Part shown: one piece after another, positions 1-46,441 of the stretch
Layout of the letters: each line of letters opens with the position of its first letter
How positions within the stretch are numbered: position 1 is the first letter of the stretch
Source: Candidatus Bathyarchaeota archaeon
GTDB lineage: Archaea; Thermoproteota; Bathyarchaeia; Bathyarchaeales; SOJC01
Length of the DNA: 46,441 bases
Assembly (NCBI GenBank): GCA_029882535.1
Contig: JAOUKM010000011.1
Coordinates: 1 to 46,441 of the forward strand
Direction: 5' to 3'
Translations under genes and position numbers: made by a program
The notes under the pieces: model-generated
What the model was told of the DNA's origin: nothing
Database searches by the model: none
What the model saw: the letters and a program-made list of their open reading frames with translations, nothing else

Positions 1-2
1 AA

Positions 3-791
3 AATTCTTGGAACAATGGTATCGAAGGGAACTATTGGAGCAGTTATAATGGGTCAGATAAGATCGAGAATGGAATCGGTGATACAGCATATATTATCAA
101 TGAAAACACCAACGACAGTTACCCTTTAATGAGTATCTTCATGCAGTTCAACCTCTCGGTAAGAAATAAAGCTTATACCCTTAACGTAGTCTCAAATTCC
201 ACAATTTCAAGTTTAAGACATCTTTACCATCAAGCTAACAATACTGCTAAAGTGAGTTTTCAGGTTAATAATAGTGAAGGCAAAGGTTTCTGCCGCATTT
301 GCATTCCTCATGACTTAGTTGGGCCTCCTTACAAGGTGATTGCAAATTACAACATCTCCTTAACGGCTAGTACCGTTCACAGAAACAAGACACATACTTG
401 GCTGTACTTCACCTATGATTATTCAGAGCATGAGCCGACTACCATCATCTTGTTATCCCAAGAGCAACCTGTATGGTATCAATTGTGGTTCTGGGTAACG
501 ATTTTCTTGGCAGCGGTTGTGACTGTTCTTTTTTTGCTTGTCATAAGATATCACAGGATGTCCATTAAGCAGAAAAAACTTATTCAAGTTTACGAGTTTG
601 AACTGCAAATGCGTGCACATAAATATTTAGACACTGCACGGGCATTCTTTGAGGCTGATGTAAAAAGAAGGAAAGCCAAAATCAAGAAATTCGAAAAGAA
701 ATATAAAATAAAAGTACGACCTCGCGAAAATTTTGAAGATATTGTCAAGTTGGAGTTTGAGAAAAAAGAGAAAGAAAGAGTCACAGACTAG
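3..791 (+). CDS. NosD-like beta-helix surface protein, C-terminal part (partial)
   Basis: The frame is open from base 3, so the gene starts outside the window. The first in-frame Met, at 129, is internal. The residues before it (NSWNNGIEGNYWSSYNG, then GIGDTAYII and YPLM) are the C-terminal signature of NosD-type right-handed beta-helix proteins, and the protein at 10983-12848 carries the same signature. After it come about 110 residues of extracellular type with N-glycosylation-like sites. One membrane segment follows (FWVTIFLAAVVTVLFLLVI, bases about 486-543), then a basic, charged tail of about 80 residues likely to form a coiled coil in the cytoplasm. The long cytoplasmic tail is unusual for this family. 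Substrate and role are unknown; surface display is inferred from topology. Confidence 0.75.
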   Translation, partial: NSWNNGIEGNYWSSYNGSDKIENGIGDTAYIINENTNDSYPLMSIFMQFNLSVRNKAYTLNVVSNSTISSLRHLYHQANNTAKVSFQVNNSEGKGFCRICIPHDLVGPPYKVIANYNISLTASTVHRNKTHTWLYFTYDYSEHEPTTIILLSQEQPVWYQLWFWVTIFLAAVVTVLFLLVIRYHRMSIKQKKLIQVYEFELQMRAHKYLDTARAFFEADVKRRKAKIKKFEKKYKIKVRPRENFEDIVKLEFEKKEKERVTD

Positions 792-867
792 TCTGTTTTT
801 ATTTAACCTCTGGGTTAAGAACAGATTAAGATTTTAAGCGTTGATTATGAAAGTTTTTTGAAATAAT

Positions 868-1659
868 ATGAAATCTATTACGTTTGCAGTTTCAAAGGGT
901 GGGGTAGGCAAGTCCCTTATGAGTGCAAACGTAGGTGCTGCTCTAGCTGGTAAAGACAAAAAGGTGATTTTAATTGAGGGAGATCCGAACCATCCTCTGC
1001 AAAAAATCCTCGACGTCAATATATCTACTAGTGACTGTAAGCTTGATGAAGTTGTAAAAGATGATTTGAAGATTGAGAAGGCAGTATATTCCACGAAAGT
1101 CGACAATCTGTTTTTGATTCCTTCGGGAATCTCCCTTCAAGGGTATCTTGACATAGATCCTGTGAGTTTTGCAAAGAAAATCTCTGACTTGACAGCAGAT
1201 TTTATGCTTATAGATGTTCCGTTTCCCTTGGGTAAAGCAGCTTTCTTGTCGTTAGGAGTATGTGAATACTTTATCCTTCTCCTAACCGAAGACGAGTTTG
1301 TACTATGTGTTGAGTCAGCCATAGACACCATTCGTTTGGGTAGGTATTTTCTCCAGTGTGTACCACTTGGTTTTGTGTTAAATAGAATCAAAACACCTGA
1401 GAGGTTCAATGATGAATTTGTTAAAGACCTTGAAAATCTTCTTGAAATTTCTTGTATAGCACGAATAAAGGAAGATCAGAGGGTGCTAAAGTCATATGGC
1501 GGAGTAAGGCATCAGAAAGCTTTTTTGGCGTATAAAAAATTCGCTGATAGCGAGTTTTCGAAGGGTATTTTTCAAGTGGCAGCGCATCTTCTCGGTGATC
1601 TTCCGAGTCCTGAAAAGAAGAACGTGGTAGAGTTGATTTGGAATTTGGTCAAACCTTAA
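868..1659 (+). CDS. ParA/MinD-like P-loop ATPase
   Basis: This 263-residue protein starts with a strand followed by the deviant Walker A motif SKGGVGKS (residues about 9-16), the mark of the ParA/MinD/SIMIBI class. DFMLIDVP near residue 111 is the Walker B-like strand. The length is normal for a soluble MinD/ParA-type ATPase. No partner such as ParB or MinC is seen next to it. It lies 76 bases after the membrane protein with a cytoplasmic coiled-coil tail and converges with the HTH gene at 1680. Such ATPases position proteins or DNA, or act as switches at the membrane. The specific role here is unknown; a link to the upstream surface protein is only inferred from adjacency. Confidence 0.8.
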   Translation: MKSITFAVSKGGVGKSLMSANVGAALAGKDKKVILIEGDPNHPLQKILDVNISTSDCKLDEVVKDDLKIEKAVYSTKVDNLFLIPSGISLQGYLDIDPVSFAKKISDLTADFMLIDVPFPLGKAAFLSLGVCEYFILLLTEDEFVLCVESAIDTIRLGRYFLQCVPLGFVLNRIKTPERFNDEFVKDLENLLEISCIARIKEDQRVLKSYGGVRHQKAFLAYKKFADSEFSKGIFQVAAHLLGDLPSPEKKNVVELIWNLVKP

Positions 1660-1679
1660 GAAGATTTTCGTCTCTAAAC

Positions 1680-2216
1680 CTATTTTTCTTCTAGCAGTCT
1701 TATCATAATTCTCCAAAGCTTTACTTTTTTCTTTTCATCTCCTGTTAGGTAACTGTTTACTTTTTCTGATTCGCATTGGGTAAGTAATGATTTGAGGCAG
1801 CCTATTTCTTCTTTAGAAACATTGTTTCGCATCCCTTGAATTCTACGTGCCATTTTAGCAGTTTTGCTGAATATTATCCCTGTTTGTAGTAGATTTCCAA
1901 CGTTGTCCTCTAGATGTTGAAGAAGTTTTTCAACTCTTTCTCTCCCTTCTAGCAAATATACAGTCTTTCTTGCATCAGGCTTCTTTGCAAAAATGCCTGA
2001 TTCATGTCGTATCAGTCCTATTTCTTCTAATTGTTTCATATGCTTGAGTAGTCCTGGCAGTGTTATTTTCAGGTTATAGTCATTTTCTAGTTTTTTGGCA
2101 ATATCTGATAAGGATCTCCATTCCAATTCTAATAGTAATCTTAAGATATATCTTCTTACTTTACTTTCGAAGATGTTTAGGCGATTCCAGAAGTCAGCTT
2201 CCAAACGTTGAACCAC
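1680..2216 (-). CDS. Winged-helix transcriptional regulator
   Basis: This 178-residue protein has a DNA-binding domain at about residues 15-80. The stretch VRRYILRLLLELEWRSLSDI is helix 1-2, KITLPGLLKHMKQLEEIGLI is the recognition helix and the start of the wing, and a KTVYLL strand closes the wing. The layout is that of archaeal ArsR/PadR-like winged helices. The C-terminal half is helical and charged, probably for dimerisation. It is divergent from the ABC binding-protein gene at 2377, and the 160-base gap holds an inverted repeat (2275-2290), so control of the importer is likely. The effector is unknown. Confidence 0.7.
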   Translation of the reverse strand: MVQRLEADFWNRLNIFESKVRRYILRLLLELEWRSLSDIAKKLENDYNLKITLPGLLKHMKQLEEIGLIRHESGIFAKKPDARKTVYLLEGRERVEKLLQHLEDNVGNLLQTGIIFSKTAKMARRIQGMRNNVSKEEIGCLKSLLTQCESEKVNSYLTGDEKKKVKLWRIMIRLLEEK

Positions 2217-2274
2217 TCGATTAGAATAGTATTAGGATATCTGATAAGTTTAACGCATTCTTGTGGCTTTAAAC

Positions 2275-2290
2275 TTAACTTGTAGGTTAA
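2275..2290. promoter_or_regulatory. Inverted repeat, candidate operator
   Basis: TTAAC-6nt-GTTAA is a perfect 5-base inverted repeat between the divergent winged-helix gene and the ABC binding-protein gene. It sits upstream of the probable TATA element of the importer (2321-2329). Operator function is inferred from symmetry and position only; short AT-rich palindromes also arise by chance. Confidence 0.35.
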
Positions 2291-2313
2291 ATTTTTGACC
2301 TAGAACATTTTTC

Positions 2314-2367
2314 CAAAAACTTTAATTATCCGTTGGGATATCGATAACTTGCTGAAAGAGGAAGGAG
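2314..2367 (+). promoter_or_regulatory. Promoter and ribosome binding site of the ABC binding-protein gene
   Basis: A purine-rich BRE-like stretch (CCAAAAA, from 2313) precedes a TATA-like CTTTAATTA (2321-2329). This fits a start of transcription near 2350. A strong Shine-Dalgarno (GAGGAAGGAG, 2358-2367) stands nine bases before the ATG at 2377. Confidence 0.5.
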
Positions 2368-2376
2368 AAAAAATCA

Positions 2377-4626
2377 ATGAAAAAAGCAAGCATTTTAGCA
2401 TTTGTGTTCTTGGCAGCTTTGATGCTAATATCTATCGGCGTAGTGTTTCCAGTACGCGCAGCACCGAGGGCTGATGCTGACATTAGATTTTACGGTAGTC
2501 CAGAGGCTGGTTTCGCTGCTCTAATGGCTGATGACATCGACTTTTATCAGTGGTCGTTGACTCATGAGCAGAGAGTGAGCTCGGAAGCTGATCCAAACAT
2601 CGCCATTGCAGAGTATGTTGAAAACGGAATGTCTGAGTTTGACCTAAACAACAACTACACCGTAGCTGGTACCTATCCTGGAATCAGAAACCCTCTAACC
2701 GTTAAAGAGTTCAGACAGGCTCTAACATGCGCGGTGGACAAGCAATACATCGTGGATGAAATCTTGCTGGGCGCTGGAGGAATACTCAACGTTCCAATTC
2801 CACTGAACTCCATCACCTGGTGGAACGAAACCCTACTCCAAGCGAACTACGAGTGGAAGTACGACATAACTAAGGCTGCAACGTTACTAGACGCTGCAGG
2901 ATTCGTTGACACTGAACCTGATGGCACTCGAAACTATCCTGTTGGTTGGGATGGCGCAGAAGCCGGAGGCAACATGGACCCGCTTATCTTCTACATAAGA
3001 ACTGAAGACAAAAGGCACGATGCCGGCATACACCTTACATACCAGTTGGACACCTTAGATGTCCCATACACCGCAATCGAAGGTACTTCAGACGTTTGCT
3101 TCCCGCCTGTTATGGGAGACCTAAACTACCACATTTACACAGGCGGCTGGAGCCTAGGAAGATACCCAACGTTCCTTTACTTCGGATACCACAGTGACTA
3201 CTGGTTCTCATATGGATCAAACTACGTAACAGGCATGAACAGTTCAAACCTCCCCAACTATCCGCTGCTTGACGAATATGTTCGCGCTGTATATTTCACA
3301 CCAAGTATTGCTGCAGCTAACATTTCTGCTCTAGCGGCAGGCGGATTAGGCTGGGCTGATTTGTGTGTCAACATTCCTCTATGGTCCTACACAAGCTACG
3401 TCGGCTGGCGTAAGACCATGTGCGGAGTTATCAACCAGTTCGGCTACGGATACGACAACGCGTACCAGTTCTGGAATGCATACCAAAGTGCTGGCGGCCC
3501 AATTAGGATGGGAACAGTAAACGGACCTAAGGCACTTAACCCATTGTACTCAACATGGTACTATGACTACGCAACGATGGACAGGATATTCAATGCCTTA
3601 TTGATGGTGAACCCATACGATCTTACAATAGATCAAGCTGGAGCGGCTCAAGACTGGGAAGTTGGAACGTGGATCGATCCATACCCAGGTCCAAACGAGC
3701 CTTCTGAGAAATCCACAGTTACGTACTATCTGAGGTCAGACTGTGGGATAGCTGAACCAGGAACAGGCAACTATGTACGAAATCTAAACACGCATGACTT
3801 AGAGTTCTCGGCATGGTACACTTACTGCTTCCCTGATGCTTGGAACTATCCAAGCTACGAAGACCTGCACCACAGCGAAATAATCGACGACTACACGATT
3901 AAGTACTACTTCGACGACGCAAGCTACTGGTTCTACACCGCACCGCAATACCCGATACTCGCCAAAGACGAGCTGATCGACCCACTATGCAATCCAAGCT
4001 CTGCAAGTTTCACAAGTGACGGCTCAAACTGCAGTACAGGAACCCACTTCAAATTGACAGCAGAAAACATAGTACAGGTGACTTCTGACGACGTGCCAGT
4101 CGACTACTACATTTACGGTGGCTACGAAGACAGAGAGCATAACTGGATTATGCTTGAAGGCGACGTAGGAGCTGGAACATACACGATCAACTTCTACACA
4201 GACGATCTTGACCCCCACGGCTACTACCTTGCAGGCCTAGACTGGGAACTCACGTGGTACGGCTTCGGTCCCTTCTACGCCCTAGGCATAACGGAAGGCG
4301 TAGGCGGATATGCTACGCTGAACAAAAACCCATACTACTGGCTTGAAGATCCACCTTTGGGTGAGACTGACTGGCGCTGGTGGTGGAACACTCCAGGAGG
4401 ACAACCCGGATGGGAGATTCCTGGACGCGACAGCGGCTACTTCCAAATCAACATCTACGACGTAGTAAAAGCCACAGGAAGCTACTGCCACAGCGGCGAC
4501 AAGGTATATGACCCTGGCTACTTCCCAGGTGCAGACCTAGACAAAACCGACCTTGCACACATAGGCATCTACGACATAGTAAGCATCACAGGCAAATACG
4601 GACTAAAATGGGCAATACCCCCATAA
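2377..4626 (+). CDS. ABC transporter substrate-binding protein, oligopeptide/dipeptide family (SBP family 5)
   Basis: This 749-residue extracellular solute-binding protein probably captures oligopeptides or oligosaccharides for the permeases encoded just downstream. Residues 1-28 are a signal peptide (KK, hydrophobic core, then VRAAP). The mature part has family-5 features, including RNPLTVKEFRQALTCAVDKQ near residue 105 and repeated aromatic-rich segments. There is no lipobox and no C-terminal membrane helix. The last 65 residues hold two dockerin-like repeats (INIYDVVKATGSY and IGIYDIVSITGKYG, each with nearby Asp/Gly). The codons are more C-ending than in neighbouring genes, which suggests high expression. 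Ligand specificity cannot be read from the sequence. Confidence 0.85.
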   Translation: MKKASILAFVFLAALMLISIGVVFPVRAAPRADADIRFYGSPEAGFAALMADDIDFYQWSLTHEQRVSSEADPNIAIAEYVENGMSEFDLNNNYTVAGTYPGIRNPLTVKEFRQALTCAVDKQYIVDEILLGAGGILNVPIPLNSITWWNETLLQANYEWKYDITKAATLLDAAGFVDTEPDGTRNYPVGWDGAEAGGNMDPLIFYIRTEDKRHDAGIHLTYQLDTLDVPYTAIEGTSDVCFPPVMGDLNYHIYTGGWSLGRYPTFLYFGYHSDYWFSYGSNYVTGMNSSNLPNYPLLDEYVRAVYFTPSIAAANISALAAGGLGWADLCVNIPLWSYTSYVGWRKTMCGVINQFGYGYDNAYQFWNAYQSAGGPIRMGTVNGPKALNPLYSTWYYDYATMDRIFNALLMVNPYDLTIDQAGAAQDWEVGTWIDPYPGPNEPSEKSTVTYYLRSDCGIAEPGTGNYVRNLNTHDLEFSAWYTYCFPDAWNYPSYEDLHHSEIIDDYTIKYYFDDASYWFYTAPQYPILAKDELIDPLCNPSSASFTSDGSNCSTGTHFKLTAENIVQVTSDDVPVDYYIYGGYEDREHNWIMLEGDVGAGTYTINFYTDDLDPHGYYLAGLDWELTWYGFGPFYALGITEGVGGYATLNKNPYYWLEDPPLGETDWRWWWNTPGGQPGWEIPGRDSGYFQINIYDVVKATGSYCHSGDKVYDPGYFPGADLDKTDLAHIGIYDIVSITGKYGLKWAIPP

Positions 4627-4663
4627 AATCCATAGCCAAAACCAATAAGCTCAACATCTCCTC

Positions 4664-4671
4664 TTTTTTTT
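4664..4671 (+). terminator. T-run terminator after the binding-protein gene
   Basis: A run of eight T follows CTC about 40 bases after the stop codon. Archaeal transcription commonly ends at such T tracts. The permease genes begin 64 bases later with their own TATA-like CTTAAATAT (about 4689-4697), so the abundant binding protein can be made in excess over the permeases. Confidence 0.45.
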
Positions 4672-4734
4672 ACTTTCATGCACCAAAACTTAAATATGCT
4701 GCACGTGATCTTCTAACACGAAAGATTATCTGAG

Positions 4735-5736
4735 ATGGGATACATGGGGCTCAAAGGATACATTGGAAAAAGAATTTTTTATTCAATTATCTTAATCTGG
4801 GCTGTAATAACAGTCAACTTTATGATATTCTCGATGATGCCTGGAGATCCACTTGCGCAGTTTGTAGCAGGTCAAAGGGGAAGGATAGATGAAGACAGAT
4901 ATAACGAGTTGAGACACGCTTTTGGGCTTGACAGCCCCTTACACGAAAGATATCTCCTAACAATTTCTAACATGTTGACTTTTAACTTTGGCAGAGAAAC
5001 CGGCAGTGGAGAACCTGTTTGGAACACTGTGCTGACACCATTGTTTAACACGATTATACTTATGGGAAGCTCAGTGATTATCTCCATCCTTATTGGAATT
5101 ATTATTGGAGTAATAGTGGCTAATAAGAGAGGAGGACTTTTTGATACGTTCGTGGTAACGGGCTCATTGGTGGGCTATTCAGTTCCTATATTTTTTATAG
5201 GCTGGATAATGATATTCCTTTTTGCCATTCAGCTCGACTGGTTCCCTGCTGGAGGAACCTTTCCAGTGGAGTGGGGGCGTAATCCTCCAGCAAACATTCT
5301 AGAATTTATAGCTGGACGAGGAATTATGATAGTGTTACCAGTGATTACTTTGTTTATGTTCTCCGTTGGAGGTTGGATCCTTCTAACAAGAGCATGTGTT
5401 CTTGAAACAATCAACGAAGACTATGTGCTAACTGCAAGAGCTAAAGGTCTTAAAGAAAGAACTGTTCTATTCAAACATATTTTGAAAAATGCTTCATTAC
5501 CTCTCATAACTAACGTTGCAATAGCGTTCGCCTTTCTAATAAGCGGTGCAATAATAACTGAAACACTCTTCTCATACAACGGTATGGGATTGCTAACATG
5601 GCACTCAATTTATCCTTTCCCAAATCTTCCTGTCTTGAGTGCCATTTTCTATGTAACAGGGTTACTCGTAATTGTCGCGAACTTCATCGCAGATTTGTTA
5701 TACGGCATAATAGATCCTCGTGTTAGATATGGGTGA
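4735..5736 (+). CDS. dppB: ABC transporter permease, DppB/OppB family
   Basis: This 333-residue inner permease subunit fits the DppB/OppB family: an N-terminal GYIGKRIFYSIILIWAVITV membrane helix, then the periplasmic-type MPGDPLAQFV segment and FGLDSPLHERY. The EAA-like loop is present (YVLTARAKGLKERTVLFKHI), contacting the ATPases, and the family ending DLLYGIIDPRVRYG closes the protein. Five to six membrane helices are visible. The start at 4735 has another ATG three codons later (4744); either could be used. The stop overlaps the start of the next permease by four bases, pointing to translational coupling. Confidence 0.9.
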   Translation: MGYMGLKGYIGKRIFYSIILIWAVITVNFMIFSMMPGDPLAQFVAGQRGRIDEDRYNELRHAFGLDSPLHERYLLTISNMLTFNFGRETGSGEPVWNTVLTPLFNTIILMGSSVIISILIGIIIGVIVANKRGGLFDTFVVTGSLVGYSVPIFFIGWIMIFLFAIQLDWFPAGGTFPVEWGRNPPANILEFIAGRGIMIVLPVITLFMFSVGGWILLTRACVLETINEDYVLTARAKGLKERTVLFKHILKNASLPLITNVAIAFAFLISGAIITETLFSYNGMGLLTWHSIYPFPNLPVLSAIFYVTGLLVIVANFIADLLYGIIDPRVRYG

Positions 5737-7625
5737 GAAAAATGGCAACAAGAAAAGCTAGAACAGCCTTCATGATAACAAGATTCCGACGAACCCTAAG
5801 TCAGATCAGTCGAAGCAAACGCGGAACTATTGGAATAGTCATTATAGTTTTTTTCGTACTCGTAGGAATCTTAGCACCAGTGATTGCTCCTTACGATCCC
5901 ATAAGCCCGTGGCGTGGTGTAGGGGAATATCCAGCGTATGGCGAAGAACTCGGCCCTAAACTCACTGATACACTATGCTACCCAACATGGTATAAATATC
6001 TGCCTTGGGTCTACAAAGGCCCTATTGAAAATATAGAAACATTCTACAATTCATATCTCAATGTCCCTGAAATTAATGAAACCTTTCAACTATTTGGTCT
6101 CGTAGGAGAAAATACTTCTAAGAACTACCTTCCTTTATCCTTATATGCTGCAGAGCCCAAAAGAGTTAGCGCAACTTTCCCGAATAACACCGTGAGAGAC
6201 CTAACGTTTGAAGAAGAATGGAGCTGGGACCTAGCATATCGGGACCAAATAAAAATATTGAAAGATCTCCCAGGGGGAACATTCTTTGAAGCAACGTACT
6301 TGACTGGTTCAGATATCGTGGAAACCATAGAAGTAGTGCCAGATCACATGTTTTCTTCAGAGCAAATATTTAAAAATGACTGGCAATGGAAAGCAAGTTC
6401 TCCTGATCTCATAAACACACAATACAACAGCCAAAAAGGGTTTAAAAACGATGGATGTGTGGAAATATCATACAGCCCAAAGCCGGAGGAACCCGTTCCT
6501 GAAGGAGAAGTCAATGTAGTAATGTCTAAGTCGTTTGAATATCAATACTGGGAATCGCCAAAATCCTTCCTCTTGCATATGTCCATACATGTAGAAGCTT
6601 CTACATTAAGAAACGTCAATATAACTATAATGGTACGAAATAACAGCAAAAATCAAACTTTTCTGATTACAAGTTTCCTAGCTACAAATATAAAAGAGGG
6701 ACGTATATTAGATTATGTTCATACAAAAGAGGTGTCTACGAGTGCACAGACTAGGCAAAATGTTGGATTCGCTTTTCCCGAACAAGTAATCTTTTCAATG
6801 CCAGCTAACATGTCGCTTGTTATCGGTGTAGACTTTCTTGACAAAGAGAAAGATACAACTGTGTACATTGACCATTTAAATATGATAATATATGGAAACG
6901 CCTTTGGGCTTTTGGGTACAGATAATGGTAATCCAATACCCCCTCGAGACATCTTCTCAACGTTGGTTCATGGAACAAGAGTGTCCCTGATCGTAGGTGT
7001 TCTTTCCGCCCTGTTTTCTACGATTATCGGTTTATTCTTGGGGTTAACTGCAGGATACATCGGTGGAATCGTTGACGAGGGCATAATGAGATTTGCTGAC
7101 TTACTTTTGGTCCTTCCAACATTGCCACTATTCATAGTTTTAATTGCAGTTATGAAAGCAACATATGGTCTAGTCAGCATGTGGAATATCATAATACTCA
7201 TAACTTTCTTTGGCTGGATGAGTTTTAGCCGTTCTGTAAGATCTATGGTGCTAAGCATCCGCGAAAGACCATTCATCGAAGCTGCAAAAGCGGCTGGCGC
7301 CGGAAAATTCTACATAATAACAAAACATATTATTCCCAACGTATTTACTCTAGTCTACGTTACACTAGCCACTTCAGTTCCAGGCGCCATAATATATGAA
7401 GCCTCACTAAGCTGGTTGGGATTAGGCGACCGCACGATTCCCTCTTGGGGAAAAGTACTGTATGACTTCAACGCATCCGGAATAGCAGTCACAAAAGGGC
7501 TTACAGAATATTGGTTCTGGATATTTCCACCTTGTATTGCGATTGCTCTCCTTGCAACAGCTTTCATCCTTTTGGGATTTTCTTTGGACGAAATATTGAA
7601 CCCAAGGCTTAGAGAAAGACGCTGA
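5733..7625 (+). CDS. dppC: ABC transporter permease, DppC/OppC family, with a large extracytoplasmic insertion
   Basis: The second permease is 630 residues long, about twice the family norm. A first membrane helix lies at about residues 33-55 (GTIGIVIIVFFVLVGILAPV) and is followed by the usual APYDPISP. About 330 residues without membrane helices come next, with many aromatics, Asn-X-Ser/Thr sites and a beta-rich stretch. The family block resumes with LLGTDN and RDIFSTLVHGTRVSLIVG near residue 395. The remaining helices and the EAA loop (EAAKAAGAGKFYIITKHIIP) are intact. The insert lies outside the membrane and could serve as an extra binding or docking domain. The start is the GTG at 5733 (overlapping the dppB stop) or the ATG at 5742. 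Confidence 0.88.
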   Translation: MRKMATRKARTAFMITRFRRTLSQISRSKRGTIGIVIIVFFVLVGILAPVIAPYDPISPWRGVGEYPAYGEELGPKLTDTLCYPTWYKYLPWVYKGPIENIETFYNSYLNVPEINETFQLFGLVGENTSKNYLPLSLYAAEPKRVSATFPNNTVRDLTFEEEWSWDLAYRDQIKILKDLPGGTFFEATYLTGSDIVETIEVVPDHMFSSEQIFKNDWQWKASSPDLINTQYNSQKGFKNDGCVEISYSPKPEEPVPEGEVNVVMSKSFEYQYWESPKSFLLHMSIHVEASTLRNVNITIMVRNNSKNQTFLITSFLATNIKEGRILDYVHTKEVSTSAQTRQNVGFAFPEQVIFSMPANMSLVIGVDFLDKEKDTTVYIDHLNMIIYGNAFGLLGTDNGNPIPPRDIFSTLVHGTRVSLIVGVLSALFSTIIGLFLGLTAGYIGGIVDEGIMRFADLLLVLPTLPLFIVLIAVMKATYGLVSMWNIIILITFFGWMSFSRSVRSMVLSIRERPFIEAAKAAGAGKFYIITKHIIPNVFTLVYVTLATSVPGAIIYEASLSWLGLGDRTIPSWGKVLYDFNASGIAVTKGLTEYWFWIFPPCIAIALLATAFILLGFSLDEILNPRLRERR

Positions 7626-7641
7626 AACAAAGCATCAACTG

Positions 7642-8049
7642 TCAAGGCGTCTCACGCTCCGAACATACCAACTGGCTAACTTTCTCAGTTACGTAAATCC
7701 AAAACTTTCGTTCCAACTTTTCCAAAGCCTCCTGAGATTTTATACCTTTTAAACTTAAGAATCCCCCTCCAAAAAGCTGCAAAATAGTACCAGACCTAAC
7801 AAGCATCCGCGACCGAGATCCAGCAATAAATTTCACGGTGAAATCGTTTGGATTGCCGCTAAGAGAAACATGAACATCTTCGGCAATCGAATGATCACTC
7901 TTTGGTTGCGCCGTGATACGATAGTCTCCATTAAATCCATTAAGTGAGACAGAAAAGCCGCTCTGTTTAAAAAATTGCCCGATGTAGTCAGATAGGATAG
8001 GCAATTGAATGTTTTTGTTCTGCCATCGATCCTCCATAGATTTCGCCAA
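7642..8049 (-). CDS. Hypothetical protein, 135 residues
   Basis: The reading frame lies on the opposite strand between the permease and ATPase genes of the importer, ending 16 bases from the dppC stop. The sequence has alternating strands (DYRITAQPKSD, VHVSLSGNPNDFTVKFIAG) and a C-terminal helix (SQEALEKLERKFWIYVTEKV). It is soluble, with no signal peptide. No family was recognised. The amino-acid make-up is protein-like, and no competing gene occupies the region. The start may be Met1 or Met5 (8037). Confidence 0.6.
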   Translation of the reverse strand: MAKSMEDRWQNKNIQLPILSDYIGQFFKQSGFSVSLNGFNGDYRITAQPKSDHSIAEDVHVSLSGNPNDFTVKFIAGSRSRMLVRSGTILQLFGGGFLSLKGIKSQEALEKLERKFWIYVTEKVSQLVCSERETP

Positions 8050-8099
8050 GATTTGAACAGTGACTGAAAAATAAAAAGCTTCTTATCCATTGGTCAAAG

Positions 8100-8112
8100 C
8101 TTATATATATAT
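8100..8112 (+). promoter_or_regulatory. TATA box for the ATPase gene pair
   Basis: CTTATATATATAT, preceded by the purine-rich CAAAG, is a near-ideal archaeal TATA/BRE arrangement 48 bases upstream of the ATG at 8160. It gives the ATPase pair a separate promoter, needed because the gene at 7642 interrupts the operon. Confidence 0.65.
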
Positions 8113-8159
8113 GCACGCTTGCATGTATTTACAAGCTTAATGAAGCTGGGTGTGCATAT

Positions 8160-9122
8160 ATGTCTGTGCTTGACGTAAAAAACTTGACAACTTATTATAA
8201 GACTATGAGAGGTCATGTGAAGGCTGTTGAAAACGTCAGTTTTTCATTGGAAAAAGGAGAAGCAATGGGACTAGCTGGCGAGTCAGGTTGCGGAAAAACT
8301 ACTGTAGCCTTATCTCTCTTGAGGATTCTGCCGTCAAACGGCAAAATATTAAAAGGTAAGATGCTTTTCAGGAATGTGGACATCACCAAATTATCCGAAG
8401 AAGAGTTAAGAAACAAAATACGATGGAAAGGTATTTCCCTTATATTCCAAGGCGCCATGAACGCTATGAATCCAATGTACAAAATAGAAGACCAGATAAT
8501 CGAAGTAATTAAGCAGCACGAGCCGAAAGTAACCAAACAAGAAGCAAGGGAACGAATTGCTAAACTATTTGAAATGGTGGGCTTGGAACCTGAGAGGGCA
8601 AAAAATTATCCTCACGAATTTAGTGGGGGGATGAGACAACGTGCAATGATCGCTATGGCTCTTGCGTGTAACCCAGACATTGTAATTGCAGACGAACCAG
8701 GAACAGCCTTGGACGTCATTGTCCAAGCTCAAGTTCTGAAACTGATGAGCGAGTTAAGGGATAAGTTAAACTTGGCAATAATAATGATTACACATGACCT
8801 GTCGATCATTTCAGAAACATGCGAAAGACTCGCCATTATGTATGCGGGAAAGATAGTAGAGCTTGGAGATGTAGTAACAATGTTTAAGAAACCAGCACAC
8901 CCTTATACGCAGGGGTTAATTTCAGCTTTTCCAAACATTAATGCTCCGAGACAAAAAATCGTGTCAATACATGGTTCGCCACCAGATCTCTTAGATCCGC
9001 CAGTAGGCTGCAGGTTCAACCCTCGTTGCGATTATGCGATGGACATCTGCAGAAAAGAGGAGCCCAAGTTCAAAGAAGTGTCTAAAGGCCATTTTGTAGC
9101 TTGCCATCTTGTCACTAGGTGA
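8160..9122 (+). CDS. dppD: ABC transporter ATP-binding protein, DppD/OppD family
   Basis: This 320-residue ATPase powers the importer. Walker A is GESGCGKT (residues about 40-47), the signature is EFSGGMRQRAMIAMAL, and Walker B is NPDIVIADEPGTALD, followed by the switch His in ITHDLS. The C-terminal domain has HPYTQGL and a cysteine cluster (CRFNPRC, then Cys at DIC and AC). This cluster is typical of DppD/DppF proteins, some of which bind an iron-sulfur cluster. The next gene overlaps by four bases. Confidence 0.92.
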   Translation: MSVLDVKNLTTYYKTMRGHVKAVENVSFSLEKGEAMGLAGESGCGKTTVALSLLRILPSNGKILKGKMLFRNVDITKLSEEELRNKIRWKGISLIFQGAMNAMNPMYKIEDQIIEVIKQHEPKVTKQEARERIAKLFEMVGLEPERAKNYPHEFSGGMRQRAMIAMALACNPDIVIADEPGTALDVIVQAQVLKLMSELRDKLNLAIIMITHDLSIISETCERLAIMYAGKIVELGDVVTMFKKPAHPYTQGLISAFPNINAPRQKIVSIHGSPPDLLDPPVGCRFNPRCDYAMDICRKEEPKFKEVSKGHFVACHLVTR

Positions 9123-10135
9123 TACTAATGGAAGAAACTATAATAAAAGTTGAAAACTTGAAAAAATGGTTTCCCGTAAAGCTAGGTTTCGTTAAAACTT
9201 TACTTACCAAACAGCAACTTTTTGTTCACGCTGTAGACGGAATCGATTTAGAATTAAAGAAGGGCGAAATATTAGGACTTGCTGGAGAAAGTGGAAGTGG
9301 AAAGACAACTGTAGGTAGACTAATTATGCGACTTATTGAGCCAACCTCTGGGAAAATATATTTCAAAGGAAAGGATATCTCCCATCTGAAGGAAGCCGCA
9401 ATGAAACCGTTGCGACGACAGATGCAAATAGTATTTCAAGATCCATATGAGTCATTAAACCCAAGGATGACTGTGGGGGATATTATAGCAGAGCCGATGA
9501 GGGTGCTCGGCATTGCAGATGAGAAGGAGTTAGAGAAAAAGGTTTACAATGTTCTTGAAGATGCTGAGTTGGCTCCTCCTGAAGAGTTCGTTTTTAGATA
9601 TCCTCACGAGTTAAGTGGAGGTCAGAGACAAAGAGTCGCAACAGCTAGAGCCTTCGTTATTAACCCTGAATTCATAGTTGCAGATGAACCAGTTTCTATG
9701 TTGGATGTTTCAATTAGAGCTGAAATTCTTCAATTCATGCTTTCACTGCTAGAAAAGCATCAAACTTCGTTCATATACATCACACATGACTTGGCACTAT
9801 CTAGACATATGTGTGATCGCATCGTCATAATGTACCTTGGCAAAGTTATGGAACAAGGCACTAATGAACAAGTCATTTTTGAATCCTTACATCCTTACAC
9901 AAAAGCCTTGATCATGGCTGTGCCAGTTCCTGACCCTACTGCTAAACGCATTGAAGTAGTGATTAAAGGTGAGATTCCAAGCCCGGTGAATCCTCCTTCT
10001 GGCTGTCGATTTCATACACGTTGTCCTTCATACATTGGTGATATTTGCCGTACAGTGGAACCACAACTTGTGGACATGGGTAAAGGACATTTAGTGGCAT
10101 GTCACCTATACACAGGAAAGGAAGCAAAATCCTAA
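9119..10135 (+). CDS. dppF: ABC transporter ATP-binding protein, DppF/OppF family
   Basis: The second ATPase subunit has 338 residues. Walker A is GESGSGKT, the Q-loop is FQDPYESLNPRMTV, the signature is ELSGGQRQRVATARA and Walker B is PEFIVADEPVSMLD. The C-terminal oligopeptide-transporter extension holds the same cysteine pattern as its partner (CRFHTRC, then Cys at DIC and AC). The frame opens with GTG at 9119, overlapping the dppD stop (GTGA). An ATG at 9128 is the alternative start. It pairs with DppD to form the heterodimeric motor. Confidence 0.92.
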   Translation: MILMEETIIKVENLKKWFPVKLGFVKTLLTKQQLFVHAVDGIDLELKKGEILGLAGESGSGKTTVGRLIMRLIEPTSGKIYFKGKDISHLKEAAMKPLRRQMQIVFQDPYESLNPRMTVGDIIAEPMRVLGIADEKELEKKVYNVLEDAELAPPEEFVFRYPHELSGGQRQRVATARAFVINPEFIVADEPVSMLDVSIRAEILQFMLSLLEKHQTSFIYITHDLALSRHMCDRIVIMYLGKVMEQGTNEQVIFESLHPYTKALIMAVPVPDPTAKRIEVVIKGEIPSPVNPPSGCRFHTRCPSYIGDICRTVEPQLVDMGKGHLVACHLYTGKEAKS

Positions 10136-10140
10136 CTAAC

Positions 10141-10148
10141 TTTTTTTT
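10141..10148 (+). terminator. T-run terminator after the importer ATPase genes
   Basis: Eight T bases begin six bases after the dppF stop, followed by CTTGG. The next gene is on the other strand, so this T tract is the likely end of the dppDF transcript. Confidence 0.5.
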
Positions 10149-10185
10149 CTTGGCGCATTTGGTATTTCAATACAGCATCAAATTG

Positions 10186-10848
10186 TTAGTGTTTCGGGTG
10201 TTTGGTCACCCATATAGATAAAGACACCCCGGCAATCATGAGCGCAATACCTATTGGGATAACAAACCAGTAAGGATACTCATTCTCTATCAGTAAACTC
10301 TGAAGTAAAAGTATTGAAGGTGGGCTCCAAACACCTATGTTACGATTGACTGTTGCATTGTAAACACCATCTATGGTAACGATTGCACTTATCTCTTGAT
10401 AATAAGTAATTCCTACCATTTGGAATTCGTTGGACTTCTCAAAAATTAGTCCCCCATCATTCGATGTAAGGTTAACGCCCCAAAACCGAACAACATCCGA
10501 TTGAGTGCTTTTAGGATCTGTTCCAAATATTGCAAAAAGTCTAGTCTCTTCTCCATGTGGATCAGTAATCGTAACAGGAACTTTTAGAAGATACATTTCG
10601 TACACCGAAGGCGGTTCGGCAGTCCAACCGGGACCAGGCTGCATACTTAGGTATAATCTTCTTCCTTTGCTGAAGTTACCTGCAATCCACCAAAAAGTAG
10701 CGTTCGTAAGAAGGTCCAACTTTTTATCTACGTCATCTCGAGACACTACTTTCTCCTGTTGAGAGCTAACCGCTGCAGATGTCACAATTAGACCAACAAA
10801 CAGTAGAATTATTCCAAAAACCAACCATTCGTTTCTCACGATAGGCAC
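10186..10848 (-). CDS. Hypothetical membrane-anchored extracytoplasmic protein
   Basis: This 220-residue protein has an N-terminal hydrophobic helix (WLVFGIILLFVGLIVTSAAV, residues about 8-27) and a second near the C-terminus (WFVIPIGIALMIAGVSLSIW), ending with a short basic tail. The 160 residues between are beta-rich with several Asn-X-Ser/Thr sites (NATFW, NLTSN, NATVN), so they probably face outwards. No family was recognised. It converges with the importer genes and lies downstream of the NosD-like gene on the same strand, 134 bases apart. Confidence 0.6.
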   Translation of the reverse strand: MPIVRNEWLVFGIILLFVGLIVTSAAVSSQQEKVVSRDDVDKKLDLLTNATFWWIAGNFSKGRRLYLSMQPGPGWTAEPPSVYEMYLLKVPVTITDPHGEETRLFAIFGTDPKSTQSDVVRFWGVNLTSNDGGLIFEKSNEFQMVGITYYQEISAIVTIDGVYNATVNRNIGVWSPPSILLLQSLLIENEYPYWFVIPIGIALMIAGVSLSIWVTKHPKH

Positions 10849-10982
10849 CTTTGCTAGCTTTTTAAAATGTTAAAACATCTCGATTTTAATTAACCTTTCT
10901 AGCCATGAAACAACTTGCTTATCTTCCAAAGACTACAGAAGATTAATATTTCCCCCTTGAAGAACTGAACAAGTTAGAGACA

Positions 10983-12848
10983 TTAACGTCGCTTCTTCAG
11001 TATAAAGTACACAGAAAAAGCTAAGGCAATAACTATCACCGTTACTACAATTACGTAGGGAATTATGTTTACAGGAGGGGCTTCAGCCTCGACCTCAACC
11101 GCTTTTGTCTCAGTTTCTGCCGACAACGTGTTTCGGTCGCCATCCCAACGGGCTTCAATCTCATATGTACCTACTTCCGACGTTTTCCACGTATAACTGT
11201 AGAAGCCATCTGTATCAGTTTTAACCACTACAACCACAGGATTAAGCTCGCCCACAGCGTAGAATTGGATGGAAACATTTACATTCTCACGTGTAGGATC
11301 TATAGAGCCTTTTATGGTAACGTTTGAGCCTACTTTAACTGTTTCCGGTTCAACGTCAATTGTGATTTTGCTTGTAGCTTTGTTTATCCCAAGCAACACA
11401 ATCCCTTCGGCTCCTAAAGTTTTATCATCACCTAACCAACTGGCATTGAGGAGGACATAAGTTCCTGCTTCGGTAGTTGTCCAAACAAAGTTGTAGCTAC
11501 TGTCATGCTGTGTCTTCACGGTGGCAAGCATAGTCCATGTTCCAAAAGGGTAAAACAGGTAACGAATCGTGATGTTCTCCCATGGTCTGGGGTTTTCGTG
11601 CTGATCTGTAATGATTCCGCTTATCGTTACATTGGAGCCAACTTCTACTATTTGAGGGTAAATGTTTATTGTTATGTTGCTACTCATTTTTTGTATAGTG
11701 ATGGTTTTTGTTATGTTGCTTGTTAGCCCGTTTGGGTCCTTTTTAACTGTTAAGGTCACGTTGTAGTTGCCTGTGGCGTTGTAGGCATGTGTCGTTATGT
11801 TTCCTTTTGGTGAATATTCTGGGTCGTATGCACCGTCGCCGAAATCCCATCTATAGCTAAGGCTGGATCCATAGGGATCGTAGCTGGTTGAAGCATCAAA
11901 AGTTACAGTTTCTTCTACGACTGGTGACTCTGGCGAGTAGCTGAAACGAGCTACAGGCGGTATTGGCGGAAGTGGTCCCCAAGGTTCCATAAGCGGATAA
12001 TTATCAACTCCCAGCCAAGGAATTTCAGTGTCGCCTATGCCATCACCAGCGACTCGTCCTCCACTTCCATCGTCTTCACCTGTATAGTCACTCCAGTAAT
12101 TTCCTTCAGTTCCATTGTCCCACGATGTATTTGGACCAGCCCAAAGTACCTCTATTTGAATCGTGTTATTGACAAAATTGTTATGGTAAAAAGTGTTGTT
12201 CTGGCATGTAGGCGCTTGAATAAGCAGTCCTTTAGTGTTTAAAATTATCGAATTGCTAACAATGCTGTTGTTGCTGCTTCCAGAAGGTAAATCAATCCCG
12301 TTAAAAGTGTTGTTCACAATTATGTTGTTGAGCATTTCGCAATGTGAAGCATTGTAAAGCCATATGCCTGTGTAACAGTTCTTTACTATAACATTATTTA
12401 GAGTAACGTTTTGGCTGTCTTTAATAGAGACTCCGTAAGCTGGCAGGTCTACTCTTGTGTTTTGGATGGTAAAATTGCTTATGACAACGTCTGACGCTAC
12501 TACACCTAAAATACGGGGGCTTTCAACTTTACCATCAAGAATAGTTGTTTCTGGGTCCTCTCCGATTAGTAGTATGGTTTGGTTGACAACAACATCTTCG
12601 TAATATGTTGCTGCTCTTACATAGACAGTGTCTCCGAAACTTGCTGCGTTAATAGCCTCCTGTATCATTGTGTAGTTATCTGGAACCCAAATAGTGCTGT
12701 TGGAACTGCTAAGACCGAATAGCCCACCTTCATAAGCGTTGATGTTACTAGTGTTAGCAGTTGCCTCTAAGTCAGTTAATGCCCAAAACGTCATCGGCAA
12801 TGCTAGCAAACACAAAAGAATCACTAGAATAACTGTTTTGTTAAACAT
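10983..12848 (-). CDS. Surface protein: NosD-type beta-helix, PKD domain, Ig-like repeats, C-terminal anchor
   Basis: The protein has 621 residues. A signal peptide (about 1-30) is followed by IWVPDNYTMIQEAINAASFG, the start of a pectate-lyase-type parallel beta-helix (about 50-290) ending with GNYWSDY and DGIGDTEIPWLGVDNYPLM. A PKD domain follows (about 298-385, with YRWDFGDG), then two Ig-like repeats, each starting with a TI.V.P..V.VGSNVTI-type strand. It ends with one membrane helix and the tail KKRR. The C-terminal layout (PP-rich linker, helix, basic tail) resembles sorted-protein tails. The archaeosortase gene is divergent from it. Ligand unknown; a role in adhesion or polysaccharide binding is inferred from the folds. 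Confidence 0.85.
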   Translation of the reverse strand: MFNKTVILVILLCLLALPMTFWALTDLEATANTSNINAYEGGLFGLSSSNSTIWVPDNYTMIQEAINAASFGDTVYVRAATYYEDVVVNQTILLIGEDPETTILDGKVESPRILGVVASDVVISNFTIQNTRVDLPAYGVSIKDSQNVTLNNVIVKNCYTGIWLYNASHCEMLNNIIVNNTFNGIDLPSGSSNNSIVSNSIILNTKGLLIQAPTCQNNTFYHNNFVNNTIQIEVLWAGPNTSWDNGTEGNYWSDYTGEDDGSGGRVAGDGIGDTEIPWLGVDNYPLMEPWGPLPPIPPVARFSYSPESPVVEETVTFDASTSYDPYGSSLSYRWDFGDGAYDPEYSPKGNITTHAYNATGNYNVTLTVKKDPNGLTSNITKTITIQKMSSNITINIYPQIVEVGSNVTISGIITDQHENPRPWENITIRYLFYPFGTWTMLATVKTQHDSSYNFVWTTTEAGTYVLLNASWLGDDKTLGAEGIVLLGINKATSKITIDVEPETVKVGSNVTIKGSIDPTRENVNVSIQFYAVGELNPVVVVVKTDTDGFYSYTWKTSEVGTYEIEARWDGDRNTLSAETETKAVEVEAEAPPVNIIPYVIVVTVIVIALAFSVYFILKKRR

Positions 12849-12872
12849 TGCAACAACCTTTGCCTTTGCTTT

Positions 12873-12882
12873 TTATATAAAT
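12873..12882 (-). promoter_or_regulatory. TATA box of the NosD/PKD gene
   Basis: Read on the minus strand the element is ATTTATATAA, about 25-34 bases before the ATG at 12848. That spacing puts the transcription start almost at the ATG, so the mRNA is probably leaderless. Confidence 0.5.
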
Positions 12883-12979
12883 ATTATTGCCATGAGCTAT
12901 AAAGTTAGCTAGTCTCACTGGTCTTTTCTGTCCCAGTGCAAATTATTCCTTAAGATCCAACTAACATAATATATATAAG

Positions 12980-14080
12980 ATGATCATATGCATGCTTTTG
13001 AAAAGGAGAAGGCTTTTGAAAAAGTTATCCGATGCCCACGGAGAAAGTTCCAAGTTCAAGACATTCCATCTCATTCAGCAAGTTTTGGCAAAAATTCACT
13101 TAAAGAAAGTGCAAACCTCTTTGGCTATTTTCTTCTCGTTTGGTGTACCTATCGCTATTCTTTTCTTTTTAGATCCAAACTCGTTTCAAGCAACGTGGAA
13201 AGGCAGAACGTTCTACTTTTTCTTCTTATGGTTTATCATTCTAGAGTTGCTGCTTGATTGGGAAAAATTTCAGTCAAAAACATTCAATATCTTAAAACCT
13301 ACAAGAATTGTTGTGCTTGCGGTAGCTTTGTTACTTCCATCAGTGTACGTTACTGCTGCCAACTATTTTGGACTCAACGAAGCAATTTTAGACTTAGCCA
13401 GACATTTCAATGTGCAGTGGGCGGATTGGATGCCTCTTTCCGTTGAATACTTAGTTTTTACGGCACTATTTGTTGCGATCACAATGCTCGCGCAAGGATT
13501 TGATGGCTTGAAAGATTTTTCTATTTCAGCATTTTTCTTAGGCGCCATTGGAACAGTGTACTTTATAGACAATTTGTATCCTTATGGAAGTTTCACTCCA
13601 TTCCAAATTTTTGTTCCCACCACAGCTGTGCTTGCAGCGAGTGTTCTAAACTTCGTGGGCTACCAGACAAGCTTTTATTCTTCAATGGAGGGAATGCCCG
13701 TTCTGAAGGCTTGGAACTCCCAAGGCGAGCGAACGTTTAGTATAGCTTGGCCATGCTCAGGTGTGCAGAGCCTTCTCATCTACACTTTCACAATTCTGTT
13801 TTTTCTCAAGAAGACAAGCATTCCATGGGGACAAAGGATAATCTATTTCGTTTTCGGCGCGCTTGTAACTTATTTTATTAATATTCTAAGAATAGTTTCC
13901 ATTTATGTTATTGCAATAAATGGTGGTGATTGGATGTTGTTTCACAACTACTATGGCGAATTGTATGCAATGGCTTGGATAATTGCCTACCCGCTTATAA
14001 TAATTTGTAGCCGTATGTTCTGGGCGAAGATAAAACTGAGATTAGGCGACAAAAATGTAATGCGCAACCTTTCTCGATAA
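12980..14080 (+). CDS. Archaeosortase/exosortase-family transpeptidase-like membrane protein
   Basis: This integral membrane protein of up to 366 residues has about eight hydrophobic helices. It carries the family's catalytic triad in order: Cys259 in AWPCSGVQSL, Arg304 in NILRIVSIY and His322 in WMLFHNYYGE. Archaeosortases cut a C-terminal tripartite signal of surface proteins and transfer them to a lipid or glycan anchor. The divergent NosD/PKD gene, 131 bases away, is an obvious candidate client. A TATA-like AATATATATAAG lies directly before 12980, so translation may really begin at Met5 (12992) or a TTG soon after. The archaeosortase subclass could not be assigned. Confidence 0.82.
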   Translation: MIICMLLKRRRLLKKLSDAHGESSKFKTFHLIQQVLAKIHLKKVQTSLAIFFSFGVPIAILFFLDPNSFQATWKGRTFYFFFLWFIILELLLDWEKFQSKTFNILKPTRIVVLAVALLLPSVYVTAANYFGLNEAILDLARHFNVQWADWMPLSVEYLVFTALFVAITMLAQGFDGLKDFSISAFFLGAIGTVYFIDNLYPYGSFTPFQIFVPTTAVLAASVLNFVGYQTSFYSSMEGMPVLKAWNSQGERTFSIAWPCSGVQSLLIYTFTILFFLKKTSIPWGQRIIYFVFGALVTYFINILRIVSIYVIAINGGDWMLFHNYYGELYAMAWIIAYPLIIICSRMFWAKIKLRLGDKNVMRNLSR

Positions 14081-14269
14081 GTTATTTGCGAAGGTTACAT
14101 ATACCGTTAAGGTGAAGTAACCAGCAGAATACAAATTCAGTTATTATGTTAAGCGAAATGAGAGAAAACAAGCGATTCTAAAAATTAGTTCGACTGAAAT
14201 AACATAAATCCCAATTTTTATAATGCCCCTCTTCAATTAAACTATGAATAAAAATCGGTGAAAAATTGA

Positions 14270-14632
14270 GTGAACTTTACTAATCTGGTTAAGAATGCGG
14301 TGAGAGTTGTCATCTGGAGTGTCTTTATTTTTTTGCTCATACTAGGACTAAATATGCTCTTATTTAGGTTCGTTCTGCGAGAAGTCTTTTACTACTACTA
14401 CGCGATTATTGCGTTGGAAGGTTGTATTTTGGTCGTGGTAGGAGTCTCTTTTATGGAGAAAAGGAAGACGCGAGTTTTACATGATTACATTTTCACTAAG
14501 TTCACTACGACTGTAAAATATCCTGCGAGACCTGTTCTGGGTGTAGCCTTAATTGTTGTAGGATTCTCTCTGATGTTACTGTGCATTTTTACGCCATTTC
14601 TAGAGTTTCTGAAGAACTTAGCAATAAGCTAA
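14270..14632 (+). CDS. Small hypothetical membrane protein
   Basis: A GTG-started frame encodes 120 residues with three hydrophobic helices: VRVVIWSVFIFLLILGLNML, then YYAIIALEGCILVVVGVSF, then VLGVALIVVGFSLMLLCIF. A basic loop, MEKRKTRVLHDYIF, lies between the last two. The pattern is typical of small archaeal membrane proteins of unknown function. It follows the archaeosortase gene by 189 bases on the same strand. Confidence 0.55.
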   Translation: MNFTNLVKNAVRVVIWSVFIFLLILGLNMLLFRFVLREVFYYYYAIIALEGCILVVVGVSFMEKRKTRVLHDYIFTKFTTTVKYPARPVLGVALIVVGFSLMLLCIFTPFLEFLKNLAIS

Positions 14633-14689
14633 CATACTCCTATCCTTGTTCTGCTCATTAAAAAACCTTAGAATTAAATCCATTTTCCG

Positions 14690-14860
14690 AAAAGCGATAG
14701 TGCGGGGGGCTAGGTTTAAACATCGGTTTAAATTCTCGGGATTTTTGTAGCTTTTGTTGAGCGAGTGACTTGGTTCATTCCGTCTCCCTTGGTTTGACGG
14801 AACTTAAACGGGAGTTCAAAGCTCCCCAGGGCTACATCAACCTTAGCGCGATAGAAAAAA
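14690..14860. other. tRNA-like structured stretch without a recognisable gene
   Basis: Read forward, GTAGCTT (about 14748) can pair with GGGCTAC (about 14840), and GGGAG-TTCAAAG-CTCCC forms a T-arm-like hairpin just before it. A 7-bp stem TTCCGTC/GACGGAA stands where an anticodon arm would be, but with an 11-base loop. The D-arm region is poor and two extra bases follow the T-arm. At the left edge, AGTGCGGGGG resembles the 3' flank of other tRNA-like fragments in the window. It may be a decayed tRNA or an unrelated structured RNA. Confidence 0.3.
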
Positions 14861-14887
14861 GGGGGATATTTATGCATTTTCACAGTG

Positions 14888-15154
14888 TCAAGTAGCTAAT
14901 ATGCTGCGTGTTAAAGGTGAAGATTCAAATTCCTCTATCAGTTCCAATCCTCTTTCTCCAGTTTTATACAAGTCACCACTCTTTTCGAGAAAACCATTGG
15001 CCTTCAAAAATTCAAGATACCTGCTAAGCTGTCCGTAACTCATGGATACCGAGCTAAGTAGATGCGTTTTCCTGATACCCTTCCTTGATGCTTTCAAAAT
15101 GGCGATTGTAATGCTTAGAGATTCCCTTCTCCTTGATAGAAAACACGAACTCAT
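14888..15154 (-). CDS. Winged-helix regulator, HTH_45 type
   Basis: This 88-residue protein is a single winged-helix domain of the common small archaeal type. It shows SITIAILKASRKGIRKTHLL, then SMSYGQLSRYLEFLKANGFL as recognition helix and following helix, then a short wing and LYKTGERGLELIEEFE. Length and order match the family. No ligand domain is present, so it probably acts as a simple dimeric repressor. Its targets are unknown. Confidence 0.78.
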   Translation of the reverse strand: MSSCFLSRRRESLSITIAILKASRKGIRKTHLLSSVSMSYGQLSRYLEFLKANGFLEKSGDLYKTGERGLELIEEFESSPLTRSILAT

Positions 15155-15255
15155 GAGTCATCCAGATATATTATAAATGCATTTTCTAGAACATAAATCT
15201 ATTTGCTTGTACTCAATCGTGGATGTAGACACTCAGAAAAATAGTACGAAAATCG

Positions 15256-15310
15256 GTAGTGCGGGGTTGGGATTCGAACCCACTCCACAGTAGAGATGTC
15301 ACCCGCAACT
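15256..15310 (-). pseudogene. tRNA 3'-end fragment (class II type)
   Basis: The minus strand reads a perfect T-arm (TGGGTTCGAATCCCA), a 3' acceptor-like ACCCCGCA and, before the T-arm, CTCT-ACTGT-GGAG, which can form a short variable arm as in tRNA-Leu or tRNA-Ser. No 5' acceptor, D-arm or anticodon arm can be found upstream, so it is not an intact tRNA. It may be a relic left by integration into a tRNA gene. A split-tRNA 3' half is a remote alternative. Confidence 0.45.
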
Positions 15311-15466
15311 CCCCTTTTTTCCATAAGTTCAAGATTAATTTTGATTTGTGATGGTTTTGTTTACAACGCACGCGCATCGAGCAGGCATTCTGATTCTTGT
15401 CGCTGCCTTCTTACGTTTTCCAGAAAGGAAGAAATTGACGAAGGATATGCACGCGCGGAGCAGTTG

Positions 15467-16561
15467 TCATATAATGAATTTTCCATTCTTCAGAATTGGT
15501 TTCTTGTTGATTGTGACTGTTGGTTTATCAATGAGGAAGTCCCAGTGCAGAGAAGATTCATTACTGCCGCCAAGCCAAGTGTTTTCCCCCAGAGCCACGT
15601 GGCATGTGCCGTATGCTTTTTCCGTTGCTAGGAGCATGTTGCCACAGGGATTAGTGCCAATGGCAAACTCAGCAATTGAGTAGGGGTTGCCAGTCGCGCT
15701 TTCAAGGCGAGGCTTAGCCAGCTCAAACATTCTCTCTGCAGAGACTTTCGCCTTCTCTTCACCGTTGAACTCGAGCCGGAAGCCCGTGGTTGTATCTCCT
15801 GGAAGATCTCTAGGATACACTACTCCAAATGCGCTTGTTTCCAAAGGTGCTACGAAGACTTCTCCTACCGGCAAGTTGTGGAGATAAGGTATGACTGACG
15901 ATTTCCCATCGTCATTAATCCAAGAGCGCCCATCAGCTCTAAGTGTCAGATCAGTGCCTCTCGGACATTTCACGTGAATTTCTCCGCCTCTTTCCATTAT
16001 TGCAATTAATCGTTGACCCAATTCTGTTAATTTCTCATAGTCAATATCCAGTGATGCAAGGAACAGTCGACGAGTTTCCTCGAAAGATTTACCTAGAGCT
16101 TGAGCCTGCTGCAAACAAGGATCCAGAAATCCTACCAAGTGCGTCTTCTTCTCCAAACACAATTGCTGAAGCTTACAAGCATTCCATTTTGAGATATTTT
16201 GGATTTCTACTAGTCTCTCTTTAAGTTCTGATCTTTGATAGATTGAGTTATCGAAACGGCTTCCGTTCATATAGATAAACCAGTCAGCGACATCGATCAA
16301 TGCCTGAGGAATCTTCGGAAACCCTGCGAAGGTTTCAATTGGAGCTTCTAGAAGCCTAGCATCTGAGATATAATCCCCTTGGCTTCGAACTAGAACTTCT
16401 ATCCCTCTTACTGCGCATTCCGCTGCAAAGGCGTATGCCAAATCTAGATTTTCGAGACCAGCATAGAAAACCGCAACCTGTTCTCGCTCAATAGGTAGTG
16501 CCCAATCCATGACTTTCTGAGCAATGTCTCGTAGTTGTTGTGATACTTGGAACATCGTCAA
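15467..16561 (-). CDS. Aminopeptidase, M29 family (AmpS/AmpT-like)
   Basis: This 364-residue metallo-aminopeptidase removes N-terminal residues from peptides using two metal ions. Family motifs are present in order: LPVGEVFVAPLE (first Glu ligand), IAEFAIGTNP, LLATEKAYGTCHVALGEN (Glu and His ligands), GGSNESSLHWDFLI (His and Asp ligands). Length is close to the usual 370-410 residues. There is no signal peptide, so it is cytoplasmic. It could finish digestion of peptides brought in by the Dpp-type importer; that link is inferred. The ATG at 16561 is followed by a second Met at codon 3. Confidence 0.9.
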   Translation of the reverse strand: MTMFQVSQQLRDIAQKVMDWALPIEREQVAVFYAGLENLDLAYAFAAECAVRGIEVLVRSQGDYISDARLLEAPIETFAGFPKIPQALIDVADWFIYMNGSRFDNSIYQRSELKERLVEIQNISKWNACKLQQLCLEKKTHLVGFLDPCLQQAQALGKSFEETRRLFLASLDIDYEKLTELGQRLIAIMERGGEIHVKCPRGTDLTLRADGRSWINDDGKSSVIPYLHNLPVGEVFVAPLETSAFGVVYPRDLPGDTTTGFRLEFNGEEKAKVSAERMFELAKPRLESATGNPYSIAEFAIGTNPCGNMLLATEKAYGTCHVALGENTWLGGSNESSLHWDFLIDKPTVTINKKPILKNGKFII

Positions 16562-16783
16562 ATCCTCAGCTTTGTGATCTGGATTTTTTATGTGCGCGCG
16601 CTATATAGGTTTACTATCCCTCTTGATTTACAGATATGCAATGTGAATTTCTGAGTGATGTAAATCGGCGCGTGCGCGGCATAACCAGCTTTTCAACAAG
16701 TTCGTTTAAACCAGAATTGATAAAACCTTTTCGCGTGCTAATATAGAGCTTTTTATTGTCGTTTTTCAGTTAAGTTTAGAGAA

Positions 16784-17329
16784 ATGAAAAGACTAGTCAA
16801 AGTTATGGACTATAACCCTCAATGGTCTGAATTGTTTGAGAATGAGAAGCGTCTGATCCTTAAGGTCATAGGACGCTTTGTTGTTGGAATTGAACATGTA
16901 GGAAGCACTGCCGTCATTGGTTTAGGTGCCAAACCGATTATTGACATCACTGTCGCTATCAAGAATCTCAAAGACGCTAACAAGTGTATTGAACCTCTTG
17001 AAAGTATTGGCTACGAGTATGCTCCAGAGTATGAAGAATCAATGCCTGAAAGACGATATTTCCACAAGGGCAGACCACCAAGGGAACGACATTATGACCT
17101 ACACATGGTTGAATTGTTAAGCGATTTCTGTAAAAGACATCTATTGTTCCATAACTATCTTCGAGCTCATCCAGAAGTCGCTCAAGATTATCACGAATTG
17201 AAGAAAAGACTTGCAGTAGAATATGGTTCGGATCATGAATGCTACACTGAAGCAAAAACATCATTCATTGAATCTGTAGTTGCCAAAGCAAGAACTGAAA
17301 CAGACGCGCGTGCAATCACATACGAGTAA
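16784..17329 (+). CDS. GrpB-like protein (UPF0157, nucleotidyltransferase fold)
   Basis: This 181-residue protein matches the GrpB/UPF0157 family: VMDYNPQWSELFENEKRLI at the start, then GIEHVGSTAVIGLGAKPIID, which holds the GS motif and the acidic residue of a nucleotidyltransferase fold, then RHYDLHMVE. The normal family motif is VPGL; here it is VIGL. The cellular function of the family is not settled. A TATA-like CTAATATAG lies near 16739, and the codon use is ordinary. The C-terminal end overlaps a CGCGCG tract. Confidence 0.85.
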   Translation: MKRLVKVMDYNPQWSELFENEKRLILKVIGRFVVGIEHVGSTAVIGLGAKPIIDITVAIKNLKDANKCIEPLESIGYEYAPEYEESMPERRYFHKGRPPRERHYDLHMVELLSDFCKRHLLFHNYLRAHPEVAQDYHELKKRLAVEYGSDHECYTEAKTSFIESVVAKARTETDARAITYE

Positions 17330-17770
17330 AGATTTGGATCGTCGAATAATGCGACCGATTGGCCTTATTTCTGTCATTGACCCACATCAGCCTTCGGCTG
17401 CGAAGATTTCGGTACAGCACCCTCACTCTAAACGAATGCAGAGTCCCTGCAAATCTTTACACATAGCTAGTTAAGGCTCACAGTGCAGTTTTGTCTGCTG
17501 GAATAGACAACAAACTGGGGAAAAATCGAAATCCGAAAAGCTTAGCATAGGACACACCCTTGTTCTAATCTCTAAATATAGATTTCGCTTTCTTGCACGC
17601 GCCTCATTTTTCAGCGCCAGTACTTCCTTCAGGAAATTGATTTGAGAAATCAAGTCTTGTGTCATGATAAATGCGCGAATCTGTTGCTGTGGTATCACAG
17701 TCACACAATTTTAAATAATGACTCAACAATGTACTTCAAAGTTAGGTAAAAGATAAAAGGAGCAAAGAAA
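17330..17770 (+). other. Intergenic region with the multicopper oxidase promoter
   Basis: No convincing gene is seen. A small hairpin, CAGCC-TTC-GGCTG (about 17388-17400), lies about 60 bases after the GrpB-like gene and might help end its transcript. TTTTAAATAATG near 17709 is a likely TATA element for the oxidase, and AAAAGGAG (about 17755-17762) is its Shine-Dalgarno, nine bases before the ATG at 17771. A 77-codon minus-strand frame here was not accepted. Confidence 0.5.
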
Positions 17771-19807
17771 ATGAAAACGAAGATAATACTTCCTTCCTTG
17801 TTGACAATCCTATTAGTACTTGCAAGCATATTTGCTTCAGGGATCATGAGTTCTTATGCTGCAAAGCCAGTGCCAGCAGATTTTCCAACACTGAATCCCC
17901 TGATGATACCGAAGTTCGTCAATCAATTGGTTAAACCTCCAGTCTACGTGCCGACAACTGTCGGTGGAGTTGACTATTACACAGTTGACATGACTAATTT
18001 CACGCAGCAAATATTACCACCGCCCTTTCCAGAGACAGAGGTGTGGGGTTACGGAGGTATAGTGGATTATAACCCACTCACTGGATTATACAATGACTAC
18101 TTCAGATTTGCGCCTGGCGCGACATTTGAAGCCATGAAAGGGACTCCCGTCAACGTAACGTGGCAGAACAAGATAACATCCTTACACATGTTTGCTGTTG
18201 ATCCAACCCTTCATTGGGCAAATCCCAACGCAATCAATATGACACGAGTAATGGAACTAGCGATGCAGGGAATCTATCCGATGTTTCCTCCCGGATACAA
18301 TGGCAGTATAATCTCTGGAAACCCAGAAGGATACAACGCTCAAAGCCCTGTTCCGTTGATTCCACACTTGCACGGTGGTGAAGTCCATTCTACGTCTGAT
18401 GGACATCCCGAAGCATGGTTTACCTACAATGGAATGCGAGGCGATGCTTTCAACGTAACTGCCGTTGGAACTGGAAATTCTGATGAAGCAAGATTCTATT
18501 ATCCCAACCAGCAGCCTCCTACAACCCTATGGTACCACGACCATGCTCTGGGCATAACCCGAATCAACGTGATGTCGGGCCTAGCAGGGTTCTATCTGCT
18601 CAGAGATCCTGCTGACACTACACCATTGCCTTTTGGCAATTATGAGTATCCCATAGTGATCCAGGATCGATCGTTCAACGGTGACGGCTCAATGTGGTTC
18701 CCAAAAATTGGCCTCGACCCCATGGTTCACCCTTACTGGCAACCAGAGTTCTTCGGCAACACAATCATGGTTAACGGCAAAGTCTGGCCCAACCTCAACG
18801 TGGAACGGGCTCTATACCGCTTCCGCCTACTTGACGGCTCAAACGCTCGTTTCTACGACCTATGGTTCCAAGTCAAACCCGGACCTTTGAATCCAATGCT
18901 GAATCCTCCACCCTTGACGTTCTATCAGATCGGAACGGATGGCGGCTACCTGCCAGCACCAGTTCCACTGACACGCTTGACCATCGCACCAGGCGAGAGG
19001 GCGGACATAATTGTCGACTTTTCGACCCTTTTCCCGGGTGACAGGGTTATCGTCCGGAATAGAGCCAAGGCTCCATTTCCGAATGGTGTATCACCCGACC
19101 CAAGAACAGTAGGCACAATAATGCAATTCACTATCAACGGCCCGCTCAGTGACGCAAATCAGCCCACAACTATTCCACTGACACTCCCCAGCACAATACC
19201 AGTACTAACTCCTGATGCGCCAAGCAGAACCTTGACTCTCATTGAGAAAATGGGAATGCTAGGACCAACAGAGATATTCCTTGATGGACAAAAGTGGGCA
19301 GGAAACTCAATCCAAGCAATTTCAGAAACCCCACAACTTGGGTCGACTGAGGACTGGATTATTGTCAATCCGACAGCAGACACCCATCCTATCCACCTGC
19401 ATCTCGTACAGTTCCAGCTTGTTAGTCGCCAGAATTTCGATATCAACAAATACCTCGCTGACTGGTACGCGGCGAATGGCGTTGTAAATCCAATGACAGA
19501 CTTGCCTTTCACTATGCCGACAGTAAACGTAGGCGCGCCTGCCACAGGTCTTGCTGCCTTGGCTACCTATTTGAAGGGAAAACCTGTCCTTCCTGCTGCC
19601 AACGAAATGGGCTGGAAAGACACCATCCAAGTCAACCCAGGCGAGGTAACTGTCATCAGAGTCCGCTTTGCGCCCATTGATGGATCAGCTACATATCCAT
19701 TCGACCCTACGACAGGACCTGGATACGTCTGGCACTGCCACATTTTGGATCATGAAGACAACGAAATGATGCGCCCCTACAAAGTAGCACCAATACCACC
19801 ACCATAA
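17771..19807 (+). CDS. Multicopper oxidase, CotA/bilirubin-oxidase-like
   Basis: This secreted 678-residue oxidase couples one-electron oxidation of phenols, amines or metal ions to reduction of oxygen. Residues 1-34 are a signal peptide ending near SYAA. All copper motifs are present: H199-L-H201, WYH256DH258, H539PIH542LH544, and H655C656H657 with H661 and Met666 as the type 1 axial ligand. HLHGGEVHSTSDGHPEAW and LWYHDHALGITRINVMSGLA are characteristic of the CotA/bilirubin oxidase branch. It is somewhat longer than bacterial CotA. The flanking sequence is accessory in character, and acquisition from bacteria is plausible but not shown. The natural substrate is unknown. Confidence 0.92.
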   Translation: MKTKIILPSLLTILLVLASIFASGIMSSYAAKPVPADFPTLNPLMIPKFVNQLVKPPVYVPTTVGGVDYYTVDMTNFTQQILPPPFPETEVWGYGGIVDYNPLTGLYNDYFRFAPGATFEAMKGTPVNVTWQNKITSLHMFAVDPTLHWANPNAINMTRVMELAMQGIYPMFPPGYNGSIISGNPEGYNAQSPVPLIPHLHGGEVHSTSDGHPEAWFTYNGMRGDAFNVTAVGTGNSDEARFYYPNQQPPTTLWYHDHALGITRINVMSGLAGFYLLRDPADTTPLPFGNYEYPIVIQDRSFNGDGSMWFPKIGLDPMVHPYWQPEFFGNTIMVNGKVWPNLNVERALYRFRLLDGSNARFYDLWFQVKPGPLNPMLNPPPLTFYQIGTDGGYLPAPVPLTRLTIAPGERADIIVDFSTLFPGDRVIVRNRAKAPFPNGVSPDPRTVGTIMQFTINGPLSDANQPTTIPLTLPSTIPVLTPDAPSRTLTLIEKMGMLGPTEIFLDGQKWAGNSIQAISETPQLGSTEDWIIVNPTADTHPIHLHLVQFQLVSRQNFDINKYLADWYAANGVVNPMTDLPFTMPTVNVGAPATGLAALATYLKGKPVLPAANEMGWKDTIQVNPGEVTVIRVRFAPIDGSATYPFDPTTGPGYVWHCHILDHEDNEMMRPYKVAPIPPP

Positions 19808-19845
19808 CCCAGCAAGGGCACATCTCGAAAGTCTACCTCCCCCTC

Positions 19846-19852
19846 TTTTTTT
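19846..19852 (+). terminator. T-run terminator after the multicopper oxidase gene
   Basis: CCCCCTC followed by seven T lies about 40 bases past the stop codon, like the tract after the binding-protein gene. Confidence 0.45.
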
Positions 19853-20055
19853 CTATGTTGGTTGATCTTTTAGAACTAAGCAGTATTATTCGAACTCTGG
19901 TAGTATAGTCCGGTTAGAACTGCCCAAGATGGAAATATCTCCCGAATTCCCCCTACATTCCTTCCTTTTTGTTCAAGTAATTAGCGCGCGCGAGTTTGAG
20001 GCATATCTTTAACCCCACACAGACTCATTACCAACCGCTGATATTTTTACAACCT

Positions 20056-20487
20056 TTATTTTAAGCTCTTATCGTTTGCTTCTGACATATGCTGTTGACA
20101 TATCTTCCAGCTCCCACCGCGTTTCTCCAGAACTCCCGTCCATCGAATGTCTTTCGTGCCCCAAGGCTTCCCATTATATTCTCCTTCATCGTCCACTATA
20201 GCTGAAAACCAGGCTACCTCTCCCGTCTTTGAAATTACAATTCTTAGGTTTCTGATATCAAATCCTTTAGCTTTGTTTCGTGGGTTCATCCACATATCCA
20301 GGAATGTTTCAAACTGGTTCCATCCTACGACGGTGCTCTTAGAGTCTGGATAATATGTAAAGAAGTCATCATCTTTTGCAAAGAGGCTTTCAAAGAGTGC
20401 TCGATCTTTGGTTAGAGCCCATCCGAAGGAATCGTGGATTATTTTAGCAATTTCGTTCTCATCGTTCGTCTTATCGGAACTGGGCAA
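20056..20487 (-). CDS. SnoaL/NTF2-like fold protein
   Basis: This 143-residue protein fits the SnoaL_3 type of the NTF2-like superfamily. An N-terminal helix pair includes IAKIIHDSFGWALTKDRALF, then comes LFAKDDDFFTYYPDSKSTVV, and the sheet ends with WTGVLEKRGGSWKICQQHMS. Such proteins form cone-shaped pockets and act as small enzymes or ligand binders; the ligand is not predictable. The best start is a TTG at 20487. No ATG is available upstream in frame. Confidence 0.75.
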   Translation of the reverse strand: MPSSDKTNDENEIAKIIHDSFGWALTKDRALFESLFAKDDDFFTYYPDSKSTVVGWNQFETFLDMWMNPRNKAKGFDIRNLRIVISKTGEVAWFSAIVDDEGEYNGKPWGTKDIRWTGVLEKRGGSWKICQQHMSEANDKSLK

Positions 20488-20547
20488 ATCTAGTCAACAT
20501 GGAAACATTTTTTTTACTAATAAATTTTTCGCAGGAAAGGACTGTAA

Positions 20548-20574
20548 GCGCATATGCATGCATGCGTGCGCGTG
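20548..20574. repeat. 27-base perfect alternating purine-pyrimidine tract
   Basis: The run goes from GCGCATATG through CATGCATGCG to TGCGCGTG without a break in purine-pyrimidine alternation. Such tracts can adopt Z-DNA under negative supercoiling. It directly abuts the tRNA-like fragment at 20575. Several shorter GCGCGC-rich tracts occur nearby (16592-16601, 16668-16678, 19984-19992, 20768-20784, 22055-22066, 25380-25389). Confidence 0.6.
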
Positions 20575-20640
20575 AGGAGGGTGGGATTTGAACCCAACCA
20601 ACCAACCAACAAATTTATCAACGGCTGGGTGGCCCTGCTC
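20575..20640 (-). pseudogene. tRNA 3'-end-like fragment with tetranucleotide repeats
   Basis: The minus strand reads a T-arm-like TTGGGTTCAAATCCCAC followed by CCTCCTCA, resembling a tRNA 3' end. Before it stand four copies of GGTT (plus strand CCAACCAACCAACCAA). No matching 5' acceptor (GAGGAGG) or anticodon arm is found, so it is not an intact tRNA. It is probably a relic; slippage may have produced the repeat. Confidence 0.35.
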
Positions 20641-20786
20641 ACTGACTTGCAGGAAGTGGGTAAGCATGTGTGGCTTTTTTCATTGTATGCATGGATAACA
20701 GGGTACAAAGTCCTGTCGGTCTAACACCAATCCGAAATGCGAAATTGTAAATCAGATGTCGTATACTTGCGCGCGCATGTGTATTT

Positions 20787-20960
20787 CTAGACATAGTATC
20801 GTTTGTCATCTGTCTTCTTTATTTCGCCAAGGAAAGCTCCAGCAAAATAAGGTAACCATTGTTGTTCCTGCGAGTTTAACTCAGCCTCTTCAACAGTCAC
20901 AGCTTTTTCTTTTGAAGTGGCTCCCACGTTCTTTAATTTTAAGCTAATTCTGTAACGCAT
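20787..20960 (-). CDS. Small hypothetical protein, 57 residues
   Basis: From the Met at 20960 the frame reads MRYRISLKLKNVGATSKEKA, an acidic middle (VTVEEAELNS) and the ending LGEIKKTDDKRYYV. The pattern of a basic beta strand followed by an acidic helix is protein-like. A longer frame starts at 21017 but its extra 19 residues look random. There is no clear Shine-Dalgarno; CATATATG near 21022 on the other side could be a TATA element. No family was recognised. Confidence 0.4.
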   Translation of the reverse strand: MRYRISLKLKNVGATSKEKAVTVEEAELNSQEQQWLPYFAGAFLGEIKKTDDKRYYV

Positions 20961-21521
20961 TACAAAATTAAACCCCGAAAGCCCAGAACGAGACAAATTA
21001 CAAATCCCTCTGTACATCTACATATATGCATGCTGTATTGAGATCCTTTAGAAGGCTTGGAAATTGATCTTTCTTCTTGAAGCTTTTGTTCTTTTCTGCT
21101 CTGGTGATCCAAGATTGCGCTGATCTGCTAATCTGTTTGTTTTCTATTTTCACAGTTCCAACCCTACGTTTTTTAGTAGAATGATCTGAAAGATGAATGA
21201 CAAAATTGGAAGGTTTCTTGTCAGTATTTTTTAGAGAATTCTACGTAGTAATACAATACGCTTGGGCACATATTAAGATATGTGTGTACTCAATAGTCAA
21301 GAACCTATATGTGCTCGCGCATTTTCCCTTTTTACACAGCATTCATGGAGCTAATACCCTACCGCGTGGAAGTGTGCATACAAGGGTTAATAAGGAGGGC
21401 TGGTGCAATTAGGGATAAGCAGTTAGAGCTTTCCGAAAAGGGTAGAACGCTTACCAAGGTTTTTGCTTTTTTTGGGGTGTATCAAAGCAATTCTAGCTGA
21501 CAAATCAAATGAGGTGATAGA
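20961..21521. other. Long intergenic region, no accepted gene
   Basis: Overlapping frames on the plus strand (21197-21500) have low-quality composition and no recognisable domain. The last bases hold GAGGTGAT (21511-21518), the ribosome binding site of the TRAM gene. Apart from AT-rich tracts nothing else can be supported. Confidence 0.4.
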
Positions 21522-21767
21522 ATGTCGTATTCATATATCCAAGAAAAAAAATGGCAAAGCAGTGGACGACCTAGATTCAACATGAAGGCACCAGTTGAAG
21601 TTGACAAAGAATATGAAGCCGAAATTGAGGACATAAGCAGAAGAGGCGACGGAATCGCAAAAATCGAAGGATTCGTCATATTTGTGTCAAACACTGAACA
21701 AGGAGAACACGTCAAGTTCAAAATAGCGAGAGTTGGAAACAGGTTCGCAATCGGCGAGTTAGTGTAA
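21522..21767 (+). CDS. Single TRAM-domain RNA-binding protein
   Basis: This 81-residue protein is mostly one TRAM domain, an OB-like beta barrel: residues about 24-81, with PVEVDKEYEAEIEDISRRGD, GIAKIEGFVIFVSNTEQGE and VKFKIARVGNRFAIGELV. Small stand-alone TRAM proteins are common in archaea and have been proposed to act as RNA chaperones, including at low temperature. A strong GAGGTGAT ribosome binding site lies four bases before the ATG. The next small gene has the same type of site and is probably co-transcribed. Confidence 0.9.
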   Translation: MSYSYIQEKKWQSSGRPRFNMKAPVEVDKEYEAEIEDISRRGDGIAKIEGFVIFVSNTEQGEHVKFKIARVGNRFAIGELV

Positions 21768-21819
21768 GACTGACAACAGCTTCTAGAGTTTAGTATAAGG
21801 CTAATAGAGGTGATTTTTC

Positions 21820-22008
21820 TTGTCCCAAAGAAAGATGTTTGAGATCAAATGCACTGACTGTGGTAAAGCTGCCACGGTGCCTTTCAAGCCTACAATAGGC
21901 AAGCCAGCTTACTGTCGTACATGTTTCTCGAAACGCACGTCTAAACATCAAAAAGGTTTAAGTACGAACTTTAAATTTGCGCGGCCAAAAGCATGGGTGA
22001 GACGGTGA
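21820..22008 (+). CDS. Small zinc-ribbon protein (CxxC-x17-CxxC-like)
   Basis: This 62-residue protein has CTDCGK and, 17 residues later, CRTC, giving one zinc site. Between them lies ATVPFKPTIGKPAY, as in the archaeal CxxC-x17-CxxC family. The C-terminal end is strongly basic, which suggests RNA or ribosome contact. It starts at TTG 21820 with a GAGGTGAT Shine-Dalgarno six bases before it; the Met at codon 6 is the alternative. It lies 52 bases after the TRAM gene, and the two may work together in translation or RNA handling (inference). Confidence 0.8.
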   Translation: MSQRKMFEIKCTDCGKAATVPFKPTIGKPAYCRTCFSKRTSKHQKGLSTNFKFARPKAWVRR

Positions 22009-22069
22009 GGTAATTGGCAAGGAAGAAAGGAGAACCCGCTAGAATGCGCACGTAACGCGCGCGCACCAT

Positions 22070-22699
22070 TCAATTCTTTCCAAGAAGTTTTTCTTGATAA
22101 TCTCTCCACTGTGTTTTGACATAGGGTCCTAGGCTTTCAATATCAGACACACCTACAAAAATCCCGCAAGGCAAAGGGTGTGTTGAAAACATATTTTCCA
22201 TAATAACTCTCTGCTTGACTCCTAAACCAGTGACACCACTGTCCTGTTACATGGTTGACTATTTGCCAAGCCCGGTGACGCTTAAACTTAAACAGTCTCT
22301 CTTTGGGTTCACCTATTAATTCTAAATAACCTTGGACAAGCTTGGTAAACTTGGATAATGGGCCTTTAAGTGGAAGAGGAACTTCGTTACGAATAGGAGC
22401 ATTCCTATGATTAACCGATTTGCCTTTCTAGTCTTCAGCCTCTTAACAAGAATCATGTTCCGTATGACAATGAAGTTCCTGTCAGCTTGAAAGTCAAACT
22501 GCTCCTTAGTCAAAGACAACACTTCAGAAATTCTGCCAGCAGTTAGAAAGAGTAAAGACATTAAAGCTCTGTCCCGTTTGTAGTAGAACTCTCTCTTCTC
22601 CTTGTAAATCCAAGTTTTTGAAGTAATCAAACTGTATATCTGTTCAACACCTAAACGCTTCTTTATATCCTCATTAGTCCTGCGACGTACACCGACAAG
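22070..22699 (-). pseudogene. Broken tyrosine recombinase/integrase
   Basis: The minus strand encodes an integrase catalytic domain in pieces. The first frame has RDRALMSLLFLTAGRISEVL (with the catalytic Arg) and LVKRLKTRK. A frameshift near 22420 moves it to RNAPIRNEVPLPLKGPLSKF, QIVNHVTG and HWFRSQAESYYGKYVF. A second shift near 22160 gives FVGVSDIESLGPYVKTQW and the stop at 22070. An in-frame stop at 22700 cuts the N-terminal side. Two frameshifts and the truncation mark it as dead. Confidence 0.75.
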
Positions 22700-22881
22700 C
22701 TAAGGCCTAGGCAATAGTAATCACTGAAGTCAAATAATGCTGTTTGTCTATTTAAAAGACGTTATTGTTACTATAACATCTATTTTGGAAGCACAACATG
22801 CAAAAATAGATTTGTAGTATTACTCTTAAGTTCATAATCCTTTTCTTTTATCTTCTTGAGTAAACACTTGAGGATACAATC

Positions 22882-23205
22882 TTGCGTACTGAACAAGCTC
22901 TTGCCTTGATTGCTTTGATATTAGGAATAATCGGTGGTGTTCTTCTTATAGGCGGCGGTGTTGGGATTCTATTAAGATTGCTCGAAGGCAATGTAACTAT
23001 CAAAGCGGAAACTCTCTTGATTACAAGCATAGGAATTGTGGCCATAGTTGCCAGCGTGATAATCTGGACAGGTCGTTATGTAGCTGGGGGTTCTATAAAC
23101 ATTGCTTTGGGAGTCCTAATGGTTTTGTATGGAGAAGTTCAGCAAGGGCTAATAATTCTGATAAGTGGGATCTTAGGTATTATAGCCCCGAAAATCGAAG
23201 ATTGA
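22882..23205 (+). CDS. Small hypothetical membrane protein
   Basis: The frame starts with TTG at 22882 and encodes 107 residues. It is almost entirely hydrophobic: ALIALILGIIGGVLLIGGGV, then a short charged loop, LLITSIGIVAIVASVIIW, then NIALGVLMVLYGEVQQGLII and LISGILGIIAPK. Three or four helices with glycine zippers are visible. Similar small membrane proteins are frequent in archaea, with no known role. It is flanked by the dead integrase and the acetyltransferase. Confidence 0.6.
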   Translation: MRTEQALALIALILGIIGGVLLIGGGVGILLRLLEGNVTIKAETLLITSIGIVAIVASVIIWTGRYVAGGSINIALGVLMVLYGEVQQGLIILISGILGIIAPKIED

Positions 23206-23377
23206 AGACAACTTCTGTTTCTATAAAACACATTCAGTATACATCTGTTAAAAGCAGGATATGCAACTCCTTCCTCCTCTATTGAAAGTGTAATACGTAA
23301 TACACAACGAGGAGCAGAAGGAGAAGCTGCCATCAAAACCCTCACGTTCTCTTATGAAGCATCCGTATGCTGCATAT

Positions 23378-23938
23378 CTATTCTTTGTGTTTGGTACGTG
23401 TTCTTTTCCATTCATTCTCAAGCATGGCATACAACAGAGAGTCACGCCATTCACCTTTTGCCCATTTGTGTTCTCGAAGGTGACCCTCATATAGCATGCC
23501 TATTTTCTCCAAAACATTTCTTGAGGCGATGTTATCTGGGTCAACTTTAGCGAAAATACGATGCAAAGCAAGCTGCTTAAAGCCAAACTCAAGCAATGCC
23601 TTGGCTGTTTCGGCTGCGTAACCTTTACGCCAGAAATGGCGGTTGAGACAGTATCCAAGCCATCCTTCTTTGTTTTCTGAACTCGCTACGCAAACATCAC
23701 AGCTACCAATGAGTTTGTTTTCTCCTTTTAGTGTTATAGCAAGTGTGTATTTTCTACGAGGTTTCTCCTTCTGAGAGGAGATGGATCGACTGATGAAAGC
23801 CTTAGTCTCATCTTCAGCGTTTGGCCCCCAATCCATGAAGCGAACAACTTCTGGATCAGAGGCATAGCTATGAACTGCCTGCCAATCGGTCTCCTCAAAC
23901 TCTCGCAGTAAAAGACGTTCAGACTGTATGACAACCAT
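23378..23938 (-). CDS. GNAT-family N-acetyltransferase (RimJ/RimL-like)
   Basis: From the Met at 23938 this is a 186-residue acetyl-CoA-dependent acetyltransferase. SERLLLREFEETDWQAVHSY is the family's N-terminal strand-helix. LGYCLNRHFWRKGYAAETAK carries the acetyl-CoA pyrophosphate-binding segment (RKGYA), and VDPDNIASRNVLEKIGMLYE is the typical end of motif B. The open frame extends to 24010, but the upstream 24 residues are not family-like. RimJ/RimL-type members acetylate N-termini or small molecules; the substrate is not predictable. Confidence 0.85.
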   Translation of the reverse strand: MVVIQSERLLLREFEETDWQAVHSYASDPEVVRFMDWGPNAEDETKAFISRSISSQKEKPRRKYTLAITLKGENKLIGSCDVCVASSENKEGWLGYCLNRHFWRKGYAAETAKALLEFGFKQLALHRIFAKVDPDNIASRNVLEKIGMLYEGHLREHKWAKGEWRDSLLYAMLENEWKRTRTKHKE

Positions 23939-24022
23939 CAAGTTCACTTTAATTACGTGTGGATCTCTGCAAGTTATGGCTCGTCTTCCGCTCCTATAAA
24001 ATGTATGCATACTGCATACGCT

Positions 24023-25036
24023 TTAGATGATGGAGAAGTAGCCATCATGATCACTTCCTTTTTCGGAAGAATGTCGATCTGTCCTTTTGACATACGTATT
24101 CGAATCTGCTTCTATTAGTTGTTGAATTTCTTTTGGTGTTTGAGCTACTTTGCTGATGAACTCTTCTTCAGTGTCAAAATCTGCCAGGTCTATGTAGATC
24201 AGTGTGTTTTTCAGAGATCTGTGTCCCATTTTTCTCTGAACGTGAACTATGTCTCTGGTTTTGTGATATAGCATGGTTCCATAGAAGTGTCTGAGATCGT
24301 AGAGTCTTACCTGCTTTAATTCTTGTTTGTTATAGGTTTCTGCTATTCTTTTTCTTAGCTTGAACCAGTTGCTTTGAAGCGTTTTTGAGCTTGGAAATAT
24401 CTCTTTGTTGACTGATTGCATGTTAGAGACTAACTGCTTTAGTAGTGCCAGGGTTTCCTTTTTGATTCGTAAAACTCTTGCTTCTCCACCTTTGGCTGTC
24501 TCTGGATAAACTAAACCTTTGTGCAAGTCGATTTGTTTCAAAGTTAATCTTGAAACTTCGATAGGTCTTAGTCCACATTCCTTTACCAGTTTAAACGCTA
24601 CTCGGTTTCTTGTTCTTGTATAGCTGATTATCAGGTCTATGTCAGATTCTAAGGGCAATTTCTTAATGCTGAAGGCTCTTTGATGCCTGGGCTTCCTCCA
24701 CTCTAAACAGTGAAAAACAGCATAGTGATTGTAAGCATTAACGATGTTTTCTTTGTAACCGTTTGACCAGTCCACCCTAACTATGAACTCCTTCACTTTC
24801 TCAGGATTATCTAAATCAGCGTGTTTTCCCAGATTTCTTAATCTTCTTCCTATCGGTTTTATTGTGTTTTCTGAGTATCCATCCTTTCTCATTTGCCATA
24901 AAACTTGGAAAATACGTTGTGCAGTGGGTTCGTTTAAAGTGCGGGGGGTGGGACCCCCACCCAACTTTACCGGCAAAAAAGCATACCAAATATGCTTGGC
25001 GAGAGTTCGAAACTCCCGGGCTACCACGAAACCCAA
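24023..25036 (-). CDS. Tyrosine recombinase/integrase overlapping a tRNA-like remnant
   Basis: The frame codes for up to 337 residues. The N-terminal SAM-like domain covers about residues 36-100. The catalytic domain has Arg in ECGLRPIEVSRLTLKQIDL, Lys in AKGGEARVLRIKKETL, the box LYDLRHFYGTMLYHKT (His variant in the first position), MGHRSLKNTLIYIDL with the nucleophilic Tyr, and an acidic tail. It appears intact. The first 34 codons run through sequence resembling a tRNA-Leu 3' end (24936-25030), so the real start may be TTG 24976 or Met 24892. Overlap of integrase and tRNA-like sequence is what an element integrated at a tRNA leaves. No other element genes are evident nearby. Confidence 0.82.
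   Translation of the reverse strand: MGFVVAREFRTLAKHIWYAFLPVKLGGGPTPRTLNEPTAQRIFQVLWQMRKDGYSENTIKPIGRRLRNLGKHADLDNPEKVKEFIVRVDWSNGYKENIVNAYNHYAVFHCLEWRKPRHQRAFSIKKLPLESDIDLIISYTRTRNRVAFKLVKECGLRPIEVSRLTLKQIDLHKGLVYPETAKGGEARVLRIKKETLALLKQLVSNMQSVNKEIFPSSKTLQSNWFKLRKRIAETYNKQELKQVRLYDLRHFYGTMLYHKTRDIVHVQRKMGHRSLKNTLIYIDLADFDTEEEFISKVAQTPKEIQQLIEADSNTYVKRTDRHSSEKGSDHDGYFSII
24936..25030 (-). pseudogene. tRNA-Leu-like remnant, candidate attachment site
   Basis: The minus strand carries GCCAAGCAT, as in the D-arm of the intact tRNA-Leu at 27280, followed by a variable-arm-like stretch. It ends GGGTCCCACCCCCCGCA, identical to the tRNA-Leu 3' acceptor but with the T-loop deleted. On the plus strand GAGAGTTCGAAACTCCC followed by GGGCTACCA looks like another tRNA 3' end. 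No intact cloverleaf can be folded by eye. Its position at the 5' end of the integrase suggests an att-site relic. Confidence 0.45.
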
Positions 25037-25429
25037 ATCCAGACGGCGTTCGAACTCTTGGTTCAGTGGTTATTGAGGTCAAGTTTTATCCAACCAACCA
25101 CGCCTAAATGTCACTTCTTTCGCATTCTAGTTAAATAGTGAGATTCATCACTAGAGACAGCCCAACAAGAACCCCTCTACAAAATCCGTAATCGAGAAAC
25201 CTGAATATTCAAAGTGTAAAAAGCAACCTATTCGAATCCCCAAAGCAATAGATATCATGCCCATTGCCAATATGCTCTCGTCTTTGAGCCGCATTCCACT
25301 TCACCTTGTCCGTAAAGATGTTAGCACGGTTTGGGAATAAACTTTACCATCTACCCCACTTGCGCTGCCTATATAGATTTGCGCGTATGAATGCGGTTCA
25401 CATGAGGTTGTTGGCGAAATATCTGCTCT
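25037..25429. other. Intergenic region with a possible gene remnant
   Basis: No intact gene is seen. One plus-strand frame (about 25142-25345) is open for about 67 codons, with protein-like segments such as IPKAIDIMPIANML and IPLHLVRKDVSTVWE before its stop. It lacks a start codon and may be a truncated relic. GCCTATATAGA near 25370 and the TGCGCGTATG tract follow. Confidence 0.3.
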
Positions 25430-26914
25430 TTAACTGAAACGTTTCTGAAGCGAAGATAGCAACTGTTCTATGCTTAGATCTCTGTATCCTAACATTCTAG
25501 CAAGTTCGACAGCGTCGTATTTTTGTCCATAAGCCCACAAATTCTTCAGAAATGCTCCGGCCTCTTTGTTGTTAAACCATTCTTCTCCGAATCTTTCCTT
25601 AAGCGTTGCTCTCAATTGCTCTTCGAAAATCCAAGCCCGTAAATACTGCGTGCAGTAGAAGCCGTCATCCCAATCAGTGAGGAAACGGTTCTTAGGATGC
25701 TTGAATTTTAGAATTTCTTCAAGGGTTTCCTTGTATACTTCATCCATTCCTTCTAGTGTGTCGGCTCTGTGTAGTTTGAGTTCATAAGAAAGTTTTGCTC
25801 CGTATCTTCTCAAGAAATAGAGCTTGCTTAAAGAGAAAAAGTCCAAGTATTCATCTGTTTCTCTCAAGGGCGTATTCTGCTTCAGCCAATTCTCGTCAGT
25901 TAACAAATATTCCAGAAGATAGGCAAAGGCTTCAGATACAGAATCATCGCCTAGCCGCTTGTACTCCACAGCTAGTTCTGGATTCGTACAGGCACAATGC
26001 TCGGCGTGTCCCGCTTCATGGAACAAGCTTGCATAGTCATCCTGTCCACCTTGAGGCAAGATAACTAATTTGATTTCTTGGGGAATCCTTATCGCGCTAC
26101 AGAAAGCCCTTGGAGATTTTGTTGGTCTTTCCTCCATATCGATCATGATATTCTTCTGCCCTTCTAAGCAGAAACCGAGCCTTGCTAGCATCTTGCTTAA
26201 AGCTCTCACAGCGCCTTCTTTCGGAAAGTATTCGTCGCATTCTCTTGCCCTGAGGAGGAAGGCCATATCGTGGAGTTCCGCGTCATCCAGTCCAACACCA
26301 ACCTTATCAAGTAGTGCGTTTTCCATTCTGTTGACATAAGTAGACTCGGTTTTGGCGATGAAGTCTTGCATCAGTTTTTCTAGCTGATGAAAGTCAATGC
26401 CCCTGACGGTCTCGAATAGCGCCGCATAGTTCGAATAACCCAACTCTTTTGAAGTTTCGTGTAGTTTTTCCGTTCTGGCCAGACTAAGGACATTGATTCT
26501 TTCTACTACTTCGTTTCTCGCTTCATAGAGTCGGCTTCTCTTTTCTCGGTTTGGTTCACTTGCCGCTCTCGCAAACGCTTGTCTGAAAGGGATAGTTTCT
26601 CCATCTAATCTGACAGTTTCTTTCGATTCCATTGTATCTGCTTTTTCAGTAACCTCTTTTACCGTGTTGACCAGGTATCTACTGGCGAAGAATCGTTGCA
26701 GGTGTCTAAGTTTTCTTTCATCTTCTCCTTTTGCATGTTCCCTCTTTTCTTTGAGTGCTAGAATTAGTTCCTTCGTGAACAAATGCCCATACTTGTTATA
26801 AATAGGTGAGAGGTTCACTTCCTGCTTTAGACCGGACAAGTTGAGATACCATTCTTTTTCCAATTCGCTGCTGAAGTTCTCCACATCTTGCCTAATCTTA
26901 TTCCAGTCATACAT
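25430..26914 (-). CDS. M3-like zinc oligopeptidase
   Basis: This 494-residue protein is a gluzincin-type peptidase. SLFHEAGHAEHC has the HExxH zinc motif with catalytic Glu, and the third ligand is the Glu in DDSVSEAFAYLLEYL about 25 residues later, as in M3 (thimet/oligopeptidase F) and related families. The N-terminal half is helical with many charged residues and RLYEARNEVVERINVLSLAR, typical of the M3 lid region. There is no signal peptide; it should cut short peptides in the cytoplasm, perhaps those imported by the Dpp system (inference). Exact family (M3B versus M32-like) is uncertain. Confidence 0.8.
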   Translation of the reverse strand: MYDWNKIRQDVENFSSELEKEWYLNLSGLKQEVNLSPIYNKYGHLFTKELILALKEKREHAKGEDERKLRHLQRFFASRYLVNTVKEVTEKADTMESKETVRLDGETIPFRQAFARAASEPNREKRSRLYEARNEVVERINVLSLARTEKLHETSKELGYSNYAALFETVRGIDFHQLEKLMQDFIAKTESTYVNRMENALLDKVGVGLDDAELHDMAFLLRARECDEYFPKEGAVRALSKMLARLGFCLEGQKNIMIDMEERPTKSPRAFCSAIRIPQEIKLVILPQGGQDDYASLFHEAGHAEHCACTNPELAVEYKRLGDDSVSEAFAYLLEYLLTDENWLKQNTPLRETDEYLDFFSLSKLYFLRRYGAKLSYELKLHRADTLEGMDEVYKETLEEILKFKHPKNRFLTDWDDGFYCTQYLRAWIFEEQLRATLKERFGEEWFNNKEAGAFLKNLWAYGQKYDAVELARMLGYRDLSIEQLLSSLQKRFS

Positions 26915-27279
26915 TCATTAATCAAACCTTTTTTCGACAGAAAAACAACAAATACGTAAGATTTAAAGCTTTCTGGTCAAAATACGGAAGAGAATACCTT
27001 CTTTTCAGTAATCAACCAAGAAAGAACGCCTACCACCTGGCATTGCAGAGGCCTTGAACAGACATATTTTCACCTTTCATTTTCAACACAACCTCCACGA
27101 ACCCCTTTTCTGCTGAACCTGCATAAAAATATTTGGTGCACTGATACTGTTAACTTATTCATGCTAATGGTTTGCGTAAAAGTTGTGGTGACCATGTTGT
27201 AGATGTCACAAGGCTTCCGCAACGTTCTGAATTGGGTTTATTTGGCTGAAACAAGCTCAGAATGTGCCTACATTTCAGA
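26915..27279. other. Intergenic region, no gene
   Basis: The stretch separates the peptidase start from the 3' end of tRNA-Leu. It is AT-rich without an acceptable frame on either strand. GTAAGATTTAAAGC near 26960, read on the minus strand, could serve as a promoter for the peptidase; nothing else can be supported. Confidence 0.35.
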
Positions 27280-27364
27280 TGCGGGGGGTGGGATTTGAAC
27301 CCACGAACCCCTACGGGATAGCCGCCTCAGGGCTACGCCTTTGGCCATGCTTGGCAACCCCCGC
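27280..27364 (-). tRNA. tRNA-Leu (anticodon GAG)
   Basis: The minus strand folds into a class II tRNA. The acceptor is GCGGGGG paired with CCCCCGC plus discriminator A, and the D-arm starts GCCAAGCATGGC. The anticodon stem TAGCC/GGCTA encloses the loop CTGAGGC (anticodon GAG, reading CUC). A long variable arm (CCCGTAGGGG) and the T-arm GTGGGTTCAAATCCCAC complete it. No intron is seen and CCA is not encoded. It is 85 bases long. Confidence 0.95.
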
Positions 27365-27470
27365 TCGCAAGTGGGAATATTGATATCGTTTAGGTTAAAT
27401 TAAATCTTGTTCCAAATAGTTTTGCTGTTTTTGAACGCGCTTTCTTCTTCATAGGAAGCTCTCGAAATAT

Positions 27471-28241
27471 CTAAGCCTTCGTACTTGAATTCCATAAATA
27501 TTGGAAATAATCTTTCGCGAACTTCACTAAGCCCACATGATTACTCCAAATAACTAAGCTAGGCTTGTCCTCTTCTCCCAAAAACAGCAAAGCCTCCTCC
27601 CCGTCTACAATCACTCCACCTCCAAACATATCGTCGCGTCCTCTCAATTCTACAACACTCATCAGTCCCTCTAACCCCCAATCTTTGGGCTCACCAGCAA
27701 CCATAACCAAAACCTTCACATCACTCAATCTTAAACTAGCCAACAACGGCATCGCCTTCTCAGCCAAACCTCGTGCAAACAATGGCGCTGCAATCATCAC
27801 CTGACTACGCGCCTTACCCAACATCTCTCGCAACTTCGCCAACACACTAGTCTCACCTCGCAAAATCCAAATATCAGGCTTCTCTCGCAACTCACGTTTT
27901 TCATAAAGAGGCTGCAACTCCCCAACCACTGCTCGCTCCCAAGCTTGCATTTTTCCTTCAAGCTTATGCTTAGCTGCCTCAAATGCCTCTAAAGGCGACT
28001 TCGCAAAATACCGGCTCGGTCTACCCCGCTCAATATCTACCCACCCCTTCCGTTCCAAGTTGTTCAAAACCTCGTAAACCTTTGAAAAGGGCACGTTAGC
28101 ACTCTCACTCACTTCACTAGCTGTCATCACTCCCCTCTCCACGAGGCTTAGATAAACAGCTGACTCGTAAGTCGTCAACCCTAAATCACGCAAAACTCTC
28201 CTTGCTCCCTCTCCAACAACTTGATCCAACCCATCTTTCAC
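27471..28241 (-). CDS. TrmB-family transcriptional regulator
   Basis: This 256-residue protein has a TrmB-type winged helix at residues about 14-75: LRDLGLTTYESAVYLSLVER, then TASEVSESANVPFSKVYEVL as the recognition region, then LERKGWVDIERGRPSRYFAK. A coiled coil follows (about 80-115). The C-terminal part (120-255) is the PLD-like effector domain, with PDIWILRGETSVLAKLREML and VIVDGEEALLFLGEEDKPS. TrmB proteins in archaea mostly control sugar and central metabolism. It is divergent from the tetraether synthase gene with only about 60 bases between starts, so it may regulate that gene. Confidence 0.88.
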   Translation of the reverse strand: MKDGLDQVVGEGARRVLRDLGLTTYESAVYLSLVERGVMTASEVSESANVPFSKVYEVLNNLERKGWVDIERGRPSRYFAKSPLEAFEAAKHKLEGKMQAWERAVVGELQPLYEKRELREKPDIWILRGETSVLAKLREMLGKARSQVMIAAPLFARGLAEKAMPLLASLRLSDVKVLVMVAGEPKDWGLEGLMSVVELRGRDDMFGGGVIVDGEEALLFLGEEDKPSLVIWSNHVGLVKFAKDYFQYLWNSSTKA

Positions 28242-28273
28242 CTTCTGAAACTTCGGAAAAACTTCAAATACTC

Positions 28274-28290
28274 GCCTTACTTAAAAACGT
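28274..28290 (+). promoter_or_regulatory. Promoter of the tetraether synthase gene
   Basis: GCCTTACTTAAAAACG has a TATA-like core (CTTAAAAA) about 25 bases before the GTG codons at 28304/28307. This spacing predicts a leaderless mRNA starting at or next to the initiation codon, and supports the choice of the GTG rather than the upstream TTG at 28202. Confidence 0.45.
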
Positions 28291-28303
28291 TTTACAACCA
28301 CCA

Positions 28304-29806
28304 GTGGTGAAAAAGACGCTAATAATAAAACAAACCAAAAGCCTGTGTCCCGAATGTCTCGCACTTCTAGACGCTACCATATATGAAAAAGATAACAAGG
28401 TCTACATAGAAAAAACCTGCCCAGAACATGGCGAATACACCGCGCTTTACTGGAGCGACTACAAGCAATACAAGCGTGCAGAAAAATACCGAAAAGAAGG
28501 AGAAGGTCTAAACAACCCACATACTCAGGCAATCAAAGGCTGTCCTCTGGACTGCGGTATTTGCCCACAACATAAAAGTCATACAGGTCTTGCCATAATC
28601 GACGTTACCAACCGTTGCAACCTTCGATGTCCCGTCTGTTTTGCTAACGCAGCTGCAGCAGGATATGTGTACGAACCCACAAAACAGCAAATTCAAGACA
28701 TGCTCCAAAACCTACGCCAAAACAGCCCAGTTCCAGCCACCGCATTACAATTCAGTGGCGGCGAACCCACGATACGCGAGGACTTGCCTGAATTAGTTAA
28801 GATGGCGAAAGATTTAGGATTTAGCCACGTGGAAGTCAACACTAATGGCATTCGCCTTGCCCAAAGCGTAGAGTACTGTAAAACCCTTAAGGAAGCTGGC
28901 GTGAGTACCGTCTACTTACAATTCGACGGCTTGACCAGTGACATTTACAACTTCACTCGTGGCGTCGACCTTTTAGAAACAAAAATGAAAGCTATTGACA
29001 ACTGTAGAGAAGCAGGTCTTGACAGTATCGTATTAGTGATGACGCTCGTCAAAGGAGTAAACGACCATCAACTCGGCGACATAATACGCTTTACAGTCGA
29101 AAACTTCGATGTAGTACGTTGCATAAACGTTCAGCCAGTGAGCTTATGCGGGCGTTTGCCAGAAGAAGAAAGAGAGAAGATGCGCATAACCATACCCGAC
29201 TTCATGCGTCTCTGTGAGGAACAAACAGACGGGAAAATAAAGGTAGACGACTTCTATCCGGTCCCTACAGTAGTGCCAATCTCTCAAGCCATCGGTGCAA
29301 TAAAACACAAACGTTACGTCGAATTCACCGCTCACCCTCACTGTGGCATGGCAACCTACCTTTTCGTTGAGAACGGAGAAATAACGCCAATTACACGTTA
29401 TGGAAACGTAGATAAGTTTATCGAAACAATGGAAAAAGTTTACGAAGAAGCACAAAAGGGGCATGAAACCCGAGCAAAAATGCGCCTAGTCGGAGCGTTG
29501 AGGCATGTAGGGTTTGGCATGTTGAGAAAATACCTTCTACCTGTCTTGAAAACCGCAAGCTATGAAGCCCTAGGTGACCTTCAAAGGAAAGCCATACTGC
29601 TCTCTTCAATGCATTTTATGGACTCTTACAACTTCGACTTAGAAAGAGTGCAAAGATGCTGCATTCACTACGCCGTGCCTGACGGACGCATAATCCCTTT
29701 CTGTACAATGAATAACATTCATAGAGCAGAAATAGAAAAAAAGCTAGGCATTCCGCTATCCCAGTGGCAGAAAAAACACAAACAAGAAATTGCTGCGGTT
29801 GCGTGA
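28304..29806 (+). CDS. tes: Radical-SAM tetraether lipid synthase (Tes-like)
   Basis: This 500-residue enzyme probably joins archaeol chains by radical C-C coupling to form caldarchaeol-type (GDGT) membrane lipids. The family's cysteine pattern is complete: LCPECLALLD, then EKTCPEHGEYTALYWSDYKQ, then GCPLDCGICPQHKSHT, then the radical-SAM motif NRCNLRCPVCFANAAAAGYV. Next come FSGGEPTIREDLPELV and a Cys pair further on (RCCIHYAVPDGRIIPFCTMN). The order matches the characterised archaeal synthase (Methanocaldococcus MJ0619). The frame is open from 28202, but that part overlaps the TrmB gene and its promoter; GTG 28304 or 28307 is preferred. It is followed 57 bases later by the S25e gene. Confidence 0.88.
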   Translation: MVKKTLIIKQTKSLCPECLALLDATIYEKDNKVYIEKTCPEHGEYTALYWSDYKQYKRAEKYRKEGEGLNNPHTQAIKGCPLDCGICPQHKSHTGLAIIDVTNRCNLRCPVCFANAAAAGYVYEPTKQQIQDMLQNLRQNSPVPATALQFSGGEPTIREDLPELVKMAKDLGFSHVEVNTNGIRLAQSVEYCKTLKEAGVSTVYLQFDGLTSDIYNFTRGVDLLETKMKAIDNCREAGLDSIVLVMTLVKGVNDHQLGDIIRFTVENFDVVRCINVQPVSLCGRLPEEEREKMRITIPDFMRLCEEQTDGKIKVDDFYPVPTVVPISQAIGAIKHKRYVEFTAHPHCGMATYLFVENGEITPITRYGNVDKFIETMEKVYEEAQKGHETRAKMRLVGALRHVGFGMLRKYLLPVLKTASYEALGDLQRKAILLSSMHFMDSYNFDLERVQRCCIHYAVPDGRIIPFCTMNNIHRAEIEKKLGIPLSQWQKKHKQEIAAVA

Positions 29807-29863
29807 CAGAAAAAGACTATAAGGACGCATCACCTCTTTTCTCAAGTAGTTGAGGAGACAATT

Positions 29864-30178
29864 ATGGGCGGAAAGAAGAAGCAATCTATAAGGCAAATGA
29901 CGAAAGCGCAGAAAAAGGAAAGTGGTAAAAAGGAAAAATCTGCGGCAGCACCAAGCGAAAAAAAGTCTATTCCAGGAATTACACCACCAAGCTTGAAAAG
30001 TGACAAGTTTGCAAATGAGCTGAAGAAGATGAAGGTTATAACACCCTATTCTGTTGCATCCCGCTTTGACGTACGTTTGAGCGTTGCTAGAGGCTTTCTG
30101 AACGAATTAGAGCGCAAAGGCATGATCGAGTTTATTTCCAAGAGTCGAAATCTCAAAATCTACAAACCCATAGACTAG
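29864..30178 (+). CDS. rps25e: 30S ribosomal protein S25e
   Basis: This 104-residue protein of the small ribosomal subunit is shared by eukaryotes and Thermoproteota-type archaea. The N-terminal 45 residues are lysine-rich and disordered. The winged-helix core follows (KVITPYSVASRFDVRLSVAR, then GFLNELERKGMIEFISKSRN). A TATA-like GACTATAAGG near 29814 lies upstream and the ATG is preceded by TGAGGAG. Its presence is good evidence for a TACK-group host. Confidence 0.93.
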   Translation: MGGKKKQSIRQMTKAQKKESGKKEKSAAAPSEKKSIPGITPPSLKSDKFANELKKMKVITPYSVASRFDVRLSVARGFLNELERKGMIEFISKSRNLKIYKPID

Positions 30179-30213
30179 CTTTTTATTAATTCTCTATAAG
30201 AGAAGAGACACTG

Positions 30214-30699
30214 ATGGTTTCTGGTTTTCCCAAACGAGTCTACACTGTGGATGAATTGGAAAAAGCCAGAGAACTTGTAGAATCTGGATATAAACATCGA
30301 CTAATTGTAAAGGGGCACCCTCGCTTCAAAAAAAGAGTAAAGGAAGCTTTGAATCATGTTAAGACTGCTGGATTCTACGGCTTTTTAAGAAGCTACATCA
30401 GGCAAATTGTTGAGATTGAAGGTTTCAGCCAACTACGTGAAGCAGAAGCAGCCATTTGGGCAAACATGCAGCTGTTGGAAAATCCTATTGATGCAGCAGG
30501 ATTTTTTGTACAGAAAGCGTCGCAGATGAAAGAGTTCTTAGAAGGGAAATTGTATTATGGTGGAGCTGCCGAGGCGAGAAGCGTTGAGAAAAGAATCGAG
30601 TTTTTGAGGATTTTAAGAATTAAATCAAAAAGCCGTGCTGTGAAAGATGAATGCGGAAAGATTTTAAAAAAGTGGGCTGAAAGCACGTTTGTTTTTTAA
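30214..30699 (+). CDS. Hypothetical helical protein, 161 residues
   Basis: This soluble, mainly helical and basic protein follows S25e by 35 bases. Recognisable segments are VYTVDELEKARELVESGYKH, RLIVKGHPRFKKRVKEAL, and EGFSQLREAEAAIWANMQLL. The N-terminal part looks like a conserved archaeal domain, but no function is known to me. It is probably co-transcribed with S25e, which hints at a ribosome- or RNA-related role (inference only). Confidence 0.65.
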   Translation: MVSGFPKRVYTVDELEKARELVESGYKHRLIVKGHPRFKKRVKEALNHVKTAGFYGFLRSYIRQIVEIEGFSQLREAEAAIWANMQLLENPIDAAGFFVQKASQMKEFLEGKLYYGGAAEARSVEKRIEFLRILRIKSKSRAVKDECGKILKKWAESTFVF

Positions 30700-30708
30700 A
30701 GTTAGACT

Positions 30709-31095
30709 TTATTTTCTCTCAACCTTAATTCTAGTCCCGCTTTTTGTCTCAGCAAAAATCTCCAAGTTCTTCGTTACTGTCCCAATTATGTTAACAGGGC
30801 TATAAGGCTGAGTATCCCCGTAAAATATGCAGAGAGAGTTTCCCATAGGCCAATAGGCAATCGTGCCTTTCTCAACTTTTGGTTTAGCTTTCTCGTCACC
30901 CATCTTAATTGGAATTTCAAAGTAGACCTCTTCTTTCCACAAAGCCGCCCTGCCTTCAATTGGAAGAGTCTTCGTTATGGCATCAACTGTTCTTGGTGCT
31001 AAGTGGCGAATTAATTCGCCTTCAGCTTCGCCGATATCTTCTATATAGAATTTAATTAGTACGCGCGTTATACTTTCCTCAGTCATCTGCTTCAC
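30709..31095 (-). CDS. Archaeal cyclophilin-like fold protein
   Basis: This 128-residue protein belongs to the small archaeal cyclophilin-like family (beta barrel). Strand ITRVLIKFYIEDIGEAEGEL is followed by LAPRTVDAITKTLPIEGRAA, then EVYFEIPIKM and YWPMGNSLCIFYGDTQPYSP, the most conserved part. Prolyl isomerase activity is not established for this family. It overlaps the preceding gene by four bases (ATGA), so the two are translationally coupled. The function in relation to the diphosphoglycerate synthetase-like partner is unknown. Confidence 0.78.
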   Translation of the reverse strand: MKQMTEESITRVLIKFYIEDIGEAEGELIRHLAPRTVDAITKTLPIEGRAALWKEEVYFEIPIKMGDEKAKPKVEKGTIAYWPMGNSLCIFYGDTQPYSPVNIIGTVTKNLEIFAETKSGTRIKVERK

Positions 31096-32411
31096 TTTTG
31101 GAAGTGTTTCTTTAGCACGTCTTCTAGGGTTGGAGAGCTTAGTTCTTTAAGGTTGTATTTCGCTCTTATAGCAGGTTTGTTAATGCGCAAAACCCGTCTC
31201 AAGTCTATGGGAGTACCGATTACCACGATATCGCATGGCGTGTTGTTTATCGTTTTCTCTAGTTCTTTTATTTGTTCCTTGCCATACCCAACGGCGGGAA
31301 GCAACGTTCCAAGATGCGTATATTTCTTGAAAGTTTCCATTATTGAGCCCACAGCATAAGGCCTTGGGTCGACGATTTCGCTTGCACCTAATCTCCTAGC
31401 CACAATAACTCCTGCGCCATAAGCCATGTTGCCATGCGTCAATGTAGGACCATCTTCCACCACTAGAACTCGCTTTCCTTTAATCAAATCAGAGTTGTCT
31501 ACAGTAATGGGAGAAGATGCTTCGATGATTAAAGCGTCGGGGTTCACTGTTTTAATGTTTTTCCGCACGGTTTCTATACCCTCTGGGCTGGCAGTGTCCA
31601 CTTTGTTGATAATTATAACGTCTGCCATCCTCAAGTTTGTTTCTCCGGGATAGTACGCGAGTTCGTGACCTGGTCTGTGGGGGTCCGCAACCACTATGAG
31701 AAGATCGGAACAATAGAATGGGACGTCGTTGTTTCCGCCATCCCAGACAACTATGTCCGCTTCTTTCTCTGCTTCTCTCAAGATTTTTTCATAATCTACA
31801 CCTGCAAAAACCAATATTCCGTTGGCAATGTGGGGTTCGTATTCCTCTCGCTCTTCAATTGTACATTCATGCTTGTCAAGGTCTTCGTAAGACGCAAACC
31901 GTTGCCAAATCTGCTTTGCCAAATCTCCGTAGGGCATCGGATGCCTAATAACCGCTATGCGGAAGCCCATTTTCTTCAAGAGGATAGCTACTTTTCGCGA
32001 AGTTTGGCTTTTTCCAGAGCCAGTTCTAACTGCGCAAACAGAAACTACTGGAACTTTGGCTTTCAACATTGTCGTGGACGGTCCCATTAGCCTAAAGTCT
32101 GCTCCACAAGACAGTACTAGTGATGCTTGGTGCATGACATATTCGTGAGGTACGTCGCTGTAAGCGAAAACAACCTCGCTAACATCATGTTTTTTGATAA
32201 GCTCGGGCAATTTTTCTTCGGGGTATATGGGGATTCCCTGTGGATATTTTGGTCCTGCGAGTTCTGGAGGGTAATTTCGTTTTTCGATTCCAGGTATTTG
32301 CGTGGCAGTGAAGGCTACTACCTCGTATGAATCGTTGTTTCGGAAGTAGACGTTAAAGTTGTGGAAGTCTCTGCCTGCTGCTCCCATAATTATTACCTTG
32401 GTTTTTTTCAT
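31092..32411 (-). CDS. cpgS: Cyclic 2,3-diphosphoglycerate synthetase-like P-loop protein
   Basis: This 439-residue protein matches the archaeal family annotated as cyclic 2,3-diphosphoglycerate synthetase. The N-terminal Rossmann-like part starts KVIIMGAAGRDFHNFNVYFR. A P-loop follows near residue 130 (RTGSGKSQTSRKV), then DIVVWDGGNNDVPFY (Walker B-like) and ADVIIINKVDTASPE, an NKxD-type guanine-recognition motif. In methanogens such as Methanothermus the enzyme makes the thermoprotectant cDPG. In non-methanogens the assignment is by homology only, and a GTP-dependent role in another pathway is possible. Confidence 0.8.
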   Translation of the reverse strand: MKKTKVIIMGAAGRDFHNFNVYFRNNDSYEVVAFTATQIPGIEKRNYPPELAGPKYPQGIPIYPEEKLPELIKKHDVSEVVFAYSDVPHEYVMHQASLVLSCGADFRLMGPSTTMLKAKVPVVSVCAVRTGSGKSQTSRKVAILLKKMGFRIAVIRHPMPYGDLAKQIWQRFASYEDLDKHECTIEEREEYEPHIANGILVFAGVDYEKILREAEKEADIVVWDGGNNDVPFYCSDLLIVVADPHRPGHELAYYPGETNLRMADVIIINKVDTASPEGIETVRKNIKTVNPDALIIEASSPITVDNSDLIKGKRVLVVEDGPTLTHGNMAYGAGVIVARRLGASEIVDPRPYAVGSIMETFKKYTHLGTLLPAVGYGKEQIKELEKTINNTPCDIVVIGTPIDLRRVLRINKPAIRAKYNLKELSSPTLEDVLKKHFQK

Positions 32412-32523
32412 GTAAGAACCTCTGTTTTTTCATTAATGATGTAGAGTCGAGAGTGGTGAGATAGTATCCTTTTTTTTCATTCCATATAAATCTTTATCAA
32501 CTATGATTTTCGCCTTAACACTA

Positions 32524-32758
32524 TTATTTTCGCTTACGGAACACCTGCACTCCTTCTATTGTAGTGAAGTATTCGAAACCTACTTCAGCTAACTCGCAAG
32601 CTTATTGAAATGTCTTAGCGGTTTTTACGTGGTAATCGTCGGATTCGAAGCTGATGAGCTGGGTGTAGATTAGGGTGTTGTTGATGTTTTTGTGTCCTAA
32701 TAGTTGTTTGATGTGGAGGGCGTCTTTAGTTTTGTGGTATTCCATTGTTGCTTTCGTT
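32524..32758 (-). pseudogene. Integrase C-terminal relic
   Basis: The minus strand encodes the last part of a tyrosine recombinase: ATMEYHKTKDALHIKQLLGH, KNINNTLIYTQLI (with the Tyr nucleophile) and SFESDDYHVKTAK. After a one-base shift near 32605 the family's usual tail continues (ACELAEVGFEYFTTIEGVQV) to the stop at 32524. Nothing of the N-terminal three quarters remains. It sits between the polymerase gene, 14 bases from its stop, and the cpgS promoter. Confidence 0.75.
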
Positions 32759-32772
32759 GACTATAATAAAGT

Positions 32773-35073
32773 TCAGAACAAATCGAGTTTTGTGAGCTGA
32801 AAACTCCTGACCGAATCGTGAATATCTCTGGTTGAATAGCCGAAAGGACTTAGGATGTTTGAAGCTGCTGAGTACAGGAGCAAAAGGTATTTTCTAACAT
32901 CAGAATTAGTCTTAGCTTCAATCAAGTCTTCTGCTTTAACTCTTCTCTCATACCGTTTGTTTTCTGCACTAGTAAAAAGAAACCTAACGCTTTTTCCAGC
33001 AGAAATCTCGACTCCCTCTTTCAAAAGTTGTTCGGCAGCAATCACCTGACTAACCTTCTGCTTGTAATTTTCTACATTCTTAGAGAGACGCTTAGTAATT
33101 ATCAAATCCCAAAAAGAAACCTCTCCTTCTAACAATTTCCTTCGAAACTCTCTAACAACTTTCAAAGCCTCAGGTATTTTCTCCATGAAAGCTTCAGAGT
33201 TATTGGCTGTTGCCAGCACTCTAATCATTTCCATCTGAGCATCATAAACAAACTTCGGCGTATCCCTTCTTCTAATTTCTAACCCTCTAACCTTGATCTT
33301 GCCATCTTCCTTTGCCCCATAATAACGGTTTAACACAGGGACATTTTGATGTCTTTTAGAGGGAAGGAAAACAATCCATTTATAACGACCCTCAAAATTT
33401 AATGGCACTCCAATCTTTTCACTTATTTCTTCACATAAGCTGATGTATTCTTGCGCTGTTGCATCTGTCTTCTTAAGCCATAATGAATCAACAATACCAT
33501 GAATTACAGTGAACCTCTTTCTTTCAGCCATACGAGCAGCTTTCAGGAAAGCCTGTCTGCCAAAAGCGCAAACACCAATGTGCCCGTCAACAGTGCCAAA
33601 CTTGGCATTCCTGTACCCCAAATAGCCAAAACAAGTCACCAAAATCCACTTCAAAGCACCTTGACGCCTATCATAAATTTCCTTTAGCCTAGCATCCTTT
33701 ACTTCTCTCATCAACCTTCTGTAACGTAACCTTTTCCCAAGTGCCAACCTCAAAGCCTTAGGCACAATTCCAACACGTTTTTCACAAATATGGTAACTAA
33801 GCTCAGGAATACGTAGTTTTGAGTCTGAGCAACACTTGCAAAGAACAGTTTCAGCAGATATGTTGTACTTCGCCATCAAGGAAGGATACATAGAAGAAAA
33901 ATCTACTTCACCAACATGGTCATGAATCCCCATTCTAGGCTCGTAAACAAAGCCTCCTCGATCTCCAACTAGAAGCTCATAAGCCGACTTGAAAGCTTCT
34001 GGAATACGCTTATTCCTAGGAATCAAAACATCATCTTTCACAGCCTGATAAAACTGAAGAGACGACATACTAGACCCTATTGAAGAACGAGAAGCTCTAT
34101 GCAATGGCACTCTGCAAGTTCTAGCAATCTCAATTAACCCGTCAAGCCCACTATCCCTTTGAATAAACGAGTTATATTCATCAATGTGAACTCTACCGTA
34201 AAGTCTCCTCGTAGGAGCACGATAATATGTTCTACCATAGGAAAAATAGGTTGTTCCACGTCTACGTTTGGCTATAAGAGGTATATTTTCCCTACTCAAG
34301 ACAAAATTATCCAAAACGTCATTTAGCGATGCTCTTCTAGCAAGATAAGGAAGAACATGTGCATCACCACCTCTAGTGAATAAAATATCTGGATCAAGTC
34401 TCTTAACCACACTAATGAACCGTAGCAGCTTATTTTTCTCGCTGCCAGAATCAATAACTATCTTTTCACCATCTTGAGAAATGACCAACTGCTCTATTGG
34501 ATCGTCAAAGCTGGCTATTTTTCCTTTCTTAGCGATGTCAACATAAATTCTCATAACTTTCAAAGGCGGGATTTCATAATCAACACTCTCCACCGAATCA
34601 AGAAGACGGTATTTCAACCTGTGCCTTTCAACTTTAATTTCAACAAAAGCAAGAGGAAAAATGTCACGATCATAAAGATATGCTTGAGCGCTTTTCAAGT
34701 CACAATTATGCAACTGATAACGCAAGTATCTGCCCGCCTCTAAAACTCTACGAACAAAAAAAGGGACCCTCCTACAATCTTTTAACGCAGCTTCTAAAAC
34801 CTTGGTTTTTTCAGTATCAGTTGGATTGGCATATTTGTAGACGAAACTGCACGACGCTATGGATCTGTTTGCATAGAATCGGGTGAATAATCTCTCTAAA
34901 TCTTCTTTTTTGCCAGAAATGTAGATTTTCGGCTTAAACACATCTACAAGGCATATTCTTTCGCCATTCTCAGTGATTATCCAGATGCTCATTTGTCCAA
35001 ACGCAGAAGGATAAAGGTCTAGTATCCAACCTTTCACACGTTTAAGATCGGTTGCATTGTTTTCTAATTGCAT
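32773..35073 (-). CDS. B-family DNA polymerase homolog with degenerate catalytic motifs (PolB2-like)
   Basis: This 766-residue protein has the full PolB layout. Motif A keeps its Asp391 (EVDFSSMYPSL). Motif B is altered (ALKWILVTCFGYLGYRN, with the usual Asn-Ser replaced). Motif C reads HGIVDSLW: Asp529 is kept but the first Asp of the usual DTD is Ile527. The exonuclease domain looks inactive: Exo I is YVDIAKKG (Asp179 kept, Glu replaced by Ala181) and Exo II reads GGDAHVL. Such decay is known for archaeal PolB2/Dpo2-type enzymes, which have been linked to damage tolerance in Sulfolobales. It overlaps the 91-residue gene upstream by 32 bases; a GTG about 37 bases further in would avoid the overlap. 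Confidence 0.85.
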   Translation of the reverse strand: MQLENNATDLKRVKGWILDLYPSAFGQMSIWIITENGERICLVDVFKPKIYISGKKEDLERLFTRFYANRSIASCSFVYKYANPTDTEKTKVLEAALKDCRRVPFFVRRVLEAGRYLRYQLHNCDLKSAQAYLYDRDIFPLAFVEIKVERHRLKYRLLDSVESVDYEIPPLKVMRIYVDIAKKGKIASFDDPIEQLVISQDGEKIVIDSGSEKNKLLRFISVVKRLDPDILFTRGGDAHVLPYLARRASLNDVLDNFVLSRENIPLIAKRRRGTTYFSYGRTYYRAPTRRLYGRVHIDEYNSFIQRDSGLDGLIEIARTCRVPLHRASRSSIGSSMSSLQFYQAVKDDVLIPRNKRIPEAFKSAYELLVGDRGGFVYEPRMGIHDHVGEVDFSSMYPSLMAKYNISAETVLCKCCSDSKLRIPELSYHICEKRVGIVPKALRLALGKRLRYRRLMREVKDARLKEIYDRRQGALKWILVTCFGYLGYRNAKFGTVDGHIGVCAFGRQAFLKAARMAERKRFTVIHGIVDSLWLKKTDATAQEYISLCEEISEKIGVPLNFEGRYKWIVFLPSKRHQNVPVLNRYYGAKEDGKIKVRGLEIRRRDTPKFVYDAQMEMIRVLATANNSEAFMEKIPEALKVVREFRRKLLEGEVSFWDLIITKRLSKNVENYKQKVSQVIAAEQLLKEGVEISAGKSVRFLFTSAENKRYERRVKAEDLIEAKTNSDVRKYLLLLYSAASNILSPFGYSTRDIHDSVRSFQLTKLDLF

Positions 35074-35317
35074 CTAGCTCTTTCTCTAATCTGTTCAGCA
35101 TTTTCTGTTGGTTTAGAAGGATCGACATGACCATAGATTCGAATACAACAGGACGTGTAGCATTACTTCCTGCTGAAGCATAGTTTCTGCAAGCATCTGT
35201 CATCTGCTCAAAAGCCGCTCTGTCTTCGTTGCGCAAAGCCCTCGTAAATCCACTCCATCTCTGTAATTCTCTGTCCAAGGCCATGCGATAGGATGCTATG
35301 GTTTTTCCCATATTCAT
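35042..35317 (-). CDS. Small helical protein of the polymerase operon
   Basis: This 91-residue, all-helical, charged protein contains KTIASYRMALDRELQRWSGF and NRLEKELDAIRKQCNRS. No domain is recognised. It starts four bases inside the end of the RecA-like gene and ends inside the polymerase gene, so it is part of a tightly packed operon. By position it may be an adaptor between the RecA-like protein and the polymerase (inference). It has no membrane segment. Confidence 0.75.
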   Translation of the reverse strand: MNMGKTIASYRMALDRELQRWSGFTRALRNEDRAAFEQMTDACRNYASAGSNATRPVVFESMVMSILLNQQKMLNRLEKELDAIRKQCNRS

Positions 35318-36033
35318 GCCTCCATAAACTGTGTGAGTGTGAGATTCTCTGAAGGAAAATCGATGCTTCCTAATTTGAAGAAAGGATGTTTTTCCAAAAC
35401 AAACTGTTGACCATGTCTAGAGGGTTTTACTAAGGCTACAACATTTGCACGCCCACAAGCTATGGCTTTAAAAAAAATGTTCCGATCTGATGGATAATGT
35501 GGAAGATAAGTTGCAACTACTATCACATGGTTTTCTTTGGCGAACTTTGAAAGATGAACAGTTAACTGATTGAAAACGTCTCTAGTCTCTCTCTTAGGGA
35601 CGTCTTTATCAAGATACAACTCTGCAATGTCCGATATGACCACAAGTTTCGAGTCATATTTCTCAACTGTAGCCTGCAATTTATCGAGGATTAGAGAAGT
35701 CATTTGATACGCTGTGAACGCTCTCGAAATGAAGATCTTTTCCAAGACGTTTCTAGGATCGAGCTCCTGAATTTGAGCAATATAAGAAACATCGTACAAT
35801 CTGAAAGTGTTACCGCCATCTACAAATACCACGTTTGTTTCTAAGCCTCCAAGCTGGTATGGAAGCTGAGCCCTAACGCAAAGAAGCATTGACAAAGGCA
35901 TGACAGCAGAAGAGCCACGTAGGACGGCAAAGTTACCTAAGGTGAAGCCTGGAAACAAATTATCTATTTTTTCTATGTTGAAAGACAAGCGTAATTGAGA
36001 TGGGATACTCTCTACTAATGTCTTTGTTGACAA
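35314..36033 (-). CDS. RecA/RadA-fold protein lacking a Walker A motif
   Basis: This 239-residue protein has the RecA-core layout: LPGFTLGNFAVLRG-like entry (here FPGFTLGNFAVLRGSS), strand NVVFVDGGNTFRLYDVSYIA, Walker B-like KLVVISDIAELYLD, then HLSKFAKENHVIVVATYLPH, and the ending strands. The P-loop position reads RGSSAVMPLSM with no GK[ST], so ATP hydrolysis is unlikely. It starts at TTG 36033 with a strong AGGAGGT ribosome site. It is the first gene of the operon with the small protein and the polymerase. A non-catalytic RecA-like partner of an error-prone polymerase recalls bacterial ImuA (analogy only). Confidence 0.75.
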   Translation of the reverse strand: MSTKTLVESIPSQLRLSFNIEKIDNLFPGFTLGNFAVLRGSSAVMPLSMLLCVRAQLPYQLGGLETNVVFVDGGNTFRLYDVSYIAQIQELDPRNVLEKIFISRAFTAYQMTSLILDKLQATVEKYDSKLVVISDIAELYLDKDVPKRETRDVFNQLTVHLSKFAKENHVIVVATYLPHYPSDRNIFFKAIACGRANVVALVKPSRHGQQFVLEKHPFFKLGSIDFPSENLTLTQFMEA

Positions 36034-36136
36034 GGTGAACCTCCTTTCTCCTCAGCGTTGGGGTTAGATACAAGGGATTCTGAGGCTCTTAAGGATTAAG
36101 CATTAAGACATTCTAGGAAAGGAGGGACACAGTAGA

Positions 36137-36187
36137 GTGAAAGTAAAAGCGTTAATGAAGCTTAATCTGTCAGAATGTGAAAGTAAA
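36137..36187. promoter_or_regulatory. Two 11-base direct repeats in the divergent promoter region
   Basis: GTGAAAGTAAA occurs at 36137-36147 and again at 36177-36187, exactly 40 bases apart, between the RecA-like/polymerase operon and the DUF72 pair. On the minus strand each copy contains ACTTTC. Both flanking genes start with TTG and strong Shine-Dalgarno sites. The repeats are candidate regulator-binding sites for a shared stress response. Confidence 0.45.
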
Positions 36188-36201
36188 CGAGAGGGTGAAG
36201 A

Positions 36202-37116
36202 TTGACAGAATATCTTATTGGCACTGGTGGGTGGGCTTATTTTAAAATCCCAAACAAATCCTCTTTGAAAGCCTATTCTGAAGTTTTTGATTTTGTTGAA
36301 GTTAATTATACCTTCTATGAATACCCAAGTGTCAAAATGGTTGAAAGATGGCGACGTACAGTGCCTAGCGACTTCACGTTCACTGTGAGGTGCCATCGAG
36401 ATTTAACTCATAGAATTGGTTTGAAACCGGTTGACGAAGCTTACGCTGTTTTCAGTCGAATGATAAGTATATGTAAAATATTAGAAGCTCCTTTCCTTCA
36501 TCTGCTAACACCCGCAAGCTATGTTTTCGACGACGAAAAGATAAGCCAAGTAAAAGACCTCTTCTCGTCAATTGACCTGAAAGGAGTTCGCCTCGCTTGG
36601 GAAATTAGAAGCCAAAAAGAAACAAAACTAGCAAATATAATGAGAGACTTTGAAATAGTCCATTCGATCGATTTATCAAGAGAAAACCCTTCAAGCGAAT
36701 CCGATACCATCTATAGCCGAGTATTTGGTAAAGGAAAACACAACATTTACCAATTTACAGACGATGAACTAAAAAAAATCGATAGAAAAGCAATTGACGC
36801 CTCAGTTAAAATGGCGATCATTACATGGCATGGAGTAAAAATGACTAGCGATGCAGCAAGGTTCAAAAAATACAAAGAAACCGGCAATTTTCTTCCAGTA
36901 ACCGCCTATACCGGCGTTGATTCTGCAAGAGCAGTTCTCAAAGAAGATGCTAGATTTCCCTCAACAAAAGCAGAACTAATTGAGAATCAAGGCTGGAAAG
37001 TGATCGATTTGACAGCTGAAAAGAGAGTTCACTTATCCGAATTGCTTAATAAAATACATGAAAAGACCTACAGTGATGTTAAAGAAGTAACCAAGGAACT
37101 GAAGGCTATCCTATGA
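36202..37116 (+). CDS. DUF72 (YecE-like) TIM-barrel protein, first copy
   Basis: This 304-residue protein has DUF72 features: YLIGTGGWAYFKIP at the start, FDFVEVNYTFYEYPS with the conserved N-x-T-F-Y, DFTFTVRCHRDLTH, and RLAWEIRSQ. It starts at TTG 36202 with GAGGGTGA as ribosome site. The family has a TIM-barrel fold; its biochemical role is not established, but gene-neighbour data often place it near DNA repair or Fe-S genes. It overlaps the second copy by four bases (ATGA), so the two are co-translated and may form a heterodimer. It is divergent from the polymerase operon. Confidence 0.85.
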   Translation: MTEYLIGTGGWAYFKIPNKSSLKAYSEVFDFVEVNYTFYEYPSVKMVERWRRTVPSDFTFTVRCHRDLTHRIGLKPVDEAYAVFSRMISICKILEAPFLHLLTPASYVFDDEKISQVKDLFSSIDLKGVRLAWEIRSQKETKLANIMRDFEIVHSIDLSRENPSSESDTIYSRVFGKGKHNIYQFTDDELKKIDRKAIDASVKMAIITWHGVKMTSDAARFKKYKETGNFLPVTAYTGVDSARAVLKEDARFPSTKAELIENQGWKVIDLTAEKRVHLSELLNKIHEKTYSDVKEVTKELKAIL

Positions 37117-37937
37117 GCATAAACAATATTTTACTAGGCACTTCAGGGTGGAGCTACAAAGAATGGGAGGGAGCTTTCTATAGAAAGGGCGAGAAGAGCA
37201 AGCTTCGAGCATATGCACGAGTTTTTCAAATCGTCGAGATTGACTCTACTTGGTATCGGTATCCTTCAAGAGGAACAGTCATGGGATGGCTGCGCTATTC
37301 ACCTTCAAACTTCATCTTCACCGCAAAGCTTCCTAAACTCATCACTCACGAAAAAAAATTAGGTCTTAAAGACGATGTGAAATCCGACCTAGAAAACTTC
37401 TTAGAGATTATGCAGCCACTTCAATTAAATGGAAAACTCGGATGTCTCCTTATACAACTTCCACCCAGTTACGATTACAACCCTGAAAATTTGGAGGCTT
37501 TCTTTGAAATGCTCTCTCCTCAGTTTAAATTTGCTGTTGAGTTCCGAAACCTTTCTTGGATGAGAAGGGAGACTTGGCAACTGTTGAAGAAACACAATGT
37601 TGCTTATGCAAACGTTGACGAGCCTCTTCTACCCCCAGAGGTTCACATTACAGCAGATTTTGCTTACTTCCGTTGGCATGGAAGAGGAGAAAAGCCGTGG
37701 TTTGACTATCTCTATAAGGAAGAAGAACTCGAGCCTTGGATTCCGAAGGTGTTGGAGACCTCAAGGCAAGTTAAACAAGTTCTTGGCTTCTTCAACAATC
37801 ACTTTCATGGTTATGCCCCTGAAAACTGCTTAAGCTTAATCGAAAAGATTCTCGGACTGACACCACAACAGCAGGAAGCCAAAAAGAGAATAAAGAAAAA
37901 ACAAGTTGGTCTTGCTAGCTTCTTTCAAAATAACTGA
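37113..37937 (+). CDS. DUF72 (YecE-like) TIM-barrel protein, second copy
   Basis: This 274-residue second DUF72 protein is closer to the family norm than its partner. It contains LLGTSGWSYKEWEGAFYRKG, FQIVEIDSTWYRYPSRGTVM, FIFTAKLPKLITHEK, LGCLLIQLPPSYDYNPENLE, FAVEFRNLSWMRRETWQLL, FAYFRWHGRG and a C-terminal NNHFHGYAPENCL. These include the conserved acidic, Trp and His positions of the barrel. The ATG overlaps the stop of the first copy. The tandem arrangement of two diverged copies suggests subfunctional pairing (inference). Confidence 0.88.
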   Translation: MSINNILLGTSGWSYKEWEGAFYRKGEKSKLRAYARVFQIVEIDSTWYRYPSRGTVMGWLRYSPSNFIFTAKLPKLITHEKKLGLKDDVKSDLENFLEIMQPLQLNGKLGCLLIQLPPSYDYNPENLEAFFEMLSPQFKFAVEFRNLSWMRRETWQLLKKHNVAYANVDEPLLPPEVHITADFAYFRWHGRGEKPWFDYLYKEEELEPWIPKVLETSRQVKQVLGFFNNHFHGYAPENCLSLIEKILGLTPQQQEAKKRIKKKQVGLASFFQNN

Positions 37938-38020
37938 AACCGAAAAATGGGAAGCGAAGAATTATTTTAATAATCTGGACGTTCTGTAGTTTAGTTGTGG
38001 TTTCATAGAGATGTCGCCCT

Positions 38021-38878
38021 ATGGTAGTTGTTGGTAAAGTTGACAGTGCAAAGGATTTTCGTCATTTTCTGAAGGAACTTGATGTTAAAGGCGTTGTTTT
38101 TGTGGTAAAACCTAATTGGAGCAATGCCAACACCTTTACTTCAGCTGAGACGCTTGATTGGCTTTTTTCTGCTCTGAAAGGCAGAATCAAAGTGATTGAG
38201 GGTTATACTGCGTGGCGTAATGAGCTTAATACTGGACCCGAACCGCAAGAAGTAATAACTCCGAGTAACGCCAAAGCGAAGTGGCAGTGGATTAAAGAGC
38301 AAGACAAATGGTTTCTAAGGTTCAGCGGTATTGATAAAATCTTGTCAAAATATGACGTTGAATACATAAATGTCACAGAAGAAGTTTGGTCCAATAGAAC
38401 CCTTAACCCTGATGAAGTTAGAGATTTTGTTGACAACAAATACGGGATATTAGTTAGGCAAGAGGTGTACAGTTTTGTGCCTACGAAAGTCTACGAGCTT
38501 AGAGACAGTACTTTTATTAGTCTCAATAACAGCCGCCGAATCCGCGAACATGTATCTCTCTCAACCAAAAACTTGTTTGGCTTAATCCCTGACCCCGCAC
38601 GATATGGAAAATGGCATGGCAAGAACGACAGCTACCTGTCTCGAAGTATTGTAGACATCAACAAAATCTACCGCAGTCTCTTCTCACCATGCTACTGGAT
38701 TAACGAGATGAAAGAATTAGGCGTTTTTGTGGGAAGCAAAAATTCGGTGGAAGCTGATGCAGTCACAGCTAAATTAATGGGTATAGATCCTGGAAAAATT
38801 GATTATTTAAGGAAAGTTGCCAACATCTTCGGTGGATACGACGAAAAAGTTTTGACTAAGATTCCTAAATCGCTTTAA
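38021..38878 (+). CDS. DUF362-domain protein without ferredoxin cysteines
   Basis: This 285-residue protein shows the DUF362 pattern: FVVKPNWSNANTFTSAETLD near the start, RIREHVSLSTKNLFGLIPDP in the middle, SRSIVDINKIYRSLF, and VEADAVTAKLMGIDP near the end. Many DUF362 proteins carry a 4Fe-4S ferredoxin tail, but none is present here. The biochemical role of the family is unknown. It stands alone 83 bases after the DUF72 pair. The start ATG at 38021 lacks a clear Shine-Dalgarno. Confidence 0.78.
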   Translation: MVVVGKVDSAKDFRHFLKELDVKGVVFVVKPNWSNANTFTSAETLDWLFSALKGRIKVIEGYTAWRNELNTGPEPQEVITPSNAKAKWQWIKEQDKWFLRFSGIDKILSKYDVEYINVTEEVWSNRTLNPDEVRDFVDNKYGILVRQEVYSFVPTKVYELRDSTFISLNNSRRIREHVSLSTKNLFGLIPDPARYGKWHGKNDSYLSRSIVDINKIYRSLFSPCYWINEMKELGVFVGSKNSVEADAVTAKLMGIDPGKIDYLRKVANIFGGYDEKVLTKIPKSL

Positions 38879-38938
38879 CTCACTATCCTACATGCTTTTA
38901 GCTAAAAAAGTGGAGATTGTTGAGAGTGAAATTTTGTC

Positions 38939-39060
38939 TTAAGGTGCTTCCCATTCTTCAAGTGCTTTCTTCATGTGTCTGATTGCTTCTTCCTCGAAGG
39001 ACTTGACTTTTCTCAGTATTTCTGCTCCTTTCTTTCGGCGTGCGCGCGAGAAAACTACGT
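38939..39060 (-). pseudogene. Possible relic of a small helical protein
   Basis: The minus strand reads RRKKGAEILRKVKSFEEEAI, then RHMKKALEEWEAP and a stop at 38939. It has the amphipathic, charged look of a real C-terminus. No usable start exists upstream, because a stop lies about 35 codons before the end of the open stretch. It may be a truncated gene or a chance frame. Confidence 0.3.
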
Positions 39061-39240
39061 AACAAAGTTAAACAGACAGTACAGCTCTTTCAACAGGAAG
39101 AGCTGAAGCAAAATCAACTTGCTAAGACAGACTTGAGAGAGGTCATTATAGTTTGTGTAGCAGAGGCATTTCCCAAAGTCGCAGAAATGTCTTTACAGGA
39201 GTTTAAACTGAAAGTTGGCAAACTGAAAGGCAAAGGCTAA
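39040..39240 (+). CDS. Small hypothetical basic protein
   Basis: A GTG-started frame encodes 66 residues: a basic N-terminus (RARKLRNKVKQTVQLFQQEE), a central hydrophobic segment (REVIIVCVAEAFPKVAEMSL) and a lysine-rich end. The helical pattern is plausible for a small regulator. The start lies inside a GCGTGCGCGCG tract and no Shine-Dalgarno is seen, so expression is uncertain. No family was recognised. Confidence 0.4.
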   Translation: MRARKLRNKVKQTVQLFQQEELKQNQLAKTDLREVIIVCVAEAFPKVAEMSLQEFKLKVGKLKGKG

Positions 39241-39408
39241 GCTCAAAAAAGCGTTCGAAGCATGTATCGTCTGTGAGCGTATGCTTTTCGACTTGAAATG
39301 CAAACAGCGACTTTTTCAGCTTTTCACAAGCTCTTTGAGGTCCTCCACGGCGGGAACGCTGTAAACTATATTATCTCCGTAGTTAATCGAAGGTGGCTTC
39401 AAACACGC

Positions 39409-39594
39409 TCACAACTGCCTCCGCTTCAAATGCTGCACCAACTCAGACGCTTCCCTAGCAGTCTCTGCACTTCCCACCCGCTTCGCCTTAGCCAATCGCA
39501 TTCTAGCCCCACAATAAGGACACCTCCGGCTCTTCTTACCAGCATCCGCTACTAACAACCTTCCACAACCCCCACAAACCACAATCAAATACAT
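39409..39594 (-). CDS. Small zinc-ribbon protein (DUF1922-like)
   Basis: From the Met at 39594 the frame encodes 61 residues: MYLIVVCGGCGRLLVADAGK, then RRCPYCGARMRLAKAKRVGS, and an ending like ASELVQHLKRR. Two CxxC pairs give one rubredoxin-like zinc site; the layout matches small archaeal DUF1922 proteins. The upstream 38 residues of the longer frame overlap the promoter and are not family-like. It is divergent from the gene at 39662. Confidence 0.75.
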   Translation of the reverse strand: MYLIVVCGGCGRLLVADAGKKSRRCPYCGARMRLAKAKRVGSAETAREASELVQHLKRRQL

Positions 39595-39628
39595 AGTGAA
39601 ACCTACAAAACCTTTTTCACCCGAACAA

Positions 39629-39639
39629 GTATTTAATAC
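39629..39639. promoter_or_regulatory. Near-palindromic TATA element shared by two divergent genes
   Basis: GTATTTAATAC is almost its own reverse complement. It lies about 25-35 bases from both the zinc-ribbon start (39594, minus) and the start at 39662 (plus), so one TATA element could direct transcription both ways. Confidence 0.4.
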
Positions 39640-39661
39640 ATAATAAAAGGACAAAAACAAA

Positions 39662-39994
39662 ATGACCCCCGCCACTCTCAACGAACTTACAACAAAATAC
39701 TTCCGCAAAAAAGGCTACAAAATAGAGCGTAATATTACACTTGAAGGTGCCTCTGGCATTCTCCGCAAATTTGGCTTGATAATAACAAAGTCAAAAGAAC
39801 AACGTGTAGTCAAAATACTTAACTGGAAACGCACAGTCGGCGTCAACATAGTCATAAACCTCGACAAAGCATCAGAAGACGTCGGCTTCAAAAAACCCAT
39901 CGTAATATCAGAAATTTTCAGCAGCCACGCAAAAGCCTACGCAAACCGAAAAGGCGTAATCCTTCTAACCAAACGTGAACTAAACACTTACTAG
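39662..39994 (+). CDS. Hypothetical protein, possibly a degenerate nuclease-like fold
   Basis: This 110-residue protein has an Mrr/PD-(D/E)xK-like secondary-structure order. It starts with a helix and strand (LTTKYFRKKGYKIERNITLE), then FGLIITKSKEQRVVKILNWK, and a later strand-helix (PIVISEIFSSHAKAYANRKG) ending VILLTKREL. The acidic residues and ExK motif of active nucleases are not visible (FGLIIT in place of a D-containing strand, VKILNWK in place of ExK). It may bind DNA without cutting; this is a fold guess, not an assignment. Confidence 0.55.
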   Translation: MTPATLNELTTKYFRKKGYKIERNITLEGASGILRKFGLIITKSKEQRVVKILNWKRTVGVNIVINLDKASEDVGFKKPIVISEIFSSHAKAYANRKGVILLTKRELNTY

Positions 39995-40397
39995 AACGAA
40001 GACGAACATTCGTCAACAAGAATTTTTTGTGGTAACAGGCTTCACACTTGCTTAAGAAACTACTCATTATGCAGCTTCACAGGATGGAGTCTTAGATCTA
40101 TGTCTGCTCAGATGGGAGTAAATGTAAGTAGCAATATTGATGTCTATCTTCACTTGGCATAGAGAGACTTTGAAAAACTGCTGACTCCAATCCAATAAGT
40201 CATGAAGTCGAAGCAAAAAGATGATGAATAATGAGAGGACATGGGCGGTACAATTTTTACGGGTTCTCTCATAGGAACAAACGTGAAGCTTGATTTTGGC
40301 TACTAATTGATCGCTCACAAAAATTTTCTTACTATTTGCATATTGGAACTACAGTGACCTTTAAACCCAAAAGGCAAAGAATGGGAGACGTACGATC
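39995..40397. other. Intergenic region, no accepted gene
   Basis: An 83-codon minus-strand frame (40067-40318) has no recognisable domain and no plausible promoter. The right end contains GGGAG (40383-40387), the probable ribosome site of the MFS gene. Confidence 0.35.
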
Positions 40398-41687
40398 ATG
40401 GTTTCTCTAGTTACAGGAGGATTGAAGAAAGAGGACATTAGCGTTAGTGAAACTATTCCTGACAACAGCGAAACGACTCGATTTAGCTTCAGAAGTATGT
40501 TTAAGGGGAACTTGGTCGTCTTGGGGGCAAGCAATATTGCGAGGGGTTTTGGCAGCGGACTGATAAGTGCCTACATGTCGCTCTATTTTGTCGGACTTGG
40601 CGGAAGTCCCCTGATGTTGGGTGTGATGATTGCATCATCATCAATCATCGGTGCTTTTATGTTTCTTTTTGGAGGGGTTGTAGCTGATTATTATGGTAGA
40701 AGGGCAATTGTTGTCACATCAGCATTCTATGCTGGGTTTTTTCCCTTGCTTTATGTCTTCACACTGAATTGGCGTCTATTTGTAGTTCTAAGCTTAGGTG
40801 CTGCTATTGGATCAATCTCGACTCCAGCTTCGCGAGCGCTAGTAGTTGATTCGATTTCTCCTGAAAGGCGAACCACTGGAATAGCGGTCTTGCAAGTTGT
40901 CTCTTCTCTTCCGGCAACGTTTTCCCCTTTGGTGGGGGGTTGGCTGATTCAGAATTATGGTTTGATTGATGGCTTCAAGCTAGCGTGTGTGTATACTGGA
41001 GCTACGGCGTTCATTTCAGCTTTTATCCTCCTTTTATTTTTGAGGGAAACGTTATGGTATAGACAGGACTCGGATATGGAAACTTCTCATCTTGGGAAGC
41101 TCAAAAATGTGATTAGGCTTAGAGGTCTGTTCCCAACGGGTCTTAAGGCGTTAATGCTCTCATACGCTCTAATAGCGTTTGCAAACGCAGCTGTAGGACC
41201 ATACTACATTCTCTACGCATCTAGTATAATAGGGCTCACGCCATTACAGTGGGCTCCAATTGCCTGCATTCAATCCCTCTCAATAACACTGAAAATTCCG
41301 GGCGGATGGTTGAGCGACAAGTTTGGGAAAAGAAACGTAATGATATTCTCATTACTAGCTTGTGCGCCTTGTACAATATTGTTTTCGTTGGCACGGTCTT
41401 TCTTCCAAACCTTGGTTGTGGCAGTGCTCCTTATAATCACAGGAATCTATTATGCTCCAGCTCACGAAGCGTTGCAGGCTGATTTTACGCCCAGAAGAAT
41501 GAGGGGGCGAATAACAGCTCTTTGGCAACTTAGTGGTGCAATTTTTTCAGCATTTGGGACACTTACAGGAGGCTTTCTATTTCAGGTTGACCCAACCACA
41601 CCCTTCTACCTTTTTACAGCCGCTGAACTCGTATCAGCTGTCCTGTTGGTGAGTCTTGTAAGAGAACCCAAGCGAAGAGAAATCTAA
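40398..41687 (+). CDS. MFS transporter
   Basis: This 429-residue major facilitator has twelve membrane helices in two halves. The loop after helix 2 contains the family motif (GGVVADYYGRRAIVV, residues about 92-106), repeated in the second half as GGWLSDKFGKRNVMI. Helix 1 includes GSGLISAYMSLYFVGLGGSP. The N-terminal 35 residues are cytoplasmic and charged. The substrate cannot be told; the pattern suggests a drug- or sugar-type exporter/permease. It is a single-gene unit. Confidence 0.85.
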   Translation: MVSLVTGGLKKEDISVSETIPDNSETTRFSFRSMFKGNLVVLGASNIARGFGSGLISAYMSLYFVGLGGSPLMLGVMIASSSIIGAFMFLFGGVVADYYGRRAIVVTSAFYAGFFPLLYVFTLNWRLFVVLSLGAAIGSISTPASRALVVDSISPERRTTGIAVLQVVSSLPATFSPLVGGWLIQNYGLIDGFKLACVYTGATAFISAFILLLFLRETLWYRQDSDMETSHLGKLKNVIRLRGLFPTGLKALMLSYALIAFANAAVGPYYILYASSIIGLTPLQWAPIACIQSLSITLKIPGGWLSDKFGKRNVMIFSLLACAPCTILFSLARSFFQTLVVAVLLIITGIYYAPAHEALQADFTPRRMRGRITALWQLSGAIFSAFGTLTGGFLFQVDPTTPFYLFTAAELVSAVLLVSLVREPKRREI

Positions 41688-41737
41688 CATGCGAGAGCGT
41701 TTGTGCGACTATCAAAGTGGAATACGTCTGATTCGAA

Positions 41738-41765
41738 TCCTCCCACAGTGGCGATATCACCATGG
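41738..41765 (-). other. tRNA-fragment-like element
   Basis: The minus strand reads GGTGATATCGCCACTGTGGG followed closely by GATTCGAATC. The first part is nearly the same as GGTGACATCTCTACTGTGG in the fragment at 15256, which is also followed by a TTCGAAT T-loop. The T-stem here is poor and no acceptor can be drawn. It overlaps the start of the small frame at 41762. Confidence 0.3.
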
Positions 41766-41875
41766 CGAGCGCAAATCAGCTAATAAACGAAGCTTTCGAC
41801 AACATGTTCTTTGACAAAAGCGACATCATTGAACAGTATGGTTTGAAGCCTTATCTAGAAAAGATAGAAGGCTAG
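41762..41875 (+). CDS. Possible 37-residue peptide
   Basis: The frame reads MASANQLINEAFDNMFFDKS, then DIIEQYGLKPYLEKIEG and stop, followed by a T-run terminator (41901-41906). The sequence is amphipathic and protein-like, and codon use resembles the neighbours. It could be a truncated gene end or a true small protein. No Shine-Dalgarno is visible. Confidence 0.35.
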   Translation: MASANQLINEAFDNMFFDKSDIIEQYGLKPYLEKIEG

Positions 41876-41900
41876 GCGGTTTTCCATCTATATCCCCTTC

Positions 41901-41906
41901 TTTTTT
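41901..41906 (+). terminator. T-run terminator
   Basis: CCCCTTC followed by six T, shortly after the small frame at 41762 and between it and the convergent kinase gene. Confidence 0.35.
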
Positions 41907-41948
41907 CTATGTGTCCAAGAAAATGCTTATAGTCTATGATTCGTTAAA

Positions 41949-42527
41949 TCAAACCAAGAACTCGTCAAGCCGCCCCTCTGACTCCAACTTTGTTAACCAG
42001 TCTACAACGCCAACACGACACTTGCTGCGACCATTAACAACACACATTATTTCGTCAACAACTTCCTCAACAGTTCTACCTGAAACATCAACTTCACAAA
42101 CCTTCTTCTCCCCATAAGCCTTCACAGCGTCAAACAGACAAACATCCAAAATCTCAGCCGCAACATTCTCTGCAATCTTTCCCTCCTTAAAACCTCGCTC
42201 CTTCAAAATCTCCCGCAACTCGTCTGGGTTACGTCTCAAAACAAAAGCCAAGAAAACGTCCTCAGCCGCCACTACATCCATAGCGAAGTGACCGTCAACA
42301 ATAACATAACCCTTAGTTTGCTCAATAATTCCTCTAACACGCTTAGAAACTCTTTCTGAGTCAGCAATTAAAGTTCCACGATTCTTGTCTAAGCCACAGC
42401 TTAATCCCTCATGTCTAACCAAATTACCCAAGCTGACAAGTATACCGCATAGGCGAGAAGTCAAGAGACTAGATACTGAGGACTTGCCAACGCCAGGCGT
42501 ACCAGCCAATACCAAAACTCGCTTCAT
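41949..42527 (-). CDS. AK6/Fap7-type adenylate kinase-like NTPase
   Basis: From Met 42527 this 192-residue protein starts MKRVLVLAGTPGVGKSSVSS, a P-loop at the N-terminus typical of the archaeal/eukaryotic AK6 (hCINAP/Fap7) family. It continues with DKNRGTLIADSERVSKRV, YVIVDGHFAMDVVAAEDVFL and FVLRRNPDELREILKERGF. Members have adenylate kinase and ATPase activity and aid maturation of the small ribosomal subunit by acting on S11/uS11. The longer start at 42542 (MERYW) is possible. The C-terminal 20 residues are not conserved. Confidence 0.85.
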   Translation of the reverse strand: MKRVLVLAGTPGVGKSSVSSLLTSRLCGILVSLGNLVRHEGLSCGLDKNRGTLIADSERVSKRVRGIIEQTKGYVIVDGHFAMDVVAAEDVFLAFVLRRNPDELREILKERGFKEGKIAENVAAEILDVCLFDAVKAYGEKKVCEVDVSGRTVEEVVDEIMCVVNGRSKCRVGVVDWLTKLESEGRLDEFLV

Positions 42528-42641
42528 CCAGTAACGCTCCAACCATATATGAAATGTCGATCCTAGCTAAAATGCTAACGCTCAAATAAAAGCAGAGCAC
42601 CTCCCAAGAAAGCTAGAAAGCGTGTTGTTTCCAATGCTGCG

Positions 42642-43067
42642 TTAGATAAACAGCGTTACATCTGCTTTAGTAGCTATTTCAAGAAAAGCTGCGGCACCAG
42701 CTATTTCGTCCACTTCAGGAATCAAGTTTTCTCTTTTTACTCCGAACATTTCCATGGATGGACTGCAAGCATAAATCTTAAGCATACCAGACTGTTTCAA
42801 ACGTTTAAGCATCTCATAAGGCGTCGGATACTTCATGCTCTCCAGATTCTTCCTCATTTGTTCCTCCAAATGCTTATACGTTGTTGGCAAACTCGCTTTT
42901 TCCATTTTTCCTTTCTCAAGCATATTCAAGCCCCAGAAAGTAAAGTACAAATGCGCTTCCATGTCCATAGCCACGGCAGTAGAGGACAAGATAAACGCGC
43001 AATAAAGTTTATCTAAAGTGCCTCCTTGAACGACAATAGCTAGTTTTCTTCTATTAATTTCACCCAT
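42642..43067 (-). CDS. DsrE/DsrF-like protein
   Basis: From Met 43067 the protein has 141 residues of the DsrE/DsrF-like family. It starts with KLAIVVQGGTLDKLYCAFIL, then VAMDMEAHLYFTFWGLNMLE, then LKIYACSPSMEMFGVKRENL with one conserved Cys, and ends ADVTLFI. Such proteins handle sulfur by a Cys-bound persulfide or serve as structural partners. The open frame extends to 43169, but those residues lie in AT-rich promoter sequence. No other sulfur gene is adjacent. Confidence 0.83.
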   Translation of the reverse strand: MGEINRRKLAIVVQGGTLDKLYCAFILSSTAVAMDMEAHLYFTFWGLNMLEKGKMEKASLPTTYKHLEEQMRKNLESMKYPTPYEMLKRLKQSGMLKIYACSPSMEMFGVKRENLIPEVDEIAGAAAFLEIATKADVTLFI

Positions 43068-43209
43068 AACGATGTACCTTCTAGTTTTAAAGTGAACTAT
43101 GATTGTATTAAAAACTTCCGAAAAAATACAAAATTTCTGCCAAAGAACACAGAAATGGGTATAAGCCAAAAAAAGTTCAAGCTAAATTGTGTCAAGAAGG
43201 CTTAGATCG

Positions 43210-43848
43210 TTATTCGAAAGAGAAGGCAGAAGGACACAGTCTGTTCATAACGCAGTCTATGCAGTTAGGCTTCTTGGCGGTACAAACTCGTCGACCGTGA
43301 AAGATAAGCGAATCAGTAAGCTTCGGCCACTGTTCTTTCGGAACCAACTCCATCAAATCTTTCTCTATCTTGTTTGGGTCTTTATTCTTACTTAATCCTA
43401 ATCTTTGAGCAAGCCTTCGAACATGCGTATCAACAGCAATTCCTTCAACAACTCCAAAAGCATTCGACAATACAATATTTGCAGTTTTTCTCGCCACCCC
43501 AGGCAATGTAGTTAATTCGTCCATCGTCTTCGGCACTTTCGACTCAAACTTTTCCACCAACATCTGAGCCGTTTCCTTCAAGTGCTTAGCTTTGTTTCGA
43601 TAAAAACCTGTAGATCTGATGTCTTTTTCTAATTCTTTAAGATCTGCATTTGCATAGTCTTCGGCTTTCCGGTATTTCTTAAACAGGTTCTTCGTAACTT
43701 CGTTGACTGTTCTGTCGGTTGATTGGGCTGAAAGCATTGTTGCAGCCAGAAGCTCTAAGGGGTTGCGGTAGTGAAGCGCTATTTTCGCATCTGGATGCTC
43801 CCTTGCAAGAAATTTGATGATTTTTTGAACTCGTTCTTTATCTTCCAT
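43210..43848 (-). CDS. nth: Endonuclease III (DNA glycosylase/AP lyase)
   Basis: The enzyme removes oxidised pyrimidines and cuts the abasic site. From Met 43848 it has 212 residues, the family norm. It shows LLAATMLSAQSTDRTVNEVT, the helix-hairpin-helix with catalytic Lys (LPGVARKTANIVLSNAFGV), the catalytic Asp in AVDTHVRRLAQRLGL, and the 4Fe-4S cluster cysteines (CTAKKPNCIDCVMNRLC, spacing 6-2-5). The frame extends to 43902, but Met 43848 aligns with other Nth starts. It follows the ferredoxin gene on the same strand. Confidence 0.93.
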   Translation of the reverse strand: MEDKERVQKIIKFLAREHPDAKIALHYRNPLELLAATMLSAQSTDRTVNEVTKNLFKKYRKAEDYANADLKELEKDIRSTGFYRNKAKHLKETAQMLVEKFESKVPKTMDELTTLPGVARKTANIVLSNAFGVVEGIAVDTHVRRLAQRLGLSKNKDPNKIEKDLMELVPKEQWPKLTDSLIFHGRRVCTAKKPNCIDCVMNRLCPSAFSFE

Positions 43849-43902
43849 TTTTTGAACGGTCTTTTTTTTAAGATAGCGGATAGAAGCGACGGGAGTGAAC
43901 AA

Positions 43903-44214
43903 CTAAGGCTCTGTTATTTTAATTGCTTGAGTGGGACAGTTGACTTCACAAGCTTTGCAGAAGATGCATTCAGGCTCGTTAACCGGGTCTGATTTTTGTT
44001 CCGAAACAGGATGCCCAGGCGTGTCAATCATTTCGAAAACTGATACGGGGCAAACTGAGACGCAGATAGCATCTCCATTACATATGTCTTGGTCCACAGC
44101 TACCTGAGTTCCGTGAATACCAAGTTTCTTAGGCGGATCTATTTCTCCTCTTACATCATGACCATTGTGGGTACCAGCTACCGGCTTTTTCATAAAGTCC
44201 GGATCGATAGACAT
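43903..44214 (-). CDS. zfx: Zinc-containing ferredoxin (7Fe/8Fe type)
   Basis: This 103-residue ferredoxin is of the Sulfolobus/Thermoplasma type. The N-terminal extension holds His residues for zinc (THNGHD and GIHG), and the Asp in KSDPVNE is the fourth ligand. The clusters are bound by CNGDAICVSVCPVSVFE and CIFCKACEVNCPTQAI. In the first motif the second-position Cys of a full CxxCxxC set is Asp (CNGD), so one cluster is probably 3Fe-4S. It is an electron carrier for 2-oxoacid and aldehyde oxidoreductases, and is divergent from the aldehyde oxidoreductase gene. Confidence 0.92.
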   Translation of the reverse strand: MSIDPDFMKKPVAGTHNGHDVRGEIDPPKKLGIHGTQVAVDQDICNGDAICVSVCPVSVFEMIDTPGHPVSEQKSDPVNEPECIFCKACEVNCPTQAIKITEP

Positions 44215-44326
44215 TTCTTACGGTTCCTCCTCATGTTTTTGACTACTAACAGTATCTCTATATATTTGCTTTTTTACCAAGCGCCACAGAAAACCTTAAT
44301 CATGGTTCGATGCTACCTAGGCAGTA

Positions 44327-46219
44327 TTGGTGGAGAAATTGAGAGGATACGCAGGTAAAATATTAAGAGTAGACTTATCGAACAACTCTTTCAAAGCAGA
44401 GACACTGCCACCCGAATGGCCACACAAATTTTTAGGTGGAATGGGCTTTGCAAGCATGTTACTCTTCAAAGAAACAAAAAAGGGCTTAAACGCTCTCGGC
44501 GCAGATAACAAGCTTATTGTTGCACCGGGGCTTCTGACAGGAACTGGCATCCCAACTGCTTCAAAAACGATTTTCATAGCGAAGTCTCCTCTTACTGGTG
44601 GATTTGGAAAAGCAGCCGCAGGCGCTTCGGTTGGGCCTGCATTGAAGAAAGCTGGATATGATATTCTAGTAATAGAAGGGAAAAGTTCGAAACCTGTTGT
44701 CTTGGTTGTCGCTGATCACGTGGTGAAAATAGATAGTGCTGATGAGCTTTGGGGCAAAAACGTGCGGGAAACTGCTGCGATGTTGAAGAAACGGTATGAA
44801 GGTTTTTCAACTGCTGTGATTGGGCCAGCTGGTGAAAATCTTTCAAAAATAGCTGGAATTGACTCCGGTGAACGGCAGGCTGCGAGAACGGGTGTTGGCG
44901 CTGTTATGGGTTCTAAAAAACTTAAGGCAATTGCTGTGAAAGGCACTTCTAAAATTGAATACGCCGACTCACAGGCTTTGCATGATTTGGTAATTAAATG
45001 GACGAAGAGTATTAGAGAAAATCCTGGCTCGCAGCTGGATATGAAGTATGGAACAGGAGAGTTTTACGTTTGGATGAATAAGGACAAGGGTGTTCATCCG
45101 AGTCGCAACTGGCAACAAGGCTACTTCCAAAAATCTTTCGACGATTTAAAAGAGGGGGAGTTAACCCAATTAGATCCTTATTATTGGGCGCCAAAATACA
45201 CTGTTAGAAACAAACCTTGCCCAAATTGCACTAAACCGTGTGGCAGAATTGTTCGAATTGATGAAGGCAAATATGCAGGCACTGAACTTGACGGCCCAGA
45301 GTATGAAACAATGTATTCTCTTGGTGCAAATCTTGAAATTGACAATTTTGAAGCGCTATGCCACATTCAGATGATGTGCGACCTTTATGGATTGGACGCT
45401 ATCTCTGCGGGGTGTACTGTTTCGTGGGCTATGGAAGCTTTTGAGAAGGGATTGCTTACTAGGGAAGATTTGGATGGTGTGGAGTTAAAGTTCGGAGACG
45501 TTGACGCGACGTTGGAAGTTTTGCGGAAGATGGCTTATAGAGAAGGAAAAGTCGGTGCACTTTTGTCAGACGGCGTAAAGGCAGCCAGTGAAAAGCTGGG
45601 TAGAGGCTCTAGTCACTTCGCTATTCACTCTAAGGGACTTGAGTTGCCAGCTTATGATGTTAGAGGAATTAAGGGAATGGGACTTGCAGTGGCTGTTGCT
45701 GTTCGCGGCGGTGACCACTTGACAGCAGTGGTTTATGGAACGGAGCTTGTTGGAAAATGGTGGAAGTTCTCGGGTATAGACAGGTTTTCGGCTGAGAATA
45801 AGGGTTATGAAATTAAGGCTCATGAAGACTTGATGACGTTATACGACATTGTAGGTGTGTGCAAGTTTACTCGGCATATGTTCTTCGCCGAAGCTTATCC
45901 GGAAATGATTGAAGCGGTTATTGGGATGGAGCCTAGTGTTGCTGACCTTTTCACAATTGGTGAGAGGGTGTACAATCTGCAACGAGCTTTTAACGCTAGA
46001 GAGGGGCTTGATAGAAAGGCTGACTCTTTGCCTGGCCGAGTGTTTGAAGACGCTATTCCTAAGGGAGTGTCAAAAGGCAGCAGAATTAGGAGAAGTGAGT
46101 TTGAGCGGATGCTTGATGACTACTATCAGGCTCGTGGATGGTCGTGGAATGGTGTTCCTACCAGAGTCAAGCTGATTTCGCTTGATTTATTTGAAGTTGC
46201 AGAGAGTGTGGGTGTTTAA
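44327..46219 (+). CDS. aor: Aldehyde:ferredoxin oxidoreductase (tungsten, AOR family)
   Basis: This 630-residue enzyme oxidises aldehydes to acids, passing electrons to ferredoxin, with a tungsto-bispterin and a 4Fe-4S cluster. [13 protein letters not shown] at the start, [13 protein letters not shown], then [15 protein letters not shown] and [14 protein letters not shown] are family blocks. The cluster cysteines are in [14 protein letters not shown] and later in [31 protein letters not shown] and [11 protein letters not shown] are cofactor-proximal. The start is TTG 44327 or GTG 44330; AACCTTAATC about 30 bases upstream may be the TATA element. The exact aldehyde substrate is unknown. Confidence 0.93.
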
Positions 46220-46226
46220 CAGGAAG

Positions 46227-46441
46227 GTGATTGTGCCTAGGCGGCTTGAGAAGTATAGGCAGCTAAGAGATTTTGATAAAACGAGTGAACCGGAGGGTAG
46301 GGAGAAAATGGGTGAAGGAAGCATTTACGTGATTCAGAAGCATGATGCAACTCATCTTCACTATGACTTGAGGTTGGAAATGAACGGTGTCTTGAAGAGT
46401 TGGGCTGTTCCTAAGACTCCTCCGACTGAGCCGGGGATTAA
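46227..46441 (+). CDS. LigD-type 3'-phosphoesterase domain protein (partial, cut by window end)
   Basis: The frame opens eight bases after the oxidoreductase stop with GTG (46227 or 46233), next to AGGAAGG. It reads [20 protein letters not shown], then [20 protein letters not shown] and [18 protein letters not shown]. These are hallmarks of the phosphoesterase domain of bacterial/archaeal LigD, which trims 3' ends in end-joining repair; the His residues of [11 protein letters not shown] are catalytic. Whether it is stand-alone or fused to a ligase or primase lies outside the window. Confidence 0.85.

Follow-up and report, generated by a model that had tools for sequence, protein, structure and literature searches.

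A PolB2 mutasome operon and a divergent DUF72 gene pair with a PIP-box tail in a Bathyarchaeota genome

Five open reading frames (ORFs) lay between positions 32773 and 37937 of the window, the 46,441-nucleotide stretch of a Candidatus Bathyarchaeota archaeon genome (contig JAOUKM010000011.1) that was analysed; three were on the minus strand and two, divergent from them, on the plus strand. The minus-strand genes encode iRadA, PPB2 and PolB2, and neighbourhood comparison revealed the same gene order over many genera, ruling out a chance arrangement. Judged by its sequence and context, this trio is the published PolB2 mutasome, for which an error-prone repair operon was predicted in 2014 (Makarova, PMC4104785) and an AlphaFold model presented in 2025 (Timinskas, PMC11791011). 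The physical PolB2-iRadA-PPB2 association has published AlphaFold models for 40 other complexes (PMC11791011).

The PolB2 gene (32773-35073, minus strand) encodes a 766-residue protein with the features of a B-family translesion polymerase. Pfam DNA_pol_B matched it at 1e-41, and the NCBIfam model of archaeal type B polymerases at 4e-108, under the curated cut-off of that model. Motif A was intact (EVDFSSMYPS), and motif C read GIVDS in place of DTD, with Ile for the first Asp (I527-V-D529; 33487-33495, minus strand), confirming the altered catalytic motifs reported in the initial annotation. All 37 aligned PolB2 sequences carried GIVD[SAC] at this site. The residues of ExoI, II and III were not conserved in the alignment, and the Pfam exonuclease match was weak (1.5e-4, under cut-off), indicating a decayed exonuclease domain. 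Such losses, with Ile at the first motif C position in 37/37, would fit a catalytically dead protein whose role is purely structural or regulatory, a reading already given in 2014 (PMC4104785). However, we regard this as improbable, given that the 37 homologues retained the motif A Asp, motif B with its lysine and, in motif C, the second Asp, and that Sulfolobus Dpo2, with a motif C change of this kind (IID), is described in PMC8764526 and PMC11791011 as an active extender polymerase. PolB2 also had a DRGG loop (residues 371-374), belonging to the D(K/R) loop class that contacts PPB2; its DR was present in 37/37 homologues.

The small helical protein was PPB2 (arCOG07300). As an ORF it ran from 35042 to 35317 on the minus strand (91 aa), overlapping iRadA by 4 bases and PolB2 by 32 bases. 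The second Met is probably the true start (35042-35311) because relatives begin with MGKT or MGRT at that point; the published arm is likewise MGRT, with Arg 3/9 (PMC11791011). Both overlaps noted at first were present as ORFs, but the 4-base one is lost with the later start; the 32-base overlap was retained in several relatives. In the resulting N-terminus, MGKTIASYR, the residues Gly2, Thr4 and Arg9 were invariant among 25 sequences and position 3 was Lys or Arg.

The remaining gene of the operon, iRadA (35314-36033, minus strand; TTG start), encodes a 239-residue member of the RadA/Rad51 family (Pfam Rad51, 8e-15; PDB RadA chains, 3e-22). The protein lacked the N-terminal domain and the Walker A lysine, and GK[ST] was missing in 24/24 relatives, in agreement with the RecA fold without GK[ST] that had been proposed. 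It ended in a weak PIP-like sequence, NLTLTQFM (35323-35346, minus strand); most relatives had an L/M..F-hydrophobic ending, and this class of C-terminal motif has been published (PMC11791011).

Since the diagnostic features of PolB2, PPB2 and iRadA were all found, the core of the earlier proposal, an archaeal mutasome-like unit of polymerase, helical protein and RecA-fold protein, was right, though already known. Sulfolobales Dpo2 is damage-inducible and required for mutagenesis, as summarized in PMC11791011, and its operon shares with the present locus the three subunits and their order, the altered motif C, the inactive RadA, the MG[KR]T arm and the DR loop. The enrichment of DUF72 and SRAP genes near polB2 has also been published. 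By contrast, the divergent tandem DUF72a/DUF72b genes, the PIP tail of DUF72b and a GTGAAAGTRAA promoter box distinguished the Bathyarchaeota locus. The likeness to bacterial ImuA-ImuB-DnaE2 held as a functional analogy (error-prone polymerase with a RecA-like accessory), but the polymerase here is B-family and unrelated, and searches of the five genes with Pfam and NCBIfam returned no C-family DnaE2 or Y-family-like ImuB. The close published architectural parallel is instead Pol V of E. coli (UmuD'2C-RecA), where a RecA-family protein also holds the polymerase and the N-terminal arm of a small subunit lies near the active site (PMC11791011); Pol V differs in its Y-family polymerase, active RecA and UmuD' in place of PPB2. 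The known archaeal mutasome thus extends to Bathyarchaeota, a large uncultured group.

PPB2 profile matches were obtained in 43 of the 121 genomes of the order, 39 of them strong and full-length. This patchiness, and a PADLOC pairing of PolB2 with a 'homing endonuclease' model, might point to a mobile or defence cassette (casposon-like, proviral or anti-phage) in place of housekeeping repair. We consider such an origin extremely unlikely: the pairing was limited to the end of the 1671-position model, at the polymerase region of PolB2, and the PADLOC defence library gave no meaningful match for the cluster; neither integrase nor Cas1 was seen among the neighbouring ORFs in a Pfam scan, and the arrangement was conserved across genera.

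The two plus-strand genes were confirmed as overlapping (4 bases) DUF72 genes. DUF72a (36202-37116; TTG start) encodes a degenerate TIM-barrel paralogue of 304 aa (Pfam DUF72, 1e-26), and DUF72b (37113-37937) a canonical DUF72 TIM barrel of 274 aa (1e-64); their scores against PF01904 were 94.7 and 218.8 bits, respectively, with a cut-off of 25.3. The VDEP and RWHG motifs of DUF72b were altered in DUF72a, which had a small C-terminal domain with weak likeness to DUF5785/DUF5789 and an AlphaFold model of high confidence (mean pLDDT 93.8). Foldseek matched DUF72b to the DUF72 structures 1vpq, 1ztv and 1vpy, with a TM score of 0.76-0.80 for 1vpq, and ranked AP-endonuclease-type barrels next. A resemblance of TM1631 to endonuclease IV was predicted earlier (PMC3828134). 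Fold and conserved motifs were those of the family (TM1631, EF0366, YecE); however, TM1631 stops at the barrel, whereas archaeal DUF72b adds a PIP box beyond it, and DUF72a is a degenerate paralogue. DUF72 proteins were distributed across bacteria and archaea, and our literature search found no catalytic assay or assigned activity for any of them.

The PIP box of DUF72b, QVGLASFF (residues 264-271; 37902-37925, plus strand), matched the canonical QxxLxxFF and lay at the C-terminus, where residues 265-274 had an AlphaFold pLDDT below 50, indicating a flexible tail. The box was canonical at this position in 9/9 same-family DUF72b copies beside iRadA. Among non-redundant short archaeal DUF72b proteins, 15 of 18 had a PIP-like tail, compared with a background of 9.7% (p = 4e-13, a value that overstates independence, given shared ancestry). 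A canonical PIP box in all DUF72b was rejected, as only 3 of the 20 non-redundant short-form clusters had one and a relaxed motif was commoner; most DUF72b outside the family carried a degenerate 'TLxxF' core only and an extra C-terminal domain. The box was also rejected as a mark of PolB2 linkage because unlinked short DUF72b proteins have it as well. Three Firmicutes DUF72 proteins ended in QLDLF, QLDFF or QMDLF, the bacterial beta-clamp-type counterpart. DUF72 is reportedly listed in a survey of peptides that bind the bacterial clamp, published in PNAS in 2001.

The DUF72 genes formed a conserved two-paralogue unit, and curated models separated the paralogues when the 121 order-level genomes were scanned by profile for PPB2 and DUF72a. 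PPB2 was present in 24 of 28 genomes with DUF72a and in 15 of the 93 others (Fisher p = 2e-11; the genomes share ancestry, and the p-value therefore overstates their independence). In 20 of the 24 genomes with both, covering several families, no more than 4 kb separated DUF72a from iRadA; the remaining four held the two loci apart. Far from co-occurring rarely, the trio kept its order across genera and was linked to DUF72a. The initial annotation had taken the DUF72 proteins as further members of the module; genomic association and the clamp-binding-type tail of DUF72b favour this, but the pair lives without PolB2 in several relatives, making it an optional partner at most. The pair might even be an independent repair or metabolic unit with no role in lesion bypass, connected to the mutasome by a common promoter region and neighbourhood only. 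Consistent with that, four of the 28 genomes had the pair without PPB2, as had many other archaea without a PolB2 module in the flanks examined; unlinked DUF72b copies carry the PIP tail too, and the conserved box was absent from DUF72a promoters away from iRadA. Against it stand the spacing of no more than 4 kb in several families and the independent bacterial association of DUF72 with imuB-dnaE2, which it adjoins on some plasmids, and with lexA; together with clamp motifs in two domains of life, the bacterial association suggests DNA damage tolerance. Full independence therefore seems rather unlikely to us. We found no earlier description in the literature consulted of the DUF72 pair unit, its linkage to PPB2, the PIP box of DUF72b, the promoter box or the plasmid imuB-dnaE2 neighbourhood.

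The two operons diverge from a common promoter region (36034-36201), which was intergenic here and in most divergently linked relatives. It contained two plus-strand copies of the conserved box, GTGAAAGTAAA, at 36137-36147 and 36177-36187. In relaxed form, the box GTGAAAGTRAA was found in 19 of 34 module promoters, compared with 0.385 in shuffles.

We hold it quite probable that the minus-strand operon is the PolB2 mutasome and that the divergent operon supplies a clamp-tethered, co-induced accessory for lesion processing. By analogy with Sulfolobales, PolB2 would extend DNA beyond lesions without proofreading, held by inactive iRadA and a PPB2 oligomer, with the N-terminal arm of PPB2 at the polymerase active site. 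With a flexible PIP box following its TIM barrel at the C-terminus, DUF72b should ride on PCNA, a clamp that iRadA or PolB2 probably uses too, and would there share the mutasome's target, a stalled primer or lesion. Its probable role is that of an accessory enzyme in lesion tolerance, tethered to the clamp, and degenerate DUF72a would probably be the partner or regulator of DUF72b in a putative heteromer; the common promoter and its box would induce both operons together, presumably upon damage. The PIP-tagged gene gives an uncharacterised family a candidate role at damaged replication forks. More tentatively, DUF72 could be an enzyme that acts on DNA lesions while tethered to the sliding clamp and that was recruited independently into several settings of error-prone repair: the PolB2 mutasome through a PIP tail, with an archaeal DUF72a/DUF72b heteromer co-induced with PolB2, the ImuB-DnaE2 cassettes, and Firmicutes replication through a QLDLF tail. 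Clamp-type tails in both domains and repeated error-prone polymerase neighbours make this hypothesis specific and cheaply testable.

Beyond the locus, a broad damage-box regulon was rejected, as GTGAAAGTRAA occurred at chance frequency outside the module promoter in the thirteen same-family genomes searched. Orc1-2 was considered as a candidate regulator of the module. Two module-bearing relatives were without a close copy of a second Orc1/Cdc6 gene found in this genome; a similar box was absent upstream of that gene in three other informative relatives and present in this genome and one relative. The DNA-damage response element of Sulfolobus is ANTTTC, bound by Orc1-2. The conserved box, which may mark a Bathyarchaeota damage response, included ACTTTC on one strand, a short match to that element.

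The core of the locus (PolB2, PPB2 and iRadA) is a known system, to which the sequences would add a conserved DUF72a/b companion that bears a predicted clamp tag and shares a promoter box with it. This companion with its clamp tag and shared promoter box was not found described in the literature searched, where few subscription papers were in scope. The genes lie on contig 11 of a 1.73-Mb draft genome, which encodes two more B-family polymerases above the Pfam cut-off. An ORF check confirmed the five reading frames of the initial annotation: on the minus strand PolB2 (32773-35073), the small helical protein PPB2 (35042-35317) and the RecA-fold protein iRadA (35314-36033), and on the plus strand DUF72a (36202-37116) and DUF72b (37113-37937). 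The gene families it had named were borne out by Pfam and NCBIfam. PPB2 was correctly located, and the sole correction was its start, moved to the second Met since relatives begin there with MGKT or MGRT. The polymerase did carry altered catalytic motifs, with GIVD replacing the DTD of active B-family enzymes and motif A intact; the RecA-fold protein, described as lacking GK[ST], matched Rad51 with the Walker A lysine absent.

When the window PolB2 was used as query against 121 genomes (its own and 120 relatives), clear full-length relatives were present in several families of the order, and the gene order iRadA-PPB2-PolB2 recurred around them. Motif C was GIVD in all 37 homologues, motifs A and B were retained, and the DR loop, which touches PPB2 in published models, was invariant. 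GK[ST] was absent from iRadA in 24/24, and Gly2, Thr4 and Arg9 of PPB2 were retained in 25/25. The PolB2 operon was first reported in PMC4104785; PMC11791011 later presented a heteropentamer model of the mutasome, with PolB2, iRadA and three PPB2 chains, and already listed DUF72 and SRAP genes as enriched near polB2. The defining features of this mutasome (motif C, DR loop, PPB2 residues and inactive iRadA) were all found in the window, indicating that the minus-strand operon is, by its sequence, the known PolB2 mutasome and that the core of the finding is not new. The initial guess of a mutasome-like unit was therefore correct, and the unit belongs to a known system. Some relatives (G120:C17 and G120:C26; G112) had two full PolB2 copies, or multiple PPB2 copies or fragments. 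In two MAGs, one a distant member of the Bathyarchaeota and one from the Nitrososphaerales (loci L163 and L177), iRadA and PPB2 were apparently fused into proteins of about 360-375 aa and a second iRadA-like gene was also seen; a DUF72 pair lay near both.

The two DUF72 paralogues could be told apart. DUF72b is canonical; compared with it and with solved bacterial members, DUF72a has partly lost the motifs common to those (VDEP to IDLS, RWHG to RVFG). DUF72a also carries an additional C-terminal domain with weak resemblance to DUF5785/DUF5789 in Pfam, which AlphaFold predicted to fold with high confidence. True DUF72a orthologues (>400 bits) occurred in 28 of the 121 genomes and strong full-length PPB2 in 39. 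The two were found together in 24, so that PPB2 was present in 24/28 genomes with DUF72a versus 15/93 others (Fisher p = 2e-11, which overstates independence because the compared genomes are related). DUF72a lay <=4 kb from iRadA in 20 of the 24 genomes having both; 19 of these had the two genes divergent (two with gaps of 1.7 and 3.9 kb), and one (L105) had them on a single strand. In one relative among these 20, the DUF72 pair adjoined iRadA-PPB2 with PolB2 absent; in another, outside the 20, it adjoined a 79-residue iRadA remnant. These loci (L113, L116) appear to be cases in which the mutasome decays and the DUF72 pair persists. The pair also turned up in further archaea whose fetched flanks showed no PolB2 module. 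A third DUF72 subfamily, which the DUF72a profile scored at about 150-255 bits, was widespread in the order (e.g., G022:C28, G098:C1, G094:C4); the cases seen showed no linkage to PolB2.

The window DUF72b ended in KKKQVGLASFFQNN, in which QVGLASFF reads as a canonical PIP box, the PCNA-binding motif. A motif of this form was present in 9/9 same-family DUF72b copies beside iRadA. The barrel had high AlphaFold confidence and residues 265-274 had pLDDT <50, as a flexible tag should show. PIP-like motifs were found in the final 22 residues of 15/18 non-redundant full-length short archaeal DUF72b versus 9.7% of other ORFs (p = 4e-13); most were degenerate, and only three clusters were strictly canonical. 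In longer DUF72b (about 395 residues), a TLxxF core followed the barrel and preceded an extra domain. In five such proteins (L088, L092, L099, L116, L120), this extra C-terminal domain had a conserved HDCADWS...FCKH pattern resembling a SWIM zinc finger. The solved bacterial member TM1631 stops at the barrel end, and most of the bacterial DUF72 proteins read, from Proteobacteria and elsewhere, lacked a clamp-type tail. Three Firmicutes proteins ended in PKQLDFFNEF, PKQLDLF and PMQMDLFSE (L289, L290, L224), whose QLDFF, QLDLF and QMDLF look like bacterial beta-clamp motifs. Tails that seem to fit the local clamp in both domains are the strongest hint of function.

Plasmid-borne DUF72 genes were sampled for bacterial context. 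A Desulfosarcina ovata plasmid carried lexA-DUF72-(Y-family)-(DnaE-type), and imuB-like, error-prone DnaE-like and DUF72 genes were arranged together in two Paraburkholderia and one Caballeronia. In a third Paraburkholderia, imuA was <=5 kb from DUF72, and Ku was within about 2.5 kb in two other cases. Such genes were absent from 6/13 neighborhoods examined (flanks about 4.5 kb or more); the sample gives no frequency estimate because some of its members were picked for their relatedness to a positive case. At plasmid loci L225 (NZ_AP021877.1:56000-68000), L288, L291 and L294, which span two phyla and two distinct gene orders, DUF72 directly adjoined genes resembling imuB and dnaE2, one of these loci also carrying lexA.

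How the PolB2 mutasome acts is described in PMC11791011 and works cited there (islandicus). The Bathyarchaeota module would work as that system does, and may reach PCNA via weak motifs at the C-terminus of iRadA (NLTLTQFM) or of PolB2. The PIP box would carry DUF72b to the same clamp, where its target would be either the lesion or the end of the primer. The leading guess for this activity is incision or end cleaning, because the fold neighbors of DUF72b outside DUF72 include a barrel of AP endonuclease family 2, and PMC3828134 predicted for TM1631 a DNA site like that of endonuclease IV. DUF72a, degenerate as iRadA is, probably serves DUF72b as a non-catalytic partner.

iRadA and DUF72a are separated by 168 bp, in which GTGAAAGTAAA occurs twice, at 36137 and 36177, 40 bp apart. 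A relaxed form of this box was present upstream of iRadA in 19/34 modules versus 0.385 in shuffles, including modules without adjacent DUF72; it was absent upstream of unlinked DUF72a, and searches of thirteen same-family genomes detected no wider regulon. The box includes ACTTTC, a short match to ANTTTC, the element that Orc1-2 binds in Sulfolobus (PMC9738581), and the tie of the box to an orc gene is weak. The preferred reading of the box is a control element that belongs to the module itself and is common to both operons where they are adjacent. Downstream of the DUF72 pair, Pfam identified a DUF362-like gene (38021-38878, plus strand) and an Mrr_cat restriction-endonuclease-like gene (39662-39994, plus strand).
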